A program made the translations under genes and the position numbers. The notes under the pieces were generated by a model, which worked only from the letters and a program-made list of their open reading frames with translations, did not search any database and was not told where the DNA came from. From Nakamurella flava (GTDB lineage: Bacteria; Actinomycetota; Actinomycetes; Mycobacteriales; Nakamurellaceae): DNA of 64,000 nt. Below are positions 1-64,000 of the stretch, piece after piece (the first letter of the stretch is position 1; each line of letters begins with the position of its first letter). The stretch lies in contig NZ_SZZH01000007.1 in the NCBI RefSeq assembly GCF_005298075.1, positions 1 to 64,000 of the forward strand. Reading direction: 5' to 3'.

Positions 1-39
1 CCCCCCCCACCGCCGGATCTCCATCGAGCGAGGCCTAGG

Positions 40-1590
40 TCAGCAGACCTTGACCTTGGTCGCCTCCTTGATGAGCCACCGTCCGTCCTCCCGGGTGAGG
101 AAGCGCTGGTCGACCAGCCGGTCGACGTCCTGCCGCACCTGCCGGAGGTAGTTCCCCTGGTTGCGGTAGAGGTCCTTGAGCGTGGCCTGGTCGAAGGGCT
201 TCTCCCAGCCGGCGATGAAGCAGAACGAGGCGCCGGTCGCCGTGCCGTTCCAGGTGCTGGTGGGCACGTCCAGGTACGGCGAACGGAGCCCGCCCTGCAC
301 GTTGCCGAACCGGTCGAGCACCGGGGCGCCGTTCTCGACACGGATCGGCTCGGCCCGCGGCGGGGCGATGCCCCTACGGACCCAGGCGTCCATGTTGCGG
401 AGCGCCGCGTCGAAGAAGATGGCGCTGGGGAACCGGCTCCGGGGTCCCTCGTTGCAGGACAGCGGCGGGACGTCCCGGCCGGCCTGCACGATGTCGTCCG
501 GGGCGGCGGAGTAGTAGAGCTCGTCCGGGGTGGCGTGACCGGCGCCGGCCATCTCGTAGTGCCGGTACTGATCGCCCGGAGCGTCGCTGTCCGGACGCCG
601 GGACGCGATGCCGATCAGGTAGTCGGACTGGGACATGATCCGCATGATCGGGACGCCCACGTTGCTGAACTGCCGGCGGGGGTCGTCGACCGGCGGGGCG
701 GCCTCGCACTGGTTCATCGGCACGGCGCCGACGAAGGCGCCGCCGGCGACCGCGACGATGTAGGCGTCGTAGACCGGCTTGCCCTGCGCGGCGACGACCC
801 GCGGGTGGATGCCGTTGATGTAGTTGACCAGGTAGCCGCCGGTCTGCGAATAGCCGAAGCCGTAGGCCTTGGTGACCTGGCTGCGGTTCTTCGCATAGCG
901 CAGCGGGTTGGTCGGGGCGTCGCTGCGCAGCCACGTGCCGACCTGGCTGTAGATGTCCCAGGCCAGCCCGTTCTCGGTGCTGCGGGAGCTGTCGGTGGCG
1001 ACCGCCTGGCAGTTGGCCGGGTCGTCCGACGGGAGCGGATTGGCGAACGACAGGGGCGCGTAACGCTGCGGGTCGAACGTCTTCAGCGCGTCCACCGAGA
1101 TGGGCTTGGCGGTGATCCCGACCCAGGCGTCGCCGTTGGCGATGATCTGCCGCTGGGCCACCGCCCAGCCGATGTTGAGGTCGAACCGGTTGGACGGGTT
1201 GAGCATCTCGACGACGACGTTTCCGCTGAACCGCTTGCCGTTGTCCGGGCGGCGGACGAGGACGCGGGTGGTGTACGGCGCGTCGGCCGTGCGGATCTCG
1301 GCCGGCCCGGGCCCGGGCCAGGTGTAGACGTTGGCCTTCCCGCTGACCAGGTACTCCTCCTCGACGTACTGGTCCTTGCGGAGGTCCTGTGGGCGCAACT
1401 GGTGGTCGGCCGCGCCGAACGGGTAGGAATCGGCGGTGACCGGGAGGGGCGCGCTGACCGTGGGGACGGGGATGCCGCCGGGCGGTGGGGACGGGGGTGC
1501 GGCCGCCGCCGGGGTGGTCACGCTGACGGTGCTGCCGATGACGAGTGCCGTCAACAGCAGCCCGGCGAATCTGCGGGCAGGGTGGGGCAT
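40..1590 (-). CDS. Secreted alpha/beta hydrolase domain protein
   Basis: This 516-residue protein begins with a Sec-type signal peptide: basic residues, a hydrophobic stretch around residues 10-30, then an Ala-rich cleavage region ending PAAAAPP. The mature part has an alpha/beta-hydrolase nucleophile elbow, GYSQTGG, with Ser as probable nucleophile, and a late His-containing segment (GAGHATP). Length and layout fit the large secreted 'alpha/beta hydrolase domain' family (Abhydrolase_10 type), whose substrates are mostly unknown. It is transcribed leftward on its own; the upstream region carries repeated TTCACA motifs. I infer an extracellular esterase-like activity but cannot name a substrate. 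Confidence 0.75.
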   Translation of the reverse strand: MPHPARRFAGLLLTALVIGSTVSVTTPAAAAPPSPPPGGIPVPTVSAPLPVTADSYPFGAADHQLRPQDLRKDQYVEEEYLVSGKANVYTWPGPGPAEIRTADAPYTTRVLVRRPDNGKRFSGNVVVEMLNPSNRFDLNIGWAVAQRQIIANGDAWVGITAKPISVDALKTFDPQRYAPLSFANPLPSDDPANCQAVATDSSRSTENGLAWDIYSQVGTWLRSDAPTNPLRYAKNRSQVTKAYGFGYSQTGGYLVNYINGIHPRVVAAQGKPVYDAYIVAVAGGAFVGAVPMNQCEAAPPVDDPRRQFSNVGVPIMRIMSQSDYLIGIASRRPDSDAPGDQYRHYEMAGAGHATPDELYYSAAPDDIVQAGRDVPPLSCNEGPRSRFPSAIFFDAALRNMDAWVRRGIAPPRAEPIRVENGAPVLDRFGNVQGGLRSPYLDVPTSTWNGTATGASFCFIAGWEKPFDQATLKDLYRNQGNYLRQVRQDVDRLVDQRFLTREDGRWLIKEATKVKVC

Positions 1591-1721
1591 CGACCTCTCC
1601 TACGAACGACGGTGTCCGGTGGGTCCGCGGTCAGGGCGCGCCGAACGGGGGCGTGGGCCTGGGGCCCGACCCGAGGGATGCGCCCTGCGATGACGCCGGG
1701 TGAGTGACCACAAACTATGTG

Positions 1722-1788
1722 TTCACACGATCGGTTCACAAGGTCTTCACAGAATCGACAGTCGTTCTGCGACAACGACTTTCGTTGT
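1722..1788. promoter_or_regulatory. Repeated TTCACA boxes and an ACAACG inverted repeat
   Basis: Three TTCACA boxes lie at 1722-1727, 1735-1740 and 1746-1751. An ACAACG/CGTTGT inverted repeat with a 5-base loop spans 1772-1788. They sit 130-200 bp upstream of the secreted hydrolase start in an AT-richer patch. Read on the minus strand the boxes are TGTGAA, similar to half-sites of CRP/GlxR-type regulators. Their role as a regulatory region is inference. Confidence 0.35.
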
Positions 1789-1831
1789 GCAACGGCACAC
1801 TGCCGTACCGCTGCCGGCGATGGTTCGCGCG

Positions 1832-2179
1832 TCAGCGACCGTCGATCTGCGCCAGGCGCGCCGTGACCAGGGCGCGGACCAACTCCTCGTCGATCGGCTG
1901 ATCCGGGGGGAGCCGGATCGTGCCCTTGGCGTGGTCGATCCCGGTGAGCCGGTCGGCGACGGCCTCGACGGCGGCGGCGCTGAACGGGTAGACACCGATG
2001 TGCTTGCGTGCCCGCATCACCGCCAGCAGGCCCTTGCCCCGGAACAGCAATGCGGGCATGCCGTAGCTCGTGCCCTGCTCGGCCTGCGGGGCAACGGTCC
2101 GGGCGACGGCGTAGATGCGGCCGACGAGGTCGGCGTCGGCCGGTTCCAGGCCGGCCAGATAGTCGTCGACGGTCCCCAT
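1832..2179 (-). CDS. DUF1801 (YdhG-like) protein
   Basis: This 115-residue protein has the DUF1801 pattern: an N-terminal DYLAGLEP helix, the segment GTSYGMPALLFRGKGLLAV, then HIGVYPF and a C-terminal KGTIRLPPDQP motif. Family members are small cytoplasmic alpha/beta proteins; some are called iron-chaperone-like, but the function is not established. I place the start at the ATG at 2179. Upstream in-frame sequence overlaps the divergent ureohydrolase gene and looks non-coding. The gene is divergent from the agmatinase-like gene with about 70 bp between them, so they may share a control region. Confidence 0.8.
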   Translation of the reverse strand: MGTVDDYLAGLEPADADLVGRIYAVARTVAPQAEQGTSYGMPALLFRGKGLLAVMRARKHIGVYPFSAAAVEAVADRLTGIDHAKGTIRLPPDQPIDEELVRALVTARLAQIDGR

Positions 2180-2248
2180 CGAGCCATCCTGGCCGGACCG
2201 GCGGGTGTCCGCGACCGGAGCGCCACCTCTGCGCGGCACACTGACCGC

Positions 2249-3352
2249 ATGACCCGCTACGGCTCGATGTACGGACCGGACATCACGTTCACCGGGGTGC
2301 CGCGGTGCGACCTTTCCGACCCGGCCAGCTGGGCCGACGCGCAGGCGGTCATCATCGGCGCCCCGTTCGACTCGGGCACCTCCTACCGTTCCGGTGCGCG
2401 GATGGGACCGATGGCCCTGCGGTCCTGCGACTACTCCGAACACACCGGCTCCCGGCCACATCTGGCCCTGCGCGTCGATCCCCTCCTCGACCTCGGGGTG
2501 GTCGATGCCGGAGACGTCGAGATGGCCCCCACCGAGATCACCCGGTCACTGGACGCGCTGCGCCAGGCCGTGCACACCGTCGCCGCGGCCGGGAAGATCC
2601 CCGTCGTCCTGGGCGGCGACCACACCGTCGCCCAACCCGACATCACCGCCGTCGCCGAGCATCTGGGGTTCGGCCGGCTGGCCGTCATCCACTTCGACGC
2701 GCACGCCGACACCGGCGACATCCAGTTCGGGTCGCTCTACGGGCACGGCCTGCCGATGCGCAGGCTCATCGAGTCCGGCGCGGTCCCCGGGGACAAGTTC
2801 CTGCAGATCGGCCTGCGCGGCTACTGGCCCGAGCCCCCCGAACTGCAGTGGATGGCCGAGCAGGGCATGCGCTGCTACGAGATGGCCGAGATCGGCCGCC
2901 GGGGGCTGGACGCCGTGCTGACCGAGGCGCTGGCCATCGCCGCCACCGACACCGACGGCGTCTGGCTGTCCGTCGACATCGACGTCGTCGAGCCCGGTCT
3001 CGCACCGGGAACCGGCACCCCGGAACCCGGCGGGCTGACCGGTCGGGAACTGCTGGACGCCGTCCGTCGCATCGGTCGCGAGGCGGACCTGGTCGGCCTG
3101 GAGATCGTGGAGGTCGCCCCGGCCTACGACCACGCCGACGTCACCGCCATGCTCGGCAACCGCGTCGTGCTGGAGACGCTGTCCGGGATCGCCCGGCGGC
3201 GCGCCGATCTCGCCGCCGGCACCGTCTGGGACGAGACGACACCGCTGATGGCCCTGCGGGTTCCGGGCAGGTCCGGCGCCCCGGCCGTGCAGGACGCGGT
3301 ACGGACGGCGCGGGAGAGGGAACAGGACCGCGAGCACGAGCGGCCGCTCTGA
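2249..3352 (+). CDS. speB: Agmatinase-family ureohydrolase
   Basis: This 367-residue member of the ureohydrolase (arginase/agmatinase) superfamily has all the manganese-ligand motifs: GGDHTV near residue 128, FDAHADTG near 150 and SVDIDVVEPG near 242. It should release urea from a guanidino compound. Agmatine (giving putrescine) is the usual assignment, but guanidinobutyrate or a related substrate is equally possible from sequence. The start at 2249 (MTRYGSMYGPD) matches the family N-terminus; the open frame continues upstream but that stretch is not protein-like. It is convergent with the DUF1345 gene, with the stop codons almost touching. Confidence 0.85.
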   Translation: MTRYGSMYGPDITFTGVPRCDLSDPASWADAQAVIIGAPFDSGTSYRSGARMGPMALRSCDYSEHTGSRPHLALRVDPLLDLGVVDAGDVEMAPTEITRSLDALRQAVHTVAAAGKIPVVLGGDHTVAQPDITAVAEHLGFGRLAVIHFDAHADTGDIQFGSLYGHGLPMRRLIESGAVPGDKFLQIGLRGYWPEPPELQWMAEQGMRCYEMAEIGRRGLDAVLTEALAIAATDTDGVWLSVDIDVVEPGLAPGTGTPEPGGLTGRELLDAVRRIGREADLVGLEIVEVAPAYDHADVTAMLGNRVVLETLSGIARRRADLAAGTVWDETTPLMALRVPGRSGAPAVQDAVRTAREREQDREHERPL

Positions 3353-3353
3353 G

Positions 3354-4061
3354 TCAGCGCAGGATCCCGATCGCGAACGCCAGCACCGCCGCGTTGAAGA
3401 AGAACGCGACCACCTGGTGCACCAGGACGTGCCAGCGCATCTCGGTGGTGGTCACCAGGGTGTCCGAGGCCGAGAACGCGGTGCCGATCGTCATGGCGAA
3501 GTACAGGAAGTCGACCGGGCCAGGAACCTCGGTCTCGGGGAACCGCAACCCACCGCCGATCCGGTCGTAATGCCCGGCGTACCACCGGGCGTAGGCACTG
3601 TGCAGCAGGACCCAGGCCAGCAGCATCGCGATGGTGCCCGTGATGGCGTGCCAGAACTGCTGCTCCTCGGTGAGCTGCTCCGCGTCGCCCCAGGCCACGT
3701 CGATCGCGGCGCCCAGACCGGTCAGGCTGACCATGGTGACCATCAGGAACGTGATCCGCAGCCGGCCGGTCCACGGGTGCCGATTCAGCACGCGTGTGCC
3801 CCGCCGGCTCCGTCGCAGCACCACCGCGCCGACGACGATGTAGACGAAGGCGACGACGTTCCACCAGACCAGGAACCACACCCCGAGGTCGTCGGCGGTG
3901 GTGAGGAAACCGACGCCCAGGACGATGAGCAGGATCTCCGTCGCCCGGACCGACGCGATGCGGAGCAACGCCGCGGGACCGGCCGACCGGGTCACCTCCA
4001 TCGCCGTCGGCACGTCACCAGTAGCCGCCGGTCGCCGCCCGTTCCCCTCGTCGATCGTCAT
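3354..4061 (-). CDS. DUF1345 membrane protein
   Basis: This 235-residue integral membrane protein has about five predicted hydrophobic segments. Its C-terminal half carries the DUF1345 signature: LLHSAYARWYAGHY, then FPETEVPGPVDFLYFAMTIG and FSASDTLVTT, followed by a final hydrophobic helix. The biochemical role of DUF1345 is unknown. The ATG at 4061 is preceded by a G-rich SD-like stretch; the longer upstream frame overlaps the bpa 3' end and is unlikely to be used. It lies 25 bp downstream of bpa on the same strand and may be cotranscribed with it. Confidence 0.8.
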   Translation of the reverse strand: MTIDEGNGRRPAATGDVPTAMEVTRSAGPAALLRIASVRATEILLIVLGVGFLTTADDLGVWFLVWWNVVAFVYIVVGAVVLRRSRRGTRVLNRHPWTGRLRITFLMVTMVSLTGLGAAIDVAWGDAEQLTEEQQFWHAITGTIAMLLAWVLLHSAYARWYAGHYDRIGGGLRFPETEVPGPVDFLYFAMTIGTAFSASDTLVTTTEMRWHVLVHQVVAFFFNAAVLAFAIGILR

Positions 4062-4086
4062 CTCGCCCCCCCGGGTCGTCCTCGGC

Positions 4087-4665
4087 TCAGATGTACTGGC
4101 CGGTGCCGGACCCACCGCCCAACGGATGCCCGGGTCCGCCCTCCCCGCCGCCCAGGCCGGGCGGCAGCGCACCCCGACGCATCTGTTCGAGCTGTGCGCG
4201 GGCCGCCACCTGCTGGGCGACGAGCGCGGCCTGCAGTCCGTGGAACACACCCTCCAGCCAGCCGACCAGCTGGGCCTGGGCGATCCGCAGCTCGGACTCC
4301 GACGGCACCTCGTCCGAGTCGAACGGCAGGGACAGCCGTTCCAGTTCCTCCCGCAGATCCGGCGTCAGTCCCTCCTCCAGCTCCTTGATCGATCGCTGGT
4401 GGATCTCCTTGAGCCGGGCCCGGCTGGCCTCGTCCAGCGGCGCCGACCGGACCTCCTCGAGGAGCTGTTTGATCATGGTGCCGATCCGCATGACCTTGGC
4501 CGGCTCGCCGATCGCGTCGCCCGGCGACACCGGACCGTCCTGCCCCTGGTCGCCCGACGTGGGGCCGTCACCGGACCGTCCGTCGGTGGCCGGCACGTCG
4601 GCGTAGCCCACCGGCTGGCCGTCCGGGCCGATGACCACGACCTTCTGGTTCGGCGTCTCGGTCAC
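4087..4665 (-). CDS. bpa: Bacterial proteasome activator Bpa
   Basis: This 192-residue protein closely matches the actinobacterial proteasome activator Bpa/PafE (Mycobacterium tuberculosis Rv3780). The conserved core runs from EPAKVMRIGTMIKQLLEEVR through the helical segments LDEASRARLKEIHQ and LRIAQAQLVGWLEGVFHG to ARAQLEQMRRGALPPG. In the family this core forms a dodecameric ring that opens the 20S proteasome gate without ATP. The C-terminal tail is Gly-rich and ends GTGQYI, the position of the gate-opening GQYL motif, here with Ile for Leu. No proteasome or Pup-ligase gene lies in this window. The N-terminal 50 residues are variable, as in homologues. Confidence 0.93.
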   Translation of the reverse strand: MTETPNQKVVVIGPDGQPVGYADVPATDGRSGDGPTSGDQGQDGPVSPGDAIGEPAKVMRIGTMIKQLLEEVRSAPLDEASRARLKEIHQRSIKELEEGLTPDLREELERLSLPFDSDEVPSESELRIAQAQLVGWLEGVFHGLQAALVAQQVAARAQLEQMRRGALPPGLGGGEGGPGHPLGGGSGTGQYI

Positions 4666-4719
4666 GTCGTGTCTCCTATCGGTGGTGGTGCTGATCCGGA
4701 TGCGGACGGTACGGGTCCG

Positions 4720-5727
4720 TCAGCTGAACTGTTCCCCGCCGGGGGCCCGCAGCAGCACCTTGCCCAGATGTCCACCCTCGGCCAACCGGCGATGGCCCTG
4801 ACCGGCGTCGGACATCTCGATCACGCGGTCGATGACCGGGCGCACGCGACCCGCGGCGATCAGCGGCCACAGGTGCTCCACGACCGCCGTGACCACCTCG
4901 CCCTTGGACCCCGGACCGGTCACCGGACGGGACCGCAGCGCCGTCCCGATGACGCCGGCGCGTTTGCGCAGCAGCGCGCCGATGTCCAGTTCGGCCGTCG
5001 TCCCGCCCTGCATGCCGATGACGACGAGGCGGCCGCCGTCGGCCAGGGCGGCGACGTTGCGGGCCAGGTACTTGGCCCCCACCACGTCCAGGATGACGTC
5101 CGCGCCCCGGCCGTCGGTGGCCTGCTGGAGCGCCTCGACGAAGTCCTCGTCGCGGTAGTTGATGGTGATGTCGGCGCCGAGTTCGCGGCAGGCGGCCAGC
5201 GCCTCGGGCCGGGAGGCGGTCACCGCGACCGTCGCCCCCAGGGCCTTCGCCACCTGAATCGCCATCGTGCCGATCCCGGACGACCCGCCGTGGATCAGCA
5301 CCGTCTGCCCGGAGCGCAGCCCAGCGGTGAGGACCAGGTTCGACCAGACCGTGCAGGCGACCTCGGGCAGCCCGGCCGCGTCGACCAGATCGACCCCGGC
5401 CGGGACGGGCATGACCTGGGCGGCAGGCACGACGACCTTTTCCGCGTATCCGCCGCCGGCCAGCAACGCGCACACCGGCTCGCCGGTCGGCCACTCGGTG
5501 ACTCCGTCGCCGACCGCGCTGATCGTCCCCGAACACTCCAGCCCCAGGGTCGTCGACGCCCCCGGCGGCGGCGGGTAGTGCCCGGATGCCTGCAACAGGT
5601 CCGCCCGGTTCACCCCGGCCGCGGCGACGTCGATGACGACCTCACCGAGCCCCGGCTCGGGGTCGGGCACCTCGTTCCAGCCCAGCGTCGCCGGAGAACC
5701 CGGCTCGTCCACGGTCACCGCCCACAT
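4720..5727 (-). CDS. NAD(P)H:quinone oxidoreductase, MDR family
   Basis: This 335-residue zinc-independent medium-chain dehydrogenase/reductase belongs to the quinone oxidoreductase (Qor/PIG3) group. It has the N-terminal GroES-like domain (VDVAAAGVNRADLLQASGHY), the nucleotide-binding turn IHGGSSGIGTMAIQVAKALG near residues 144-163, and the DVILDVVGAKYLARN segment. The length is typical. It probably reduces quinones or related enones with NADPH in the cytoplasm. It lies 54 bp upstream of bpa on the same strand and could be its operon leader. Confidence 0.85.
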   Translation of the reverse strand: MWAVTVDEPGSPATLGWNEVPDPEPGLGEVVIDVAAAGVNRADLLQASGHYPPPPGASTTLGLECSGTISAVGDGVTEWPTGEPVCALLAGGGYAEKVVVPAAQVMPVPAGVDLVDAAGLPEVACTVWSNLVLTAGLRSGQTVLIHGGSSGIGTMAIQVAKALGATVAVTASRPEALAACRELGADITINYRDEDFVEALQQATDGRGADVILDVVGAKYLARNVAALADGGRLVVIGMQGGTTAELDIGALLRKRAGVIGTALRSRPVTGPGSKGEVVTAVVEHLWPLIAAGRVRPVIDRVIEMSDAGQGHRRLAEGGHLGKVLLRAPGGEQFS

Positions 5728-5821
5728 GGGCCCGAGGGTAATCCGCCTGACCGGGGGCCCGGCCGTGCCCTAGGTTCGGTCCACTCGCATCGGCCGCCCA
5801 ACCGGCGTCCCCTACCGCGCT

Positions 5822-5878
5822 ACTGGGCGCAACACGCCGTCTCTGCGACAGAACAGCGGCGGTCTTTACCCAGTCGCG
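5822..5878. repeat. Dispersed hairpin repeat, copy A
   Basis: This 57-bp element is nearly the same, base for base, as the one at 6134-6190: shared core GCGCAACACGCCG, then GCGACAGAA, then CAGCGGCGGTCTTTACC. It can fold through CTGGG/CCCAG and CGCCG/CGGCG pairs. Unlike the other copies, no intact gene ends beside it; it precedes the acetyltransferase remnant. Related elements lie at 7169-7229, 36288-36348 and 37964-38017. Confidence 0.7.
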
Positions 5879-5912
5879 GCGGGGCGAGGGCGGGATCGAG
5901 GGAGGCGCATGA

Positions 5913-6122
5913 CCGTTCGTCGACAACCCGCGCTCCCGCGGCGTCTCCGACCGGCTGGGTTACCGGCCCAACGGCCTCGAGTACGTCCAACGCCGACCCG
6001 GTGAACGCGCGGTGTCGCAGCGACTGATGGTGACGCCCGAGGACTTCCGCCGGCCGGACTGGACGCTGCGGGTGGCGGGTCTGGACGCCTGTCGTGGGCT
6101 GCTCGGGCTGCCCACGACCTGA
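5913..6122 (+). pseudogene. 3' remnant of a GNAT N-acetyltransferase gene
   Basis: Reading from 5913 in frame to the TGA at 6120-6122 gives about 69 residues resembling the C-terminus of a GNAT acetyltransferase. The segment VDNPRSRGVSDRLGYRPNG is the usual 'N-x-x-S-x-x-V-x-x-x-LGY' helix and strand near the acetyl-CoA site, followed by a tail ending ACRGLLGLPTT. The frame is closed by a TGA directly upstream (5910-5912) and has no start or N-terminal domain. It is therefore a broken remnant. It lies between repeat copies A and B, suggesting the rest was lost by a rearrangement involving the repeats. Confidence 0.6.
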
Positions 6123-6133
6123 CCTGCTGGGCG

Positions 6134-6190
6134 CGACTGAGCGCAACACGCCGCCTCCGCGACAGAAACAGCGGCGGTCTTTACCAAGTC
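6134..6190. repeat. Dispersed hairpin repeat, copy B
   Basis: Second copy of the 57-bp repeat, with GACT/AGTC and GCCGC/GCGGC pairing. It starts about 12 bp after the acetyltransferase remnant and ends 15 bp before the stop of the leftward EamA gene, so it may act as that gene's transcription terminator. Confidence 0.7.
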
Positions 6191-6205
6191 CCCAGGGGGC
6201 CGGGG

Positions 6206-7111
6206 TCAGGACGTCGCCGGGAGCGACGCGGCGTCCTGCGGCGGGGGACGGTCGGCGGACAGCACGATGGCCGTGCACACCAGGGCGATGCCGGCCAGCT
6301 CGGCCGGGGTGGGGACCTGGGTGAGCACGACGGCGCCGACCAGCGCGGCGGTCACCGGGAGCAGGGCCAGCAGGATCGCGAACCGGGCCGCGGTCACCCG
6401 CCGCAGCACGACCTGTTCCAGCGCGTACGGCACCACTGAGCTGAGGACGGCGATGCCGAGCACCGCGGCCAGCCGGCCGAGGTCGGCGACGACCGGGGTG
6501 ATGACGGTGACGCCGAGCGGCAGGTAGAACAGCGCCCCGGCGGTCATCCCGACGGCGAGCGACGAGATGCCGTCCCGCCGGGCGGCGATCCGCCGGCCCA
6601 GCAGGATGTAACCGGCCCAGGTCAGCCCGGAGATGCCGATGGCGATCAGGCCGACGACGGTTCCGGACTCGCCGGTGCCCAGCTCCACGATCGACAGCAG
6701 GACGACGCCGCCGGCGGCCAGCACGATGGCCACCCGGTCCCGCCACCCCGATCCGGTGATGGCGGCGACGGCGACCGGGCCGAGGAACTCGATGGCCACG
6801 GCCGTGCCCAGGGGCAGGTGATCGATGGCGATGTAGAACGAGACGTTCATGGTCGCCAGCACGACCCCGAACACCGCCGAGTGCAGCAGTTCCGTGCGGG
6901 TCCAGCGGCTGCGCCACGGTCGCCGCCAGGCCAGCAGCACGACCGCCGACGCCGCGATCCGCCACCAGGCGATCCCGGCGGCCGTCACGACGGTGAACAG
7001 GCTGACCGCGAGGGCGGCGCCGAGGTACTGGCTGATGCCCGAGGCCAGGAACAACAGCGGGACGGGGATGCCGCCCGGTCGTCGACTGCGGACGGATGAG
7101 TCGGCGGGCAC
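6206..7111 (-). CDS. EamA/RhtA-type amino acid or metabolite exporter
   Basis: This 301-residue protein has ten predicted membrane helices in two EamA repeats. The first repeat includes FYIAIDHLPLGTAVAIEFLGPV, a hallmark of the RhtA (threonine/homoserine exporter) subgroup; the second includes the VVPYALEQVVLRRV segment. It probably exports amino acids or similar small metabolites across the cytoplasmic membrane; the substrate is not predictable. The ATG at 7111 gives a short polar leader before the first helix. Hairpin repeat B follows its stop codon. Confidence 0.8.
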   Translation of the reverse strand: MPADSSVRSRRPGGIPVPLLFLASGISQYLGAALAVSLFTVVTAAGIAWWRIAASAVVLLAWRRPWRSRWTRTELLHSAVFGVVLATMNVSFYIAIDHLPLGTAVAIEFLGPVAVAAITGSGWRDRVAIVLAAGGVVLLSIVELGTGESGTVVGLIAIGISGLTWAGYILLGRRIAARRDGISSLAVGMTAGALFYLPLGVTVITPVVADLGRLAAVLGIAVLSSVVPYALEQVVLRRVTAARFAILLALLPVTAALVGAVVLTQVPTPAELAGIALVCTAIVLSADRPPPQDAASLPATS

Positions 7112-7168
7112 AGCGAGTCACTGTAGGTGCCGACGGGGTTCGACTCCGGACCTGTTGCCGACCGTCGC

Positions 7169-7229
7169 CGCGACTGGGGACGACACGCCGCCTCGCCGAC
7201 GGAATAGCGGCGGTCTTGACCAAGTCGCG
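7169..7229 (-). terminator. Hairpin repeat copy C, downstream of the metallopeptidase gene
   Basis: Outer arms CGCGACT (7169-7175) and AGTCGCG (7223-7229) pair perfectly, and an inner CGCCGC/GCGGCG pair continues the stem. Its sequence is related to copies A and B. It begins 8 bp after the stop of the leftward metallopeptidase gene, the position of a terminator. Confidence 0.6.
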
Positions 7230-7237
7230 GGTGGGGC

Positions 7238-8218
7238 TCAGCCCAGGTCGTTGGTCTCGAACGTGTTGCAGGCCTGCGGTTGCCCGGTCTGGTAGCCGGT
7301 GGTGAACCACTTCTGCCGCTGGGCGGAGGTGCCGTGGCTGAACTGGGACGGGTCGACGCGTTGGCCGGCGAGCTCGGACTGGATGTAGTCGTCGCCGATG
7401 ATGCCGGCGGTCTGCAGCGCGTTGTTCAGGTCGGTCTGCGAGATGTCGGTGATGAGGACCTGACCGTCGGCGCCCGGCGTGGACGTGGCGTGGTTGGCCC
7501 ACACCCCGGCGTAGCAGTCGGCCTGCAGTTCCAGGCGCACCGCACCGGACGTGGCTCCCACCGCGTTGCCGACCCGGTCGCTGGTCCCGAGCAGGTTCTG
7601 GACGTGATGCCCGTACTCGTGGGCCAGGACGTAGGCCTGGGTGAAGGGCGCGTCGTTGCCGCCGAAGCGGTTCTTCAGCTCCTCCCAGAACGTGAGGTCG
7701 ACGTAGACCCGCTGGTCGGCGGGGCAGTAGAACGGCCCCATGCCCTTGTCGCCGGGGCCGCAGCCGGTGGGCGTCTGGCCGGAGTAGAACACCGTGGTGG
7801 CCGGTCGGTAGGTGACCCCGGACGCCGCGAAGGTGTCGGACCAGTAGTCCTGGATCGAGTTGATGAACGCGACGTTCGCGCAGTCCTCGTTGGTCGCGGC
7901 ATCCGCGCCGGTACGGCAGGAGCTCGCCAGCTGACCGCTGTCGAGCGAGGAGTTCGATCCGCTGTCGGCCAGTCCCTGCAGGAGCCCGGGGGAGCTGCTG
8001 GCGCCCCCGCCGCCGCTGACCATCGACAGGATCACGAAGACGATGATGCCGATGATGCCCAGGGCGCCGCCGCCGACGGCCAGTCCACCCTTGCCGGACG
8101 GCATCCCGCCGAAGCCACCCCCGGAGCCGCCGCCGGTGGGCACGGTGACCCGTCCGCCGCTGCGCCGCCGGTCCTGGACCTGCGAGGTGTCCAGCCGCGC
8201 ATTCGGGTTGAACTTGAT
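7238..8218 (-). CDS. ypfJ: YpfJ-type neutral zinc metallopeptidase, ATC start
   Basis: This is a membrane-anchored zinc metallopeptidase of the YpfJ/KPN_02809 family. A Gly-rich N-terminus leads into one hydrophobic helix (GALGIIGIIVFVILSMV). The catalytic motif HEYGHHVQ is at about residues 200-205 of the full frame, with a downstream LELQADCYAGVWA segment supplying the third ligand. The coding signal extends upstream of the first usual start (GTG at 8143): the codons read KFNPNARLDTSQVQDRRR, the expected family N-terminus. The codon where ATG is expected is ATC (8216-8218), preceded by GAGGAGGGG, and an in-frame TGA four codons further up excludes an earlier start. Initiation at ATC, a sequencing error, or use of 8143 are the options; I favour ATC. 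Confidence 0.8.
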   Translation of the reverse strand: MKFNPNARLDTSQVQDRRRSGGRVTVPTGGGSGGGFGGMPSGKGGLAVGGGALGIIGIIVFVILSMVSGGGGASSSPGLLQGLADSGSNSSLDSGQLASSCRTGADAATNEDCANVAFINSIQDYWSDTFAASGVTYRPATTVFYSGQTPTGCGPGDKGMGPFYCPADQRVYVDLTFWEELKNRFGGNDAPFTQAYVLAHEYGHHVQNLLGTSDRVGNAVGATSGAVRLELQADCYAGVWANHATSTPGADGQVLITDISQTDLNNALQTAGIIGDDYIQSELAGQRVDPSQFSHGTSAQRQKWFTTGYQTGQPQACNTFETNDLG

Positions 8219-8474
8219 GGCCCCTCCTCAGGACGGTGGCGATGTCGGCTGCCGCCGGATCACCGGTCGATCACCCGCGCAGGTGGCGGTGGCCACAGGT
8301 TAAGCGGTGGGGCCGACGGCGGCTCGGGCGCGGGTCGGGACGACACCCGATGAGGTTTCCGATCGGGTGAAGACGGCCGCTGATCTGCCCGGGCCGCTCG
8401 GCGGACCACGCACTGTGAAGGTCGGTGACTCTCGCGGCTGTGACCGGTCCGGCATTTTTGCCCGGGAGGAAAGT

Positions 8475-8489
8475 TTGCGCAATGGGCAA
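8475..8489. promoter_or_regulatory. Candidate TetR operator and promoter
   Basis: TTGCGCA-A-TGGGCAA is a 15-bp near-palindrome with one mismatch, ending 21 bp upstream of the TetR gene. TTGCGC can serve as a -35 box, with TTACTG 17 bp further on as a weak -10. A repressor bound here would block the promoter, which fits autoregulation of the TetR-MMPL operon. This is inference from position and symmetry. Confidence 0.45.
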
Positions 8490-8510
8490 GATCGTCGTTA
8501 CTGTGGCCCG

Positions 8511-9185
8511 GTGAGCACCTCCACCCCCACCGCCGAACCGGCCGTCGGCCTGCGCGAGCGCAAGAAGGACGCGACCCGGCGGGCGATGGCCGACGCGGCC
8601 CTGGCCCTGGTCGCCGAACGTGGCTACGACCACGTCACCGTGGCCGACATCGCCGAGCGGGTCGGCGTCTCCCGTCGCACCTTCTCCAACTACTTCTCCG
8701 GCAAGGCCGAGTGCCTGGTCGCCGTCAGCGCCGGCTGGCTGGACGACGTCCTGCAGACCGTCCGGCAGGCCCCGGCGAGGACGCCCCTCATCGAGGTGCT
8801 GGCCACCGCGCTCGAGCGGCTGGCCACCGACCTGCCGCATCGCTGGGAGCTGCTGCACGAGGTCTGCGAGGCCGAACCCGAGGTCCAGGCCATGAGCACG
8901 GCCCTGGAGACCGAGCTCGCCGCCGACCTCAGCCAGGCCCTCGGCGAGTTCCTCGACGTCCCCGCCGACGACCTGCAATTGCGCCTGTTCGCCGGCTACG
9001 CCCTGCTCGCCGGGGGCGAGTGTCTGCGCGACTGGTTCGACGCCGGTCGCCCCGACGGTCTGCTCGGCTTCCAGCAGCGCATCGCCCTGGCCTTCTCCTT
9101 CATCGACCTGACCGCCCTGCCCGGGGCCGCATCGCGTCCGGCCGCCCCCACCACCCGCCCCGCCCGATCCGACGGAGAGAACTGA
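8511..9185 (+). CDS. TetR-family transcriptional regulator
   Basis: This 224-residue repressor has a canonical TetR N-terminal helix-turn-helix: RERKKDATRRAMADAALALV, then VTVADIAERVGVSRRTFSNYF at about residues 42-62. The C-terminal ligand-binding part is variable. The start is the GTG at 8511, which gives the short leader STSTPTAEPAVG before the first DNA-binding helix. Its stop overlaps the ATG of the MMPL transporter by one base (TGATG), so the two are translationally coupled. By family precedent it should repress the exporter until the transported compound binds. Confidence 0.9.
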   Translation: MSTSTPTAEPAVGLRERKKDATRRAMADAALALVAERGYDHVTVADIAERVGVSRRTFSNYFSGKAECLVAVSAGWLDDVLQTVRQAPARTPLIEVLATALERLATDLPHRWELLHEVCEAEPEVQAMSTALETELAADLSQALGEFLDVPADDLQLRLFAGYALLAGGECLRDWFDAGRPDGLLGFQQRIALAFSFIDLTALPGAASRPAAPTTRPARSDGEN

Positions 9186-11602
9186 TGGCCACCTTCCTGT
9201 ACCGACTCGGACGGCTGGCCGTCGGTCACCGTCGCGCGTTCCTCATCGGCTGGCTGGTGATCTTCTTCGGGATGGGCACCGCCGCGGCCACCCTGGCCGG
9301 CACCTTCACCACCTCGCTGTCCATTCCGGGCACCCCCGCCCAGGCCGCCCTGGACGAGCTGAACGAGAAGATCCCCGGCTCCGGCGATGCCACCGGCCGG
9401 ATCGTCTTCGTCGCCCCCGAGGGCAAGACGTTGGCCGACCCGGCCTATCAGCAGGCCATCGGAACGGTCGTCAAGGAGGTCTCCGGGCTGCCCGGCGTGA
9501 CGTCGATCGTCGATCCGGCGACCGCACGCACCGTCTCGCCCGACCAGCGGGTCGGCTTCGCGACCGCGTCGTTCAAGGGGCAGCTCACCGAGATCCCGCT
9601 GGAGACCCAGAACGAGATCAAGACCATCGCGGACGCCAACCAGGTCGACGGTCTGCAGATCTTCCGCGGCGGCGGGACCGTTCCGCAGGCCCCGTCGGTC
9701 GGGTCCACCGAGGGGCTCGGCGTCATCGTCGCGCTGGTCGTCCTGATGATCACCTTCGGCTCGTTCGTGGCCGCCGGTCTGCCGATGCTGACCGCGCTGA
9801 TCGGGGTGGGCACCGGGGTGTCCGGCATCCTGTGGGCCTCATCGGCCATCGAGATGTCCAACACCGCACCGATCCTGGCCCTGATGCTGGGCCTGGCCGT
9901 CGGCATCGACTACGCGCTGTTCATCGTGTCCCGGCACCGCGCCCAGGTGAAGGGCGGGATGGCCATCGAGGAGTCGATCGCCCGGGCCAACGGCACCGCC
10001 GGCAGTGCCGTGGTGTTCGCCGGCCTGACCGTGCTCATCGCCCTGGCCGGGTTGTCGGTCGTCGGCATCCCGTTCCTGTCGATCATGGGGATCGCCGCCG
10101 CCGGCACCGTGGCCGTCGCCGTGCTGATCGCGATCACCCTGCTGCCCGCCCTGCTCGGCTTCGCCGGCGACAAGGTGCTGCCCCGCAAGGCGCGCGCTGC
10201 GGCCGCCGCCCTGCGCGACGGGTCGGCCGGGTCGTCGGCCACCGTCGAGCACCACGAGCCGAACCGGTGGATCCGGGCCATCGCCCGCAAGCCCGCGCTG
10301 TTCCTCGTCGGCGGCGTCGTCGCGATGGGCGTGCTGGCCATCCCCGTCACCTCGCTGCAGCTCGGCCTGCCGGACGACGGTTCTGCGTCCCCCGACACCA
10401 CCCAGCGGCAGGCCTACGACGCGGTCACCTCGTCGTTCGGCGCCGGGGCGAACGGGCCGCTGCTGGTCACGGTCGCGCTGAACCCGGGCACCGACCCGGC
10501 CTCGATGCAGCAGATCCTGGGCGGCGTGGCGCAGTCACTGCAGACCGCCAGCCCGGATGTCGCCGTGGCCCTCCCGGCCGGGGCCAGCCCGGACGGCAGC
10601 TACGGACTGATCACCGTCGTTCCGAAGTCCGGGCCGTCGGACGAGGCGACCGTCGACCTCGTCCACACCCTGCGCGATCAGGCCGGCCCGCTCGGCAGCC
10701 AGGTCGGCGCGACCCTGAAGGTGACCGGGCTGACCGCCGTGGCCATCGACATCTCCGACAAGCTGGCGTCGGCGCTGCCGGTGTACCTGCTGATCGTCGT
10801 CGGGTTGGCGTTGGTCCTGCTGCTGCTCGTCTTCCGGTCGATCGTCGTGCCGGTCGTCGCCGCCCTCGGCTTCCTGCTCTCCATCGGCGTCGCCTTCGGC
10901 GCCGTCGTCGCGGTCTACCAGTGGGGCTGGTTGTCGGCGATCTTCGGGGTGGACACCCCAGCGCCGATCATCAGCTTCCTGCCGATCCTGCTGATCGGCG
11001 TGCTGTTCGGCCTGGCCATGGACTACCAGGTGTTCATGGTGTCCGGTATGCGCGAGGCGTACGTGCACGGCGCCGACCCGAAGACCGCGGTGGTCACCGG
11101 TTTCGCCAACGGCTCCCGGGTCGTCACCGCCGCGGCGATCATCATGACGTCGGTATTCGCCGGCTTCATGCTGGCGCCGGACAAGATCATCGCCTCGATC
11201 GGGTTCGCGCTGGGTCTGGGTGTGCTGGTCGACGCGTTCGTCGTCCGCATGACGCTGACCCCGGCGATCATGCGGCTGCTCGGCCAGGCCGCCTGGTACC
11301 TGCCGGCCTGGCTGGCCCGCATCCTGCCGAACGTCGACATCGAGGGCGAGAAGCTGCTGGCCCAGCTGGACGCCGACCGTCCCGCTCCCGCGATGGTCGG
11401 GGTGGGCGCTGGTGGGGCCTCGGGTCCGGACTCCGACGGTGCGACGGTCCGCGGTGCGCACGCCCGGGTCGACGGCCAGCCGGCCTCGGGGCTGACCGCA
11501 CCGCTGGACGGGGCCGCGAGCGACGGGTCGACCAGCAACGGCGCCGCGACCGACGGGTCGGCCGCCCAGCCGGCCGGCGGACGGCACCGCGCCCGGGACT
11601 GA
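9185..11602 (+). CDS. MMPL-family RND transporter
   Basis: This 805-residue membrane transporter has two MMPL halves, each with an extracytoplasmic loop after the first helix and a bundle of five or six helices. The proton-relay helices are visible in LMLGLAVGIDYALFIVSRHR in the first half and GVLFGLAMDYQVFMVSGMRE in the second; the Asp-Tyr pairs are conserved for proton coupling. The C-terminal 90 residues are a low-complexity Gly/Ala/Ser tail. Family members export lipids or lipophilic drugs. Control by the upstream coupled TetR gene points to efflux; the substrate is unknown. Confidence 0.9.
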   Translation: MATFLYRLGRLAVGHRRAFLIGWLVIFFGMGTAAATLAGTFTTSLSIPGTPAQAALDELNEKIPGSGDATGRIVFVAPEGKTLADPAYQQAIGTVVKEVSGLPGVTSIVDPATARTVSPDQRVGFATASFKGQLTEIPLETQNEIKTIADANQVDGLQIFRGGGTVPQAPSVGSTEGLGVIVALVVLMITFGSFVAAGLPMLTALIGVGTGVSGILWASSAIEMSNTAPILALMLGLAVGIDYALFIVSRHRAQVKGGMAIEESIARANGTAGSAVVFAGLTVLIALAGLSVVGIPFLSIMGIAAAGTVAVAVLIAITLLPALLGFAGDKVLPRKARAAAAALRDGSAGSSATVEHHEPNRWIRAIARKPALFLVGGVVAMGVLAIPVTSLQLGLPDDGSASPDTTQRQAYDAVTSSFGAGANGPLLVTVALNPGTDPASMQQILGGVAQSLQTASPDVAVALPAGASPDGSYGLITVVPKSGPSDEATVDLVHTLRDQAGPLGSQVGATLKVTGLTAVAIDISDKLASALPVYLLIVVGLALVLLLLVFRSIVVPVVAALGFLLSIGVAFGAVVAVYQWGWLSAIFGVDTPAPIISFLPILLIGVLFGLAMDYQVFMVSGMREAYVHGADPKTAVVTGFANGSRVVTAAAIIMTSVFAGFMLAPDKIIASIGFALGLGVLVDAFVVRMTLTPAIMRLLGQAAWYLPAWLARILPNVDIEGEKLLAQLDADRPAPAMVGVGAGGASGPDSDGATVRGAHARVDGQPASGLTAPLDGAASDGSTSNGAATDGSAAQPAGGRHRARD

Positions 11603-11612
11603 TCCTGATCGC

Positions 11613-11650
11613 CGACGAGCCGCGATCCCCGGGTGGGGCGCGGCTCGTCG
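11613..11650. terminator. Bidirectional hairpin between convergent genes
   Basis: CGACGAGCCGCG (11613-11624) pairs perfectly with CGCGGCTCGTCG (11639-11650) across a 14-base loop. It lies between the stops of the MMPL gene and the convergent DUF1365 gene. No long T-run follows, as is common in actinobacteria. Confidence 0.7.
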
Positions 11651-11654
11651 TCGT

Positions 11655-12476
11655 TCAGCGTCCGTCTTCGGCCCGGGTGGCGTCCGGCGGCCGGGGCTGC
11701 ACCGGCACCCGGCGCAGCCACAACCGGATGCCCTGCCAGCGGATCAACGCCGCCGTCCGCAGGGTGACCAGGGGCCAGCGGAGCAGCGTGAGCAGCACGT
11801 TCGCGGTGGTCGCGGGCCGGCGCCGGCCGGTGAGGGTGGCGACGAACGGGGTGGCGCCGTCCTGCTGCAGGGCGATGGAGACGGCGAGGTTCTCGTCGGG
11901 TGGGGGCACGCGCATCAGATACCGGCCGCCCATCGGCAGGAACGGCGAGACGTAGAACCGTTTCTCGGTGGTGTCCCGCCCGGTCCCGTCGGGGCGGAGC
12001 AGGTAGACGTGCCGGCCGCCGTACGTGTTGTGCACCTCGGCGATCACCGCGTCCAGCCGCTCGGCGCCCGGTTCACCGACCAGGCAGTAGAAGACCGACA
12101 GCGGGTTGAAGACGTGGCCGCCCACCCGCGGGCAGGTCAGCAGCAGGATCCGGTCGGCGCGGAGCCCCGCCTCGGCCAGCACCGCACGGGCGTTGGCGGC
12201 CAGGCTGCGGTCCGGGTCCCCGAGGTGGTCGGCGCTCCGGAAGCGGGCGAACGGCCGCAGCGGGCGGGCCACCGGTTCCCGTCGGGCGAGGACATCGACG
12301 TCGACCAGCCAGTAGTAGCTGCGGTAGCGGAACTGCCGGGTGACCGCCCCGGGCGCCGACGGGTTGCGGCGGTGCCCGACGGTCGCCGGGTACAGCCAGG
12401 CCCACGCCTCGCCCCGGTCGTCGAGGTGCGGAGACGGGTCCGACTGCCCCGCGGCCGGGCGGTCCAGGGTGGTCAC
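11655..12476 (-). CDS. DUF1365 protein
   Basis: This 273-residue DUF1365 protein has the family landmarks YRSYYWLVDVD, FARFRSADHLGD, LLTCPRVGGHVFNPLSVFYC and KRFYVSPFLPMGGRYLM. The family has no assigned reaction but almost always sits beside an FAD-dependent oxidoreductase, often with a Cfa-type methyltransferase, which suggests a role in fatty-acid modification. The start GTG at 12476 overlaps the upstream flavoprotein stop as GTGA, so the pair is translationally coupled. No Cfa-type gene is nearby. Confidence 0.85.
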   Translation of the reverse strand: MTTLDRPAAGQSDPSPHLDDRGEAWAWLYPATVGHRRNPSAPGAVTRQFRYRSYYWLVDVDVLARREPVARPLRPFARFRSADHLGDPDRSLAANARAVLAEAGLRADRILLLTCPRVGGHVFNPLSVFYCLVGEPGAERLDAVIAEVHNTYGGRHVYLLRPDGTGRDTTEKRFYVSPFLPMGGRYLMRVPPPDENLAVSIALQQDGATPFVATLTGRRRPATTANVLLTLLRWPLVTLRTAALIRWQGIRLWLRRVPVQPRPPDATRAEDGR

Positions 12477-13741
12477 CCGACGTTCCACCCCGCCCCGAAC
12501 GCCGCCGCCGCGCGCACCCCGGACGCGCACCCGTCCTCATGGAAACCCCAGCCCTGCCAGGCCCCGGCGAACGCGGTCCGGTCGGTGTTCAGTACGCCGA
12601 TCTCCCGCTGGGCGGCCACGCTGTCCGGCGTGTAGGTCGGATGCGCGTACTCCATGCGGGCCAGCACCCGGGCCGGGTCGATCTCGTGATCGGGGTTCAG
12701 GGTGACGACGTGGTCGTCACGGTCGTCGACCCGCTGCAACCGGTTGAGGTCGTAGCTGATGTGCACGCGCTGGTCGTCGGAGGCACAGGAGGCCATCCGG
12801 TAGTTCCACGACGACCGGGCCCGCGGCGCCGACGGCAGCAGCGACCCGTCGGTGTGCAGGAACGCGGTGGACGGGACGTAGCCGAAGCGGGACAGCAGCC
12901 GCTGCTCGTCGGCCGTTGCGTCGGCCAGCATCGCCAGGGCCTGATCGGGATGGGTGGCCAGGACCACCCGGTCGAAGCGGTGCACCTCGTCGGTCTCGTC
13001 GCGGAGCTCGACCCCGTCGGCGTGCCGGGTGACGGCGCGGATCGGGGTCGCCGTCGCGACCGACGACAGCTGCTTGGCCACCCGCTCCACGTACGTCCGG
13101 GACCCGCCGGTGACGGTCCGCCACTGCGGCGACCCGGTGACCGTGAGCATCCCGTGGTTGTCCAGGAAGCGGAACAGGTAGCGCGCCGGGTAGGTGCGGG
13201 CCCCGTCGAACCCGCACGACCAGACCGCCGCGACCAGCGGATACAGGAAGTGGGTGGTGAAGTAGGTGCCGAAGCGGTTCGTCCGGACGAACTCGTCGAG
13301 AGTGACCGCGTCGGCGGTCGGCGACTCGTCGTCCAGGAGCTGGCGGGCCCGCGCGTGGAAGCGCTTGACCTGCAGCAACATGGCCAGGTAACGGGGACGG
13401 GCCAGGGACGACGGGCGGGCGAAGAGGCCGCTGAGCCCTTTGGCGCCGGCGTACTCCAGCCCGCACCCGTCGCAGCAGACGCTCATCGACATCTCGGCGT
13501 CCTGGGTGGGCACCTCGAGCTCGGCGAAGAGTCGCAGCAGGTTCGGGTAGGTGCGGTCGTTGTGGACCAGGAACCCGCTGTCCAGGCCGGCGACCCGGCC
13601 GTCGCGGAGCGGCACCTCGTGGGTGTGGGCGTGCCCGCCCAACCGGCCGTCGGCCTCGAACAGATGGACCTCACCGACCCGTCGCAGCAGATAGGCCGAG
13701 GTCAGCCCGGCGACCCCGCTCCCGATGACCGCGATGCGCAC
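12473..13741 (-). CDS. FAD-dependent oxidoreductase partner of DUF1365
   Basis: This 422-residue flavoprotein opens with a classic Rossmann dinucleotide motif (RIAVIGSGVAGLTSAYLL) followed by an acidic strand end (VHLFEADGRLGGHAHTHEV). This matches COG2907-type NAD(P)/FAD amine-oxidase-like proteins. Further landmarks are SGFLVHNDRTYPNL and a C-terminal FAD-contact segment with GAWQGWGFHEDGCASG. The GTG start at 13741 is set by the SD-like GAGGAGAGGGG eight bases upstream. Relatives beside DUF1365 and methyltransferases are linked to membrane-lipid fatty-acid desaturation or methylation. The exact reaction here is inference. Confidence 0.8.
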   Translation of the reverse strand: MRIAVIGSGVAGLTSAYLLRRVGEVHLFEADGRLGGHAHTHEVPLRDGRVAGLDSGFLVHNDRTYPNLLRLFAELEVPTQDAEMSMSVCCDGCGLEYAGAKGLSGLFARPSSLARPRYLAMLLQVKRFHARARQLLDDESPTADAVTLDEFVRTNRFGTYFTTHFLYPLVAAVWSCGFDGARTYPARYLFRFLDNHGMLTVTGSPQWRTVTGGSRTYVERVAKQLSSVATATPIRAVTRHADGVELRDETDEVHRFDRVVLATHPDQALAMLADATADEQRLLSRFGYVPSTAFLHTDGSLLPSAPRARSSWNYRMASCASDDQRVHISYDLNRLQRVDDRDDHVVTLNPDHEIDPARVLARMEYAHPTYTPDSVAAQREIGVLNTDRTAFAGAWQGWGFHEDGCASGVRAAAAFGAGWNVG

Positions 13742-13975
13742 GTCAGTGACCCCTCTCCTCGCCGCCCGACCCGCGCTCGTGCCGGGCCGTGCCGGTGATT
13801 CGGAGCGCCGACCCGTGCAGATGGTTTCTCCGGCGGGTGCCGGGCCCAGTGACGCAGCTGCATGCAGTGGCGGGATCACAGTATGCGTGCTGACGGCCGC
13901 AGATTCGGGGCCTCGCGGTCGGCCCTCGACGGCGGGCGCTGGCGCCGATGAAGCGGGCCGCGGGGTCACTTCACG

Positions 13976-14419
13976 TCAGTCCGCCGCACCGACCGGCGAG
14001 ATCCGCAACCAGCAGCGCTTCCGGCGGCCGAGCGTGGCCACCGCGCCGACGAAGGTCAGCGCGCGGAACGCGAACGGGTACGACTCGGCCAGCCGGCCGT
14101 ACGCCCACTGCTGCTCGTCCGGGTCGGTGATGATCCGGGCCCGCCCAGGGGTGCGCACCACGTCCGGGTCGACTTCCCCGCGCCGCCCGCACGGGGCCAG
14201 TTCGACCGCACCGTTGTTGCGGATGCGCTTGACCTTGCCGCTGTCCGGGGCGGTGAACACCACCAGATCACCGTTGCCGGCGCCGATCCAGACGGGTGTG
14301 CGGACCGGGACGCCGTTCTTCCGGAACGTCGTCATCTCGACGTACTTCTCGCGGCCGAGGCGGTGGAAATCGGCGGCCCCGGCCGGCGACGACGCGGACG
14401 AATCGGATGATGTCGACAC
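13976..14419 (-). CDS. PPOX-class F420-dependent oxidoreductase
   Basis: This 147-residue split-barrel flavin/F420-binding protein shows the family pattern: KYVEMTTFRKNGVPVRTPVWI, DLVVFTAPDSGKVKRIRNN, VELAPCGRRGEV and a C-terminal KRCWLRISPV strand. Such proteins use coenzyme F420 in actinobacteria; the physiological substrate is usually unknown. The GTG at 14419 follows GGGAGG with a five-base gap, whereas the longer frame overlaps the tRNA-Ser gene. It is transcribed away from the tRNA. Confidence 0.82.
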   Translation of the reverse strand: MSTSSDSSASSPAGAADFHRLGREKYVEMTTFRKNGVPVRTPVWIGAGNGDLVVFTAPDSGKVKRIRNNGAVELAPCGRRGEVDPDVVRTPGRARIITDPDEQQWAYGRLAESYPFAFRALTFVGAVATLGRRKRCWLRISPVGAAD

Positions 14420-14530
14420 GAAGACCTCCCTGGGATGTTCGTCCCAGTGTCCGGTACGGCGCCCTGTCCGCGACCGCCGAACGGCGGAGCTTGTCCGGAC
14501 GACGCTCCGCCGCCGACTAAGCTCCCGGCC

Positions 14531-14618
14531 GGAGGCGTGTCCGAGTGGCCGAAGGAAGCCGCCTTGAAAGCGGCCAGGTGTCAAAGCCTCGGGGGTTCGA
14601 ATCCCTCCGCCTCCGCCA
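14531..14618 (+). tRNA. tRNA-Ser (UGA)
   Basis: This is a complete 88-base class II tRNA with the 3' CCA encoded. The acceptor arm GGAGGCG pairs with CGCCTCC, the anticodon loop CTTGAAA reads TGA (Ser, UCA codons), a long variable arm follows, and the T-loop GTTCGAATC is present. A TAAGCT at 14518-14523 is a candidate -10 box. Confidence 0.97.
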
Positions 14619-14635
14619 GTAGTAAGGCAGTCCTG

Positions 14636-16390
14636 TCAACGATCAGTCGGGGTGGGCGTATCTGTCGCCCAGCGGTAGGTACGCGTTGGACTACGAGCAT
14701 GACCGATCGCTTCGACAGCACCGGACTCGATGAGCTTGTTGAGTTGATTGACCACTGCAGTGCGGCTCAGTCCGGTGTCCTGGACGAGATCGGCAGCTTT
14801 GGCTGTTCCGCGTTTGACCAGGGCGCCGATCAGCGAGGCGGTCCGGCCTTCCGCCTGCCTGAGTGGCGAAACCTCCCCGAAAAGGTCTGGCTGTGAGTCG
14901 GCCGGAGATCCCGGAGCCAAGGTGTACCTCGCGTATCGGCGCCCTCCGTCTCTGATGGCCAGGTTCTGGTCGACGATGTCTCGCAGAACGGCGCCGGCCT
15001 GAATTCGATCGATGCCCCACTGTCGCAGCATCTCGTTGGTGACCGGCCCTGATCGCAGCAGTGCGATGGCGATTCGGTGGTGATTGGTCGGGAGGTTTGC
15101 GCGCAGAGAATCGATCCACTTCTGTGTTGTGGGACCGAGCAACTCGGAACGATCCATTGAAACCACAAATCGCGAGATTGTCGTGGAAAAGTGCGGAGGC
15201 GAAATTCCGCGGCGTCTTGCCGCCGCCATCATCGAGGGGATCCCAGTCGCGCGATTCTCGCAGACCAGGTCATCGGAACTCGGCAGGTAGGTCTCCGATA
15301 GGAGACTGGCGAGGGTCGCATTGCGGGATGACGAGATGCCCTCGTCCCCCAGTGACTCGATCAGCACGCCTCCGAAAAGCCCCCCCGGACTCGTGATTTT
15401 CAGCTGCTCAGGCGTGATGTCGACCTGAACCTGTGTCCCTCGCGTGGTCGGGCTGTAGTCGCGATGGAGGAGAGCGTTCACGAGCGCTTCGCGCACTGCG
15501 ACGGCAGGGTAGTCCGGCTCATCCTGCCGCCCACCGCGTTCGCTGATCGTCGACCTGACGGCCGTGTTCCGCTGGATGACTCGGAGGGCGTTCTCGACCA
15601 TTTCAGGAATAGCCCCCCTCACAGTCTGGTTGTCGATGAATCGCACGGACTCTGAGTCCTGCGGAGGGTGTACGACCACTGACAACATGAGCTGCGGAAA
15701 GAACTGCTGAGGAAACAATCCATAACACAGGAGGCCGGCCAGCGTCAGCGGCGCGTCCTCATCCGAACCTGTCGTGATGCCGAGCCGGTGCGTCAGCGCG
15801 GTGTCGTCTGCCTGGGCCGCCCACCGGTGCCCCGAGCTACGAATTCGGCGGAGCGTCCGCTGCAATTGGTCCACATCCAGATCTGCCCTGCTGGAACCCA
15901 GCACCGGTTCGCGGTCATAGACGGGCTGGCCCCGTCCGGCAACGCTCAAAGCAATCTCGGCCTGTGTCATGCGTCTGTCACCGTCGCCGCCTCGGATGTA
16001 CGAGCCGGTGGCGAGGCCCTGGGCGGTGACGTACACCGGCCGGGCATCTGACGGAGCCGCTGGCACTTCGGCAGCAACAACCAGGTGTCCCTCCAGCTCC
16101 GTCACCTCAGCAGCGATCTGGAGTGCTGGTGTGATGTCGTCCCGCGCCATCTGGACGAGGCCGTCTCGAAGTCCCATGGGGTCCGCCAGGTTGATGACTG
16201 CGAAGCCAGCGGACTCGTCGACGCCCAGGATGATGGAGCCACCATCGGTGTTGGCAAAGGCAGACAGGGTCTCGCGAAGAGACTTGGGGAGGCCACCCTC
16301 GGCCTTCTTGGCCTCGATGTGGCTGGGTTCCCCGCCCAGTCGGCGAAGAAGCGATAGGACGGCAGCAAGGTCGGAGTCGTCCATCCGCAT
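14636..16390 (-). CDS. AlbA_2 (Schlafen-like) domain ATP-binding regulator
   Basis: This 584-residue protein has the COG2865 architecture. An N-terminal AlbA_2 domain (HIEAKKAEGGLPKSLRETLSAFAN, then DGGSIILGVDES) covers about residues 20-140. A GHKL-type ATP-binding region follows, with AVREALVNALLHRDYS near 300. The C-terminal winged-helix region includes GTAKAADLVQDTGLSRTAVVNQLNKL. Such proteins are possible transcription regulators or defence-associated factors; the activity is unproven. The gene is less GC-rich and less biased in codon use than its neighbours. It ends 17 bp from the tRNA-Ser 3' end on the opposite strand, a common insertion site, so it may be acquired. The start is the ATG at 16390 or 16384; no good SD is seen. 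Confidence 0.82.
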   Translation of the reverse strand: MRMDDSDLAAVLSLLRRLGGEPSHIEAKKAEGGLPKSLRETLSAFANTDGGSIILGVDESAGFAVINLADPMGLRDGLVQMARDDITPALQIAAEVTELEGHLVVAAEVPAAPSDARPVYVTAQGLATGSYIRGGDGDRRMTQAEIALSVAGRGQPVYDREPVLGSSRADLDVDQLQRTLRRIRSSGHRWAAQADDTALTHRLGITTGSDEDAPLTLAGLLCYGLFPQQFFPQLMLSVVVHPPQDSESVRFIDNQTVRGAIPEMVENALRVIQRNTAVRSTISERGGRQDEPDYPAVAVREALVNALLHRDYSPTTRGTQVQVDITPEQLKITSPGGLFGGVLIESLGDEGISSSRNATLASLLSETYLPSSDDLVCENRATGIPSMMAAARRRGISPPHFSTTISRFVVSMDRSELLGPTTQKWIDSLRANLPTNHHRIAIALLRSGPVTNEMLRQWGIDRIQAGAVLRDIVDQNLAIRDGGRRYARYTLAPGSPADSQPDLFGEVSPLRQAEGRTASLIGALVKRGTAKAADLVQDTGLSRTAVVNQLNKLIESGAVEAIGHARSPTRTYRWATDTPTPTDR

Positions 16391-16397
16391 GACGCGA

Positions 16398-16448
16398 ACT
16401 TACCACTTCACTGACCACTTACCACGATGTTGCAAGTGCGTTGTAAGT
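16398..16448 (-). promoter_or_regulatory. ACTTACCAC direct repeats upstream of the AlbA_2 gene
   Basis: ACTTACCAC occurs at 16398-16406 and again at 16417-16425, 19 bp apart. An inverted GTAAGT follows at 16443-16448. The cluster fills the AT-richer gap between the aminotransferase stop and the AlbA_2 start. It is a plausible binding site for the AlbA_2 protein itself or another regulator. Confidence 0.45.
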
Positions 16449-16476
16449 TACGACAAGGGATGGACGTCGCCGGCCA

Positions 16477-17568
16477 TCAGTCGCTGGACCGCCGCCCTGT
16501 CCACGCTGCCGCGGCGGCCAGGAACGCGTCGTTCTCCTCGGGGCTGCCGATGGTCACCCGCACCCCGCCGGCGGCGTCGGGGAAGGCGCGGACGACGACC
16601 TTGTGGGTCTCGCAGTGCTCCGCGAACGCCTTGGCGTCCTCCCGCAGCGGCAGCCAGACGAAGTTGGCCTCGGTGGGCGGGATCTCGTAACCGCCGGCGG
16701 TCAGCGCGGCGACCACCCGGGAACGTTCGGACACCACCTGCTCCCAGCGGGGCACCAGTTCGTCCCGGGCCTTCAGCGCGGCGATGGCCGCGACCTGGCC
16801 GATGCTGGACAGCGCGAACGGGATGGCGACCTTCCGCAGCGCAGAGATGGTCTCCGGGGTGCTCACCGCGTACCCGACCCGCACGCCGGCCAATCCGTAG
16901 GCCTTGGACAGCGTGCCCAGGGCCACGACGTTCGGCCTGCTCAGGGCCAATTTCACCCCGTCGACGGGATCGGTCGACCGGTCGAATTCGCGGTAGGCCT
17001 GGTCGATGACGACGAGCACGTCGTCGGGGACGGCGTCGAGGAGCTCGACCACCTCGGTCTGCGTCAGTGCGGTGCCGGTCGGGTTGTTCGGGGTGCAGAC
17101 GAACATCAGCCGGGTCGCATCGGTGACGGCGGCGGCCAGGGCCGCGAGGTCCAGCCGGTGGTCGGCGGTGTTGGGCACCAGGACCGGCCGGGCGCCGGTG
17201 ATCTGCGTGACGATCGGGTACGCCTCGAACGAGCGCCACCCGAACACGACCTCGTCGCCGTCGCCGGCCACCGCCTGCACCAGCTGCTGGCACAGCGCCA
17301 CCGACCCGTTGCCCGTCAGCACCGCGTCGGCCGGGGCGTCCAGTTGCTCGGCGAGCAGCTCCACCAGGGAGGCGGCCCCGTTGTCCGGGTAGCGGTTGAT
17401 CCCGGCCGTGCCGGTGTCGGCGCCGACCGCCGCGGCGATGGCCTCGCTCACGGCCGGCAGCGTCGGGAACGACAACTCGTTGGACGCCAGCTTGATCGCC
17501 CCGGGCACCGTCCGGCCGGGCGCGTAGGACGGGAGGGTGGACAGGACCGTCCGGATGCGCACTGCCAC
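16477..17568 (-). CDS. pat: Histidinol-phosphate/aromatic aminotransferase (HisC2/Pat type)
   Basis: This 363-residue class I/II PLP aminotransferase of the HisC family has IKLASNELSFPTLPAV, NRYPDNGAASL, the cofactor segment VCTPNNPTGTAL and the PLP-lysine motif TLSKAYGLAGVRVGY. It resembles actinobacterial Pat/HisC2, which transaminates aromatic 2-oxo acids; true HisC activity cannot be excluded. There are no other his genes nearby, which favours the Pat role. The GTG at 17568 is chosen because GAAGGAG lies five bases upstream; the frame continues further but into a terminator hairpin. Confidence 0.85.
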   Translation of the reverse strand: MAVRIRTVLSTLPSYAPGRTVPGAIKLASNELSFPTLPAVSEAIAAAVGADTGTAGINRYPDNGAASLVELLAEQLDAPADAVLTGNGSVALCQQLVQAVAGDGDEVVFGWRSFEAYPIVTQITGARPVLVPNTADHRLDLAALAAAVTDATRLMFVCTPNNPTGTALTQTEVVELLDAVPDDVLVVIDQAYREFDRSTDPVDGVKLALSRPNVVALGTLSKAYGLAGVRVGYAVSTPETISALRKVAIPFALSSIGQVAAIAALKARDELVPRWEQVVSERSRVVAALTAGGYEIPPTEANFVWLPLREDAKAFAEHCETHKVVVRAFPDAAGGVRVTIGSPEENDAFLAAAAAWTGRRSSD

Positions 17569-17625
17569 TGGATCTCCTTCGCCCGCCGTTGATCGCGGGA
17601 CCGACCCTATCCCCGGCCTGCAGAC

Positions 17626-17690
17626 CCATCGACAGGACGCTTGTGCTGCGCTACCGACCCGGCAGCGCAGCACAAGCGTCCCGTCGATGG
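17626..17690 (-). terminator. Very long hairpin downstream of the 85-residue protein gene
   Basis: Arms 17626-17652 and 17664-17690 are complementary over 27 bp with a single mismatch; the inner 18 bp (GGACGCTTGTGCTGCGCT and its complement) are perfect. The loop is 11 bases. It begins 15 bp past the stop of the leftward small gene and ends 58 bp before the aminotransferase start, so it most likely insulates the two. Confidence 0.7.
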
Positions 17691-17704
17691 CGTCGAGGTC
17701 GGGG

Positions 17705-17962
17705 TCATCCGACGAGATCGACCTCGTCGGCGTCCAGGCGGGCCCGATGCCACGGGGTGGCGGTACCGGCCGCGGCGAGGAGGCCGACCAGGCGCGCCGG
17801 GCCAGTGTGGGCGCGGATCGCGGCGAGCTCGGCGGCGACCCGTTCGCGGTCGGGGTGATCGTCCGAGGGCAGGGCGTCGGTGCGGCGGTGGGCCCGGTGC
17901 AGGGCCAGGTCCAGGACGGACAGCAGCAGGAGGAGGGCGGCGAGGGCGAGGTATCCGGTCAT
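17705..17962 (-). CDS. Small membrane-anchored protein, unknown
   Basis: This 85-residue protein has one N-terminal hydrophobic helix (LALAALLLLLSVLDLAL) followed by a charged cytoplasmic or extracellular tail rich in Arg, His, Asp and Glu. I do not recognise a family. An AGGA SD lies eight bases before the ATG at 17962, and a strong hairpin follows the stop, which together support a real gene. It is divergent from the GlxA-type regulator and shares an 85-bp intergenic region containing a perfect palindrome. Confidence 0.55.
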   Translation of the reverse strand: MTGYLALAALLLLLSVLDLALHRAHRRTDALPSDDHPDRERVAAELAAIRAHTGPARLVGLLAAAGTATPWHRARLDADEVDLVG

Positions 17963-17990
17963 GGCAGAAATCCTGCGCTGAGGGTGATCC

Positions 17991-18004
17991 TGCCACCAGT
18001 GGCA
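17991..18004. promoter_or_regulatory. Palindromic operator candidate TGCCACCAGTGGCA
   Basis: A 14-base inverted repeat (TGCCAC-CA-GTGGCA) is centred in the divergent intergenic region. Another half-site, TGCCAT, lies at 18030-18035, just before the GlxA-type gene. AraC/GlxA-type regulators commonly bind such repeats; assignment to this regulator is inference. Confidence 0.4.
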
Positions 18005-18047
18005 TGAAAGACAGGCGTCGAAGGAAAACTGCCATTACCGTGACGGG

Positions 18048-19013
18048 ATGGCTCTGCAGTCCGTCGCCGCCCTGCTCATCGAACCCATCGGCATGTTCGA
18101 GTACGGCCTGGCCCATGAGGTGTTCGGCCTCGACCGCACCGCTTCCGGCGTGCCCCGCGTCGAGTTCTCTGCGGTCTCCGAACAACTGGGGCGGCCCCTG
18201 CGGGTCACCGGCACGGACGTCGTCCATCTGACCGCCCAGCACGGTCTCGACCGGCTCGCCGAGGTCGACCTCATCGTCGTCTGCGCCACCGCCGCGACCG
18301 AGTACAGCCCGGCCGTCCTGGACGCGCTGCGCGGGGCCCACGAGCGTGGGGCCATCATCCTGACCGTCTGTTCCGGGGTGGCCGTGCTGGCCGCGACCGG
18401 CCTGCTCGACGGGCGGACCGCCGCCTGCCACTGGTACCACGCGGACTACCTGGAGCGGACGTTTCCCCAGGTCAACCTGGACGCCGACGTGCTGTTCGTC
18501 GACGACGGCACCATCGTCACCAGCGCCGGGACGTCGGCCGGGATCGACGCCGCCTTGCACCTGGTCCGTCGCGAACTGGGGTCGGCCGCGGCCATCGCCA
18601 TCGCCCGGCGGATGGTCGTGCCCCCGCAGCGCGACGGCGGCCAACGCCAGTACATCGACCGCCCGGTGCCCGAATGTCAGGCCGACAGCCTCGCCCCGCT
18701 GCTGGCCTGGGTCACCGAGCGGCTCGACGAACCGCACAGCGCGGCGACGCTGGCCCGCCGGGCGGCCATGAGCGAGCGGACGTTCGCCCGCCGGTTCGTC
18801 GCCGAGACGGGCACCACGCCGTACCAGTGGCTGACCTCGCAGCGGGTGCTGGCCGCCCGCACCCTGCTGGAGGAGTCGGACCTGTCGGTGGAGCAGATCG
18901 CCTCCCGGGTCGGGTTCTCGTCGGCGGTGCTGCTGCGCGACCATTTCCGCAAGATCCTCGGGGTCGCGCCGGCCGAGTACCGCCGTCGGTTCACCGCCCG
19001 CGTGCCCGCCTGA
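18048..19013 (+). CDS. GlxA-family AraC-type transcriptional regulator
   Basis: This 321-residue protein has two domains. Residues 1-190 form a DJ-1/PfpI (class I glutamine amidotransferase-like) domain, with IILTVCSGVAVLAATGLLDG marking the nucleophile-elbow region and CHWYHADYLERTFP following. Residues 215-321 form an AraC DNA-binding domain: HSAATLARRAAMSERTFARRF, then SVEQIASRVGFSSAVLLRDHF. Family members sense small metabolites and regulate catabolic genes. The target is unknown; the divergent small membrane protein gene and the palindrome between them are the obvious candidates. Confidence 0.88.
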   Translation: MALQSVAALLIEPIGMFEYGLAHEVFGLDRTASGVPRVEFSAVSEQLGRPLRVTGTDVVHLTAQHGLDRLAEVDLIVVCATAATEYSPAVLDALRGAHERGAIILTVCSGVAVLAATGLLDGRTAACHWYHADYLERTFPQVNLDADVLFVDDGTIVTSAGTSAGIDAALHLVRRELGSAAAIAIARRMVVPPQRDGGQRQYIDRPVPECQADSLAPLLAWVTERLDEPHSAATLARRAAMSERTFARRFVAETGTTPYQWLTSQRVLAARTLLEESDLSVEQIASRVGFSSAVLLRDHFRKILGVAPAEYRRRFTARVPA

Positions 19014-19103
19014 CCGATCCGGGCCCCGGTGCACGACAGAGTTCACCGCCGGCCCCGGCCCGTCCTGCCCGACGGACCAAGGCTCCCGGTGTAGGAACTG
19101 ACG

Positions 19104-20054
19104 GTGACGACATCACCAGCGGTGCGGCGGGGGCCGGCGCGACGCCGCACCGGGGGCCTCGGCGTGGTCCTGACGGCGACCCTGGCTCTCCTGCTGGCCG
19201 GTTGCGGCAGCGCCGCGGACGGCGCCGGCCCGTCGAGCGACGGTGCCACGGACCCCAGCCCGGTGGTGGCCACCGCCGCCCCGTCGAGCACGCCGGCGGT
19301 CGTCGCGAGCGGGCCCACCCTGGTCGTCACGGTGCCGGACCTGCCCGACGCCGCGGCCGTGCCCGGGGGCGACTCGCCGGTCGCCCCCGATCCGAGCTCG
19401 GCCACGTCCGCCGCGTCGGAGGCGCCGCCGCCACCGGCGAGCACACCGGCCACCGCGACCGTCGCGCAGGATTCGGCCGAGTCGCCGGCCGCCACGACCG
19501 CCGTCCCGGACCCCGCCGCCCCGACCGCCGCGATCAACGTCCAACTGGCCAACTGCGACAGCTGCACGGTGCTGGCCACCCACGGCGACGTCGCCGGCGG
19601 CCTGTCCGCCGCCCTGGTCTCGTCCCCGGGCGGCCGGGCCCTGCTGCTGTCGGTCCGCAGCGACGGGACCGTCGCCGGCGTCATCAACGTGCCCTACGGC
19701 GCCAGCTTCCCGACCCCGCCCGGCGGGGTGCTCGCCTGCGACGGGCAGGCGCACTGTGCGGTGCAGGGGGTGCAGTCCGACGGCCGCGCGCTGCTGTCGG
19801 CGTTCGCCCTGACCGACACCGGGGCGTGGCGCAACATCTCCGGCGACGACGCGTTCCCGTCGGTCACCGACCGCGCCGCCATCGTCGACCTGGACGGCCA
19901 GCTGGGCTTGGCCGTCCAGGACCAGGGCACCGGGGATCCCGTCTGGTTGCTCTACCGGTGGCTCGGTGACCGGTTCACCGTGGCCGGGTGCACGGCGGGC
20001 GCCGACGCCCCGACCTCGGTCGCGGCGGTGTCCCCCGACCAGTGCCTGTCCTGA
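19104..20054 (+). CDS. Putative lipoprotein, unknown function
   Basis: This 316-residue protein has an Arg-rich N-terminus, a hydrophobic helix and the lipobox LLAGC with Cys at about residue 34, so it should be a membrane-anchored lipoprotein. Residues 35-150 are a low-complexity Pro/Ala/Ser/Thr spacer. The C-terminal 170 residues look globular, with a Cys pair (NCDSC) and several beta-like repeats (ALLLSVRSDGTVAGVINVPYG; LVDLDGQLG-type segments). I recognise no family. The GTG start follows AGGA by seven bases. It is convergent with corA; the two stops abut in a TCCTGATCAGGA palindrome. Confidence 0.65.
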   Translation: MTTSPAVRRGPARRRTGGLGVVLTATLALLLAGCGSAADGAGPSSDGATDPSPVVATAAPSSTPAVVASGPTLVVTVPDLPDAAAVPGGDSPVAPDPSSATSAASEAPPPPASTPATATVAQDSAESPAATTAVPDPAAPTAAINVQLANCDSCTVLATHGDVAGGLSAALVSSPGGRALLLSVRSDGTVAGVINVPYGASFPTPPGGVLACDGQAHCAVQGVQSDGRALLSAFALTDTGAWRNISGDDAFPSVTDRAAIVDLDGQLGLAVQDQGTGDPVWLLYRWLGDRFTVAGCTAGADAPTSVAAVSPDQCLS

Positions 20055-21104
20055 TCAGGACGGCGGCACGATCGCGGCCAGGGTGGGGACGGCCCGGGCG
20101 CGGCGGCGTGCGGTGATCCGGAACCACGTCAGCAGCGCCACCGACGGCAGCACCAGCGCGCCGAGGCCGTAGAGGAAGAACGACTGGCCGCTGCCGATGT
20201 GGTCGACGAGCCAGCCGAAGTTCTGGCCGAAGAACCCGGTGACGAACGTCAGCGGCAGGAAGATCGTCGACAGCTTGGTGAGCGTCTCGATGGTCGCGTT
20301 CTGCTGCACGCCGACCGCGGTCTGCTCGGCCGACATCACCGCGATGTTGGCCTGCAGCACGGTCGAGAGCAGATCGCGCTGAGCCGCGACCTCCTCGTTG
20401 ACCAGGGCCAGGTTGTCGGCGACGTCCCGCAGGTAGGGGGCGAGCGGTTCGGGTTCGGAGCGTTCCACCGTGGTGACCACGGCCTGCAGCGGGTGCACGG
20501 CCCGGTAGAAGTCGGAGACCTCGCGGCGCAGGTGGTAGATGCGCTCGGTCGGGGCCACGGCGCCCGAGAACACCGTCGCCTCCAGCTGTTCGATGTCCCG
20601 CTCGACCTCGGCGATCACCGGGGCGTATCCGTCGACGACGGTGTCCAGGATCGCCCACACCACCGCCTGGGTGCCGGTGCGCAGCAGTTCCGGGCGGCGT
20701 TCCAGGCGGGCCCGCGCGCCGCGCAGATCGCTGGCCGCGCCCTGCCGGACGGTGATGACGAAGTCGTCGGCGACGAACACGCTGATCTCGCCGAAGTCGA
20801 TCTCCTCCCGGTCGTCGTCGTACCGGGCGGTCCGCAGGATGATCAGCTGCACCGGTTCGCCGGATTCGCGGGTCGCGTCGAACTGCTCGATCTTGGGTCG
20901 CAGGTGGAACTCCTGCGCGTCCTCGACCGCCAGTTCGTGCAGGCCGAACACCGCCCGGATCTGGTCCAGCTCCCGCGGGGTCGGGTCCATGGTGCCGAGC
21001 CAGACGAAGTCGCCGACCTCCCGCTGCGACGCGATCTCCTCCACCGGCATCGGCCCGGACTGCCGGCGCCTCCCGTCGCGGTAGACGGCGCAGTCGACGA
21101 TCAC
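20055..21104 (-). CDS. corA: CorA-family divalent cation transporter
   Basis: This 349-residue 2-TM-GxN transporter has a long soluble N-terminal domain (EFHLRPKIEQFD, then ISVFVADDFVITVRQG). A long coiled helix (LANIAVMSAEQTAVGVQQN-type) leads into the first TM segment. The pore signature reads FVTGFFGQNFGW, so the classic GMN is GQN here. The second TM and a basic C-terminus follow. It probably carries Mg2+ or another divalent ion. The GTG at 21104 is preceded by GGAGG; the much longer open frame upstream overlaps the divergent lipase gene and is not coding. Confidence 0.88.
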   Translation of the reverse strand: MIVDCAVYRDGRRRQSGPMPVEEIASQREVGDFVWLGTMDPTPRELDQIRAVFGLHELAVEDAQEFHLRPKIEQFDATRESGEPVQLIILRTARYDDDREEIDFGEISVFVADDFVITVRQGAASDLRGARARLERRPELLRTGTQAVVWAILDTVVDGYAPVIAEVERDIEQLEATVFSGAVAPTERIYHLRREVSDFYRAVHPLQAVVTTVERSEPEPLAPYLRDVADNLALVNEEVAAQRDLLSTVLQANIAVMSAEQTAVGVQQNATIETLTKLSTIFLPLTFVTGFFGQNFGWLVDHIGSGQSFFLYGLGALVLPSVALLTWFRITARRRARAVPTLAAIVPPS

Positions 21105-21195
21105 GGGACCTCCAGAGGGCGGGTGGGTGCTGCCATCCTGCGCCGGTACCGGGCCGCCGCTGCGGGTGGGCCCGGCGGCCCGGCACAGTGGAGGG

Positions 21196-22002
21196 GTGTT
21201 CTCCGGACTCGCACCCGCCCGCCGTCGCCTGCTGATCGCCGTCCTTGCCATGGTGACGGTGGCCGTGGTGACCCTCGGGGTGCTTCTGGTGGTGCCCGCG
21301 GTGCGGGACGAGGGGCGGCCGACCGACCAGGCGGCGCCCGGTCCGGTGTTGCTCGTCCCCGGGTACGGCGGGTCGACCGGGTCGCTGGCCGGATTGGCTG
21401 CGGAACTGACCGCCGCCGGCCGGGACACCGCCGTGGTCCCACTGCCGGGGGACGGTCGCGGCGACCTGACCGAGGCGTCGGCGGCCCTGGGGCGGGCGGT
21501 GGACGCGGCGAAGGAACGCACCGGCGCGACGACCGTCGACGTCATCGGGTACTCGGCCGGCGGGGTGGTGGCCCGGCTGTGGGTCACGTCCGGCGGGGCC
21601 GCATCGGCCCGTCGGGTGATCACGCTGGGCTCGCCGCACCACGGCACCGACCTGGCCGGCGCGGCGACCGACCTGGTGACCAGCGCCTGCCCGCTGGCCT
21701 GCCAGCAGCTGGCCCCGGACAGCGACCTGCTGCGTCGGCTCAACGTCGACGAGACCCCGACCGGCCCGACCTGGGTGTCCATCTGGACCGACCAGGACGA
21801 GGTGGTGACCCCGCCGGACTCGGCCGTGCTGGAGGGCGCGGTCAACATCGAAGTGCAGGCGGTGTGCGCGGACGCGGTGGTCGACCACGGCGGTCTCGTC
21901 GGCGACCCCCTCGTCCGCGCGATGGTGCTGGCCGAGTTGGCTCCGGGTGATCCGGTGCCGCTGGGTCCGGGCGACTGTCAGCGGCTGCAGGCGGCCGGCT
22001 GA
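21196..22002 (+). CDS. Membrane-anchored or secreted lipase/esterase
   Basis: This 268-residue alpha/beta hydrolase has an N-terminal hydrophobic helix (LLIAVLAMVTVAVVTLGVLLVV) acting as signal or anchor. The oxyanion segment LLVPGYGGSTGSL, the nucleophile elbow GYSAGGVVARLW and TLGSPHHGTDLAG follow, and late Asp and His (WTDQDEVVTP; DHGGLVGDP) complete a plausible triad. It resembles extracellular triacylglycerol lipases. The start is uncertain: GTG at 21196 has an SD almost touching it. It is divergent from corA with 91 bp between. Confidence 0.8.
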   Translation: MFSGLAPARRRLLIAVLAMVTVAVVTLGVLLVVPAVRDEGRPTDQAAPGPVLLVPGYGGSTGSLAGLAAELTAAGRDTAVVPLPGDGRGDLTEASAALGRAVDAAKERTGATTVDVIGYSAGGVVARLWVTSGGAASARRVITLGSPHHGTDLAGAATDLVTSACPLACQQLAPDSDLLRRLNVDETPTGPTWVSIWTDQDEVVTPPDSAVLEGAVNIEVQAVCADAVVDHGGLVGDPLVRAMVLAELAPGDPVPLGPGDCQRLQAAG

Positions 22003-22033
22003 CCGTCACCCCCGGGAGGCCCGGTCGGGCCCG

Positions 22034-22690
22034 TCAGGTCCTGGCCGTCGCCGCCTGGACGACGGTGCCGGCCCCGAGCAGGGCGAGCAGCCCGCCGGAG
22101 CCGGCCTCGATGCGTCGCTGCACGTGGGGGCGGTGGAGCCGTCCGACGATCCGGGTCGTCAGGGCGGCGATCACGGCCAGGTAGGCCAGGGCGACGAGCG
22201 CGTCGATCACGCCGAGGACGAGGGCGGCCTGCACGACCGACCCGCCGTCCGGCAGGAACTGCGGCACCACCGCCAGGAAGAACAGGCCGACCTTGGGGTT
22301 CAGTAGGCAGGAGCCGAAACCGGCCAGGAAGGGCCCGACCAGCGATCGGCCGGGCCGGGCCGGAGCGGCGTCGGCGGATGGGTCGTCGACCGGTGCGGCG
22401 GACGTGTGTCGCGCGGCGAGCAGCGACCGGACCCCGAGGTAGAGCAGATAGCAGCCGCCGACGATCCGCAGGAGACGGAACGCCTCCGCGGACTGCTCGA
22501 GCAGGGCCGCCAGCCCGCCGGCGACCAGAGCGGCCCAGACGATGCTCCCGGCGGCCGAGCCGACCGCGACCGCGATGCCCCCGCGCCGGCGTCGGGTGCT
22601 GTGACGGATGACGAGGAGCACGTCGGGCCCCGGGGTCAGAGCCAGCAGCAGGCACAGGCCCGCGAAGCCGAGGAGGGCGGCGGTGTTCAT
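22034..22690 (-). CDS. LysE-family amino acid exporter
   Basis: This 218-residue, six-helix LysE/RhtB transporter has the family N-terminus LLLALTPGPDVLLVIRHS and the conserved FLAGFGSCLLNPKVGLFFLAVVPQF loop. It should export amino acids or related compounds by proton exchange. It is downstream of the ABC-2 permease on the same strand, 27 bp away, and may be the last gene of that long run. Confidence 0.85.
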   Translation of the reverse strand: MNTAALLGFAGLCLLLALTPGPDVLLVIRHSTRRRRGGIAVAVGSAAGSIVWAALVAGGLAALLEQSAEAFRLLRIVGGCYLLYLGVRSLLAARHTSAAPVDDPSADAAPARPGRSLVGPFLAGFGSCLLNPKVGLFFLAVVPQFLPDGGSVVQAALVLGVIDALVALAYLAVIAALTTRIVGRLHRPHVQRRIEAGSGGLLALLGAGTVVQAATART

Positions 22691-22717
22691 GGCCGCCGAT
22701 CGTAGGGCCCGCCGGGT

Positions 22718-23527
22718 TCAGCTGGTGACGTCCCGGGTGGTGAAGTTGGCCCACGCCGCAGCCAGCAGCACGCCGACGTACACGGCCTGCAGGACGAGCC
22801 CGTCGACCACCTCGGTCCAGCGGATCGGGTCACGGAACAGGTCGACGAACGCCAGCCAGTAGCGGGTCGGCAGGTACGCGGCGATCGGGTCGGCCGCGTC
22901 CAGGGTGAGCAGCAGCGACGAGCCGACCAGGACGGCCAGCGCGCCCAGCGCCGCGGACAGCGGGGAGTCGGTGAACGTCGAGAAGAACAGCGCGAACGCG
23001 GCCACCCCGCACATCGAGACGGTGACGTACCCGATCGACAGGGCGGTGCGGACGGCGATCTGCTCACTGGTCAGCGTCGTGCCGGAGACCGACGTCCCGG
23101 CCACCGGTTGCACGTCGAACAGGGTGATCCCGGCGAGGTAGCCGACCCCGGCGACCAGGACCACGCTGACCAGTACGAACACCAGGACGGCGACGAGTTT
23201 GGCGACCAGCAGCCGGGTCCGCCCGGCCGGCCGGGCCAGCAGGTAGCGCAGTGTTCCCGCCTGGGCCTCGCCGGCGATCGACTCGCCGGCCACCACGGCG
23301 ACGGCGATGGGCAGGAACAGCGGCAGCACGATGGCCAGCGCGGCCAACGGGAACAGGGTGCCGTTGGTCAGCACCGCGGACAGGAACGCCGGGCCCCGCC
23401 CGGGGCGGGGGGCCAGGTTGGTGACGGCCAGCAGGATCGCCACGATCAGGGGTAGTGCGTTGAGCGCGACGATGGTTCCCCAGGTGCGGGGGCGCCGGAA
23501 CAGCTTGCGGAGCTCGACGACGATCAT
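22718..23527 (-). CDS. ABC-2 type exporter permease
   Basis: This 269-residue membrane protein has six hydrophobic segments and an N-terminal MIVVELRKLFRRPRTWGTIVALN typical of ABC-2 permeases, whose first helix follows a basic coupling region. VAGESIAGEAQAGTLRYLLARP is the usual cytoplasmic loop. It overlaps the ATPase gene upstream by 4 bp (ATGA), so the two form one transporter. The substrate is unknown. Confidence 0.85.
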   Translation of the reverse strand: MIVVELRKLFRRPRTWGTIVALNALPLIVAILLAVTNLAPRPGRGPAFLSAVLTNGTLFPLAALAIVLPLFLPIAVAVVAGESIAGEAQAGTLRYLLARPAGRTRLLVAKLVAVLVFVLVSVVLVAGVGYLAGITLFDVQPVAGTSVSGTTLTSEQIAVRTALSIGYVTVSMCGVAAFALFFSTFTDSPLSAALGALAVLVGSSLLLTLDAADPIAAYLPTRYWLAFVDLFRDPIRWTEVVDGLVLQAVYVGVLLAAAWANFTTRDVTS

Positions 23528-24492
23528 CCGGTTGCCCTCCTGGCCTGGTCGCCGCGGCGGGGCCCGCCGGCGTTGACCCCGGAACCGTCGATCCGGTCGG
23601 CGCTCGGTCCGGCGGCGGCGAGCACGACCTCCTCCAGCGTCGGTCGCTGCCGCACCAGTTCGACGACCGGCACCTGGGCGGTCACCAGGCGGGCGTTGAC
23701 GGCGTCGGGCTCGCCGTGGACGACGAGCCGCTCCCCGTCCCGGGACAGCACGGCGCCGCCCAGGACCCGGACGGCGGCGTCCGGGTCCGGGCTGTTGATG
23801 ACGGTGGCGCCGGTCGGGGCGGTCAGCGTCGCGAAGGTGTCCTGCAGGACGAGCCGCCCGCGGGACAGCACCCCGACCCGGGTGGCCAGCTGCTCGACCT
23901 CGGCCAGCAGGTGACTGGACAGGAAGACGGTGGTGCCGGTGCGGTGCAGGTCGAGCAGCAGGTCGCGGATCTCGACGATGCCCTGCGGGTCCAGGCCGTT
24001 GGTCGGTTCGTCGAGGATCAGCAGCTCGGGCCGCCGCAGCAGCGCCCCGGCCAGCCCGAGCCGCTGCCGCATGCCCAGCGAGTAGCCCTTCACCGGGCGG
24101 GACCCGACTCCGGCCAGCCCGACCTGTTCCAGGACCTCGGCGATGCGGGCCCGTCGGGTGCGACGGGGGCCGTTCGGGCCGGAGGCGTCCAGCAGCGAGA
24201 GGTTCTCGGCCCCGGGCAGGTGCCCGTAGAAGGCCGGGCCCTCGATGAGCGCCCCGACGCGGGGGAGGACCCGGCGGCCGCCGCGCGGCATCCGCTCGCC
24301 CAGCACCTCGACCTCGCCGGCGGTGGGCAGCACCAGGCCGAGCAGCATGCGCACGGTGGTCGTCTTGCCCGAGCCGTTGGCGCCGAGGAACCCGTAGATC
24401 TCGCCGGGCTGCACGTCGAGGTCGATGTCGTCGACGGCGGTGACCCGCCCGAACCGCTTGGTGACCCCGCGGGTCCGGATCACGGGCGTCAC
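23524..24492 (-). CDS. ABC-2 exporter ATP-binding protein
   Basis: This 322-residue ABC ATPase has Walker A (GANGSGKTTT) near residue 40, signature YSLGMRQRLGLAGALLRRPE, Walker B LLILDEPTNGLD and the H-loop FLSSHLLAEVE. A C-terminal extension of about 100 residues is typical of DrrA/CcmA-like exporters. It is coupled by ATGA overlaps to the LolA-like gene upstream and the permease downstream. Family members export drugs, lipids or peptides. Confidence 0.88.
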   Translation of the reverse strand: MTPVIRTRGVTKRFGRVTAVDDIDLDVQPGEIYGFLGANGSGKTTTVRMLLGLVLPTAGEVEVLGERMPRGGRRVLPRVGALIEGPAFYGHLPGAENLSLLDASGPNGPRRTRRARIAEVLEQVGLAGVGSRPVKGYSLGMRQRLGLAGALLRRPELLILDEPTNGLDPQGIVEIRDLLLDLHRTGTTVFLSSHLLAEVEQLATRVGVLSRGRLVLQDTFATLTAPTGATVINSPDPDAAVRVLGGAVLSRDGERLVVHGEPDAVNARLVTAQVPVVELVRQRPTLEEVVLAAAGPSADRIDGSGVNAGGPRRGDQARRATG

Positions 24493-25634
24493 GAGGCGGC
24501 CCGCAGCCCGGGGAGTTCGCCCGCGGCGACGGCCAGCCCGTCGACGGTGACGGTGCCGGTCACCAGGTAGGAGCCGCGGCCGCGGACGTCGGAGGTGAGC
24601 AGATAGCCGAGCGGGCCGGTGGCCAGGCGGACGCCGAGGTCGTCGCGGATCGTCGTCGGGTCGAGGTCGGCGGCGCGCGACAGATCACGGGCCAGGCCGC
24701 CGGGGAGCGGCACGACGGCCAGCGCCGTGACCCCCCGGCCGTAGAGGGCGACGGTGTCCGGGGTGTCGGCGTCGGCGCGCCGGGGCAGCCCGGCCAGCGT
24801 GTCGGGGAGGTCGATCAGCGGCAGCCGCCGGGCCGCCTCGGACAGCACCTCGGAGGTCCCGCCGGTGCGGACCCGGGCGGTGGCCGGGGGGCGGAACGTG
24901 GTGATGTCGGTCGTCGGGACCGCGAGATCGACTGCGGTGAGCCGGGTGTCGAGCGCCGGCAGATCCGTGTCGCGGCCGACGACCTGGACGCCCAGCGGGA
25001 GCCCGGTGTCGGCGTCGACCCACACGTCGACCCGGGCGACCGAGGACACCTCGGCGGCGGGGGTGATGCTGATGCCCAACCCGGTGCGCCCGGCGATCCG
25101 GGCGGCTCCGGTGCGGCTGAGCTCGGACGGGTCGGCTTCGGACAGCAGGCGGCGGCCCAGGGTGCCGGGCAGCAGGTCGGGGGCGGTGGGGATGTCCAGG
25201 CCGGACCCGCCCGAGTCGGTGCGGGTGGCCCGGTTGTCCTCGTACTCCCACACCCAACGGCCGGCGGCGTCGGTGTACGTGTCGGTCTCGCCGGTGCTGG
25301 TGAGCACGTCGACCCGGTGCTCGTCACCGGACCGCCACCACACCCGCATCGTGGTGCGCGAGCTGAGGAGGTCGGCGACGGTGGCCGAGTCGGCCTGGGC
25401 GGTGGCGGCGTCGAGTTCGTCGGCGGCCGGGAGGGCGAGGGTGCCGACGGATTCGGCGGCCCCGGAGAACGGGACGTCGACGCTGGCCAGGGCGGCCTCG
25501 CGCAGCTGCGCGGCGGACCGGTCGGCCTGGTCGGTGGCCGGCCACACGCCCGACACGACCGGGATGGCCACCAGGACGGCCAGGACGGCGGCCACGACGG
25601 CCCACCGCCGCGCGGTGCCGTCCGTCCGTCGCAT
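24489..25634 (-). CDS. Membrane-anchored LolA/RseB-like protein
   Basis: This 381-residue protein starts with a basic stretch and a hydrophobic helix (WAVVAAVLAVLVAIPVVSGVW), so it is exported and probably anchored. The exported part has the strands and spacing of a LolA/RseB-like fold: WWRSGDEHRVDVLTSTGETDT, then WVWEYEDNRATRT, a linker with RIAGRTGLGISITP, and VARVDVWVDADTGLPLGVQV. Such proteins bind lipids or lipoproteins. It is translationally coupled to an ABC exporter, suggesting a substrate-handling partner. The ATG at 25634 follows GGTGGAG. The family assignment is moderate. Confidence 0.6.
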   Translation of the reverse strand: MRRTDGTARRWAVVAAVLAVLVAIPVVSGVWPATDQADRSAAQLREAALASVDVPFSGAAESVGTLALPAADELDAATAQADSATVADLLSSRTTMRVWWRSGDEHRVDVLTSTGETDTYTDAAGRWVWEYEDNRATRTDSGGSGLDIPTAPDLLPGTLGRRLLSEADPSELSRTGAARIAGRTGLGISITPAAEVSSVARVDVWVDADTGLPLGVQVVGRDTDLPALDTRLTAVDLAVPTTDITTFRPPATARVRTGGTSEVLSEAARRLPLIDLPDTLAGLPRRADADTPDTVALYGRGVTALAVVPLPGGLARDLSRAADLDPTTIRDDLGVRLATGPLGYLLTSDVRGRGSYLVTGTVTVDGLAVAAGELPGLRAAS

Positions 25635-25669
25635 GATCTCCACCGTACGGACGGCCCCTGGGGACGAAG

Positions 25670-27319
25670 TCAGGCCGGGATCGCCGCCGGCCGCCGGGCC
25701 GCCCGCCGTTCGCGCTGCACGGCCGGGTCGGCCACCGGGGCCGAGGCCAGCAGGGTCCGGGTGTAGGAGTCGGTCGGGTGGCGCAGGATCTCGTCGCGGG
25801 TGCCCTGCTCGACGATCCGCCCCTGATGCAGCACGACGACGCGGTCGCAGAGCTGGTCGACGACGGCGAGGTCGTGGGTGATGAACAGGCACCCGAAGGC
25901 GAACTGGTCCTGCAGGTCGGCCAGCAGCTCCAGCACGGTGGCCTGCACGGACACGTCCAGCGCCGAGGTGGGCTCGTCGGCCAGCAGCAGCCGGGGCCGC
26001 AGGCTGACGGCCCGGGCGATGGCCACCCGTTGGCGCTGTCCACCGGACAGCTCGTGCGGGTAGCGGGCCGCCCAGTTCGCCGGCAACCGCACCGCCTCGA
26101 GCAGGTCGCCGACCCGTTCCTCGAGTCGCCGACCCCGCACGCCCTCGTGGACGAGCAACGGTTCGCCGATGGACTGGCCGACCGTGTACCGGGGGTTCAA
26201 TGCGGCGGCCGGGTTCTGGAAGACGGTGCCGATGCCGCGGCGGGCGGCGCGCAGGGCGGCCCCCCGCAACCCGAGCAGATCGGTGCCGCCGAGGACGATG
26301 CGGCCGGCGGTGACCGGGGCCAGGCCGATGACGGCCCGCCCGATGGTGCTCTTGCCCGAGCCGGATTCACCGACCAGGCCGACGATCTCGCCGGCCGCGA
26401 TGCCGAGGTCGACGCCGCGGACGGCGGGGACCGTGCGGCGGCGGGTCGTGTAGGTGACTTCCAGGTCGGCGATCTCGAGCACCGGCGTCCCGGCCGCGGC
26501 CTGGGTCCCGGTGCTCTCGGTGTTCTCACTATCCACGCGGGGAACGGCGGCCAGCAGCATGCGGGTGTAGTCGGCCTGGGGGTCGGCGAACAGCCGGGTG
26601 GCCGGCGCCTGCTCCACCACCCGGCCGTGCCGCAGCACGACGACCCGGTCGGCCACGTCGGCGACCACCCCCATGTCGTGGGTGATGAGCAGCACCGTCA
26701 TCCCGAGGCGTTCACGCAGACCCACGACCACGTCGAGGATCTCCTGCTGCACGGTGACGTCGAGGGCGGTGGTGGGTTCGTCGGCGATGAGCACGTCGGG
26801 TTCCCCGGCCAGCGCCATGGCGATCATGATCCGTTGGCACTGGCCACCGGAGAACTGGTGCGGATAGTCCTTGACCCGCAGGGCGGGCTGCGGGATGCCG
26901 ACCAGCTCCAGGAGTTCCACGGCGCGTTCCTTCGCCGCCGCCCCGGACAGGTCCGGGTGATGCGCCCGCACGGTCTCCACCAGTTGCGCGCCGACGGTGA
27001 ACACCGGGTCCAGCGCTCCGGACGGATCCTGGAAGATCACCGCGATCCGCTTGCCCCGGATGCGGCGCAGGGCCGCCTCGTCCAACCCGACCAGGTCGAC
27101 CCCGTCGAGCAGGATGTGGCCGTCGACGACGGCGGTGGGCGGCAGCAACCGCACCGCGGACAGCGCGGTGACGGTCTTGCCGGAACCGGATTCACCCACC
27201 AGGGCGACGATCTCGCCGCGTTCGACGTCGATGTCGACCCCGTGCACGACGGTGGTCGAGGTCTTCCCCCGGCGGAACGCGATCGTCAGGTCACGGAAGC
27301 TGAGCAGAGGGGCGGTCAC
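25670..27319 (-). CDS. Fused oligopeptide ABC ATPase (DppD-DppF)
   Basis: This 549-residue protein contains two complete ABC domains of the Opp/Dpp type. The first has GESGSGKTVTALS, FSGGQCQRIMIAMALA and IADEPTTALDVT; the second has GESGSGKSTIGRAV, LSGGQRQRVAIARAV and LADEPTSALDVS. One polypeptide therefore supplies both ATPases of a peptide importer. It overlaps the GbsR gene by 4 bp and belongs with the permeases and binding protein upstream. It probably energises uptake of oligopeptides or related solutes. Confidence 0.92.
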   Translation of the reverse strand: MTAPLLSFRDLTIAFRRGKTSTTVVHGVDIDVERGEIVALVGESGSGKTVTALSAVRLLPPTAVVDGHILLDGVDLVGLDEAALRRIRGKRIAVIFQDPSGALDPVFTVGAQLVETVRAHHPDLSGAAAKERAVELLELVGIPQPALRVKDYPHQFSGGQCQRIMIAMALAGEPDVLIADEPTTALDVTVQQEILDVVVGLRERLGMTVLLITHDMGVVADVADRVVVLRHGRVVEQAPATRLFADPQADYTRMLLAAVPRVDSENTESTGTQAAAGTPVLEIADLEVTYTTRRRTVPAVRGVDLGIAAGEIVGLVGESGSGKSTIGRAVIGLAPVTAGRIVLGGTDLLGLRGAALRAARRGIGTVFQNPAAALNPRYTVGQSIGEPLLVHEGVRGRRLEERVGDLLEAVRLPANWAARYPHELSGGQRQRVAIARAVSLRPRLLLADEPTSALDVSVQATVLELLADLQDQFAFGCLFITHDLAVVDQLCDRVVVLHQGRIVEQGTRDEILRHPTDSYTRTLLASAPVADPAVQRERRAARRPAAIPA

Positions 27320-27867
27320 GACGATCTCTCCGTCTCGGCCGGTGCCGGCTCGGTGTCCACGAGCGGCGGGACGTGGGAGTGCAGGTGGCGGCGCCAGTCC
27401 CGCAACATCTGCGCGTTGTAGGTGCCGAGCCAGCGCATGTACTCGCGGGCCACGAGCACCCGGTGCCGGGCCGGCGCGTTGAGCGGCAACCGGTCTCCGG
27501 CCTGGTCGAGGACGGATTCCATGCGGAACACCCAGCGGCGTTCCCCGGACAGGAACCCGCCCCAGACGTCGTCGTCGGCGGCGAAGTAGTGGGAACGGTC
27601 GCCGGGCAGGCGATGTCGGCGGATGAAGCCGAGGGCGACCATGTTGCGGGTGGCCATCGACACCGCACCGGTGGCGATCCCCAGGGCCTGGGCCAGTTCC
27701 CCGGACGACACCAGCGGGGCGGACGTGACGAGCAGGTAGGCCATCACCCGGCCCTCCATGCGGCCGTAACCGCCGTCGTACCAGTTCTCGGCAAAATCTT
27801 CGATGAACGCCCGCATCTCCTCGGTGAGCGGCTCCGGCGGCGTGCTGCCGTGCTCCTCGTCGACCAT
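27316..27867 (-). CDS. GbsR/MarR-family transcriptional regulator
   Basis: This 183-residue regulator has a GbsR/MarR winged helix: MEGRVMAYLLVTSAPLVSSG, then ELAQALGIATGAVSMATRNMVALGFIRR at about residues 35-75, followed by a helical dimerisation part. The ATG at 27867 has AGGAGG eight bases upstream; an alternative ATG at 27894 overlaps the serine hydrolase stop as ATGA. It is embedded in the peptide-importer operon, so it probably controls it. The perfect palindrome at 33093-33108 is a candidate site. Confidence 0.85.
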   Translation of the reverse strand: MVDEEHGSTPPEPLTEEMRAFIEDFAENWYDGGYGRMEGRVMAYLLVTSAPLVSSGELAQALGIATGAVSMATRNMVALGFIRRHRLPGDRSHYFAADDDVWGGFLSGERRWVFRMESVLDQAGDRLPLNAPARHRVLVAREYMRWLGTYNAQMLRDWRRHLHSHVPPLVDTEPAPAETERSS

Positions 27868-27890
27868 GAGTGCGCCCTCCTGCGACCCGG

Positions 27891-29399
27891 TCATGGACCG
27901 GGCTCCGTCAGCCGGTCCGATGCGCCCGGTCGGGCTGATCGTCCCATTTGCTCGCGGCGGCGAGCCCGGAAGGCGGCCTCCGGCCAGGTCGTCATGCCGC
28001 CCACCCGCACGTGGTCGACCGCCCCGGCGGCCGGGTCGGCCCCCTCGGACCGGGCGATGAGGACCGGTTCGCCGGCCGATCCGAAACCCGGTCGTTCGGC
28101 CATCCGCAGCCGGTCGGGAGCCTCGACCGTCAGCTCGATCGCGTCGGCGGTGGGATCCTCCTGGTCGGGATGCAGCAACATCAGCCGCCGACCGAGCCGG
28201 GCGACGACGGTCCGTCCGAACCCGGCGGCGGTCCACAGCGGCAGGCCGGCGGGGTCGTCGGCCGGGTCGCTCGGGTCATTGATGGGGGTACGTCGGGCCA
28301 GGTCGATGAGCTTGACGATCCCGACGGCCAGTTCGTGGGCCGGGCCCCGGCTGGCGTTGGTCAGCACGCTCACGACCAGGCCGTCCTGCGGGTCGACGAA
28401 CGTGCGGGTGACGAACCCGGGGAAGCCGCCGCTGTGGCCGACCAGCTTCCGCTCGCCCACGGTGTGCAGTTCCAGGCCGAGGCCGTAGCGGCCCTGTTCG
28501 GTGCCCTCGACGGTGACGATCGACTCGGTGCGCTGCATGAGCCGTTTGTCGCTGTCGTCGAGCAGCCGCTCGTCGCCCATGACGTGGGCGGCGGCGTAGG
28601 CGGACAGGTCCTCCGCGCAGGCGACGAACCCGGTGGCCGCGGCCATCGCCCCGGTGGCCGGGTTGTCCAGGACGAAGTGATGGTCGTCCCCGTCGAGCAG
28701 CAGTGAGTGCCCGGCGGCCAGTTCCCCCGGGTCCGGCCCGTCGGCCCCGCCGAGGTCGGGGTGCACGCGGGGCAGGTCGAGCACGTCGAGGATCTCGGCC
28801 CGCACGGCGTCGGCGAACGGCCGGCCGGTGACGCGCTCGATGACCGCGCCGACCAGCGAGTAGCCGTAGTTGGAGTACTTGAAGTGCAGGTTCCGGTCGA
28901 AACTGGCGGCATCGTCCTGGTGCAGTTCGGCGCCCAGCGCGGCCGCGTCCGGGAACGGGCGCATCAGCTGCCAGTAGTCGCAGTCGTCGCCGTCGCGGAT
29001 GACCCCGCCCTGGTGGCCGAGGAGTTCGCGGACGGTGCGGTCGGCCAGCGGCGTGCCGGCCAGCTCGGGCAGGTGCTGCTCGACGGTGTCGTCCAGGCGC
29101 AACTCGCCCCGGGCCACCAGACGCATGACCGTCGTGGCGGCGAACGTCTTGGAATGCGAGGCGATGCGGAACAGGTGGGCGGTGGTCAGCGGCAGGCTGG
29201 CTTCGGCGTCCGCGGTGCCCAGGGCGCCGCTGATCAGCAGCTCGTCACCGACCCGGACGGCCACCTGAACCCCGGGGGTGCGCAGCATCCGGCGACGGAG
29301 GTCGACCCAGTCCAGGACGAGAGGGCCCAGGCCGCGGATGGTTTCGGCCAGTGGCGGGGAGTCGGCGGCCGGGTCGGCAGCGGCGGTGGTGGTGACCAT
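27891..29399 (-). CDS. Serine hydrolase of the class C beta-lactamase fold
   Basis: This 502-residue protein has the SxxK motif SHSKTFAATTVM near residue 87 and the YxN motif YSNYGYSLVGAVIERVTGRPF, plus a C-terminal HSGGFPGFVTR standing in for KTG. A C-terminal beta-like domain of about 130 residues follows. There is no signal peptide, so it is likely cytoplasmic. Lying between the importer permeases and the ATPase, it may be a peptidase or esterase acting on the imported compound, such as a D-amino-acid peptide. That role is inferred from context only. Confidence 0.85.
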   Translation of the reverse strand: MVTTTAAADPAADSPPLAETIRGLGPLVLDWVDLRRRMLRTPGVQVAVRVGDELLISGALGTADAEASLPLTTAHLFRIASHSKTFAATTVMRLVARGELRLDDTVEQHLPELAGTPLADRTVRELLGHQGGVIRDGDDCDYWQLMRPFPDAAALGAELHQDDAASFDRNLHFKYSNYGYSLVGAVIERVTGRPFADAVRAEILDVLDLPRVHPDLGGADGPDPGELAAGHSLLLDGDDHHFVLDNPATGAMAAATGFVACAEDLSAYAAAHVMGDERLLDDSDKRLMQRTESIVTVEGTEQGRYGLGLELHTVGERKLVGHSGGFPGFVTRTFVDPQDGLVVSVLTNASRGPAHELAVGIVKLIDLARRTPINDPSDPADDPAGLPLWTAAGFGRTVVARLGRRLMLLHPDQEDPTADAIELTVEAPDRLRMAERPGFGSAGEPVLIARSEGADPAAGAVDHVRVGGMTTWPEAAFRARRREQMGRSARPGASDRLTEPGP

Positions 29400-29433
29400 G
29401 GGGTGGGGGATGTCCTTCGTCAGCCGGGGCGGT

Positions 29434-30333
29434 TCAGCGGGAACGGGGGTCGAGGGCGTCGCGCACCATGTCGCCGAGGGCGATGATCGCGATGACGGTG
29501 ACCGACAGGAACAGGCCGGGGAAGAGCAGCATCGACGGGTACTGCTGGAACCGGGCCTGCGCGGAGGCCAGTTGCAGGCCCCAGCTGATCGACGGGGCCT
29601 GCAGTCCGACCCCGAGGAACGTCAGCGTCGACTCGGCCACGATGACGCCGCCGACCAGGATCGTGGCGACGGCGAGGACCGGCCCGATGGTGTTCGGCAG
29701 GACGTAGCAGCGCAGGATCCGACCGGTGGTCAGTCCCATGGCCCGCGCGCACTGCACGTACTCGGCGTCCCGGACCTGGCGGACGGAGCTACGGACCAGC
29801 CGGGCCATCGCCGGCCAGGAGAACAGGGCCAGGACGGCGGACACCACCAGCACGCTGCGGGTGCCGACCGAGTTCAGCACGATGATCGCGCCGAGGATGA
29901 ACGGGAAGCCCAGGAACACGGTGGTGATGCGGCCGAGGACGGCGTCGACCCAGCCGCCGCGGTAGCCGGCGAGCACCCCGACGACCAGGGCGACGGCCAA
30001 CGCGAACGCCGTGGTCAGCAGCCCGATCGACAGGGACGTGCGGGTGCCGTAGACGACGTTGCTCCAGATGTCGCAGCCCTGCAGGTCGGTGCCGAACGGG
30101 TGTCCGGCCCTGGGTGGATCGGCGCTGTCGCTGATGTCGCACGCGTACGGGTCGCCCGCCCCGAAGAGTGCGGCGATGGGGCCGGGGAGGACAGACAGGA
30201 GGGCCAGCACCGTGATCACGGCGACGTACACCCAGAACATCACCCGCCCGCGCAGGCTGGGCCACAGGCCGCGGCGGGCCGCGACGTCCGGTTCCGGCAC
30301 CAGGGCCGGGGCGGTGAGCAGGGGGTCAGTCAC
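29434..30333 (-). CDS. dppC: Oligopeptide ABC permease, DppC type
   Basis: This 299-residue permease has an N-terminal OppC segment (WPSLRGRVMFWVYVAVITVLALL), the GHPFGTDLQGCDIWSNVVYGTRTS loop characteristic of DppC/OppC, and the EAA-type coupling motif in VQCARAMGLTTGRILRCYVLPN. It has six predicted helices. Its GTG start overlaps the end of dppB by 8 bp. With dppB, the binding protein and the fused ATPase it forms a complete importer. Confidence 0.92.
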   Translation of the reverse strand: MTDPLLTAPALVPEPDVAARRGLWPSLRGRVMFWVYVAVITVLALLSVLPGPIAALFGAGDPYACDISDSADPPRAGHPFGTDLQGCDIWSNVVYGTRTSLSIGLLTTAFALAVALVVGVLAGYRGGWVDAVLGRITTVFLGFPFILGAIIVLNSVGTRSVLVVSAVLALFSWPAMARLVRSSVRQVRDAEYVQCARAMGLTTGRILRCYVLPNTIGPVLAVATILVGGVIVAESTLTFLGVGLQAPSISWGLQLASAQARFQQYPSMLLFPGLFLSVTVIAIIALGDMVRDALDPRSR

Positions 30334-31348
30334 GCCGGATCCTCGGGTCGAGCAGGGAGTTGATGACGTCGACCAGCGCGCCGAGCAGCAGGAAGATCAG
30401 GATCAGGGTGGTGGCGACGCTGACGACGGTCGGGCCTTCGTGGTTGCGGATGGCGGTGAACATCAGCCCGCCGATCCCCGGCATGTTGAAGATGCCCTCG
30501 ACGATGATCGCGCCGCCGAGCAGGAAGCCCAGGTTGATGGCCGCGTAGGTGACGACGGGGATGCCGGCGTTGCGCAGGACGTGGATCCCGACGATCCGCC
30601 GGGACGACAGGCCCTTGGCCCGCAGGGTGCGGACGTAATCGGACTGCAGGCTGTCGACGACGCCGCCGCGCATCAGCCGGGAGACCGCGGCCAGCTCGAA
30701 GACGGCCAGGCAGGCGGCGGGCAGGATGAACGCGACCGGCCAGCCGGCGGTGGTGCCGGCGATCGGGAGCCAGCCCCATTTCAGGCCGAGGAAGAACTGG
30801 GCGGCGATGGCCATCACGAAGATCGGGATCGACGAGATCACGATGGTGCCGAAGAGGATGGCGCGGTCGACGGTGCGACCGTGCCGCAGGCCCGCGATCA
30901 GGCCCAGGACGCAGCCGATGACGAGCTGGATGCCCCAGGCGGTGAGGGCCAGCACGATGGTGATGGGCCAGCGGGAGGCCATCTTCTCGCTAACCGGCCG
31001 ACCGGTGAAGTCGGTGCCGAGGTCGCCCTGCAGCAGTCCGCCCAGGTAGTGCAGGTACTGCTGCCACAGCGGGTCGTCCAGGTGGTACCGGGCCCGCAGG
31101 GTGGCGATGACGTTCGCCGGCAACGGCCGGTCGCCGGCGAGCGAGGCGATGGGGTCTCCCCGCAGGGCGAACACCATCGCGTAGATCAGGAAGGTCACGC
31201 CGAGCAGCACGATCACCAGCTCGAGCAGCCGGCGGGCGATGTGGGCCAGCAGCCGCCCGCTCACGATCGAGCGGCGGCGGGCGGGGGCCGACCCGCCCGC
31301 CGGCGTGGGAACACCGGCGGGCGGGAGCTCGGGGGGTGCGACCGTCAC
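30326..31348 (-). CDS. dppB: Oligopeptide ABC permease, DppB type
   Basis: This 340-residue permease has the DppB N-terminal pattern RRLLELVIVLLGVTFLIYAMVF, the periplasmic loop YLHYLGGLLQGDLGTDFTGRPV and the coupling loop YVRTLRAKGLSSRRIVGIHVLRN. The start is the GTG at 31348, which overlaps the binding-protein stop (GTGA). The longer open frame upstream reads an alternative frame of that gene. The first 25 residues are a Pro/Arg-rich cytoplasmic leader. Confidence 0.92.
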   Translation of the reverse strand: MTVAPPELPPAGVPTPAGGSAPARRRSIVSGRLLAHIARRLLELVIVLLGVTFLIYAMVFALRGDPIASLAGDRPLPANVIATLRARYHLDDPLWQQYLHYLGGLLQGDLGTDFTGRPVSEKMASRWPITIVLALTAWGIQLVIGCVLGLIAGLRHGRTVDRAILFGTIVISSIPIFVMAIAAQFFLGLKWGWLPIAGTTAGWPVAFILPAACLAVFELAAVSRLMRGGVVDSLQSDYVRTLRAKGLSSRRIVGIHVLRNAGIPVVTYAAINLGFLLGGAIIVEGIFNMPGIGGLMFTAIRNHEGPTVVSVATTLILIFLLLGALVDVINSLLDPRIRRD

Positions 31349-33015
31349 GCGACGGTGACCTGCGACCAGATCGGCGAACCCTGCGAGGACGGCAGGGCGG
31401 TGACCTTCTCGCTGGTCACGAACATGTACTTCTCGTAGAACATCGGGACGATGGGCAGCTGCTCGGCCAGGGCCTTCTGGGCCTGCTGGTAGTAGTCGAT
31501 GGCCTTGGCCTGATCGACCTGGCCGTCGGCCTTGGCGATGAGGTCCTGGACCTCCTGCGGCTGCAGGGCCGAACAGTTGGTGCACCCACCGCCGCCGCCG
31601 GGCACGAAGAACGCCTTGAGGGTGTTCTGCTGGCTCGGGTACAGGGCGCCCCAGCGGGAGAAGTACGGGCCGTTCAGCTTGGCGTCGCCGCGCAGCTGGG
31701 CGAACTCGGCGAAGTCGGTGGTCGCCTTGGTGGTGACGTTCTCGATGCCGAGGTTCTTGCGGATCTGGTTGGCGTACGCCTTGTACAGGTCGTCCAGGCC
31801 GAAGCCGCCGGGGTAGGTGATCTCCATGTCGCCGGTCCAGCCGCCGGCCGCGGCGAGCAGTTCCTTGGCCTTGTCCGGGTTGTAGGTGCAGGCCTCGCCG
31901 CAGACGCCCTCGGGGGTGCCCGGCTCGGTCGGCGGGGTGAACGAGGTGGCCGGGGTGTAGCGGCCGGCGTAGATGGCCTGGTTCACCGCGTCCCGGTCGA
32001 TGGCCATCGAGATCGCCTGTCGCACGCGGACATCGGAGTACCGGCTGTCCCACGTGGGCAGGCCGAGGAAGGCGATGCCGGGGGCGTCGTTGACGTACAG
32101 CCGGTCACCGAAATCGGTGGCGGCGGAGGCGATCTTGGCCGGGCCGACGCCGACGATGTCGATGTTGCCGGCCTGCGCGTCGGTGTACGCGGTGGTGGTG
32201 TCGGCGTAGATCTTGAAGGTGATGGTTTCGGTCTTGGCCGGGGTGCCGGCGTACTTGTCGTAGGCCTTCAGGACGATGTCCTGGTTCTCGGCGTGCGGCC
32301 CGGTGATCATGTAGGGCCCGTTGCCGATGGGCTGCTTGTTGTAGGCGTCCAGGTCGGTGAACGCGGCCTTGGGCATCGGGAAGAAGCCGGTGACGGCCTG
32401 GCTCAGCTGCAGCGGGAACTGCCCGTCGGGAGCCGACAGCTGCACGGTGAACGTGGTGTCGTCGACGACCTTCAGACCCGACATCTCCTTGGTGGTCGGC
32501 TCGCCCGACGTCGGGTTGAGGTCGGAGTAGCCGACGATCTCGGCCAGCTGGCCCGAGTTCGGCCACGCGTTGGGGCCGTAGGCGGTGGCGTTCCAGGCGT
32601 CGACGTACGACTGCGCGGTGACCGGCTCGCCGTTGTGGAACGTCCAGCCCGGCTTGAGCTTGATGGTCCAGTTGGTCGCGTCGGGGCTCTCGACCGACTC
32701 CGCGGCGGCCATCGTGACCGTGCCGTCGGTGGCGACGTCGGTCAGTGAGGTGAACATCGCCATGTCCTGGTCGTAGGCGGTGATCTGCTTGCCGGGGGTG
32801 AGGTCACCGGGTTCGGTCGTCGCCACGATGTAGGAGCTGCCGGGCACGGTCCCGCTGGGCGCGGCGCTGGAGGCGCCGGCGGCGGTCGCGCTGGACGAGC
32901 TGTCGGTGCCACCGCCGACGGAACAGGCGGTCAACGAGAGCGCGGCCACGGCGAGGCCGGCCGTCAGCAGGTGCAGGCGCCGGAGCCGGTGCTGCGGCCG
33001 GAGGGATCGGGTCAT
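31345..33015 (-). CDS. Peptide ABC transporter substrate-binding lipoprotein
   Basis: This 556-residue family 5 solute-binding protein has a signal peptide with lipobox LTAC (Cys at about residue 31) and a Ser/Ala-rich linker. The SBP_bac_5 core follows: NWTIKLKPGWTFHNGEPVTAQSYVDAWNA and RQAISMAIDRDAVNQAI. It should be tethered outside the membrane and deliver oligopeptides or similar ligands to DppBC. It is the first gene of the minus-strand run, and its upstream region carries a perfect palindrome. Confidence 0.93.
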   Translation of the reverse strand: MTRSLRPQHRLRRLHLLTAGLAVAALSLTACSVGGGTDSSSSATAAGASSAAPSGTVPGSSYIVATTEPGDLTPGKQITAYDQDMAMFTSLTDVATDGTVTMAAAESVESPDATNWTIKLKPGWTFHNGEPVTAQSYVDAWNATAYGPNAWPNSGQLAEIVGYSDLNPTSGEPTTKEMSGLKVVDDTTFTVQLSAPDGQFPLQLSQAVTGFFPMPKAAFTDLDAYNKQPIGNGPYMITGPHAENQDIVLKAYDKYAGTPAKTETITFKIYADTTTAYTDAQAGNIDIVGVGPAKIASAATDFGDRLYVNDAPGIAFLGLPTWDSRYSDVRVRQAISMAIDRDAVNQAIYAGRYTPATSFTPPTEPGTPEGVCGEACTYNPDKAKELLAAAGGWTGDMEITYPGGFGLDDLYKAYANQIRKNLGIENVTTKATTDFAEFAQLRGDAKLNGPYFSRWGALYPSQQNTLKAFFVPGGGGGCTNCSALQPQEVQDLIAKADGQVDQAKAIDYYQQAQKALAEQLPIVPMFYEKYMFVTSEKVTALPSSQGSPIWSQVTVA

Positions 33016-33092
33016 GGGGTGCCTTTCGGAGCGGGCGCGGCTGGGGGAAGCACTGGCGAGACGCAGGGGAGGCGGGCACGAGTATCACAGCT

Positions 33093-33115
33093 TTCAGAAA
33101 TTTCTGAAGAGTCAA
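33093..33115 (-). promoter_or_regulatory. Operator palindrome upstream of the peptide-importer operon
   Basis: TTCAGAAATTTCTGAA (33093-33108) is a perfect 16-bp palindrome 78 bp upstream of the binding-protein ATG, in a locally AT-rich patch. A TTGACT box (minus strand, 33115-33110) abuts it and GATACT lies at 33086-33081, but their spacing (23 bp) is too long for a standard promoter. Length and symmetry fit a MarR-type dimer, and the operon encodes a GbsR/MarR regulator. Confidence 0.5.
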
Positions 33116-33320
33116 AGTGTTGTTTCGTTGCTGTATCGAAAGGGGATGGGCCACCCCATCGGCAACGGACGGGCCGAAACCTCCCGAACAGCTGGTGACC
33201 GGCCCGACCCGAAAGGGTCCAGCCGGGGTTTGAGCCCCGTCCCCACTGGGTCCTGTTCGGTACAGGCGCGACTACGGAAGTCCAACCCGGGCACCGCACC
33301 GCGCCCCCTCGGGAGCTCCC

Positions 33321-33851
33321 ATGAGCAGCAGCAATCTCCTCGTCCGCAGCCTGCACGACGTCGGCCTCGCCTCCTGGTTCGGCGGCTCGCTGATGGGCGC
33401 CATCGGCCTGAACGGGGCGGCCAACCACGTCAGCGACCGCACAGAACGCGCCCCGGTCGCCGCCGCCGGGTGGGCCCGGTGGGCCCCGGTGAACGCCGTC
33501 TCGATCGGCGCCCACCTCGTCGGCGGGATCGGCCTCATCGTCGGCAACCGCAAACGCCTGGGCCACCAGGGCGAGGCCCGCGGCAACACCGTGGTCAAGG
33601 CCGCCCTCACCGGCGTGGCCCTGGCGAGCACCGCCTACAGCGGCGCGCTCGGGGCGAAGGTCGCGGCCCAGTCGCCGTTCCCGGCCGACGGCGGCGTGCT
33701 GCCCGCCTCCGACACCCCGCCCGACGCGACCAAGGTGCTGCAGCAGCTACGCATCGCCCAGTGGGTCACGCCCGTCATCACCGCGGTGTTGCTCGTCCTC
33801 GGCGCCCAGCAGGGCGAACAGCAGCGACCGGGGCGCATCCTGCAGCGCTGA
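33321..33851 (+). CDS. Conserved actinobacterial membrane protein, unknown
   Basis: This 176-residue protein has about four hydrophobic segments: DVGLASWFGGSLMGAIGLN, VNAVSIGAHLVGGIGLIVGN, VKAALTGVALASTAYSG and a C-terminal ITAVLLVLGAQQG. It resembles small multi-pass actinobacterial proteins of unknown role. The ATG follows a GGGAG SD. The 305 bp upstream hold the divergent importer promoter. No function can be assigned. A GC-rich hairpin follows its stop. Confidence 0.65.
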   Translation: MSSSNLLVRSLHDVGLASWFGGSLMGAIGLNGAANHVSDRTERAPVAAAGWARWAPVNAVSIGAHLVGGIGLIVGNRKRLGHQGEARGNTVVKAALTGVALASTAYSGALGAKVAAQSPFPADGGVLPASDTPPDATKVLQQLRIAQWVTPVITAVLLVLGAQQGEQQRPGRILQR

Positions 33852-33865
33852 GCCGCCGACCGCGT

Positions 33866-33885
33866 CCGCCGGCCGTGGCCGGCGG
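33866..33885 (+). terminator. GC-rich terminator hairpin
   Basis: CCGCCGGCC (33866-33874) pairs perfectly with GGCCGGCGG (33877-33885) over a two-base gap, 14 bp after the stop of the preceding gene. No T-run follows. Confidence 0.55.
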
Positions 33886-33967
33886 CGCGTCGCGGTGCCC
33901 GATCGCGCCCGGCCGGGGACGATGCTGCTGACAGCCGTCAGGGCATCCGGTCGGGGACAGGGGATCG

Positions 33968-34348
33968 ATGAACCTCGAGAAGGTCATCTTCGGGTTCTTC
34001 GTGCTGCTCGCCGCGGCGTTGAACCTGGGCTTCTTCATCGGCGACATCAGCAATCCCGAGCTCCACAACGTCTACGAGCTGTTCGCCGCGCTCACGGTCA
34101 GCCTCATCGCCACCGTGCTGAAGTTCGGTGACCGCACCCAGCTCGGGGCCGTCCACCTGGCCACCAGCCTGGTCGCCGACCTGCAGTTGATCGCCGCCGG
34201 CGTCTACTGGGTCATCGCCCATGACGGCGGCGCGCTGACCGCGGCGGAGACCGCGAGCATCGTGTCGCTGTCCGGCGGCGCACTGCTGGCCAACCTGGTG
34301 TCGGTCGTGCTGCTGGTCACCGAGACGGTCGGCTACCACCGGCGGTGA
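33968..34348 (+). CDS. DUF6394-like small membrane protein
   Basis: This 126-residue protein has four predicted helices. It begins MNLEKVIFGFFVLLAAALN and contains ELFAALTVSLIATVLKFGDRTQLGAVHLATSLVADLQLIAA. This pattern matches, as I recall it, the small DUF6394 family; I have not confirmed this by search. Its TGA overlaps the GTG of the following potassium channel gene (GTGA), so the two proteins are made together. I infer an accessory role to the channel. Confidence 0.7.
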   Translation: MNLEKVIFGFFVLLAAALNLGFFIGDISNPELHNVYELFAALTVSLIATVLKFGDRTQLGAVHLATSLVADLQLIAAGVYWVIAHDGGALTAAETASIVSLSGGALLANLVSVVLLVTETVGYHRR

Positions 34349-36300
34349 CCGATCCCCCCGGCCGGGGCGAGCGGACCCCGGCGTCCTCCCGACGCGGCCG
34401 GCCGGGCCGTTCCACGGCCCCCACCAGCAACCCGCTGCGGGTGTTCTGGCGGCAGCTGTGGGCGGCCGACCAGCCACCCGGGCGGGTCACCCGCCCCCTG
34501 GCGTCGGGACCCGAACAGCAGGCCGCGATCTTCCTGGTGCTCCGGCGGATGCGGGCGCCGCTCATCACGCTCATCGTCATCTTCACCGTCAGCGTGGTCG
34601 GCCTCGCCTTCATGCCGGGGGTCGACCCGACCACCGGGCAGCCGCAGCGACTGACGCCGTTCGACGCGTTCTACGTGGTCAGTTACACGGCCACCACCAT
34701 CGGTTTCGGCGAGCTGCCGGTGCCGTTCACCACCGCGCAGCGGATGTGGGTCACCTTCGTGATCTACCTGTCCGTCGTCGGATGGGCCTACGCCATCGGC
34801 ACCCTGCTGTCCCTGCTGCAGGACCGCTCGTTCCGGGCCGCGCTGGCCCGGCAACGGTTCGGGCGGGAAGTCGCCCGGCTGCGCGAGCCGTTCCTGCTGG
34901 TCGCCGGATTCGGGCGCGCCGGTGAGCTGCTCGGCCGATCGCTGGACGACCTCGGCCAGCAGTTCGTCGTCCTCGACGCCGAGCAGGAACGGATCGACGC
35001 CCTCGACCTGTCCTCGTTCCACCAGGAGATCCCCGGCCTGGCCGGTGACGTCGCCGACCCGCAGCAGTTGGCCCGGGCGGGTCTGGACTCGCCCTACTGC
35101 GTCGGGGTGGTCGCGCTGACCGACGACGACGAGGTCAACCTGGCCGTCACGATGGCCGCGACGCTGCTGCGACCGGACATCCCGGTGGTCGCCCGGACGA
35201 CGTCGCGGGCGGTCGGCCGGCGGATCCAGAGCTTCGGGCGGGCCTCGATCATCAACCCGTTCGACCGGTTCGGCGACCACCTGCGGGTGGCGTTGCGGGC
35301 CCCGGCGACGTTCCAGCTGATCACCTGGTTGCAGGCCGGCCCGGGGGCCCCGCTGCCGGCGCGGTCGAGCCCGCCCACCTCCGGTCGCTGGATCATCTGC
35401 GGCTACGGCCGGTTCGGGCGGGAGATGACGATCGACCTCACGGCGGAGGGGTTGGAGGTCACCGTCATCGAACCGCGCAAGAACCGGGGCCAGGATCCGG
35501 GGCATCCCGCCCCGGGCCCGGGGTCGACGGAGATCGTGCACGGCGACGGTTCGGAGCCCGACGTCCTCGCCGAGGCCGATCTGCCCAACGCCGTCGGCTT
35601 CGTCGCCGGGACCGACAACGACACCACCAACCTATGGATGCTGGCCGCCGCCCGTTCGATCAACCCGCACCTGTTCCTGGCCGGTCGCCAGAACCGGCCG
35701 GCCAACGCCCCGCTGTACGCGGCGATGGACCTGGATTCGTTGCTCGTCCCGGCCGAGACGGTGGCCCACGAGGTGTACGCGCAGCTGTCCACCCCGCTGC
35801 TGTGGCGGTTCCTGCAGGAGGTGCCCGGCCACGACAACGCCTGGTCGGAGGCCTTGATCGACCGGCTGACCACCGACTGCGGCCGGCACCTGCCCGCCCT
35901 GTGGCCCGTCCGGCTCACCCCCGACGGGGCGCCCGCGCTGACCGAATGGCTCGACTCCGGGACGGCCCGGCTCGGCCAGCTCCTCCGCGACCCGGACGAC
36001 CGGGACGCCCGCCTGCCGGTGGTCCCATTGATCCTGGTCCGCGGCCGGTCCGGCGCCCCCCGGGGTGCCCGCCGGGCCGGCGAACGGTCGGGCGAGGTCA
36101 TCCTGGCGCCCGGTGACGACGTCGTCCTGCAGGCCGGCGACGAGCTGCTGTTTGCCGGGCACGCCGTGGAACGCCGCGAACTGGAGGGCACCCTCGCCGT
36201 CGAGGCGACCCGCGAGTACGTCGTCACCGGTCGGCAGGTGCCCGCGTCGTGGATCTGGCGCAGGCTCTCCCGCACGCCCCCCTCGCCCCCGGGTCGGTAA
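34345..36300 (+). CDS. Two-RCK potassium channel
   Basis: This 651-residue protein has a two-helix ion-channel module with pore loop and selectivity filter TTIGFGE (residues 117-123). It is flanked by TM helices at about 71-90 and 133-155. Two cytoplasmic RCK/TrkA-N domains follow: VAGFGRAGELLGRSL near 187 and ICGYGRFGREMTIDL near 352. A TrkA-C-like end carries VILAPGDDVVLQAGDELLFAG. It should conduct K+ (or a related cation) under nucleotide control. Having both RCK domains in one chain means only four subunits build the gating ring. The first 55 residues are a disordered basic leader. Confidence 0.88.
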   Translation: MTDPPGRGERTPASSRRGRPGRSTAPTSNPLRVFWRQLWAADQPPGRVTRPLASGPEQQAAIFLVLRRMRAPLITLIVIFTVSVVGLAFMPGVDPTTGQPQRLTPFDAFYVVSYTATTIGFGELPVPFTTAQRMWVTFVIYLSVVGWAYAIGTLLSLLQDRSFRAALARQRFGREVARLREPFLLVAGFGRAGELLGRSLDDLGQQFVVLDAEQERIDALDLSSFHQEIPGLAGDVADPQQLARAGLDSPYCVGVVALTDDDEVNLAVTMAATLLRPDIPVVARTTSRAVGRRIQSFGRASIINPFDRFGDHLRVALRAPATFQLITWLQAGPGAPLPARSSPPTSGRWIICGYGRFGREMTIDLTAEGLEVTVIEPRKNRGQDPGHPAPGPGSTEIVHGDGSEPDVLAEADLPNAVGFVAGTDNDTTNLWMLAAARSINPHLFLAGRQNRPANAPLYAAMDLDSLLVPAETVAHEVYAQLSTPLLWRFLQEVPGHDNAWSEALIDRLTTDCGRHLPALWPVRLTPDGAPALTEWLDSGTARLGQLLRDPDDRDARLPVVPLILVRGRSGAPRGARRAGERSGEVILAPGDDVVLQAGDELLFAGHAVERRELEGTLAVEATREYVVTGRQVPASWIWRRLSRTPPSPPGR

Positions 36301-36348
36301 AGCCTGCCGCTGTCCGTCGACGAGAGCGGCATTCTTTACCGACCCGGG
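36288..36348 (+). terminator. Terminator hairpin overlapping the channel stop codon (repeat family copy D)
   Basis: CCCGGGTCGGTAAAG (36288-36302) pairs perfectly with 36334-36348, and GCCGCT with AGCGGC inside it. The channel's TAA lies in the left arm. A TTTT run follows at 36352-36355. Its core GGTAAAG-n-C-n-GCCGCTGT matches the complement of the repeats near 5.8-7.2 kb. Confidence 0.8.
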
Positions 36349-36367
36349 CGGGTTTTGCTGCGCGGGC

Positions 36368-36394
36368 TGTCACTCCTGACGGTCGGCCGGTGTC
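36368..36394 (+). promoter_or_regulatory. Candidate ECF41-type promoter
   Basis: TGTCACT (36368-36374) and TGTC (36391-36394) are separated by exactly 16 bases. The ECF41 consensus I recall is TGTCACA-N16-CGTC. The site lies 54 bp upstream of the AhpD-like gene and just after a terminator, and the next gene encodes an ECF41 sigma factor. It is probably an autoregulated promoter. Confidence 0.65.
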
Positions 36395-36447
36395 TGAAGG
36401 GGCGTGCGGGTCGACCAGTGGGGTCGTCCGCCGTCGAGGAGGACACC

Positions 36448-37053
36448 ATGAGCACGCAGCTGGACCCGGGCCCGGGCATCGAGCAGGCCGCGCGGGAGGC
36501 GCTGGCCCGGGTGCCGATCGCCCAGCCGCCCGGCCTGTTCGGCCGGATCCTGGCCTGGGTGGGGCGGCGGATGGGCGGGCAGCCGATGGACGTGGCGTTC
36601 GCGATGAGCCACCACCGCCGGCTGCTGTGGACGATGGGTTCCTTCGAACGAGGGGTGGCCCGCTGGCACGCGGCCGACGCCCGGCTCAAGCACCTGGCCG
36701 AACTGGCCGCCGCCGCGCAGGTCGGGTGCAGCTGGTGTGTCGACTACGGCTATCACCTGGCTCTGAACGCGGGCCTGGACGAGGCCACGTTGCGGGACGT
36801 CGGTCGCTGGCGGGACAGCGACCGGCTGACCACGCTCGACCAGCAGGTCATCGAGTACGCCGAGGCGATGACCGCGACCCCGCCGACGACCACCGATGAG
36901 ATGGTGGCGGCCCTGCGCGGTCGGATCGGGGATGCGGCGCTGGTGGAACTGACGATGATGGTGGCCGTGGAGAACCAGCGGTCCCGGTTCAACGACGCCC
37001 TCGGCCTGGTCGCCCAGGGCTACACCGCCGCCTGTCGGGTGCCCGGCCGGTGA
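36448..37053 (+). CDS. Carboxymuconolactone decarboxylase/AhpD-like protein
   Basis: This 201-residue protein has the AhpD fold signature: a helix (RLKHLAELAAAAQVG) followed by CSWCVDYGYHLALNAGL, with the CxxC pair at residues 94-97 and the partner His at 103. Such proteins act as thiol-dependent peroxidase-type enzymes or as decarboxylases; the two-Cys motif favours redox chemistry. The ATG at 36448 follows GAGGAGG. It is translationally coupled (GTGA) to the sigma factor gene. Genes of this family are the typical neighbours and targets of ECF41 sigma factors. Confidence 0.88.
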   Translation: MSTQLDPGPGIEQAAREALARVPIAQPPGLFGRILAWVGRRMGGQPMDVAFAMSHHRRLLWTMGSFERGVARWHAADARLKHLAELAAAAQVGCSWCVDYGYHLALNAGLDEATLRDVGRWRDSDRLTTLDQQVIEYAEAMTATPPTTTDEMVAALRGRIGDAALVELTMMVAVENQRSRFNDALGLVAQGYTAACRVPGR

Positions 37054-37946
37054 CCGACCCGACGGCGGTCTTCGCCGAGCATCGCGCGCTGCTGTTCACC
37101 GTGGCCTACGAGATGCTCGGCTCGGCCGCCGACGCCGAGGACGTCGTGCAGGAAGTCTGGCTGCGCTGGGCGGCCCCACGTTCCGATGAGGCCGACAAGC
37201 CGGATGAGATCACCCATCCCCGGGCCTATCTCGTCCGCATCACCACCCGGCTCGCGCTGAACCGGCTGCGCACCCTGGCCCGACGACGGGAGGACTACGT
37301 CGGGCCGTGGCTGCCCGAACCGCTCTGCACGACCGCGGATGTCGCCGACGACGTGGTGCTGGCCGACTCGGTGTCGCTCGCGGTGATGGTGGTGCTGGAG
37401 ACCCTCTCGCCCCGGGAACGCGCGGTGTTCCTGCTGCGCGAGGTGTTCGGTTTCGACACCGACGAGATCGCCGTGGCGGTCGACCGGACGCCGGCGGCGG
37501 TCCGGCAGATCGCGCACCGGGCCAAGTCCCACGTGCAGGCGAGGCGACCCCGGTTCCCCGCGGCCGCCGACGAGGTGTCCACGGCGATGGAGAAATTCCT
37601 GGCCGCGTTGACGTCCGGGGACATCCAGGGCCTGATGGACGTCCTCGCCCCGGACGTGGTGTTGCTGTCCGACGGCGGCGGCAAGAAGTCCGCCGCCCGC
37701 CGTCCGGTCCGTGGCGCCGACGACGTGGCCCGCTTCCTGCTCGGGGTGCTGGCCAAGTTCCCGGCCGACGTCCGCGTCGACGCCGCGGACGTCAACGGAG
37801 CCCCGAGCTGGATCGTGCATCTGAACGGCGAACTCGATTCCGTGACCCAGGTCGTCGTCGTGGACGGACGCATCACGCAGGTGCTCTTCGTCCGCAACCC
37901 GGACAAGCTGTCCCGGCTGGCGCAGCCCCTGCGCCTGACCCGCTGA
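37050..37946 (+). CDS. sigJ: ECF41-family RNA polymerase sigma factor (SigJ-like)
   Basis: This 298-residue sigma factor has region 2 (LLFTVAYEMLGSAADAEDVVQEV), region 4 (LSPRERAVFLLREVFGFDTDEIA) and a C-terminal SnoaL-like domain. The three ECF41 landmarks are visible: WLPEPL (87-92), DGGGKK (208-213) and NPDKL (283-287). In this family the C-terminal domain, rather than an anti-sigma factor, controls activity. Accordingly no anti-sigma gene is present. It is coupled to the AhpD-like gene, and a matching promoter lies upstream of the pair. Confidence 0.92.
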   Translation: MTDPTAVFAEHRALLFTVAYEMLGSAADAEDVVQEVWLRWAAPRSDEADKPDEITHPRAYLVRITTRLALNRLRTLARRREDYVGPWLPEPLCTTADVADDVVLADSVSLAVMVVLETLSPRERAVFLLREVFGFDTDEIAVAVDRTPAAVRQIAHRAKSHVQARRPRFPAAADEVSTAMEKFLAALTSGDIQGLMDVLAPDVVLLSDGGGKKSAARRPVRGADDVARFLLGVLAKFPADVRVDAADVNGAPSWIVHLNGELDSVTQVVVVDGRITQVLFVRNPDKLSRLAQPLRLTR

Positions 37947-37963
37947 ATCCGGACCCGTCCCGG

Positions 37964-38017
37964 GGTCGGTCAAGGCTGCCGCTCACCCGTGAGCGGATGC
38001 GGCAGCTCTGACCGACC
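37964..38017 (+). terminator. Terminator hairpin after the sigma factor gene (repeat family copy E)
   Basis: GGTCGGTCA (37964-37972) pairs with TGACCGACC (38009-38017), and GCTGCCGC (37975-37982) with GCGGCAGC (37999-38006), separated by symmetric two-base bulges. An alternative inner CCGCTCAC/GTGAGCGG hairpin also exists. It is similar in sequence to copy D after the potassium channel gene. Confidence 0.75.
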
Positions 38018-38070
38018 TCGTGGGTGGTCGAGGTGTACCCGGCCGCCGCACTGCCTGCCAGACTCGGTGG

Positions 38071-38397
38071 GTGCGCGTCGATGAGCACCTGCTCCCGTTC
38101 CGAGGCACGCTAATCTGGTTGACCACCGAGCAGGGCGGACGTCGGTCCGGACCGCCACCGACGCCGGCTGGAACCGTCTACGCGTCCATTGCTCACGTAC
38201 CGCCGGCGACCTGGCGTACTGGATCGGCGTCGTTCTTGATCGACGCGGACGACCGCACCGTCTGGCGCAGCCCGGCCAGGGCAGGATGGCTCGTGGCAGC
38301 TGCCGTTGAGACGGAAGTCGTCCCGGGGACCGTTGTCGTGGTCACCGAGGGAGCCAGGGACGTCGCCTACTTCCACGTCGAAAGCGTCGACGAGTGA
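38071..38397 (+). CDS. Small protein with EF-Tu domain-like pattern, unknown
   Basis: This 108-residue protein contains FRGTLIWLTTEQGGRRSGPP, which recalls the 'EEGGR' strand of EF-Tu beta-barrel domains, then several beta-type segments ending VVVVTEGARDVAYFHVESV. The whole could be a single small beta-barrel. I do not recognise a named family. The start GTG at 38071 is the most plausible; a longer frame upstream runs back towards the terminator hairpin. It stands alone between the sigma factor and the PAS-ANTAR gene. Confidence 0.5.
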   Translation: MRVDEHLLPFRGTLIWLTTEQGGRRSGPPPTPAGTVYASIAHVPPATWRTGSASFLIDADDRTVWRSPARAGWLVAAAVETEVVPGTVVVVTEGARDVAYFHVESVDE

Positions 38398-38558
38398 GGC
38401 GCTCGGCTCGAACGGTCCTTGAGCTGAGGTCCTGGAGGACCAGCGACCCGGCAGCAGCCGCAGCGACGGCAGTCGCCCACTCGTGCCTGAGCACGGATCG
38501 CCATGCCGGGATTTCGGGGGACAATGCTCCTTGGCAGCAGGCAATGACAGGAGCGTCG

Positions 38559-39260
38559 ATGGGCAACCAGTTGGAACCGGTGTTGGCGGCCATGGCCGGT
38601 GGCACCGCGGAACCGCTGGGATGGTTCGAGTACGACGTGCCGTCCGGGGCCTGGTCGTGGTCGGCCAGTCTGTTCCAGATGCACGGTTTCGAACCCGGCG
38701 AGATCGTGCCGACCACCGAGATCTTCGTGTCGCACAAGCACCCGCAGGACCGGCCCCACACCGACGAGGTGCTGGCCGCGGTGCTGGAGACCGGACAGCC
38801 GTTCTGCTGCCGTCATCGGATCATCACCTCGCAGCAGCAGGTCCGGACCGTGGTGACCATCGGGCGGGGCGAGCTGGACGCGGATGGTCGGGTGCGTCGG
38901 GTCTTCGGGTACTTCGTCGACATCACCGACGCCGGCCGACGGGCGCTCGCGGAGGAGATTCAGGACGCGGTGGAGAAGTCGGCCGCCACCCGGGCCGTCA
39001 TCGAACAGGCCAAGGGCGCGCTGATGGTCGTGCAGGGGCTGTCCGCCGATGACGCCTTCGCTGTCCTGCGGTGGCATTCCTCCCACGCCAACCGCAAGCT
39101 CCGCGACATCGCCACCTTCCTCACCGAGGGCATGTCGGTCCCGCAGACCCCGGACGAGACCCCGAACCAGCGCATCGGCCGGCTCCTCGCCGCGGTGGTG
39201 CCCCAGTTCGACGCTCCGCGGGAGCTGAGCGTCGGACGGACGGACCCGTCCCCGGGCTGA
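38559..39260 (+). CDS. PAS-ANTAR domain antitermination regulator
   Basis: This 233-residue protein has a PAS_3-type sensory domain at about residues 20-125 (GWFEYDVPSGAWSWSASLFQMHGFEPG, with FGYFVDITD closing it). A C-terminal ANTAR domain (IEQAKGALMVVQGLSADDAFAVLRWHSSHANRKLRDIA) follows. ANTAR domains bind paired RNA hairpins and prevent transcription termination; the PAS domain would sense the signal. The ATG at 38559 has AGGAG five bases upstream. The RNA target is unknown. Confidence 0.85.
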   Translation: MGNQLEPVLAAMAGGTAEPLGWFEYDVPSGAWSWSASLFQMHGFEPGEIVPTTEIFVSHKHPQDRPHTDEVLAAVLETGQPFCCRHRIITSQQQVRTVVTIGRGELDADGRVRRVFGYFVDITDAGRRALAEEIQDAVEKSAATRAVIEQAKGALMVVQGLSADDAFAVLRWHSSHANRKLRDIATFLTEGMSVPQTPDETPNQRIGRLLAAVVPQFDAPRELSVGRTDPSPG

Positions 39261-39285
39261 CCCGAAGGGGCGTTCCGGGGCGGTG

Positions 39286-40734
39286 TCACGCGGACGGGGC
39301 CTCGACGGCAGGTGTCGGGCTTGACGGCGACTGGGCCGGGCTGTGGGCAACGAAGTCCCGGTGACGGATGGTGAGCAGGGCGCAGACCCCGCCCACCACG
39401 GCCACCGCCGCGCTGACGATCAGCAGCGTGTCGAGGGCGTCGGCGAACGCGGCGGGCCGGCCGGTCGCCGATCCGCCGGCCTCGGACGAGGCGAGCCGGG
39501 CACTGAAGATCGACCCGTAGATGGCGATGCCGACCGCGATGCCGACCTGTCGGAACGTGTTGTTGACTCCGGACGCCATGCCGGCCTGGTGGACCGGGAC
39601 CACCCCGACCGCGGTGGAGGCCAGCGGCGCGTTCACCAACCCGCTGCCGACCCCGGCGACGATGAGACCGGGAACGAGGTGCGTCCAGGTCGAGTCGGCG
39701 TCCAGCCCGGACATCAGCAGCAGGCCCAGTCCGACGATCACCAGGCCGGGTCCGATCAGCCACCGGGTCGGCACGTGGGCCGACAGCCGGCCGGCGACGA
39801 TCGCGACGAGCAGCGTCGACCCGGACAGCAGCAGCAACCGCACCCCGGTCTCCAGCGCGGTGTAGCCGAGATCGTTCTGCAGGTACAGGACGAGGTAGAG
39901 CAGCATCGCGAACAGCGACCCGTTCATGGCGAACGCGGCCACGGAACCGCCCAGGAACGTCGGGATGCGCAGCAGTCGCAGGTCGAACATCGGCTCGGCG
40001 GTCCGCATCTCGACGATGACGAACGCCCCGAGCAGCACCGCGGCGACGACGAACGAGACCACCGCGGTGGTGTCGGACCAGGACGAGCCGCCGGCCGTGG
40101 TCAGGCCGTAGACCAGGGCGAACAGCCCCAGGCTGAACGTCAGCATGCCCGGCAGGTCCAGGCGCCGCGGGTGCGGCGACCGCGATTCGGCAACCAATCG
40201 GAGGGCGACGACCAGCGCGACCGCACCGATCGGCAGGTTGACCAGGAAGATCCACCGCCAGGACAGGCCGCTGGTCAGCAGACCCCCCAGGATCGGGCCC
40301 AGCGCGGTCGAGACACCGGTGACTGCGCCCCACACGCCGAAGGCGACACCCCGGTCGCGACCCCGGAAGGTGGTGGCGAGCAGGGCGAGCGAGGTGGCGA
40401 ACAGGATCGCCCCGCCGACGCCCTGCAGGCCGCGGGCGGCGATGAGGGTGCCGGCGTCGGGCGCGGCCGCACACAGGGCCGAGCCGACCGTGAACACGGC
40501 CAGTCCGACGGCGAAGAGCAGCCGCCGGCCGAACCGGTCGGCCAGGGACCCGGCGGTCAGCAGCAGGGACGCCAGGGCGAGGGCGTAGGCGTCGGTGACC
40601 CATTGCAGTTGGCCGAAGCTGGCCTGCAGGTCACGTTGGATGTCCGGCAGGGCCACCACGACGATCGTGACGTCGAGCAGCAGCATGAAGGTGGCGGCGC
40701 AAACCACCGCCAGGGTCCACCAGGTGCGGTTCAT
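39286..40734 (-). CDS. MFS multidrug-type exporter (DHA2/EmrB)
   Basis: This 482-residue major facilitator protein has about 14 predicted helices. It has motif A (GSLADRFGRRLLFAVG), motif C-like GVWGAVTGVSTALGPILGGLL and the DHA2 segment FMLLLDVTIVVVALPDIQRDL. It should expel drugs or metabolites by proton antiport. The ATG at 40734 follows AAGGAG by five bases. It is divergent from the Lrp-type regulator; direct repeats in the shared 94-bp gap suggest control by that regulator. Confidence 0.9.
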   Translation of the reverse strand: MNRTWWTLAVVCAATFMLLLDVTIVVVALPDIQRDLQASFGQLQWVTDAYALALASLLLTAGSLADRFGRRLLFAVGLAVFTVGSALCAAAPDAGTLIAARGLQGVGGAILFATSLALLATTFRGRDRGVAFGVWGAVTGVSTALGPILGGLLTSGLSWRWIFLVNLPIGAVALVVALRLVAESRSPHPRRLDLPGMLTFSLGLFALVYGLTTAGGSSWSDTTAVVSFVVAAVLLGAFVIVEMRTAEPMFDLRLLRIPTFLGGSVAAFAMNGSLFAMLLYLVLYLQNDLGYTALETGVRLLLLSGSTLLVAIVAGRLSAHVPTRWLIGPGLVIVGLGLLLMSGLDADSTWTHLVPGLIVAGVGSGLVNAPLASTAVGVVPVHQAGMASGVNNTFRQVGIAVGIAIYGSIFSARLASSEAGGSATGRPAAFADALDTLLIVSAAVAVVGGVCALLTIRHRDFVAHSPAQSPSSPTPAVEAPSA

Positions 40735-40788
40735 CGGGACTCCTTGATCGGAAACGAGGACGTCTTCGAGCCTGCGTCCGGCGCCCTT

Positions 40789-40829
40789 GATATCCGTCAC
40801 CGCGCCGGGCGAGACGTAGATTTCCGTCA
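40789..40829. promoter_or_regulatory. In-phase direct repeats in the MFS/Lrp divergent region
   Basis: GATATCCGTCA (40789-40799) and GATTTCCGTCA (40819-40829) are 30 bp apart, three helical turns, with one mismatch. The second reaches the A of the regulator's ATG. Phased repeats fit an Lrp-type multimer binding one face of the DNA. Confidence 0.45.
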
Positions 40830-41848
40830 TGAGCGGTGCATCCCTGTCCACTTCCTCCACGCTGGACGCCATGGACGCGCAGATCGTGCGCTGCGTCCAG
40901 ATCGCTCCGCGGGCTCCGTTCAGTGCGATCGGCGCCGTGCTGGGGGTGGCCGAGCAGACGGTCGCCCGCCGTTACCGTCGGCTGCGCCGCGACGGTCTGC
41001 TGCGGGTGACGATGGCCGTCGACCCGCGGGCGATGGGCGTCACCGTCTGGACGGTGCGGGTGCGGTGCCGTCCCGAGGGGGCCGTCGGCATCGCGCAGGC
41101 GCTGGCCCGCCGGGACGACGTGGCCTGGGTGACCGTCTACTCCGCTGGCTGGGAGGTGGTCTTCAACCTGCGCGCGTTGAACGAGGCCGACGCCAGCGAC
41201 CTGCTCACGCGGATGCTGCCGAAAGCCGCACCCGTGCTGGACGTCTCGTCCGCCGCGGTGCTGCACACCTTCGTCGGCGGGGGTGCGGCCGACTGGGCGG
41301 GCCTGCGCTCGGTGCTGACCGCCGAGCAGGAAGCGGCGATGGGGGACACCCGGCCGTCCCGGGAGCCGGGCCGCGACCCCGGTCCGCTGACCGACGAGGA
41401 CCGCGCGCTGCTGCCGCATCTGCAGATCGACGGGCGGGCCCCGGTGTCCACACTGGCCCGGTTGACCGGGCAGCCGGCACATCGCATCTCGCGGCGGCTC
41501 GATGCCCTGCTCGCCTCCGGAGTGGCCTACCTGGACGTGGACGTCGCGCGGGTGCTCAGCGGTCAGCAGTCCGTCCTGCTGTGGTTGTCCGTGCAGCCCG
41601 GCAGGCTGGCGGAGACCGGCAGCGCCCTGGCCGCGCATCCGGCGGTCCCGTTCGCCGCGGCCATCACCGGACCCACCAATCTGGTCGCGTCCGTGCTGAC
41701 TGAGGACGTCACCGGCATCTACGGATTCGTGACCGGCGCGCTCGCCGCCATGCCCGGGGTGACGGGGTACGAGACCGCGCCGGCGCTGCGGCAGTTCAAG
41801 CAGGCCGGTTCGCTGGTGCACGGTGATCGACTCGTCCCGGCCCGATAG
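40829..41848 (+). CDS. Double-module Lrp/AsnC-family regulator
   Basis: This 339-residue protein has two Lrp-type units in tandem, each with a winged HTH and a RAM-like ligand domain. The first HTH is LDAMDAQIVRCVQIAPRAPFSAIGAVLGVAEQTVARRYRRL (residues 12-52); the second is LTDEDRALLPHLQIDGRAPVSTLARLTG (near 187). Ordinary Lrp proteins are about 150 residues with a single unit, so this fusion acts as a built-in dimer. It probably regulates the divergent MFS exporter and itself. Confidence 0.85.
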   Translation: MSGASLSTSSTLDAMDAQIVRCVQIAPRAPFSAIGAVLGVAEQTVARRYRRLRRDGLLRVTMAVDPRAMGVTVWTVRVRCRPEGAVGIAQALARRDDVAWVTVYSAGWEVVFNLRALNEADASDLLTRMLPKAAPVLDVSSAAVLHTFVGGGAADWAGLRSVLTAEQEAAMGDTRPSREPGRDPGPLTDEDRALLPHLQIDGRAPVSTLARLTGQPAHRISRRLDALLASGVAYLDVDVARVLSGQQSVLLWLSVQPGRLAETGSALAAHPAVPFAAAITGPTNLVASVLTEDVTGIYGFVTGALAAMPGVTGYETAPALRQFKQAGSLVHGDRLVPAR

Positions 41849-41961
41849 CGCCACCGGGATCGGCGGGCCGGCTGTGCCCCCGTCGCCGGGCCGTACCCTT
41901 CGTCGGGAACGACGGGTGGGATCGCGGCCAGGTGGGGCGTCCCGGTGACGGGGGAGCGTAC

Positions 41962-43428
41962 GTGGCGCAGGAGACCGGGCCGGGTGCGGGTGCGCCTGCG
42001 GCGCAGGACGGTTCGGGCTGGTACGCCCGGCTGATCGCGCAGGCCGGTGGTCGCCACCAGCTCCTCGTCGTCGCCCTGCTCTCGGCCACTCTTGGCTTGG
42101 CCGCCGGCTACCAGACCATCGTCGGTGCGGTCGCGCCGGAGTTGAAGCACGACCTGCGGATCGACAACGCGCAGGTCGGTCTGCTCATCACGGCGGCCAG
42201 CCTGCTGGGGGCGGCGACGACGCTCCCGTTCGGGGTGCTGGCCGACCGGACGTCCCGGATCCGGCTGCTGGCCATCTGTCTCGTGTCCTGGTCGGCCAGC
42301 GTGCTGCTGGCCGGGCTGGCCCCGTCGTTCACCGTGCTGCTCATCGCCCAACTGGCGTTGGGCGCGGGGATCGGTGCCGCCACCCCAGTGGTGGCCTCGC
42401 TCATCGGCGACATCTTCGGCAGCGGAGACCGCGGCCGCATCTACGGCTTGATCCTGACGGGCGAGTTCGTCGGTGCGTCCATCGCTCTCGTCGTCGCCGG
42501 TCAGGTCGCGGCCTGGTTCACCTGGCGGGCCTCGTTCCTCGTGCTCGTCGTCCTCGGTCCGCTGGTCGCCTGGGGGCTGCTGCGGATGGTTCCGGAACCG
42601 GCCCGCCGGCAGGACAGCGTGGCCGCCGCGGTGGAGGGCGTCCAGCACGACTCCGCGCTGACCAGCCTGGTCGCCCGCAGCGGGACCAAGCCCTATGGCG
42701 ACCAGGTGCTGCGGGAGGACCCGACGCGCTGGCCGCTGTGGACCGCGATCAAGTACGTCCTGACGATCCGCACGAACGTCCTGATGATCATCGCTTCCGC
42801 GCTGGTCTACTACTACGTCGCCGGGTTGCAGGCGTTCATCGTGGTATTCCTGCGCGGCCGCTACGACCTCGGCCAGGGCGCGGCCACGTTCCTGCTGACC
42901 TTCGTCGGCGTCGTCGTGGTCATCGGCACGCTGATCGCCGGACCGTTGTCGGACCGCCTGGTGGCCCGCGGCAAGATCTGGGCCCGCCCGGTGGTCGGCG
43001 GGCTGGCCTGCCTGTTCGCGGTGGCCTTCGCCGCGCCCGGTCTGTTGATCCCCGCGTTCCTCGTCGGGTTCCCGATCATCCTCATCGGCGGGATCGGGAT
43101 GGGCGCGGTGAACCCGCCGCTGGACGCCGGGCGGCTCGACATCATGCATTCGCGGCTGTGGGGACGGGCCGAGAGCGTCCGGACGTTCCTGCAGACCCTC
43201 GGCAAGTCGTCCGCGCCGCTGGTCTTCGGCTGGCTCTCGGTGGCCCTCAGCCCGATCGGCGCCGACCCGAACCGCGAGCAGGGCGGGGGCGCCGAGGGGC
43301 TGACCAACGCCCTCATCCTCGGGCTCGTGCTGCTGGTGATCGCCGGGTTGCTGCTGCTCGTGGTCGCCCGGCAGACCTATCCGCGGGACGTGGCCACGGC
43401 GATCGCCTCGGAGGCGGCCACCCGCTGA
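41962..43428 (+). CDS. MFS transporter (Spinster-like)
   Basis: This 488-residue protein has twelve predicted helices. Motif A (FGVLADRTSRIRLLAICL) follows helix 2, and GLILTGEFVGASIALVVAG lies in the first half. A cytoplasmic loop of about 75 residues with HDSALTSLVARSG separates the two halves. It resembles Spinster-type carriers that move lipids or organic anions; the substrate is not predictable. The GTG at 41962 has GGGGGAG five bases upstream. Confidence 0.85.
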   Translation: MAQETGPGAGAPAAQDGSGWYARLIAQAGGRHQLLVVALLSATLGLAAGYQTIVGAVAPELKHDLRIDNAQVGLLITAASLLGAATTLPFGVLADRTSRIRLLAICLVSWSASVLLAGLAPSFTVLLIAQLALGAGIGAATPVVASLIGDIFGSGDRGRIYGLILTGEFVGASIALVVAGQVAAWFTWRASFLVLVVLGPLVAWGLLRMVPEPARRQDSVAAAVEGVQHDSALTSLVARSGTKPYGDQVLREDPTRWPLWTAIKYVLTIRTNVLMIIASALVYYYVAGLQAFIVVFLRGRYDLGQGAATFLLTFVGVVVVIGTLIAGPLSDRLVARGKIWARPVVGGLACLFAVAFAAPGLLIPAFLVGFPIILIGGIGMGAVNPPLDAGRLDIMHSRLWGRAESVRTFLQTLGKSSAPLVFGWLSVALSPIGADPNREQGGGAEGLTNALILGLVLLVIAGLLLLVVARQTYPRDVATAIASEAATR

Positions 43429-43460
43429 GAGTTGACCACAAGGACAACTGTCGCAGCCGA

Positions 43461-43489
43461 ATGTCACACGACGGGGGCTTCAGTGACAT
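43461..43489. promoter_or_regulatory. ATGTCAC/GTGACAT inverted repeat
   Basis: Perfect 7-bp arms at 43461-43467 and 43483-43489 are separated by 15 bases, 33 bp after the MFS stop and 253 bp before the Old Yellow Enzyme gene. It could be an operator or a weak terminator. I see nothing else convincing in the 313 bp between these genes. Confidence 0.35.
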
Positions 43490-43741
43490 TCCGGTGGTGC
43501 TGCGGCGCTGATCGGCGGCGCTCTCCCGTGGATCGGCCGACCCCGCTCGCCGCCGCCGGCATGCGCTGTTGCGCCGTCGTTCCGCGAGACGCACGGTCTT
43601 CCATCTGTCTGTGAGCAGGCGGTTACCGGTGCGGCACCGGCCGGAAACCGCAGGTGCGCGCGGCGCTGCTGGGATACGAGTCAGTGGAATCACCGTGGCT
43701 TCCCTTGTCGCCGTCCGCTCGATCAGACCCGGGAGCTCACC

Positions 43742-44956
43742 GTGCCCAACCTGTTCACCCCGTTCACGCTGAAGGGCGTCACGGTGCGGAACCGCATCGC
43801 GATGTCGCCCATGACGATGTACCGCTCGGTCGACGGGCGGATGGACGACTACCACGTCTCCTACCTGGGGGCCCGGGCCGCCGGCGGGTTCGGCCTGATT
43901 TTCCCTGAGCAGCTGGCCATCACCCCGGACGGCCGCACCACCGTCAGTTGCGGCGGTATCTACGACGAGAGCCAGCTCGAGGGTCTGGCCCGGGTGTGCT
44001 CGCTGATCACTGAGCTGGGGGGCGTCCCGGCGATCCAGCTCGGACACACCGGCCGCAAGGGCAGTGTCGTCACTCCCTGGGAGGGCGGGTACATGTTGCC
44101 GCCGGAGCATCCGAACGGCTGGCAGACCGTGGCGCCGTCGGCCATCGCCTACGGCGGCGACCTGCCGTACACGCCGAAGGAACTCACCGTCGAGGAGATT
44201 CACGAGCTTTACGCGGCGTACGCGCAGTCCGCTCGGTGGGCCGCCGAAGTCGGCTTCAAGTGGCTGGAGATGCACTACGCGCACGGTTATCTCGGAGCCG
44301 AGTTCTTCTCGCCGCTGGCCAACCAGCGCACCGATGAATACGGCGGGTCGTTGGAGAACCGCACCCGCTTCCACCTAGAGGCGCTGGACGCCGTCCGCGA
44401 GGTCTGGCCGGAGGAATACCCGCTCACCATGCGTCTCGGGTCGGACGACCTGCACCCGGACGGAGCCCGGTTCGACGACGCGGTGGTGGCGATCGGCTGG
44501 ATGAAGGAACACGGTCTGGACCTGGCCGACCTGAGTCTGGGTTTCAACACGGATGCGATGCAGTCGAATCCGTTCAACGACCCGGGTTTCATGGTCGAGC
44601 GGGCCAACCGGGTGCGCCGCGAGGTCGGCATCCCCGTCGCGGCCAGCTGGAACCTGGGGCGCCCGGAGGCGGCCGACTCCGTCATCAAGGACGAGCTGAT
44701 CGACATGGTGTTCCTCGGCCGTCCGGCGCTGGCCAATCCGCACTGGCCGGTGTGGACGGCCCGAGAGCTGGGCTACGACAATCCGTTCGCACTGGTGCCG
44801 GAGGACTGGGGCTGGTGGCTCCGCAACTTCCGCGGGCACCAGCCGTCGATCGGATTGCCGGAGCCCACCGAGTCCGTGGTGGCCGCGGCGGCGACCACGA
44901 ACGAGACTCGGGGTGTCCGGGTCGACTCCGATGCCGGGGTGTCCGAGGCCGCCTGA
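43742..44956 (+). CDS. NADH:flavin oxidoreductase, Old Yellow Enzyme family
   Basis: This 404-residue TIM-barrel flavoprotein begins NLFTPFTLKGVTVRNRIAMSPMTMY, the OYE FMN-binding start. It has IQLGHTGRKGSV, then WLEMHYAHGYLGAEFFSPLANQRTDEYGGSLENR, the diagnostic HGYL and EYGGS motifs, and the barrel end DMVFLGRPALANPHWP. It is expected to reduce activated C=C bonds with NAD(P)H. The GTG at 43742 follows GGGAG. It stands alone and ends in a strong hairpin. Confidence 0.92.
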   Translation: MPNLFTPFTLKGVTVRNRIAMSPMTMYRSVDGRMDDYHVSYLGARAAGGFGLIFPEQLAITPDGRTTVSCGGIYDESQLEGLARVCSLITELGGVPAIQLGHTGRKGSVVTPWEGGYMLPPEHPNGWQTVAPSAIAYGGDLPYTPKELTVEEIHELYAAYAQSARWAAEVGFKWLEMHYAHGYLGAEFFSPLANQRTDEYGGSLENRTRFHLEALDAVREVWPEEYPLTMRLGSDDLHPDGARFDDAVVAIGWMKEHGLDLADLSLGFNTDAMQSNPFNDPGFMVERANRVRREVGIPVAASWNLGRPEAADSVIKDELIDMVFLGRPALANPHWPVWTARELGYDNPFALVPEDWGWWLRNFRGHQPSIGLPEPTESVVAAAATTNETRGVRVDSDAGVSEAA

Positions 44957-44980
44957 GGGTGGGTTCGGCGATGGGGAAAA

Positions 44981-45014
44981 CCGGTGCCACCCGACCCCCA
45001 CCGGGTGGCACCGG
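44981..45014 (+). terminator. Terminator of the Old Yellow Enzyme gene
   Basis: CCGGTGCCACCCG (44981-44993) pairs perfectly with CGGGTGGCACCGG (45002-45014), eight-base loop, 25 bp after the stop. The rest of the 280 bp before the tRNA terminator shows no gene. Confidence 0.8.
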
Positions 45015-45188
45015 GTGCATCTGGAAGCGTTCGTCCTCGGATAGCGATCATCAGTGGAACTCTCGCCCAGGCCGCCGGGATCAGCGGCCCCCGCCACGGG
45101 CTGACCCCGCTGCTGCAGACCGATCCGGTGGCGTTCGGCCTCGCCGCGCCGGTCCCGTAGGCAGCACGGACGACCCCCGGGAACGACA

Positions 45189-45218
45189 AAGCCCCACTCA
45201 CCGTCGCGAGTGGGGCTT
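45189..45218 (-). terminator. Terminator of the tRNA-Ser/tRNA-Arg transcript
   Basis: AAGCCCCACTC (45189-45199) pairs perfectly with GAGTGGGGCTT (45208-45218). It lies 22 bp downstream of tRNA-Arg on the minus strand and is followed by TTTG in that direction. Confidence 0.8.
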
Positions 45219-45239
45219 GATCGTCTGTCTCAACCAGAG

Positions 45240-45312
45240 TGCGCCCGGAGGGATTCGAACCCCCAACCTTCTGATCCGTAGTCAGATGCTCTATCCGTTG
45301 AGCTACGGGCGC
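45240..45312 (-). tRNA. tRNA-Arg (ACG)
   Basis: A 73-base tRNA without encoded CCA. On the minus strand the acceptor is GCGCCCG with CGGGCGC, the D-arm is GCTCAACGGATAGAGC, and the anticodon loop CTACGGA gives ACG (Arg, CGU/CGC after inosine editing). The T-arm contains GGTTCGAATCC. It is probably processed from the same transcript as the upstream tRNA-Ser. Confidence 0.96.
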
Positions 45313-45369
45313 ATGTTCATTTGGTCAGGCACGCGGGGCGCCTGGGTGGTGCTGTCCTACCTTACTGCG

Positions 45370-45457
45370 CGGAAGCGGAGGGATTTGAACCCTCGGTGCC
45401 CTTGACGAGCACAACACATTAGCAGTGTGTCCCATTCGGCCGCTCTGGCACGCTTCC
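45370..45457 (-). tRNA. tRNA-Ser (GCU)
   Basis: A class II tRNA of 88 bases without encoded CCA. The acceptor is GGAAGCG with CGCTTCC, the anticodon loop CTGCTAA gives GCT (Ser, AGC/AGU), and a long variable arm and T-arm GGTTCAAATCC follow. It lies 57 bp upstream of tRNA-Arg on the same strand. Confidence 0.96.
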
Positions 45458-45489
45458 GGAGGCCGCCTTGCGGTGGCCACCGGCGGATA

Positions 45490-45519
45490 ACAGTACCTGG
45501 CTGGTCCGCCGATTCCCAA
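45490..45519 (-). promoter_or_regulatory. Candidate promoter of the tRNA pair
   Basis: Read on the minus strand, TTGGGA (45519-45514) and TACTGT (45495-45490) are 18 bp apart, a good match to actinobacterial housekeeping promoters (TTGnnn, TAnnnT). It is 33 bp upstream of tRNA-Ser. Confidence 0.5.
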
Positions 45520-45538
45520 ACCGGCTCATTCGTGCAGG

Positions 45539-46051
45539 TCAGGGCCCCGCGAGCGCCGTCGACGGCGCCGAAACGACCCCTATCGACGGGGTGTCGTCCA
45601 CCATCGCTACCGCTCGACGGCCGGTCAACCACCACCGCAACAGGACGAATCGACCGGTCCCGACGGTGCCGTTGACGGCCAGTAGCAGGGCGGTACCCAG
45701 CAGGCCGGACGGATTGCCGGCGACGGCCAGGACGGCCGAACTCAGCAGGAGGGCGGCGAGGGAACTGGCCAGGTTGACCAGGTGGTCCCGTTCGCTGCCC
45801 GAGTGGTCCAGGCGGAAGGTGAACCGGTGGTGGGCAACGCCGGCGATCACCGTCGCGACCGACCACGACAACACGTTGGCGACCTGCGCGCCGACGCAGT
45901 CGGCGACGAAGGCGTAGAGGGCCAACTGGAGGACCGTCGCGCCGCCACCGACGGCCGCGAACCGGGCGGCCTGCCCGGCCAGCGCGCGCACCCGCGTCGA
46001 CGGCCGCCAGCGGAGCCGCGACGACCGAGCGGCCGGGGGTGATGCGTTCAT
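45539..46051 (-). CDS. GtrA-family membrane protein
   Basis: This 170-residue protein has four predicted helices and GtrA features: ARFAAVGGGATVLQLALYAF at the first helix, ANVLSWSVATVIAGVAHHRFTF around the second, and a closing FVLLRWWL. GtrA proteins help polyprenyl-linked sugars cross or anchor at the membrane during cell-wall polysaccharide synthesis. No glycosyltransferase is adjacent. It is divergent from the small membrane protein gene at 46258. Confidence 0.75.
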   Translation of the reverse strand: MNASPPAARSSRLRWRPSTRVRALAGQAARFAAVGGGATVLQLALYAFVADCVGAQVANVLSWSVATVIAGVAHHRFTFRLDHSGSERDHLVNLASSLAALLLSSAVLAVAGNPSGLLGTALLLAVNGTVGTGRFVLLRWWLTGRRAVAMVDDTPSIGVVSAPSTALAGP

Positions 46052-46092
46052 GGTCCGACAGTCCCCCGTTTGGCTGGTGGCACACTGAGCCG

Positions 46093-46140
46093 AACCTTTT
46101 CGTTCGCTGTGCGAAAGGTTGAGCGTCGCGGGACGTCCCG
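46093..46140. promoter_or_regulatory. Two inverted repeats in a divergent intergenic region
   Basis: AACCTTT...AAAGGTT arms with a TCG/CGA extension span 46093-46120. The perfect palindrome CGGGACGTCCCG follows at 46129-46140. They lie upstream of the GtrA-like gene in the 206-bp gap between divergent genes and may be operators. No other feature is seen there. Confidence 0.35.
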
Positions 46141-46257
46141 TTGTTCCCGTCGCCGATGAGATGACGGAGCGAAGCCCGGGATCGCATGCCCAGCTGACCT
46201 GGGTGAATCGTCGGGTCCACGGGCATCGCCCCGGGTGCCCCGGGGTAGAAGGACGCT

Positions 46258-46737
46258 GTGAGACTGCCGGGCCGCATCGTCTTCCCCTCGTTGGGACTCG
46301 CGGTGTTCACAGTGACCGCCGTCGCCTTCGCCTTCATGAATCCGCTGAGCGCGGCGCAGCGAGCTGGGGTGCTGGTCGTATTGACTCTGGCCCTGCTCTG
46401 GCTGATGGCGCTGCTGGGGAGCTTGCGGCGAACCCCGGAAGGCCAGGACCGGCTTCGTGCCGTGCCGCCGCTGGCCCTGGACCTGCTGCCGTCGCTCGCC
46501 GTGGTCCCCGTCGCGGTGGTCATCGACGAGATGGGTTCCCGTCACAGCGAAGCCGCCTGGTTCGCCGGACTCATCGCCGGGGCGGTGCTGTCGGTCCCGT
46601 TCTCGCTGACCATCCGATGGTTCTGGTGGGAACGTCAGCGCCGTCAGGCGGATCGCCGGCACGCCTTGCCGAAGCCGCTGACTCCCGAACGCGACAGACC
46701 GGCCGGCGGGGCCGAGCTCGACGGCCCCGCGCAATGA
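46258..46737 (+). CDS. Small membrane protein, unknown
   Basis: This 159-residue protein has four hydrophobic segments (IVFPSLGLAVFTVTAVAFAFM; VLVVLTLALLWLMALLG; LLPSLAVVPVAVVIDEMG; FAGLIAGAVLSVPFSLTIRWFWW) and a hydrophilic C-terminal tail. I recognise no family. The GTG start at 46258 is preceded by an AGAAGGA SD. Its stop is 16 bp from that of the convergent aldo/keto reductase gene. Confidence 0.6.
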   Translation: MRLPGRIVFPSLGLAVFTVTAVAFAFMNPLSAAQRAGVLVVLTLALLWLMALLGSLRRTPEGQDRLRAVPPLALDLLPSLAVVPVAVVIDEMGSRHSEAAWFAGLIAGAVLSVPFSLTIRWFWWERQRRQADRRHALPKPLTPERDRPAGGAELDGPAQ

Positions 46738-46753
46738 AGACCGGGTCGGACGG

Positions 46754-48300
<1,547 letters not shown>

Positions 48301-48329
<29 letters not shown>

Positions 48330-49095
48330 CGAGCTGCGACCCGGTGATGGAGGCACTGGCCGGGCCACAGAGGAACAGCGCGGCCTGCGCGACCTCATCG
48401 GGTTCGATGAGGCGCTTGACCGGCGACGACGTCAGGATGACCTTTTCCAGGACCTCGTCCTCGGGCATTTTGTGCGCCGCGGCCTGGTCGGCGAGCTGCT
48501 TCTCGACCAGCGGCGTGCGGACGTAACCCGGGTTGATGCAGTTGCTGGTCACGCCGTGCGCAGCGCCCTCCAGGGCGATGACCTTGGACATGCCCTCCAG
48601 GCCGTGCTTGGCCGTCACGTAGGCGACCTTGTAAGGGCTGGCCCGGCGGCCGTGCGCGGACGAGATGTTGATGATGCGGCCCCAGCCGCGCTCGTACATC
48701 GTGGGCAGCACGGCCCGGCTGAGGACGAACGGCGCGGTCACCATCAGTCGCTGGATCAGTTCGAACTGCTCGACCGGGAACTCGTGCACGGGCTGGACGT
48801 GCTGGATGCCGGCGTTGTTGACCAGGATGTCGACCATCGGGGCGACCTCGGCGATGGCGTGCGCGATGCCCGCGGTGTCCGACAGGTCGGCGACCACGGC
48901 GGTCGCGCCGATCTCGATGGCCTCGGCGGCCACCGCGTCCGCGTTGCGATCGACCAGGACGACCGAGGCCCCGGCCGCGATGAACCCGCGGGCGATGGCC
49001 CGGCCGATGCCGCTGGCTGCACCGGTGACCAGGGCGGTCCGCCCGGCGAGCGGCTGGGCGGCGGTGGGCGCGGACTGGACGGCGTCGTCGGTCAT
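48301..49095 (-). CDS. 3-hydroxybutyrate dehydrogenase (SDR)
   Basis: This 264-residue short-chain dehydrogenase has the cofactor motif TGAASGIGRAIA, NNAGIQHVQPVHEFP (the IQHV/P pattern characteristic of 3-hydroxybutyrate dehydrogenases), the Ser region NISSAHGRRASPYKVAYVTAKHG with catalytic Tyr and Lys, and NCINPGYVRTPLVEKQ. It should interconvert D-3-hydroxybutyrate and acetoacetate with NAD+, in use of polyhydroxybutyrate or ketone bodies. The start is the ATG at 49095. Confidence 0.88.
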
Positions 49096-49221
49096 ACCGG
49101 ACAGCCTAGGAGCGCGGACGAACGGGCTGGCAGGGGGGTCAGAGAAAGAATGCCGACGCATACGAATACGCCGCCGTGCCGCATTCCCCCCGGCGCCCGA
49201 AGCAAACCCCGCGGACATAAT

Positions 49222-49242
49222 TGCGTCGATATATCGAACGCA
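49222..49242. promoter_or_regulatory. AT-rich palindrome upstream of the mannitol genes
   Basis: TCGATATATCGA (49226-49237) is a perfect 12-bp palindrome, extended to TGCG.../...CGCA with one bulged base. It sits in the only AT-rich island of the 417-bp gap before mtlA and is a candidate operator for mannitol control. No mannitol regulator gene is in the window. Confidence 0.4.
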
Positions 49243-49512
49243 GCCAGGAATAAGTTCGTGGCGCGATCAAATCGTTACGCTTCCATCCCGTCTGACGGGC
49301 CTTCTCCGGTTGCGGCGGTTGCCGGCCGGTCTACTGTGACGACCATCGCCAGGGCCGAGAGTCGGCCTGGGTGAGCAGCTGTCCAGGTGGACGACGGTGC
49401 AGCGCCGCCCGCCCCGGGAGATGGCCGCCGGCCATTTTCCGTCGATTCCGGTTCGCAGCCGGCAGCCGGCGAGACCCCCGCGGTTCGAGGCTTTCCGGCG
49501 GGAGGGTTCGCC

Positions 49513-51096
49513 ATGGCCACAACGACGCAAACCGGTACCACCAGCAGTAGCGGTGGCGCTCGAGTTGCGGTGCAGAAGTTCGGGACGTTCCTGTCCGGGA
49601 TGATCATGCCGAATATCGGTGCGTTCATCGCGTGGGGTTTGATCACGGCCCTGTTCATCGAGAAGGGCTGGTTGCCGGTCGACAAGATCGGTGGGTGGGG
49701 TGACTACGCCGACGGCGGTCTGGTCGGCCCGATGGTGCGGTTCCTGTTGCCGATCCTGATCGCGGTGCAGGGTGGCCGGATGATCTATGGCACCCGGGGT
49801 GCGGTGGTCGGCGGTATCGCGACGATGGGCGCGATCATGGCCACGACGCAGCCGATGTTCCTGGGGGCGATGATCTTCGGTCCGTTGGCGGCGTGGTTGA
49901 TGAAGAAGGTCGACGCGCTGTGGGACGGCAAGATCAAGCCGGGTTTTGAGATGTTGGTGAACAACTTCTCGGCCGGCATCCTGGGCGCTGGTTTGGCCGT
50001 GTTCGGGTTGTACGTCTTCGGGCCGATCGTGGATGGGATCTCGAACGCGTTCGGTAACGGCGTGAACTGGTTGATCGAGCACAGTGTGCTGCCGTTGGCC
50101 AGTGTGATCATCGAGCCGGCCAAGGTGCTGTTCCTGAACAACGCGATCAACCACGGGGTGTTGACGCCGCTGGGTATCCAGCAGTCCACCGAGCAGGGCA
50201 AGTCCATCCTGTTCCTGTTGGAGGCCAACCCCGGTCCGGGTGCGGGCCTACTGCTCGCGTTCTGTGTGTTCGGCGTGGGCATGGCCCGCAGCACGGCCCC
50301 GGCGGCGTTCATCATCCAGTTCTTCGGCGGTATCCACGAGATCTATTTCCCGTACGTGCTGATGAAGCCGGTCCTGATCCTGGCCACGATCGCCGGTGGC
50401 ATGGTCGGCATCCTGACCCTGGTGATCTTCAACGCGGGTCTGGTGGGTCCGGCGGCGCCGGGATCGATCATCGCGGTCATGTTGGCGACCCCGGGTGGCA
50501 GTTTCGTCGGGGTCATCTTGTCGGTGGTGTTGTCGGCCGCGACGTCGTTCATCATCGCGTCGGTCATCCTGCGGGGCAGTCGCCGCAGCATGCTCGCGGC
50601 GGAGGAGGCCGAGGGCGGTGGGTTGGCCGCGGCCACCTCGCAGATGGAGGCCATGAAGGGCAAGAAGTCGTCGGTGTCGGGGGTGCTGAACCGGGAGGCT
50701 CTGGACGAGGCGTCGGCGTCGGGGATGACGCCCGCGCAGATGGACGCGGCCGATGGGATGCACCGCACCGGGGGTGGCACGAGTGTGGCGGCCCGGCCGA
50801 TCAGCAAGATCGTGTTCGCCTGTGATGCCGGGATGGGCTCGAGTGCGATGGGCGCGTCGGTGTTGCGGAACAAGATCAAGAAGGCCGGTTTCGGTGATGT
50901 CAGCGTGACCAATGTGGCGATCGCGAACCTGACCGATGACATCGATCTGATCGTCACCCAGGAGACCTTGACCCCGCGGGCCAAAGGCATGGCGCCCAGC
51001 GCCGAACACGTCTCGGTCAGCAACTTCATGAACAGCCCGCGGTACGACGAGATCGTCTCGCACCTACGGGAGACGAACGGAAACCCCTCGACCTGA
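49513..51096 (+). CDS. mtlA: PTS mannitol-specific transporter, EIICB
   Basis: This 527-residue mannitol PTS permease has a membrane EIIC domain (residues about 20-350) with VQKFGTFLSGMIMPNIGAFIAWG, FGGIHEIYFPYVLMKP and NNAINHGVLTPLG. A linker follows, then a cytoplasmic EIIB domain whose phosphorylated Cys is Cys437 in IVFACDAGMGSSAMG. The EIIA domain is encoded separately. It imports mannitol and phosphorylates it to mannitol 1-phosphate. The ATG at 49513 has GGGAGGG upstream. The gene uses more GGT, GTG and TTG codons than its neighbours. Confidence 0.95.
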   Translation: MATTTQTGTTSSSGGARVAVQKFGTFLSGMIMPNIGAFIAWGLITALFIEKGWLPVDKIGGWGDYADGGLVGPMVRFLLPILIAVQGGRMIYGTRGAVVGGIATMGAIMATTQPMFLGAMIFGPLAAWLMKKVDALWDGKIKPGFEMLVNNFSAGILGAGLAVFGLYVFGPIVDGISNAFGNGVNWLIEHSVLPLASVIIEPAKVLFLNNAINHGVLTPLGIQQSTEQGKSILFLLEANPGPGAGLLLAFCVFGVGMARSTAPAAFIIQFFGGIHEIYFPYVLMKPVLILATIAGGMVGILTLVIFNAGLVGPAAPGSIIAVMLATPGGSFVGVILSVVLSAATSFIIASVILRGSRRSMLAAEEAEGGGLAAATSQMEAMKGKKSSVSGVLNREALDEASASGMTPAQMDAADGMHRTGGGTSVAARPISKIVFACDAGMGSSAMGASVLRNKIKKAGFGDVSVTNVAIANLTDDIDLIVTQETLTPRAKGMAPSAEHVSVSNFMNSPRYDEIVSHLRETNGNPST

Positions 51097-51122
51097 CGGG
51101 TTCACCAGCCGTCGCCGAGAGA

Positions 51123-51150
51123 GGGGGAGCGCCCATGGCGCTCCCCCTTT
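51123..51150 (+). terminator. Strong hairpin between mtlA and mtlF
   Basis: GGGGGAGCGC (51123-51132) pairs perfectly with GCGCTCCCCC (51138-51147), loop CCATG, followed by TTT. It is a textbook intrinsic terminator 27 bp after mtlA, so mtlF may be reduced by partial termination or read from its own promoter within 51151-51300. Confidence 0.8.
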
Positions 51151-51300
51151 CCGGCATGGACCCGCCGTCGGGTAGCGCGGCCGCCGGTCTTCTCCGGTCG
51201 CCCGGCGGGACCGCCGATCCGCTGCGAGACTGACCGAGACCCATGATGTCCCAGTGAATGTGACTGCGTTTGGACCGAGAAGAAGGGAACCCACCACGTC

Positions 51301-51738
51301 ATGAGTGACATTTTGAGCCCCGCCCAGATCAAGGTTCCGGGGACGGCGACGTCGAAGGACGAGGCGATCCGGGAGGCCGGTCAGATCCTGGTCGATGCTG
51401 GTGCGGTGAGTCCGGCGTACATCGATGCGATGTTCGAGCGGGAGCGGTCGGTGTCGACGTACATGGGGAATTTCCTGGCCATTCCGCACGGGACGAACGA
51501 GGCCAAGGAGGAAATCAGCAAGTCGGCGTTGTCGGTGGTCAAGTACGACCCGCCGATCGACTGGGACGGCAATGAGGTGCGGTTCGCGGTGGGGATCGCC
51601 GGTTATGAGGGTGGGCATCTGGAGATCCTGTCCAAGATCGCGATCATCTTCAGTGATGAGGATGAGGTCGCCAAGTTGGTGCAGGCGCAGTCGTCGCAGG
51701 AGTTGTACGGGATGCTCGACTCGGTCAACGAGGACTGA
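51301..51738 (+). CDS. mtlF: PTS mannitol-specific EIIA component
   Basis: This 145-residue EIIA domain of the mannitol/fructose type has the active-site His63 in NFLAIPHGTNEAK. HPr phosphorylates it, and it passes phosphate to Cys437 of MtlA. The length is standard for a free EIIA. The nearest SD-like AAGGG is about 13 bases from the ATG, rather far. A terminator lies upstream, and mtlD follows after 5 bp. Confidence 0.95.
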   Translation: MSDILSPAQIKVPGTATSKDEAIREAGQILVDAGAVSPAYIDAMFERERSVSTYMGNFLAIPHGTNEAKEEISKSALSVVKYDPPIDWDGNEVRFAVGIAGYEGGHLEILSKIAIIFSDEDEVAKLVQAQSSQELYGMLDSVNED

Positions 51739-51743
51739 GCGGG

Positions 51744-52904
51744 GTGGCTGGGGACAAGGTCGCGGTCCATTTCGGTGGTGGCAACATCGGCCGCGGTTTC
51801 GTGGGGTTGATCCTGCATCGGGCCGGGTATCGCCTGGTGTTCGCTGATGTGGCCGATGTGCTGATCGATGCGTTGAATGCGGCGGACTCCTATCAGGTGC
51901 GGGAGGTCGGTCAGGACTCGCGGACCGAGACGGTCGATGGTTTCACCGGGATCAACAGTCGCACTGATGAGGCCGCGGTTATTGAGGCGATTGCCGGCGC
52001 GGATGTGGTGACCACGGCGGTCGGGCCGACGGTGCTGAAGTTCGTGGCCCCGGTGATCGCCGCGGGGCTGCGGAAGCGGGACCCGGCCGCGGCGCCGCTG
52101 GTGGTGATGGCGTGTGAGAACGCGATCAACGCCACTGATGTCCTCAAGAACCACATCCGCGACGGGGCCGACGATTTCGACGTTTTGAACGGCCGGGCGG
52201 TGTTCGCCAACACCGCGGTCGACCGGATCGTGCCCGGCCAACCGCATGACGGGCTGGACGTGACGGTGGAGACGTATTTCGAGTGGGCCATCGAGCGGGG
52301 CCCGTTCAACGGTGACGAGCCGCAGATCCCGGACGCGACGTTCGTGGACGATCTGGCCCCGTACATCGAGCGGAAACTGTTCACCGTGAACACCGGTCAT
52401 GCGGCGACCGCGTATTTCGGGTTCGTCCGCGGGATCACCAAACTGTCCGATGCCCTGGATGATCCGGAGGTGCGGACCAACGTGCAGGGCGTGTTGGCCG
52501 AGACCAAGGCGTTGTTGGTGGCCAAACACGAATTCACCGCGCAGGCGCAGCAGGCCTACATCGACAAGATCATCACCCGGTTCGAGAACCCGTACCTGCC
52601 GGACACGGTGGACCGGGTCGGGCGGCAACCGCTGCGCAAACTGTCCCGCCACGAACGCCTGATCGGCCCGGCCGCCGAACTGGCCGAACGGGGCATCCAC
52701 CCGCCGGAGTTCCTGCTACGGGCGGTCGAGGCCGCGTTGCGGTTCGACGTCCCCGCCGACCCGGAAAGCGTCCAGTTGCAGAAAGCGCTGCGCACCCGCA
52801 CCCCCGACGAACTGGTCCGCGAGATCACCGGTCTGCAGCCCGACCACCCCCTGTACGACGACGTCCTCAGCGTCTTCGGACGCCGGGTCGCGGCGGTCTC
52901 CTGA
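51744..52904 (+). CDS. mtlD: Mannitol-1-phosphate 5-dehydrogenase
   Basis: This 386-residue polyol dehydrogenase has the N-terminal NAD motif AVHFGGGNIGRGFVGLILHRAG, VVMACENAINATDVLKNHI and TVNTGHAATAYFGFVRG, all typical of MtlD. It oxidises mannitol 1-phosphate to fructose 6-phosphate with NAD+. The GTG start lies 5 bp after the mtlF stop, so they are coupled. The product is the substrate of the phosphofructokinase encoded next. Confidence 0.95.
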   Translation: MAGDKVAVHFGGGNIGRGFVGLILHRAGYRLVFADVADVLIDALNAADSYQVREVGQDSRTETVDGFTGINSRTDEAAVIEAIAGADVVTTAVGPTVLKFVAPVIAAGLRKRDPAAAPLVVMACENAINATDVLKNHIRDGADDFDVLNGRAVFANTAVDRIVPGQPHDGLDVTVETYFEWAIERGPFNGDEPQIPDATFVDDLAPYIERKLFTVNTGHAATAYFGFVRGITKLSDALDDPEVRTNVQGVLAETKALLVAKHEFTAQAQQAYIDKIITRFENPYLPDTVDRVGRQPLRKLSRHERLIGPAAELAERGIHPPEFLLRAVEAALRFDVPADPESVQLQKALRTRTPDELVREITGLQPDHPLYDDVLSVFGRRVAAVS

Positions 52905-52923
52905 CCGCAGCGGCGCCGTCCGC

Positions 52924-52962
52924 CTTCCCCCAGCGTCTGCCTGCCGCGGGCGCCGGGGGAAG
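52924..52962 (+). terminator. Hairpin between mtlD and pfk
   Basis: CTTCCCCC (52924-52931) pairs with GGGGGAAG (52955-52962), with GCG/CGC inside. It suggests partial termination before pfk, which starts 57 bp later. Confidence 0.55.
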
Positions 52963-53018
52963 ATGGGACCCGGACATCGCCCTACGGCACGCCGAGTACC
53001 GGGAAGCAGGAACGACAC

Positions 53019-55265
53019 ATGGTCGAGCAGGCCCCTTCGACGTCGCGGCGCCGGGTCGCCGTTCTGACCAGCGGTGGCGATGCGCAGGGGATGAACCCGG
53101 CGGTGCGTGGTGTGGTGCGGACCGGGTTGAACCGGGGCGCGGAGATGTTCGCCGTGTACGAGGGCTACCAGGGGCTGGTCGACGGCGGGGAGGCCATCCG
53201 GCACGTCGAGTGGGACGATGTCAGCGGCGTCCTCAACCGCGGTGGCACCGTGATCGGGACGGCGCGGTCCAAGGACTTCCGGGAGCGTGATGGTCGGCGG
53301 ACCGCCGTCAAGCATCTGCTGGAGCACGGGATCGACCGGCTCGTGGTCATCGGTGGGGACGGCAGCCTGTCCGGCGCCGACCTGCTGCGGTCGGAGTGGG
53401 CGTCCCTGGTCCAGGAGCTGGCCGATCGGGGTGAGATCGATCAGGACACGGCCGACCGGCATCCGGCCCTGATGATCGCCGGGCTGGTCGGGTCGATCGA
53501 CAACGACATGCTCGGCACCGACATGACGATCGGGGCGGACAGCGCCCTGCACCGCATCGTGGAGGCGATCGACTCGATCGGGTCGACGGCGGCCAGTCAT
53601 CAGCGCAGTTTCGTGGTCGAGGTGATGGGCCGGCACTGCGGGTATCTGGCCCTGATGGGGGCGATCGCCGGCGGCGCCGATTACGTGTTGATTCCGGAGG
53701 ACCCGCCGCTGCCGGGGTGGGAGCAGAAGATGTGTGCGTTGCTGGCCTCGGGACGGGAGGCCGGGCGCCGGAACAGCATCGTGATCGTCGCCGAGGGCGC
53801 CCACGACCGGGACAACAACCCGATCACCAGCGAGTACGTGCTCAACGTCATCCGCGACACCCTGAACGAGGATGTGCGGTTGACGATCCTCGGGCACGTC
53901 CAGCGGGGTGGCGACCCCAGCGCCTACGACCGGTACACGAGTTCGATCCTGGGGTACGCGGCGTTGGAGGAGGTGCTCAGCGCCAAGCCCGACGGGGTGT
54001 CCAAGCTGATCGGCACCCGCGGGAACCGGGTGTCCAAGGTGCCGTTGATGGAATCGGTGGCCCAGACGCGGGCGTTGGCCGACGCGATCGCGGCGAAGGA
54101 TTTCAACACCGCGATGGCGATGCGCGGCAACGAGTTCACCGAGATGGAACACATCTTCCACGCGATCTCGCACGCCCTGCCGACGGTCACCCGCAAACGG
54201 AAGTCCACCCGGCTCGGGATCCTCAACGTCGGTGGTCTGGCCCCGGGGATGAACGCCGTCGCCCGCGCCGCGGTCCGGTTGGGTCTGGACCGTGGGCACA
54301 CCATGGTCGGCATCTCCAACAGCTTCCAGGGCCTGGTCGACGACGAGGTCCGCGAACTGCAGTGGGGTGATGTCGAGGGGTGGACCAGCCGGGGCGGCGC
54401 CGAGCTGGGCATCAGCCGGCGGGTGCCCACGGTCAAGGATCTGTACGCCATCGGCCGGGGCATCGAGAAGCACGGGCTGGACGGTTTGCTGATCGTCGGC
54501 GGGTGGGACGCGTTCGCCGCGGTCAGCACGATGCGCGCCGAGCAGGACCGGTACCCGGCGTTCCAGGTGCCGATGATCGTGCTGCCGGCGACCATCGACA
54601 ACAACATGCCGGCCTCCGAACAGTCGGTGGGGGCGGACACCGCCCTGAACCTGATCGTCGATTCCATCGACCGGATCCGGCAGACCGGCACCGCCTCCAA
54701 GCGGGTGTTCGTGGTCGAGACGATGGGCGGGTACTGCGGCTATCTGGCGTTGATGGGCGGCCTGTCCGGTGGGGCGGTGAAGGTGTACCTGCACGAGGAG
54801 GGCATCACGCTCAAGGACATCGCCGCCGACGTGGAGAACATGGTCGATGCCTTCCGCGCCGGGCAGCGGTTGTTCCTGACGGTCCGCAACGAGAAGGCCA
54901 GCCCGATGTACACGAGCGACTTCCTGGTGCGGGTGTTCGAGCAGGAAAGCCAGGACCTCTACGACGCGCGCGAGATCGTGCTGGGTCAGACCCAGCAGGG
55001 TGGCAGCCCCACCCCGATCGACCGGATCCTGGGCACCCGGCTGGCCGCGCATTCCATCGACTGGCTCAGCCACCAGGTCGACCTGCACAAGCACGACGCC
55101 GCGATGATCGGCATGCAGGAAGGCACCCCCCGGATCCGCACGCTGCGGCGGGTGGAGGAGATGGCCGACTGGGAACACCGCCGCCCGGTCCGGCAGTGGT
55201 GGATGGAACTGCGACCGGTCATCGACGTGCTCGCCGCCCGACTGGCCCTGCCCGAGAACGCCTGA
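53019..55265 (+). CDS. pfkA: 6-phosphofructokinase, duplicated eukaryotic type
   Basis: This 748-residue enzyme has two PFK domains in one chain, twice the usual bacterial length. The N-half (12-385) has full catalytic motifs: SGGDAQGMNPAVR, GGDGS (112-116), GSIDND (158-163, base Asp161), EVMGRHCGYLA and LGHVQRGG. The C-half (398-748) is altered in the manner of animal PFK: GGWDA (494-498) for GGDGS, TIDNN (525-529) and LGQTQQGGSPTPIDR, with a WWMELRPV end. Many of these strings match what I recall of human PFKM. It should use ATP to make fructose 1,6-bisphosphate, with the C-half probably regulatory. It follows mtlD and would draw off its product. Confidence 0.93.
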   Translation: MVEQAPSTSRRRVAVLTSGGDAQGMNPAVRGVVRTGLNRGAEMFAVYEGYQGLVDGGEAIRHVEWDDVSGVLNRGGTVIGTARSKDFRERDGRRTAVKHLLEHGIDRLVVIGGDGSLSGADLLRSEWASLVQELADRGEIDQDTADRHPALMIAGLVGSIDNDMLGTDMTIGADSALHRIVEAIDSIGSTAASHQRSFVVEVMGRHCGYLALMGAIAGGADYVLIPEDPPLPGWEQKMCALLASGREAGRRNSIVIVAEGAHDRDNNPITSEYVLNVIRDTLNEDVRLTILGHVQRGGDPSAYDRYTSSILGYAALEEVLSAKPDGVSKLIGTRGNRVSKVPLMESVAQTRALADAIAAKDFNTAMAMRGNEFTEMEHIFHAISHALPTVTRKRKSTRLGILNVGGLAPGMNAVARAAVRLGLDRGHTMVGISNSFQGLVDDEVRELQWGDVEGWTSRGGAELGISRRVPTVKDLYAIGRGIEKHGLDGLLIVGGWDAFAAVSTMRAEQDRYPAFQVPMIVLPATIDNNMPASEQSVGADTALNLIVDSIDRIRQTGTASKRVFVVETMGGYCGYLALMGGLSGGAVKVYLHEEGITLKDIAADVENMVDAFRAGQRLFLTVRNEKASPMYTSDFLVRVFEQESQDLYDAREIVLGQTQQGGSPTPIDRILGTRLAAHSIDWLSHQVDLHKHDAAMIGMQEGTPRIRTLRRVEEMADWEHRRPVRQWWMELRPVIDVLAARLALPENA

Positions 55266-55520
55266 TCCGGGCGGCGGAGCGTGGCGCGGGGCGGACCGAG
55301 TCACCTGAACGGCTGGTCGGCGGAGTGAAACCGTCACGATGAGTCGACGGGCGGAACGGGCAGCAGGTACCAAAGGTATGGCGCGCCCTCCCTGCTCGGC
55401 CGGGTGCGTCGAGGTATCTGTAGGGGTATCCAGGCCTGTGCTCCCGAGCTGTCACGGACGGTCATCGCAAATGGTGTGTGCTCAACCCGACGTACGGGAC
55501 CCCCGGCCCGGAGTGGGTCG

Positions 55521-56246
55521 GTGACCGCGGGCCCCGGCCGCTTCGGACAGCCCGACCTTCCCGACCGGCCGCCGCCGGCGGGCCTGTTCACCCGCGGCTA
55601 CGACAAGGCGAGCACCGACGAGCTGGTCAACGAGCTCCTCGCCCAGATCCAGGAACGCACCACCCGGCTCTACACGGTGGAGCGGGAGAACCGCCGGCTG
55701 CGGGCCGAACGGTCGGCCGAGGTCCACGCCGCCCGGGTCTCGGAGGTGGAGGACAGCATCGCCGTGCTCTCCACGGCGCAGCAGGACGCGGACCGGGTGA
55801 TGGCCGAGGCCGACGCCTACCGCGAACAGGTGGCCGCCGAGGCCGAGCGGATGCGCAAGGAGGCCCGTCGCGCCGCCGAGGCGATCCTGGCCGAGGCGCA
55901 CGCCCGGTCGCAGGAGGTCGACCGCCGCGAGCAGCAGATCCAGCTCACCCAGGACGAGCTGCGCCGGCAGACCGAGTACCTGCGGTCCGTCCGGGACGCA
56001 GCCGGCACCCAGGTGCTGCGGTTCCTCAACGGCATCGTCGACCACGTGGCGGCCGAGTTCGGGGCGGCCGACCCGGCGGCGGTGACCAGCGGTGCCGCCC
56101 AGCCGCCGCGGGACCCCGGGTCACCGGGGCGGCCGTTCCCGCAGTTGCCCCCGGCCCCCGGCGTGCCCGGAGCCGCGGCGTCGCCGACGCGGGCCCGTCG
56201 TCGTCGCGAACCCCGCGGCCACGTCCGGCACCTCGCCGGACGCTGA
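55521..56246 (+). CDS. DivIVA-like coiled-coil protein
   Basis: This 241-residue protein has an N-terminal motif FTRGYDKASTDELVNELLAQIQERTTRL that fits the DivIVA/Wag31-related domain. A long alpha-helical coiled coil (about residues 45-165; charged, Ala-rich, with repeated EAERMRKEARRAAE) follows, then a Pro-rich disordered tail. Such proteins mark curved membranes at poles or septa, or are its relatives of unknown role. The GTG at 55521 has GGAG eight bases upstream. The 255 bp before it contain GGTATC/GGTACC boxes but no gene. Confidence 0.75.
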   Translation: MTAGPGRFGQPDLPDRPPPAGLFTRGYDKASTDELVNELLAQIQERTTRLYTVERENRRLRAERSAEVHAARVSEVEDSIAVLSTAQQDADRVMAEADAYREQVAAEAERMRKEARRAAEAILAEAHARSQEVDRREQQIQLTQDELRRQTEYLRSVRDAAGTQVLRFLNGIVDHVAAEFGAADPAAVTSGAAQPPRDPGSPGRPFPQLPPAPGVPGAAASPTRARRRREPRGHVRHLAGR

Positions 56247-56253
56247 TCCGGCC

Positions 56254-56793
56254 TCAGGCCGCCGGGCCGGTCTCGTCCCGATGGGCGCGGGAGAGCTCGA
56301 CGTAGCGGTGGGCGCTGCGCCGGATGCGGTCCTGCTCGTCCTCGGTGAGCGTGCGCTTCACCGTTCCCGGCACCCCGGCGATCAGCGAGCCGGGCGGCAC
56401 CGTGGTGCCGCCCAGGACGACGGTGCCGGCAGCGACCAGCGAACCCGCGCCGATGGTCGCCCCGTTCAGCACCAGGGCGCCCATGCCGATCAGGCAGTCG
56501 TCCTCGACGACGCAGCCGTGCAGCACGGCGCGGTGGCCGGCGGTCACCCCGGATCCGATGACCGTCGGGTGGTGCGGGTCGGAGTGCATGACCACGCCGT
56601 CCTGCACGTTGGTCCGGGCGCCGATCGTGATGGTCGAGGTGTCGGCGCGCAGGACGGCCCCGTAGAAGACCCCGCTCTCCGCTCCGATGCGGACCGCGCC
56701 GACGACGGTCGCGTCGGCGGCCACGAACGCGGTCGGGTCGACCTCCGGGTGGGTGTCACGAAAGGGCAGCAACGTCATGTGCCCATCAGACAC
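56254..56793 (-). CDS. Gamma carbonic anhydrase-family protein
   Basis: This 179-residue left-handed beta-helix protein has the hexapeptide repeats FVAADATVVGAVRIGAESGVFYGAVLRAD, NVQDGVVMHSD, TAGHRAVLHGCVVEDDCLIGMGA and a C-terminal helix. The His residues in the HSDPHHP and GHRAVLHG segments are at the zinc-ligand positions. Members include YrdA-like proteins with weak or no carbonic anhydrase activity, so the reaction is uncertain. The start is GTG at 56793 or ATG at 56778. It is convergent with the DivIVA-like gene. Confidence 0.85.
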   Translation of the reverse strand: MSDGHMTLLPFRDTHPEVDPTAFVAADATVVGAVRIGAESGVFYGAVLRADTSTITIGARTNVQDGVVMHSDPHHPTVIGSGVTAGHRAVLHGCVVEDDCLIGMGALVLNGATIGAGSLVAAGTVVLGGTTVPPGSLIAGVPGTVKRTLTEDEQDRIRRSAHRYVELSRAHRDETGPAA

Positions 56794-56847
56794 CCCACCG
56801 GCCCCCGCGCCGGCATCGGTACCCGGTCGCTCGCGCAGGTCGCCGGC

Positions 56848-57429
56848 TCACCGCTCGACGATCACATCGACCAGCCGCGTGGTCTGCGGCCCGAGGTTCG
56901 ACCACCCGCCCGAGGTTTCCAGCAACGCGATCGCCGAGGTGGGGAACCGGTCGCCGAGCCGTCGCAGGGCCTCGTCGTCGGAGCCGGGGCCGGCGAGTTC
57001 ATCGGCCAGGTCGGGCAGGCCGGGGAAGTGCCCGACGACCAGCACCGAGCGCACCGGGGACGGGAGGGCGCGCAGCAGGGGCAGCAGTTCCTCATAGCCG
57101 GCGCCGTAGATCTCCGGGCGGTACTGCACCCGGTCGGCGGTGACCATGCCGTCGAGGACCCCGCTGGCGGCCAGCGTCTCCCGGGTGCGGGTGGCCGTCG
57201 AGCAGAGCACCACGTCGAAGGCGCCGATCTCCCGGGCCAGGCGGTCGCCGGCCAGTCCGGCCTGCCGCCGGCCCCGCGGGGCCAGCGGGCGATCGTGGTC
57301 GGCCACCTCGTCCGGGTAGGCCGATTTGCCGTGCCGGAGCAGGGCGAGCCGCCGTCCGGTGGACGGTGCGTCGGAATCCGAGGCGGACTGTTGTGCGGTC
57401 GGAGCGGCGGCGAGCGGGATCGTCGTCAT
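56848..57429 (-). CDS. sixA: SixA-like histidine phosphatase
   Basis: This 193-residue histidine-phosphatase protein has the catalytic RHGKS motif in RLALLRHGKSAYPDEVADHD, then the pair of Arg in CSTATRTRETL and the second catalytic His in VLVVGHFPGLP. It resembles the phosphohistidine phosphatase SixA. By analogy it may dephosphorylate PTS or two-component phosphohistidines; with a mannitol PTS nearby that is possible but unproven. The ATG has GAGG just upstream. Confidence 0.82.
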   Translation of the reverse strand: MTTIPLAAAPTAQQSASDSDAPSTGRRLALLRHGKSAYPDEVADHDRPLAPRGRRQAGLAGDRLAREIGAFDVVLCSTATRTRETLAASGVLDGMVTADRVQYRPEIYGAGYEELLPLLRALPSPVRSVLVVGHFPGLPDLADELAGPGSDDEALRRLGDRFPTSAIALLETSGGWSNLGPQTTRLVDVIVER

Positions 57430-57520
57430 GCCTCATCCTGCGGTATGCGGCCACTGCCGCGATCATGACCATGCCCGAACGGGTGGCGTGGGGGTCGTGT
57501 CGAGACGAAGGAGGGTGCCG

Positions 57521-58465
57521 GTGAGCCCGGTCGCCAGCGAGATCACCCTGCGGTTCCTGGCCGCGCCCACCGATGTGGCCGTGGACGGGGCCGTGCACGG
57601 CGGCAAGGTCCTGGAGTGGATCGACAAGGCCGCCTACGCCTGCGCGGTCGGCTGGAGCGGCCACTACTGCGTGACGGTGTACGTCGGGAACGTGCACTTC
57701 TCCCGGCCCATCGCGTCCGGCCATCTGGTCGAGGTGCACGCCCGGCTGATCAACACCGGCCGCTCCAGCATGGACATCCAGGTGACGGTGTCCTCGGCCG
57801 ATCCGCAGGTCGGCGACTTCTCGCTGGCCACCACCTGCCTGGTCATCTTCGTGGCGGTGGACGGCGAGGGGCGGCCGACCGCGGTGCCGACCTGGGCGCC
57901 GCGGACGTCGCTGGAGCAGCGGTTGCAGGCCAACGTGCTGGAACGGGTCCAGTTGCGCGCCGACATCGAGGCGGCGATGAAGGAGCAGCAGTACACCGAG
58001 GCCGGGACCGCACCGCAGGTGACGTTGCGGTTCCTGGCCGCGCCGACCGACGTCAACTGGGGCGGCAAGGTCCACGGCGGCACGGTGATGCGCTGGATCG
58101 ACGAGGCCGCCTACGCGTGTGGGGCGAACTGGAGCGGCGGGGAGTGCATCGCGACCTACTCCGGCGGGGTGCGGTTCTACCGGCCGATCCTCATCGGCCA
58201 CCTGGTGGAGGTGACGGCCCGGCTGCTGCGGACCGGGCGCACGTCCATGCACATCAGCGTGCACGTCAGCTCCGGTGATCCGAAGGCGCCGCAGATGCGG
58301 CTGACCACCCACAGCCTCACCGTGTTCGTGGCCCTGGGGGAGGACAAGCGGGCCCGTCAGGTGCCGCGCTGGCGGCCCGTGAGCGCCGAGGACAAGGCGC
58401 TGGAGGCCCACGCCCTGCACCTCATCGACGTGCGGTCGCGGGCCGCGCAGCCGCCGTTGCAGTGA
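57521..58465 (+). CDS. Double-hotdog acyl-CoA thioesterase
   Basis: This 314-residue protein contains two hotdog domains in tandem (about residues 5-135 and 160-290). Their active-site helices are AVHGGKVLEWIDKAAYACA and KVHGGTVMRWIDEAAYACG. The two repeats are very alike, each opening with TLRFLAAPTDV, as in BACH/ACOT7-type thioesterases that cleave long-chain acyl-CoA. The GTG at 57521 follows AAGGAGG. Confidence 0.87.
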   Translation: MSPVASEITLRFLAAPTDVAVDGAVHGGKVLEWIDKAAYACAVGWSGHYCVTVYVGNVHFSRPIASGHLVEVHARLINTGRSSMDIQVTVSSADPQVGDFSLATTCLVIFVAVDGEGRPTAVPTWAPRTSLEQRLQANVLERVQLRADIEAAMKEQQYTEAGTAPQVTLRFLAAPTDVNWGGKVHGGTVMRWIDEAAYACGANWSGGECIATYSGGVRFYRPILIGHLVEVTARLLRTGRTSMHISVHVSSGDPKAPQMRLTTHSLTVFVALGEDKRARQVPRWRPVSAEDKALEAHALHLIDVRSRAAQPPLQ

Positions 58466-58469
58466 CCGC

Positions 58470-59750
58470 TCAGGCGGTTCCGGCCGCGGGGGTCGGCTTC
58501 GGCCGGCCCGCGTCGCCCGGCTGGTCGGGGCGGTCGTCGTCCGAGTCCGCGTCCGAGTCCGCGTCGGCGTCGGTGTCCTCCGGGTCGGGGGCCGCCCCGA
58601 TCTGTTCCCGCAGGTAGCGGGCGACCACCTGGAAGACGGCGACGGCGGGCACCGACAGGAACGCCCCGATGATCCCGAACAGGGTGCCGCCCAGGGCCAC
58701 CACGGTCAGCACCACCGCGGGGTGCATCTTCAGCGTCTTGCCGACCAGGATCGGCTGCATCACGTTGCCCTCGAGCTGCTGGACGACAAGCACGATGACC
58801 AGCACCCCGACCGCGGTCCACAGCCCGTTGCTGACCAGCGCGACGAGCACGGCGATCGTGCCGGCGGTGAACGCGCCGACGATCGGGATGAACCCGCCGA
58901 AGAACGTCAGGACGGCGATCGGGATCGCGAACGGCACTCCGAGCAGCCAGACGCCCAGACCGATGAAGATCCCGTCGACCGCGGCCACCGCGGCCTGCGA
59001 CCACACGTACTGGCCGAGCGCCTTCCAGACCCGCTGGGACAGCTCGGTGAAGTGGCTGCCGGCGCCGTCGCCGATCCACTGCCGCAGCCAGGGCAGGAAC
59101 CGTGGCCCGTCCTTGAGGAAGAAGAACGTCAGCACCAGCGCGAGGACGAGCGTGATGATCGCGGAGCCGATGGTGCCGAGGCTGCTGACGACGTACGCGG
59201 CGATGACCTGGCCGTTGTCGCGCAGCTGGGAGATGCCCTGGTCGACCAGGTCGCTGAGGGTGTCGGTGGACAGGTTCAGCGGCGGTCCCTCGATCCACGC
59301 CTGCACGGTGGACAGGCCGTTGGCCGCCTGGTTGACCAGATCGTCGGCCTGGTCCCGGACCTGCGGCAGGAGCAGCACGACGATGCCGATGACGAAGGCG
59401 AACAGGGCCAGGACCGAGAGGATCGCGGCCAGCGCGGGCGGCAACCACCGGCGGAGGAACCGGGTGGGCGGCCAGAGCACGGTCGACAGCAGCAGGCCGA
59501 GGAAGATCGGCAGCAGGATGCTCCACAGCCAGCCCATCACCCAGAACAGCGCGATGAGCCCCGCGCCGATGATGAGGACGCGGACCGTCCAGGACGAAAG
59601 GTCGACCAGTCCGTGCTTGACCCGTTGCTGCGGCGAGCGCTGCGCCCAGGCCGCCGACCGGACCGGCGCGGGCGCCATGATGTCCGGATCCGGATCGACG
59701 GGGGGCGGTGGCTGGGCGGCGGACCCGGTCTTGCGCCAGCGAAGGGGCAT
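58470..59750 (-). CDS. AI-2E family membrane transporter
   Basis: This 426-residue protein of the AI-2E/PerM family (DUF20) has eight hydrophobic segments. Conserved stretches are FFFLKDGPRFLPWLRQWIG, the loop FGGFIPIVGAFTAGTIAVLVAL and LEGNVMQPILVGKTLKMHPAVV. The C-terminus is a strongly acidic Asp-rich tail. The family exports small molecules or ions; AI-2 export applies only to some members. The ATG at 59750 has AGGAG nine bases upstream. It is convergent with the thioesterase gene. Confidence 0.88.
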   Translation of the reverse strand: MPLRWRKTGSAAQPPPPVDPDPDIMAPAPVRSAAWAQRSPQQRVKHGLVDLSSWTVRVLIIGAGLIALFWVMGWLWSILLPIFLGLLLSTVLWPPTRFLRRWLPPALAAILSVLALFAFVIGIVVLLLPQVRDQADDLVNQAANGLSTVQAWIEGPPLNLSTDTLSDLVDQGISQLRDNGQVIAAYVVSSLGTIGSAIITLVLALVLTFFFLKDGPRFLPWLRQWIGDGAGSHFTELSQRVWKALGQYVWSQAAVAAVDGIFIGLGVWLLGVPFAIPIAVLTFFGGFIPIVGAFTAGTIAVLVALVSNGLWTAVGVLVIVLVVQQLEGNVMQPILVGKTLKMHPAVVLTVVALGGTLFGIIGAFLSVPAVAVFQVVARYLREQIGAAPDPEDTDADADSDADSDDDRPDQPGDAGRPKPTPAAGTA

Positions 59751-59925
59751 GGGCTCGATCTCCTGACGGGTCATGCGTGGACGGGGACGGCCCCGGGACC
59801 CACGGTGCAGTCCCCGCCGCCGGCCCCCCTGAACCGGATGTCGCATTCCATCCTCTCCGGTCGGTGACCGAAACGGGCGTCATTGCCACCCGGGTGCGCG
59901 TCGGTCGGGGGCGGATCATGACCGG

Positions 59926-60456
59926 GTGCACTCTCTGGAACTGCTGCTGGACGACGCCACCGACGCCGCGGTCCGGGCGCACTGGCGGCGTCTGCTCGAC
60001 GCCGACCTGCCCAGCCAGGCCCGCCACACCGGGGCCAGCAACCGGCCGCACGTCACGCTCGCCCTGGCCGACGACCTGCCGGTCGACGTGGTCGCGGCCG
60101 TCCGGCGGGCGGTGGGCGCGTCCCTCCCGCTGGACCTGCGGCTGGGTGGGCTGCTGGTGTTCGCCGGCCGGCGTCCGGTGGTGAGCCGGCTGGTGGTCGC
60201 CTCGACCGCCCTGCTGGACCTGCAGGCGGCCGTGGTCGCCGCGCTGGGGGACGAGGCGGTCGACCCGCACGGCCAGTTCGCCGCCGGGGCGTGGACACCG
60301 CACGTCACCCTGGCCCGCCGGCTGGGTCCGGACGACCTCGGTGCGGTGCTGGAGGTGGCCGGCGAGGAGCCCGTCGACCTGGTCGGGCGGGCGGTCGAGT
60401 TGCGGCAGTGGGACATGACGGCCAAGGTGACCGGCACGCTCGTCGCGGCGCAATGA
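59926..60456 (+). CDS. 2'-5' RNA ligase-like 2H phosphoesterase
   Basis: This 176-residue protein carries the two HxTx motifs of the 2H superfamily: RPHVTLALAD at residues 40-49 and TPHVTLARRL near 126. The catalytic pair of His-x-Thr is therefore intact. Members act on cyclic phosphates at RNA ends or related nucleotides; the true substrate is unknown. The GTG start follows a weak SD. It stands alone just upstream of hrpA. Confidence 0.85.
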   Translation: MHSLELLLDDATDAAVRAHWRRLLDADLPSQARHTGASNRPHVTLALADDLPVDVVAAVRRAVGASLPLDLRLGGLLVFAGRRPVVSRLVVASTALLDLQAAVVAALGDEAVDPHGQFAAGAWTPHVTLARRLGPDDLGAVLEVAGEEPVDLVGRAVELRQWDMTAKVTGTLVAAQ

Positions 60457-60527
60457 CGGCCGCCGGGTGACGGCCGCCGTAAATCCCGGCCGGTCGTCGG
60501 CGTGGTCGGCCTATCCTGGATCCAGTC

Positions 60528-63500
60528 ATGTCCTCCAGCGCTCCGCCGGCCGCCGGCTCCCCTCGCGACGAGCACCCGGCCGCAGCGCCGGATGCCCCTG
60601 AATCGACCGCACCCTCGCCCGGCCGGTTGGCCGCCCGCATCGACGAACTCGGTCCGGCCGACCGTCGGCGCCTCGGGCAGCGACTGGCGTCGGCCCGCAA
60701 GCAGCGCGAGGCGGTCCGCCGGGCCCGCGCACTGACCGAGGTGGAGCGGCAGCTGGCCGCCGCGGAACGGAAGTTGTTCCGGCGGGCCGCGTCGGTCCCG
60801 GACATCACCTTCCCGCCGGAACTCCCGGTGTCGGCGGCGGTGCCGGACCTGGCCCGGGTGATCGCCGAGAATCAGGTCGTCATCGTGGCCGGTGAGACCG
60901 GTTCCGGGAAGTCGACGCAGCTGCCCAAGCTGTGTCTGCAGATGGGGCGCGGAGTCCGGGGCCTGATCGGGCACACCCAGCCGCGGCGGATCGCGGCCCG
61001 TGCGCTGGCCGAACGCATCTCGGAGGAGACCGGCACCCGGCTCGGCGACGCGATCGGCTACACCGTCCGCTTCGGCGACCACACCGGGCCGGACACCCTG
61101 GTCAAGCTGATGACCGACGGCATCCTGCTGGCCGAGATCGGCCGGGACCGGCTGCTGACGGCCTATGACACGATCATCATCGACGAGGCCCACGAGCGCA
61201 GCCTGACCATCGACTTCCTGCTCGGCTACCTGGTCGGGCTGCTGCCCCGCCGCCCCGACCTCAAGGTGATCATCACCTCGGCCACCATCGACCCCGAGCG
61301 GTTCTCCCGGCACTTCGGGGACGCGCCGATCGTCGAGGTGTCCGGTCGTACGTACCCGGTCGAGATCCGTTACCGGCCCTACGGTCTGGCCGCCGAGGAC
61401 GTCGAGGGCGACACCGACGACCCCGACGATCTGGACGACGAGGCGCCTGCCCGGCGTCCGGCCGGTCGGGACGTCGTCGAGCGCACGGACGACCGCGACC
61501 AGGGGCAGGCCATCGTCGACGCGGTCGACGAGCTGTGCGCGGCCGGGCCGGGGGACATCCTGGTGTTCCTGTCCGGCGAACGCGAGATCACCGACACGAC
61601 CGAGGTTCTCCGTGGGCACCTGGCCGGGCGGTCGGGCCCGCCGGTGGAGGTGCTACCGCTCTACGGGCGGTTGTCGGCGGCCGACCAGCACAGGGTCTTC
61701 GACCGGCACACCGGCCGGCGGATCGTGTTGTCGACGAACGTGGCCGAGACATCCCTGACGGTGCCGGGCATCCGCTACGTCATCGACCCGGGCACGGCCC
61801 GCATCTCGCGGTACTCCCCGCGGACGAAGGTGCAGCGGCTACCGATCGAACCGATCTCGCAGGCCTCGGCCGGTCAGCGGGCCGGCCGCTGCGGCCGCCT
61901 GGAGAACGGCATCTGCATCCGCTTGTACTCGGAGGCCGACTTCCAGGCCCGTCCCGAGTTCACCGATCCGGAGATCCTGCGGACGTCACTGGCGTCGGTC
62001 ATCCTGCAGATGGCCGCGCTGCAACTCGGCGACATCGAGACCTTCCCGTTCCTCGAACCGCCGGACCGTCGGCAGGTCACCGACGGCCTGACGGTGCTCA
62101 CCGAACTGGGCGCGCTGGCCAAGGACTCCGACCGGTCCGGCGGGCCACGGCTGACCCCGGTGGGCCGGTCGATGGCCGCGCTGCCGGTCGACCCGCGACT
62201 GGCCCGGATGATCGTCGAGGGCCACGAGCGGCAGTGCCTGCGCGAGGTGCTGGTGATCGCGTCCGCGCTGTCCGTCGTCGACGTCCGGGAGTATCCGCTG
62301 GACGACCGGGACCGGGCCAAGGCCGCACACTCCCGATTCGTCGACCCGAACTCCGATTTCAACGCGCTGCTCAATCTGTGGCGGTATCTGGGCGACCAGG
62401 CGAAGGCCCGCTCGGGCAACGCGTTCCGGCGGATGTGCCGCGAGGAGTACCTGCACTACCTGCGGATCCGCGAGTGGCAGGACCTGCACGCCCAGCTCGC
62501 GCATCTGTGCCGGGGTCTGAAGATGGACCCCGAGGTGGAGTCGCCGCCGCTGCCGGTCGCCCGGGAGCGCGCGGGCAAGCAGCCGGCCAAGGACGCGCCG
62601 GCCACCCAGGGCGGTCGTGGCTCGCTGGCCACCGACATCGACACCGAACGCGTGCACACCGCGCTGCTGGCCGGACTGCTCTCCCACCTGGGGCAGAAGA
62701 GCGAGGCCAGCCGCGAGTACCAGGGCACCCGGGGGACCAGTTGGGTGATCTGGCCCGGGTCGGCGTTGGCCAAGAAGGGCGCCCGGCTGGTGGTCGCCGC
62801 CGAGCTGGTGGAGACCAGCCGGCTGTGGGGGCGGCTGTGCGCCGCGGTCGACCCGGTCTGGGTGGAGCGCGTCGGCGGAGACCTGTTGCGACGCAGCTAC
62901 TCCGAGCCGCGCTGGGACGCCCGGCGAGCCAGTGTGGTGGCCACCGAGAAGGTCACGCTGCTCGGCGTGACGCTGATCGGCGCCCGGACGGTGCAGTTCG
63001 ACCGCATCGACCCGGAGGTGTCCCGGGAGCTGTTCCTCCGGCACGCCCTGGTCGAACGGGACTGGCAGACCCGGCACGCCTTCTTCGCCGCGAACCAGCA
63101 GGCCCTGGAGGAGATCGCCCGCTGGGAGGACCGGACCCGCCGCCGGGACATCGTCGTCGACGACGAGACCCTCTACGGCCTCTACGACGCCCGCATCCCG
63201 GCCGACGTCACCTCGGGCCGGCACTTCGACTCGTGGTGGAAGAAGGCGTCCCGCTCGGAACCGGGGCTGCTGACGTTCACCCCGGAGATGCTGATCGCTG
63301 CCGGGGCCGAGCGTTTCGACCGGGCCGCCTACCCCGACCGCTACACCTCCGGCGAGCTGGACCTGCCGGTCGACTACGTCTACGACCCGACCCGCGCCGA
63401 CGACGGCGTCACGATCAGCATCCCGCTGGCCGTGCTGGCCCGGGTCGAGCCGAGCGCGTTCGCCGACCAGATCCCCGGCCTGCGCAGCGAACTGGCGGTC

Positions 63501-64000
63501 GCCCTGCTGCGATCGCTGCCGAAGACGTTGCGCCGCAACTTCGTTCCCGCGCCGACGGTCGCCGACGCGGTCCTGGCCCGGATGTCGGCCCAGGAGTCCG
63601 CCGGCCGGTCGGTGGCCGGCGGTTTCCCGGAGCGGTTCGCCCGCGCCGTCACCGCGGCCACCGGGATCCCCGTCCGGGAAACCGATTTCGACCTGGCCAA
63701 GGTGCCCGACCACCTGAAGCTGACGTTCGCCGTCACCGATGACGCCGGCCGCACCGTCGCCTCCGGCAAGGATCTGGCCGCCCTGCAGGCGCAGCTGCGC
63801 CCGGCGGCCGACCGGGCGGTGGCCGACGCGGTCGGCCGGGACATCGAACGCAGCGGGCTGACGACGTTCCCCGAGCCCGGTCTGCCGCGGACCGTGACGA
63901 CGGTGGTGGCCGGTCAACCGGTGACCGCCTACCCGGCGCTGGTCGCCGAGGAACCGGCCGACGGGAGCACCGTCGGGGTCCGCATCCTGGCCACCGAGGC
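60528..64000 (+). CDS. hrpA: ATP-dependent RNA helicase HrpA (3' end beyond window)
   Basis: The first 1157 codons of a DEAH-box helicase; the stop lies beyond the window. A Ser/Pro-rich leader of about 35 residues precedes motif I GETGSGKST (122-130), motif Ia TQPRRIAAR, motif II DEAH (219-222), motif III SAT, and the C-terminal helicase motifs including GQRAGRCGRL. The HrpA-type helical domain and the start of the DUF3418 C-terminal region follow (SEPGLLTFTPEMLIAAGAERF). HrpA unwinds RNA and helps rescue stalled or collided ribosomes. Family length is about 1300 residues, so most of the protein is present. Confidence 0.95.
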   Translation, partial: MSSSAPPAAGSPRDEHPAAAPDAPESTAPSPGRLAARIDELGPADRRRLGQRLASARKQREAVRRARALTEVERQLAAAERKLFRRAASVPDITFPPELPVSAAVPDLARVIAENQVVIVAGETGSGKSTQLPKLCLQMGRGVRGLIGHTQPRRIAARALAERISEETGTRLGDAIGYTVRFGDHTGPDTLVKLMTDGILLAEIGRDRLLTAYDTIIIDEAHERSLTIDFLLGYLVGLLPRRPDLKVIITSATIDPERFSRHFGDAPIVEVSGRTYPVEIRYRPYGLAAEDVEGDTDDPDDLDDEAPARRPAGRDVVERTDDRDQGQAIVDAVDELCAAGPGDILVFLSGEREITDTTEVLRGHLAGRSGPPVEVLPLYGRLSAADQHRVFDRHTGRRIVLSTNVAETSLTVPGIRYVIDPGTARISRYSPRTKVQRLPIEPISQASAGQRAGRCGRLENGICIRLYSEADFQARPEFTDPEILRTSLASVILQMAALQLGDIETFPFLEPPDRRQVTDGLTVLTELGALAKDSDRSGGPRLTPVGRSMAALPVDPRLARMIVEGHERQCLREVLVIASALSVVDVREYPLDDRDRAKAAHSRFVDPNSDFNALLNLWRYLGDQAKARSGNAFRRMCREEYLHYLRIREWQDLHAQLAHLCRGLKMDPEVESPPLPVARERAGKQPAKDAPATQGGRGSLATDIDTERVHTALLAGLLSHLGQKSEASREYQGTRGTSWVIWPGSALAKKGARLVVAAELVETSRLWGRLCAAVDPVWVERVGGDLLRRSYSEPRWDARRASVVATEKVTLLGVTLIGARTVQFDRIDPEVSRELFLRHALVERDWQTRHAFFAANQQALEEIARWEDRTRRRDIVVDDETLYGLYDARIPADVTSGRHFDSWWKKASRSEPGLLTFTPEMLIAAGAERFDRAAYPDRYTSGELDLPVDYVYDPTRADDGVTISIPLAVLARVEPSAFADQIPGLRSELAVALLRSLPKTLRRNFVPAPTVADAVLARMSAQESAGRSVAGGFPERFARAVTAATGIPVRETDFDLAKVPDHLKLTFAVTDDAGRTVASGKDLAALQAQLRPAADRAVADAVGRDIERSGLTTFPEPGLPRTVTTVVAGQPVTAYPALVAEEPADGSTVGVRILATE

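Follow-up and report, generated by a model that had tools for sequence, protein, structure and literature searches.

The tandem 6-phosphofructokinase (PFK) of Nakamurella flava is, in the joint explanation that we consider probable, a bacterial PFK-1 with a dead, allosteric C-terminal half (C-half) and a coupling to mannitol catabolism, derived from a single fusion that likely arose in bacteria and was later acquired by opisthokonts. If this is true, the fusion behind PFK-1, a textbook eukaryotic regulatory innovation, dates to bacteria. With the bacterial relatives, some of them cultured, one can test how PFK-1 allostery arose, separating the effectors that came with the fusion from eukaryotic additions. 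These relatives also show that the database label "eukaryotic-type" is misleading.

A full-length bacterial homologue of eukaryotic PFK-1

The gene occupies positions 53019 to 55265 (+) of the window, the whole stretch of 64,000 nucleotides that was analyzed. The first-pass annotation had described a single frame with two PFK domains, and indeed the frame starts with ATG and runs uninterrupted for 748 codons, and PF00365 matches two stretches of its product, a tandem (eukaryotic-type) ATP-dependent PFK. AGGA at 53008 to 53011 (+), 7 nt 5' of the ATG, may be a ribosome-binding site, while promoter and terminator scans gave nothing above chance. The N-terminal catalytic half (N-half) covers about residues 10 to 385 (53046 to 54173, +); the degenerate and presumably regulatory C-half, about residues 396 to 741 (54204 to 55241, +), is the second PFK match and falls in a clade with eukaryotic C-halves. 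The motifs listed in the first pass are all present, namely GGDGS (residues 112 to 116), GSIDND (158 to 163), LGQTQQGG (655 to 662), and WWMELRPV (727 to 734).

The model TIGR02478 ("6PF1K_euk") aligns its positions 1 to 742 of 744 with residues 11 to 741 at 986.4 bits (cut-off 708.4), and because this match is end to end and far above the cut-off, a chance likeness is excluded. The best match in the PDB is human PFKP (738 bits). The protein shows about 45% identity with human platelet PFK, which is also the value for the yeast alpha piece. Over 731 residues, its predicted structure superposes on that of human PFK-1 at 1.3 Å, with pLDDT below 50 from residue 743. These data verified the earlier claim that it is a homologue of the eukaryotic fusion enzyme along its full length. 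Like eukaryotic PFK-1 (human PFKP, PFKM, and PFKL; yeast alpha and beta), it has tandem halves of the same fold, an active site in the N-half, and a C-half without D103 (Escherichia coli PfkA numbering); unlike the eukaryotic enzymes, it lacks the long C-terminal tail and the fungal N-terminal domain. The single-domain PfkA of E. coli or Geobacillus has half the length of the Nakamurella PFK and no second half. Eukaryotic contamination was considered and ruled out by the 186.7-kb contig of a genome rated 100% complete and the bacterial mannitol genes 5' of the PFK gene; the GC content of this gene (69 to 70%, within the range of the window) and the cultured isolates that carry relatives also speak against it.

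Conserved N-half and degenerate C-half

Residues were compared in E. coli PfkA numbering, with roles that we take to be those of the E. coli enzyme, over 95 tandem representatives (89 bacterial and 6 eukaryotic) kept from 151 tandem proteins after near-copies and short ones were dropped, the 6 eukaryotic proteins being in both sets. The N-half of the Nakamurella PFK keeps D103 (D114 in GGDGS, 53352 to 53366, +), D127 and D129 (D161 and D163 in GSIDND, 53490 to 53507, +), R162, R171, R243, H249, and R252. It agrees with E. coli PfkA at 16 of 18 checked positions, the exceptions being 73 (F to S) and 125 (T to S), and serine stands at position 125 in 92/95 tandem N-halves. The C-half has W103 (W496 in GGWDA, 54498 to 54512, +), D127 (D527 in PATIDNN, 54585 to 54605, +; serine in the compared eukaryotic C-halves), N129, R162, G171 (G571, 54729 to 54731, in MGG, 54723 to 54731, +), E222, R243, and Q249 and Q252 (Q657 and Q660 in LGQTQQGG, 54981 to 55004, +). 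The proposal of a catalytic N-half and a divergent C-half is thus borne out: the checked catalytic residues are kept in the former, and D103, the aspartate of the ATP/Mg site, has become W in the latter with R162, E222, and R243 retained.

This pattern extends to the other bacterial C-halves, all 89 of which have lost D103, while E222 and R243 are kept in 89, R162 in 87, H249 in 75, and R171 in 64. As read from these residues, the former active site has lost its part for the nucleotide and retains its part for the sugar phosphate; the C-half would be a dead copy whose largely kept sugar-phosphate pocket presumably forms an allosteric site. Among the 120 best eukaryotic matches, the C-halves have R162 in 119 and H249, S127, and G171 in all 120, with E222 in only 23 and R243 in 17 (mostly K). 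Because E222 and R243 are mostly lost there, the bacterial pockets are partly nearer to the ancestral one. According to PMC12203962, the C-half of the yeast and mammalian enzymes has lost the ATP site and kept the sugar site, and this pocket serves fructose 2,6-bisphosphate. The Nakamurella C-half fits the pattern described there (D103 to W, with R162, E222, and R243 kept), with the change of H249 to Q as the departure.

It might be argued that the C-half has no ligand site in the Nakamurella lineage and contributes to tetramer stability only, since the best 120 near relatives have altered two positions of the pocket (G171 in 109/120, Q249 in 111/120). However, R162, E222, and R243 are present in 120/120 of these relatives, while D103 is W in 120/120 as well, and we regard a purely structural role as rather doubtful, preferring a pocket that still binds a ligand. 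The G171 shared by the Nakamurella clade and the eukaryotes is likely a convergent change of the regulatory pocket because the trees do not join the two groups, and it may explain part of the likeness to human PFKM noted in the first pass.

Widespread but patchy distribution in bacteria

The protein search gave at least 7,999 candidates at an E value of 0.001 (7999/7999 of those scored passed), of which the best 120 were listed. Scanning genome contigs with the single PFK protein gave no matches; with an alignment of relatives as the query, at least 589 of 596 matched stretches encode relatives of the tandem PFK. The best 80 loci belong to Actinomycetota, Chloroflexota, Pseudomonadota (Accumulibacter, Contendobacter), Bacteroidota, Spirochaetota, Cyanobacteriota, Acidobacteriota, Myxococcota, and Lentisphaerota, together with unassigned records. 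Matches over the cut-off occur in 6/61 relative genomes, in 21/346 genomes of the phylum of Nakamurella (Actinomycetota), in 19/201 of the phylum of the Chloroflexota locus (seeds included), and in 7/145 of that of the Lentisphaerota locus (two being seeds), as well as in 1/249 and 1/117 genomes of the phyla of the Accumulibacter and cyanobacterial loci, in each case the seed alone. The carriers include the cultured strains Arsenicicoccus bolidensis DSM 15745 and Propionicicella superfundia DSM 22317. The tandem PFK is widespread but patchy among bacteria, and the premise of the first-pass annotation that bacterial ATP-PFKs are single-domain enzymes, with tandem ones exceptional, does not hold in view of its presence in Actinomycetota, Chloroflexota, and other phyla.

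Within the genus Nakamurella, tandem PFK is found in 4/17 genomes; the other 13 have no match over its cut-off, showing weak PFK matches far below it, and therefore this genus may use the tandem ATP-PFK as an accessory enzyme. Single-domain PFK-like genes, singly or in pairs, adjoin the tandem gene in several Chloroflexota and in a cyanobacterium (loci L041, 8359 to 10898; L038; L049; L054; L055; L058; L104; and L063, 4561 to 5877). They were considered as a possible trace of the duplication, but their match to either half is weak. Four near relatives of the Chloroflexota protein L102 (P0194, P0213, P0237, and P0238) have a PF00781 match (diacylglycerol kinase catalytic domain) besides PFK.

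A bacterial tandem protein has been reported before. In PMC8004040, Cagg_2702 of Chloroflexus aggregans (747 aa) is assigned to 6PF1K_euk; this organism also has a bacterial-type PFK of 356 aa, and transcript counts of Cagg_2702 were low. Two Chloroflexus proteins (L086 and L038) stand near the Nakamurella clade in our data. Among the matches listed for open-licence PubMed Central, PMC8004040 is the sole paper on a bacterial tandem PFK, and no paper among them places the PFK fusion in bacteria, which is no proof of absence in either case.

A single fusion, probably of bacterial origin

The first joint tree comprised 39 of the 89 bacterial tandem representatives, 6 eukaryotic proteins, and 13 of 45 single-domain or partial PFKs; the second comprised 24 bacterial tandem, 6 eukaryotic, and 6 single-domain PFKs, its bootstrap being not fully settled; the extended set held 23 bacterial proteins, a further 9 chosen from 30 that represent the closest relatives of L102, 6 eukaryotic proteins, and 4 single-domain PFKs. 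Supports near the root are quoted from the second joint tree, as rerooting may have displaced those of the extended set in that region. The eukaryotes in the trees are fungi and vertebrates only. Likewise, the named proteins among the best 120 eukaryotic matches come from yeasts and vertebrates, with one yeast-like row named Cerrena zonata, and the unnamed ones have 72% identity or more with yeast beta, so that these 120 include no tandem PFK from an amoebozoan or another protist.

Every N-half, bacterial or eukaryotic, falls in one clade and every C-half in a second (supports 97 and 100 in the first joint tree; 100/96 for N and 100/100 for C in the second). Since the N-halves of both domains cluster together, and so do their C-halves, the bacterial and opisthokont enzymes share a single fusion. 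The two halves may descend from one gene or from two PFK paralogues: their joining against the single-domain rows has a support of 22 in the first joint tree, and E. coli PfkA stands apart from the other single-domain rows in the second. With each half rooting the other, the Chloroflexota group L099, L102, and L103, followed by L105, branches off before the eukaryotes and the remaining bacteria in both halves (N, 97/93 then 91/89; C, 100/96 then 98/86). The best 120 near relatives of L102 are Anaerolineae, Caldilineae, or other Chloroflexota where named, except for one named Deltaproteobacteria. Residue 252 is an independent character that agrees with this early branching. R252 is present in 9/9 single-domain PFKs and 95/95 N-halves, and in the C-half it has become Q in 79/89 bacterial representatives and in 120/120 of the best eukaryotic matches; the only three bacterial representatives with R are L099, L102, and L103, and 118 of the best 120 relatives near L102 keep it. 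N-half T125 conflicts slightly with the tree, for it is kept in L094, L096, and L105 and lost in the early group.

The eukaryotic N-halves are placed near Lentisphaerota/Bacteroidota or Bacteroidota/Spirochaetota, and the eukaryotic C-halves beside all later bacteria; the nesting of the latter depends on the early Chloroflexota group and disappears without it. Because Chloroflexota branch first in both halves, the eukaryotes lie inside the bacteria, and R252 agrees, the fusion probably arose in bacteria and was later acquired by eukaryotes, with moderate support from the trees. The first pass had left two options, transfer to the bacterium or a bacterial source, and with both eukaryotic halves inside the bacterial tandem PFKs, again with moderate support, it is the bacterial source that is favored and not the transfer from a eukaryote. 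The fusion would thus have occurred a single time, most probably in bacterial relatives of Chloroflexota, and the tandem enzyme would have spread laterally among bacteria and been acquired by an ancestor of fungi and animals. As to the spread, the Nakamurella PFK groups with those of four related genomes (5 rows, support 100). The larger clade around them also holds Accumulibacter/Contendobacter, Propionibacteriaceae, and Actinomycetaceae and is separate from a second actinobacterial clade, which indicates lateral transfer among bacteria.

The alternative that the fusion took place in early eukaryotes, was transferred once or more to bacteria, and then spread among them seems unlikely to us. 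Forcing the bacteria to be monophyletic in both halves cost 43.7 log-likelihood units and was rejected in the extended set (AU p = 0.030), although the rival root, with the bacteria in one clade, was not rejected when each half was tested by itself (p = 0.083 for C and 0.134 for N). Nor was it rejected in a reduced extended set without the fastest quarter of columns, the long-branch proteins L105, L094, and L100, and the single-domain rows (p = 0.079), in which the branching order was the same. The patchy bacterial distribution (21/346 and 19/201 genomes, with seeds alone in two phyla) would also suit a eukaryotic origin; against it stand the position of the early Chloroflexota group outside the eukaryotes in both halves, the C-half R252 kept in that group only, and the fairly long branches of the eukaryotic C-halves, which are expected to pull them rootward and yet leave them inside. 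An independent duplication of an actinobacterial single-domain PFK, merely resembling the eukaryotic enzyme, is scarcely credible. We found nothing for it beyond the common PFK domain, whereas the Nakamurella N-half groups with eukaryotic N-halves and its C-half with eukaryotic C-halves, and the single-domain PFKs of the same order (L140, L141, L145, L144, and L108) lie outside both clades. The outcome that the first pass had named as a refutation, with the two halves placed among ordinary actinobacterial single-domain PFKs after a recent duplication, is therefore not seen in these trees. In the literature, the eukaryotic enzymes are derived from a gene of prokaryotic type that was duplicated and fused (PMC2990764, PMC11609450, and PMC12203962), and PFK transfer between bacteria and eukaryotes has reportedly been pervasive (PMC12203962, citing Bapteste and others).

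Regulation of the tandem enzyme

The pocket of the C-half has S127 and H249 in eukaryotes versus D127 and Q249 in Nakamurella, and we take a serine and a histidine of the C-half to be what the yeast enzyme requires for fructose 2,6-bisphosphate. Among the literature matches listed, we found residues named neither for this requirement nor for the extra nucleotide sites N1 and N2 of fungal/animal-type regulation. Unlike the situation in eukaryotes, no PFK-2 domain (PF01591) is found over the cut-off in the Nakamurella genome (best E value 0.24), and 14 control genomes likewise have none over it, so they provide no positive control. Because of D127 and Q249 and the lack of a PF01591 match over the cut-off, a response of the Nakamurella PFK to fructose 2,6-bisphosphate appears unlikely; its C-half may respond to another sugar phosphate. 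As described in PMC12203962, a C-terminal inhibitory tail of about 20 residues stabilizes the T state in human PFKL. The Nakamurella PFK ends 8 residues past position 740 and is without this tail. Putting origin and pocket together, we lean toward the reading that the fusion of animal and fungal PFK-1 is bacterial, that the dead C-half pocket was already allosteric there for a different ligand, for example fructose 6-phosphate or fructose 1,6-bisphosphate, and that fructose 2,6-bisphosphate was adopted after the eukaryotic acquisition.

Mannitol neighborhood of the PFK gene

Upstream of the PFK gene lie an mtlA-like gene for the mannitol PTS EIICB (49387 to 51096, +, from the ORF start as listed, with an in-frame ATG at 49513; NF011663, 596 bits, cut-off 589), an mtlF-like gene for PTS EIIA (51301 to 51738, +; PF00359), and mtlD for mannitol-1-phosphate 5-dehydrogenase (51744 to 52904, +; NF002652, 450.5 bits, cut-off 356), which ends 114 nt before it. 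The product of mannitol-1-phosphate 5-dehydrogenase is fructose 6-phosphate. The same mannitol neighbors are found in genomes G002 and G012, and mtlD with a partial EIIA in the shorter stretch of G088. In the genus, mtlD occurs in 3/17 genomes, all with tandem PFK; it was not found in G009, the fourth tandem-PFK genome (88% complete). The other PF00365 PFK of the Nakamurella genome is of the PPi-dependent type (690 bits, cut-off 395), and a single-domain ATP-PFK of the PF00365 superfamily was not found in this genome.

Most simply, these genes would form a module for mannitol catabolism, possibly cotranscribed, that comes with an ATP-PFK of its own, and the tandem enzyme is probably an ATP-PFK for this pathway. 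In the route that we infer, mannitol would be converted by the PTS to mannitol 1-phosphate and by MtlD to fructose 6-phosphate, which the N-half of the tandem PFK would phosphorylate with ATP to fructose 1,6-bisphosphate, and the separate PPi-PFK would serve the remaining glycolysis.

A second mannitol set is present in the same genome (L186, 4305 to 8128; G000:C1, about 66.3 to 70.1 kb), consisting of mtlA, two EIIA genes, and mtlD without a PFK gene. Its DNA is 92.5% identical to window positions 49552 to 51080 and 95.5% identical to 51281 to 52887, and the frame on its other side encodes a putative GntR-type regulator. On the 3' side of the PFK gene, the frame at 55404 to 56246 (+) encodes 280 aa with a charged middle and has no Pfam or NCBIfam match, and the single frame at 57326 to 58465 (+) carries two tandem 4HBT thioesterase domains, another doubled enzyme nearby.
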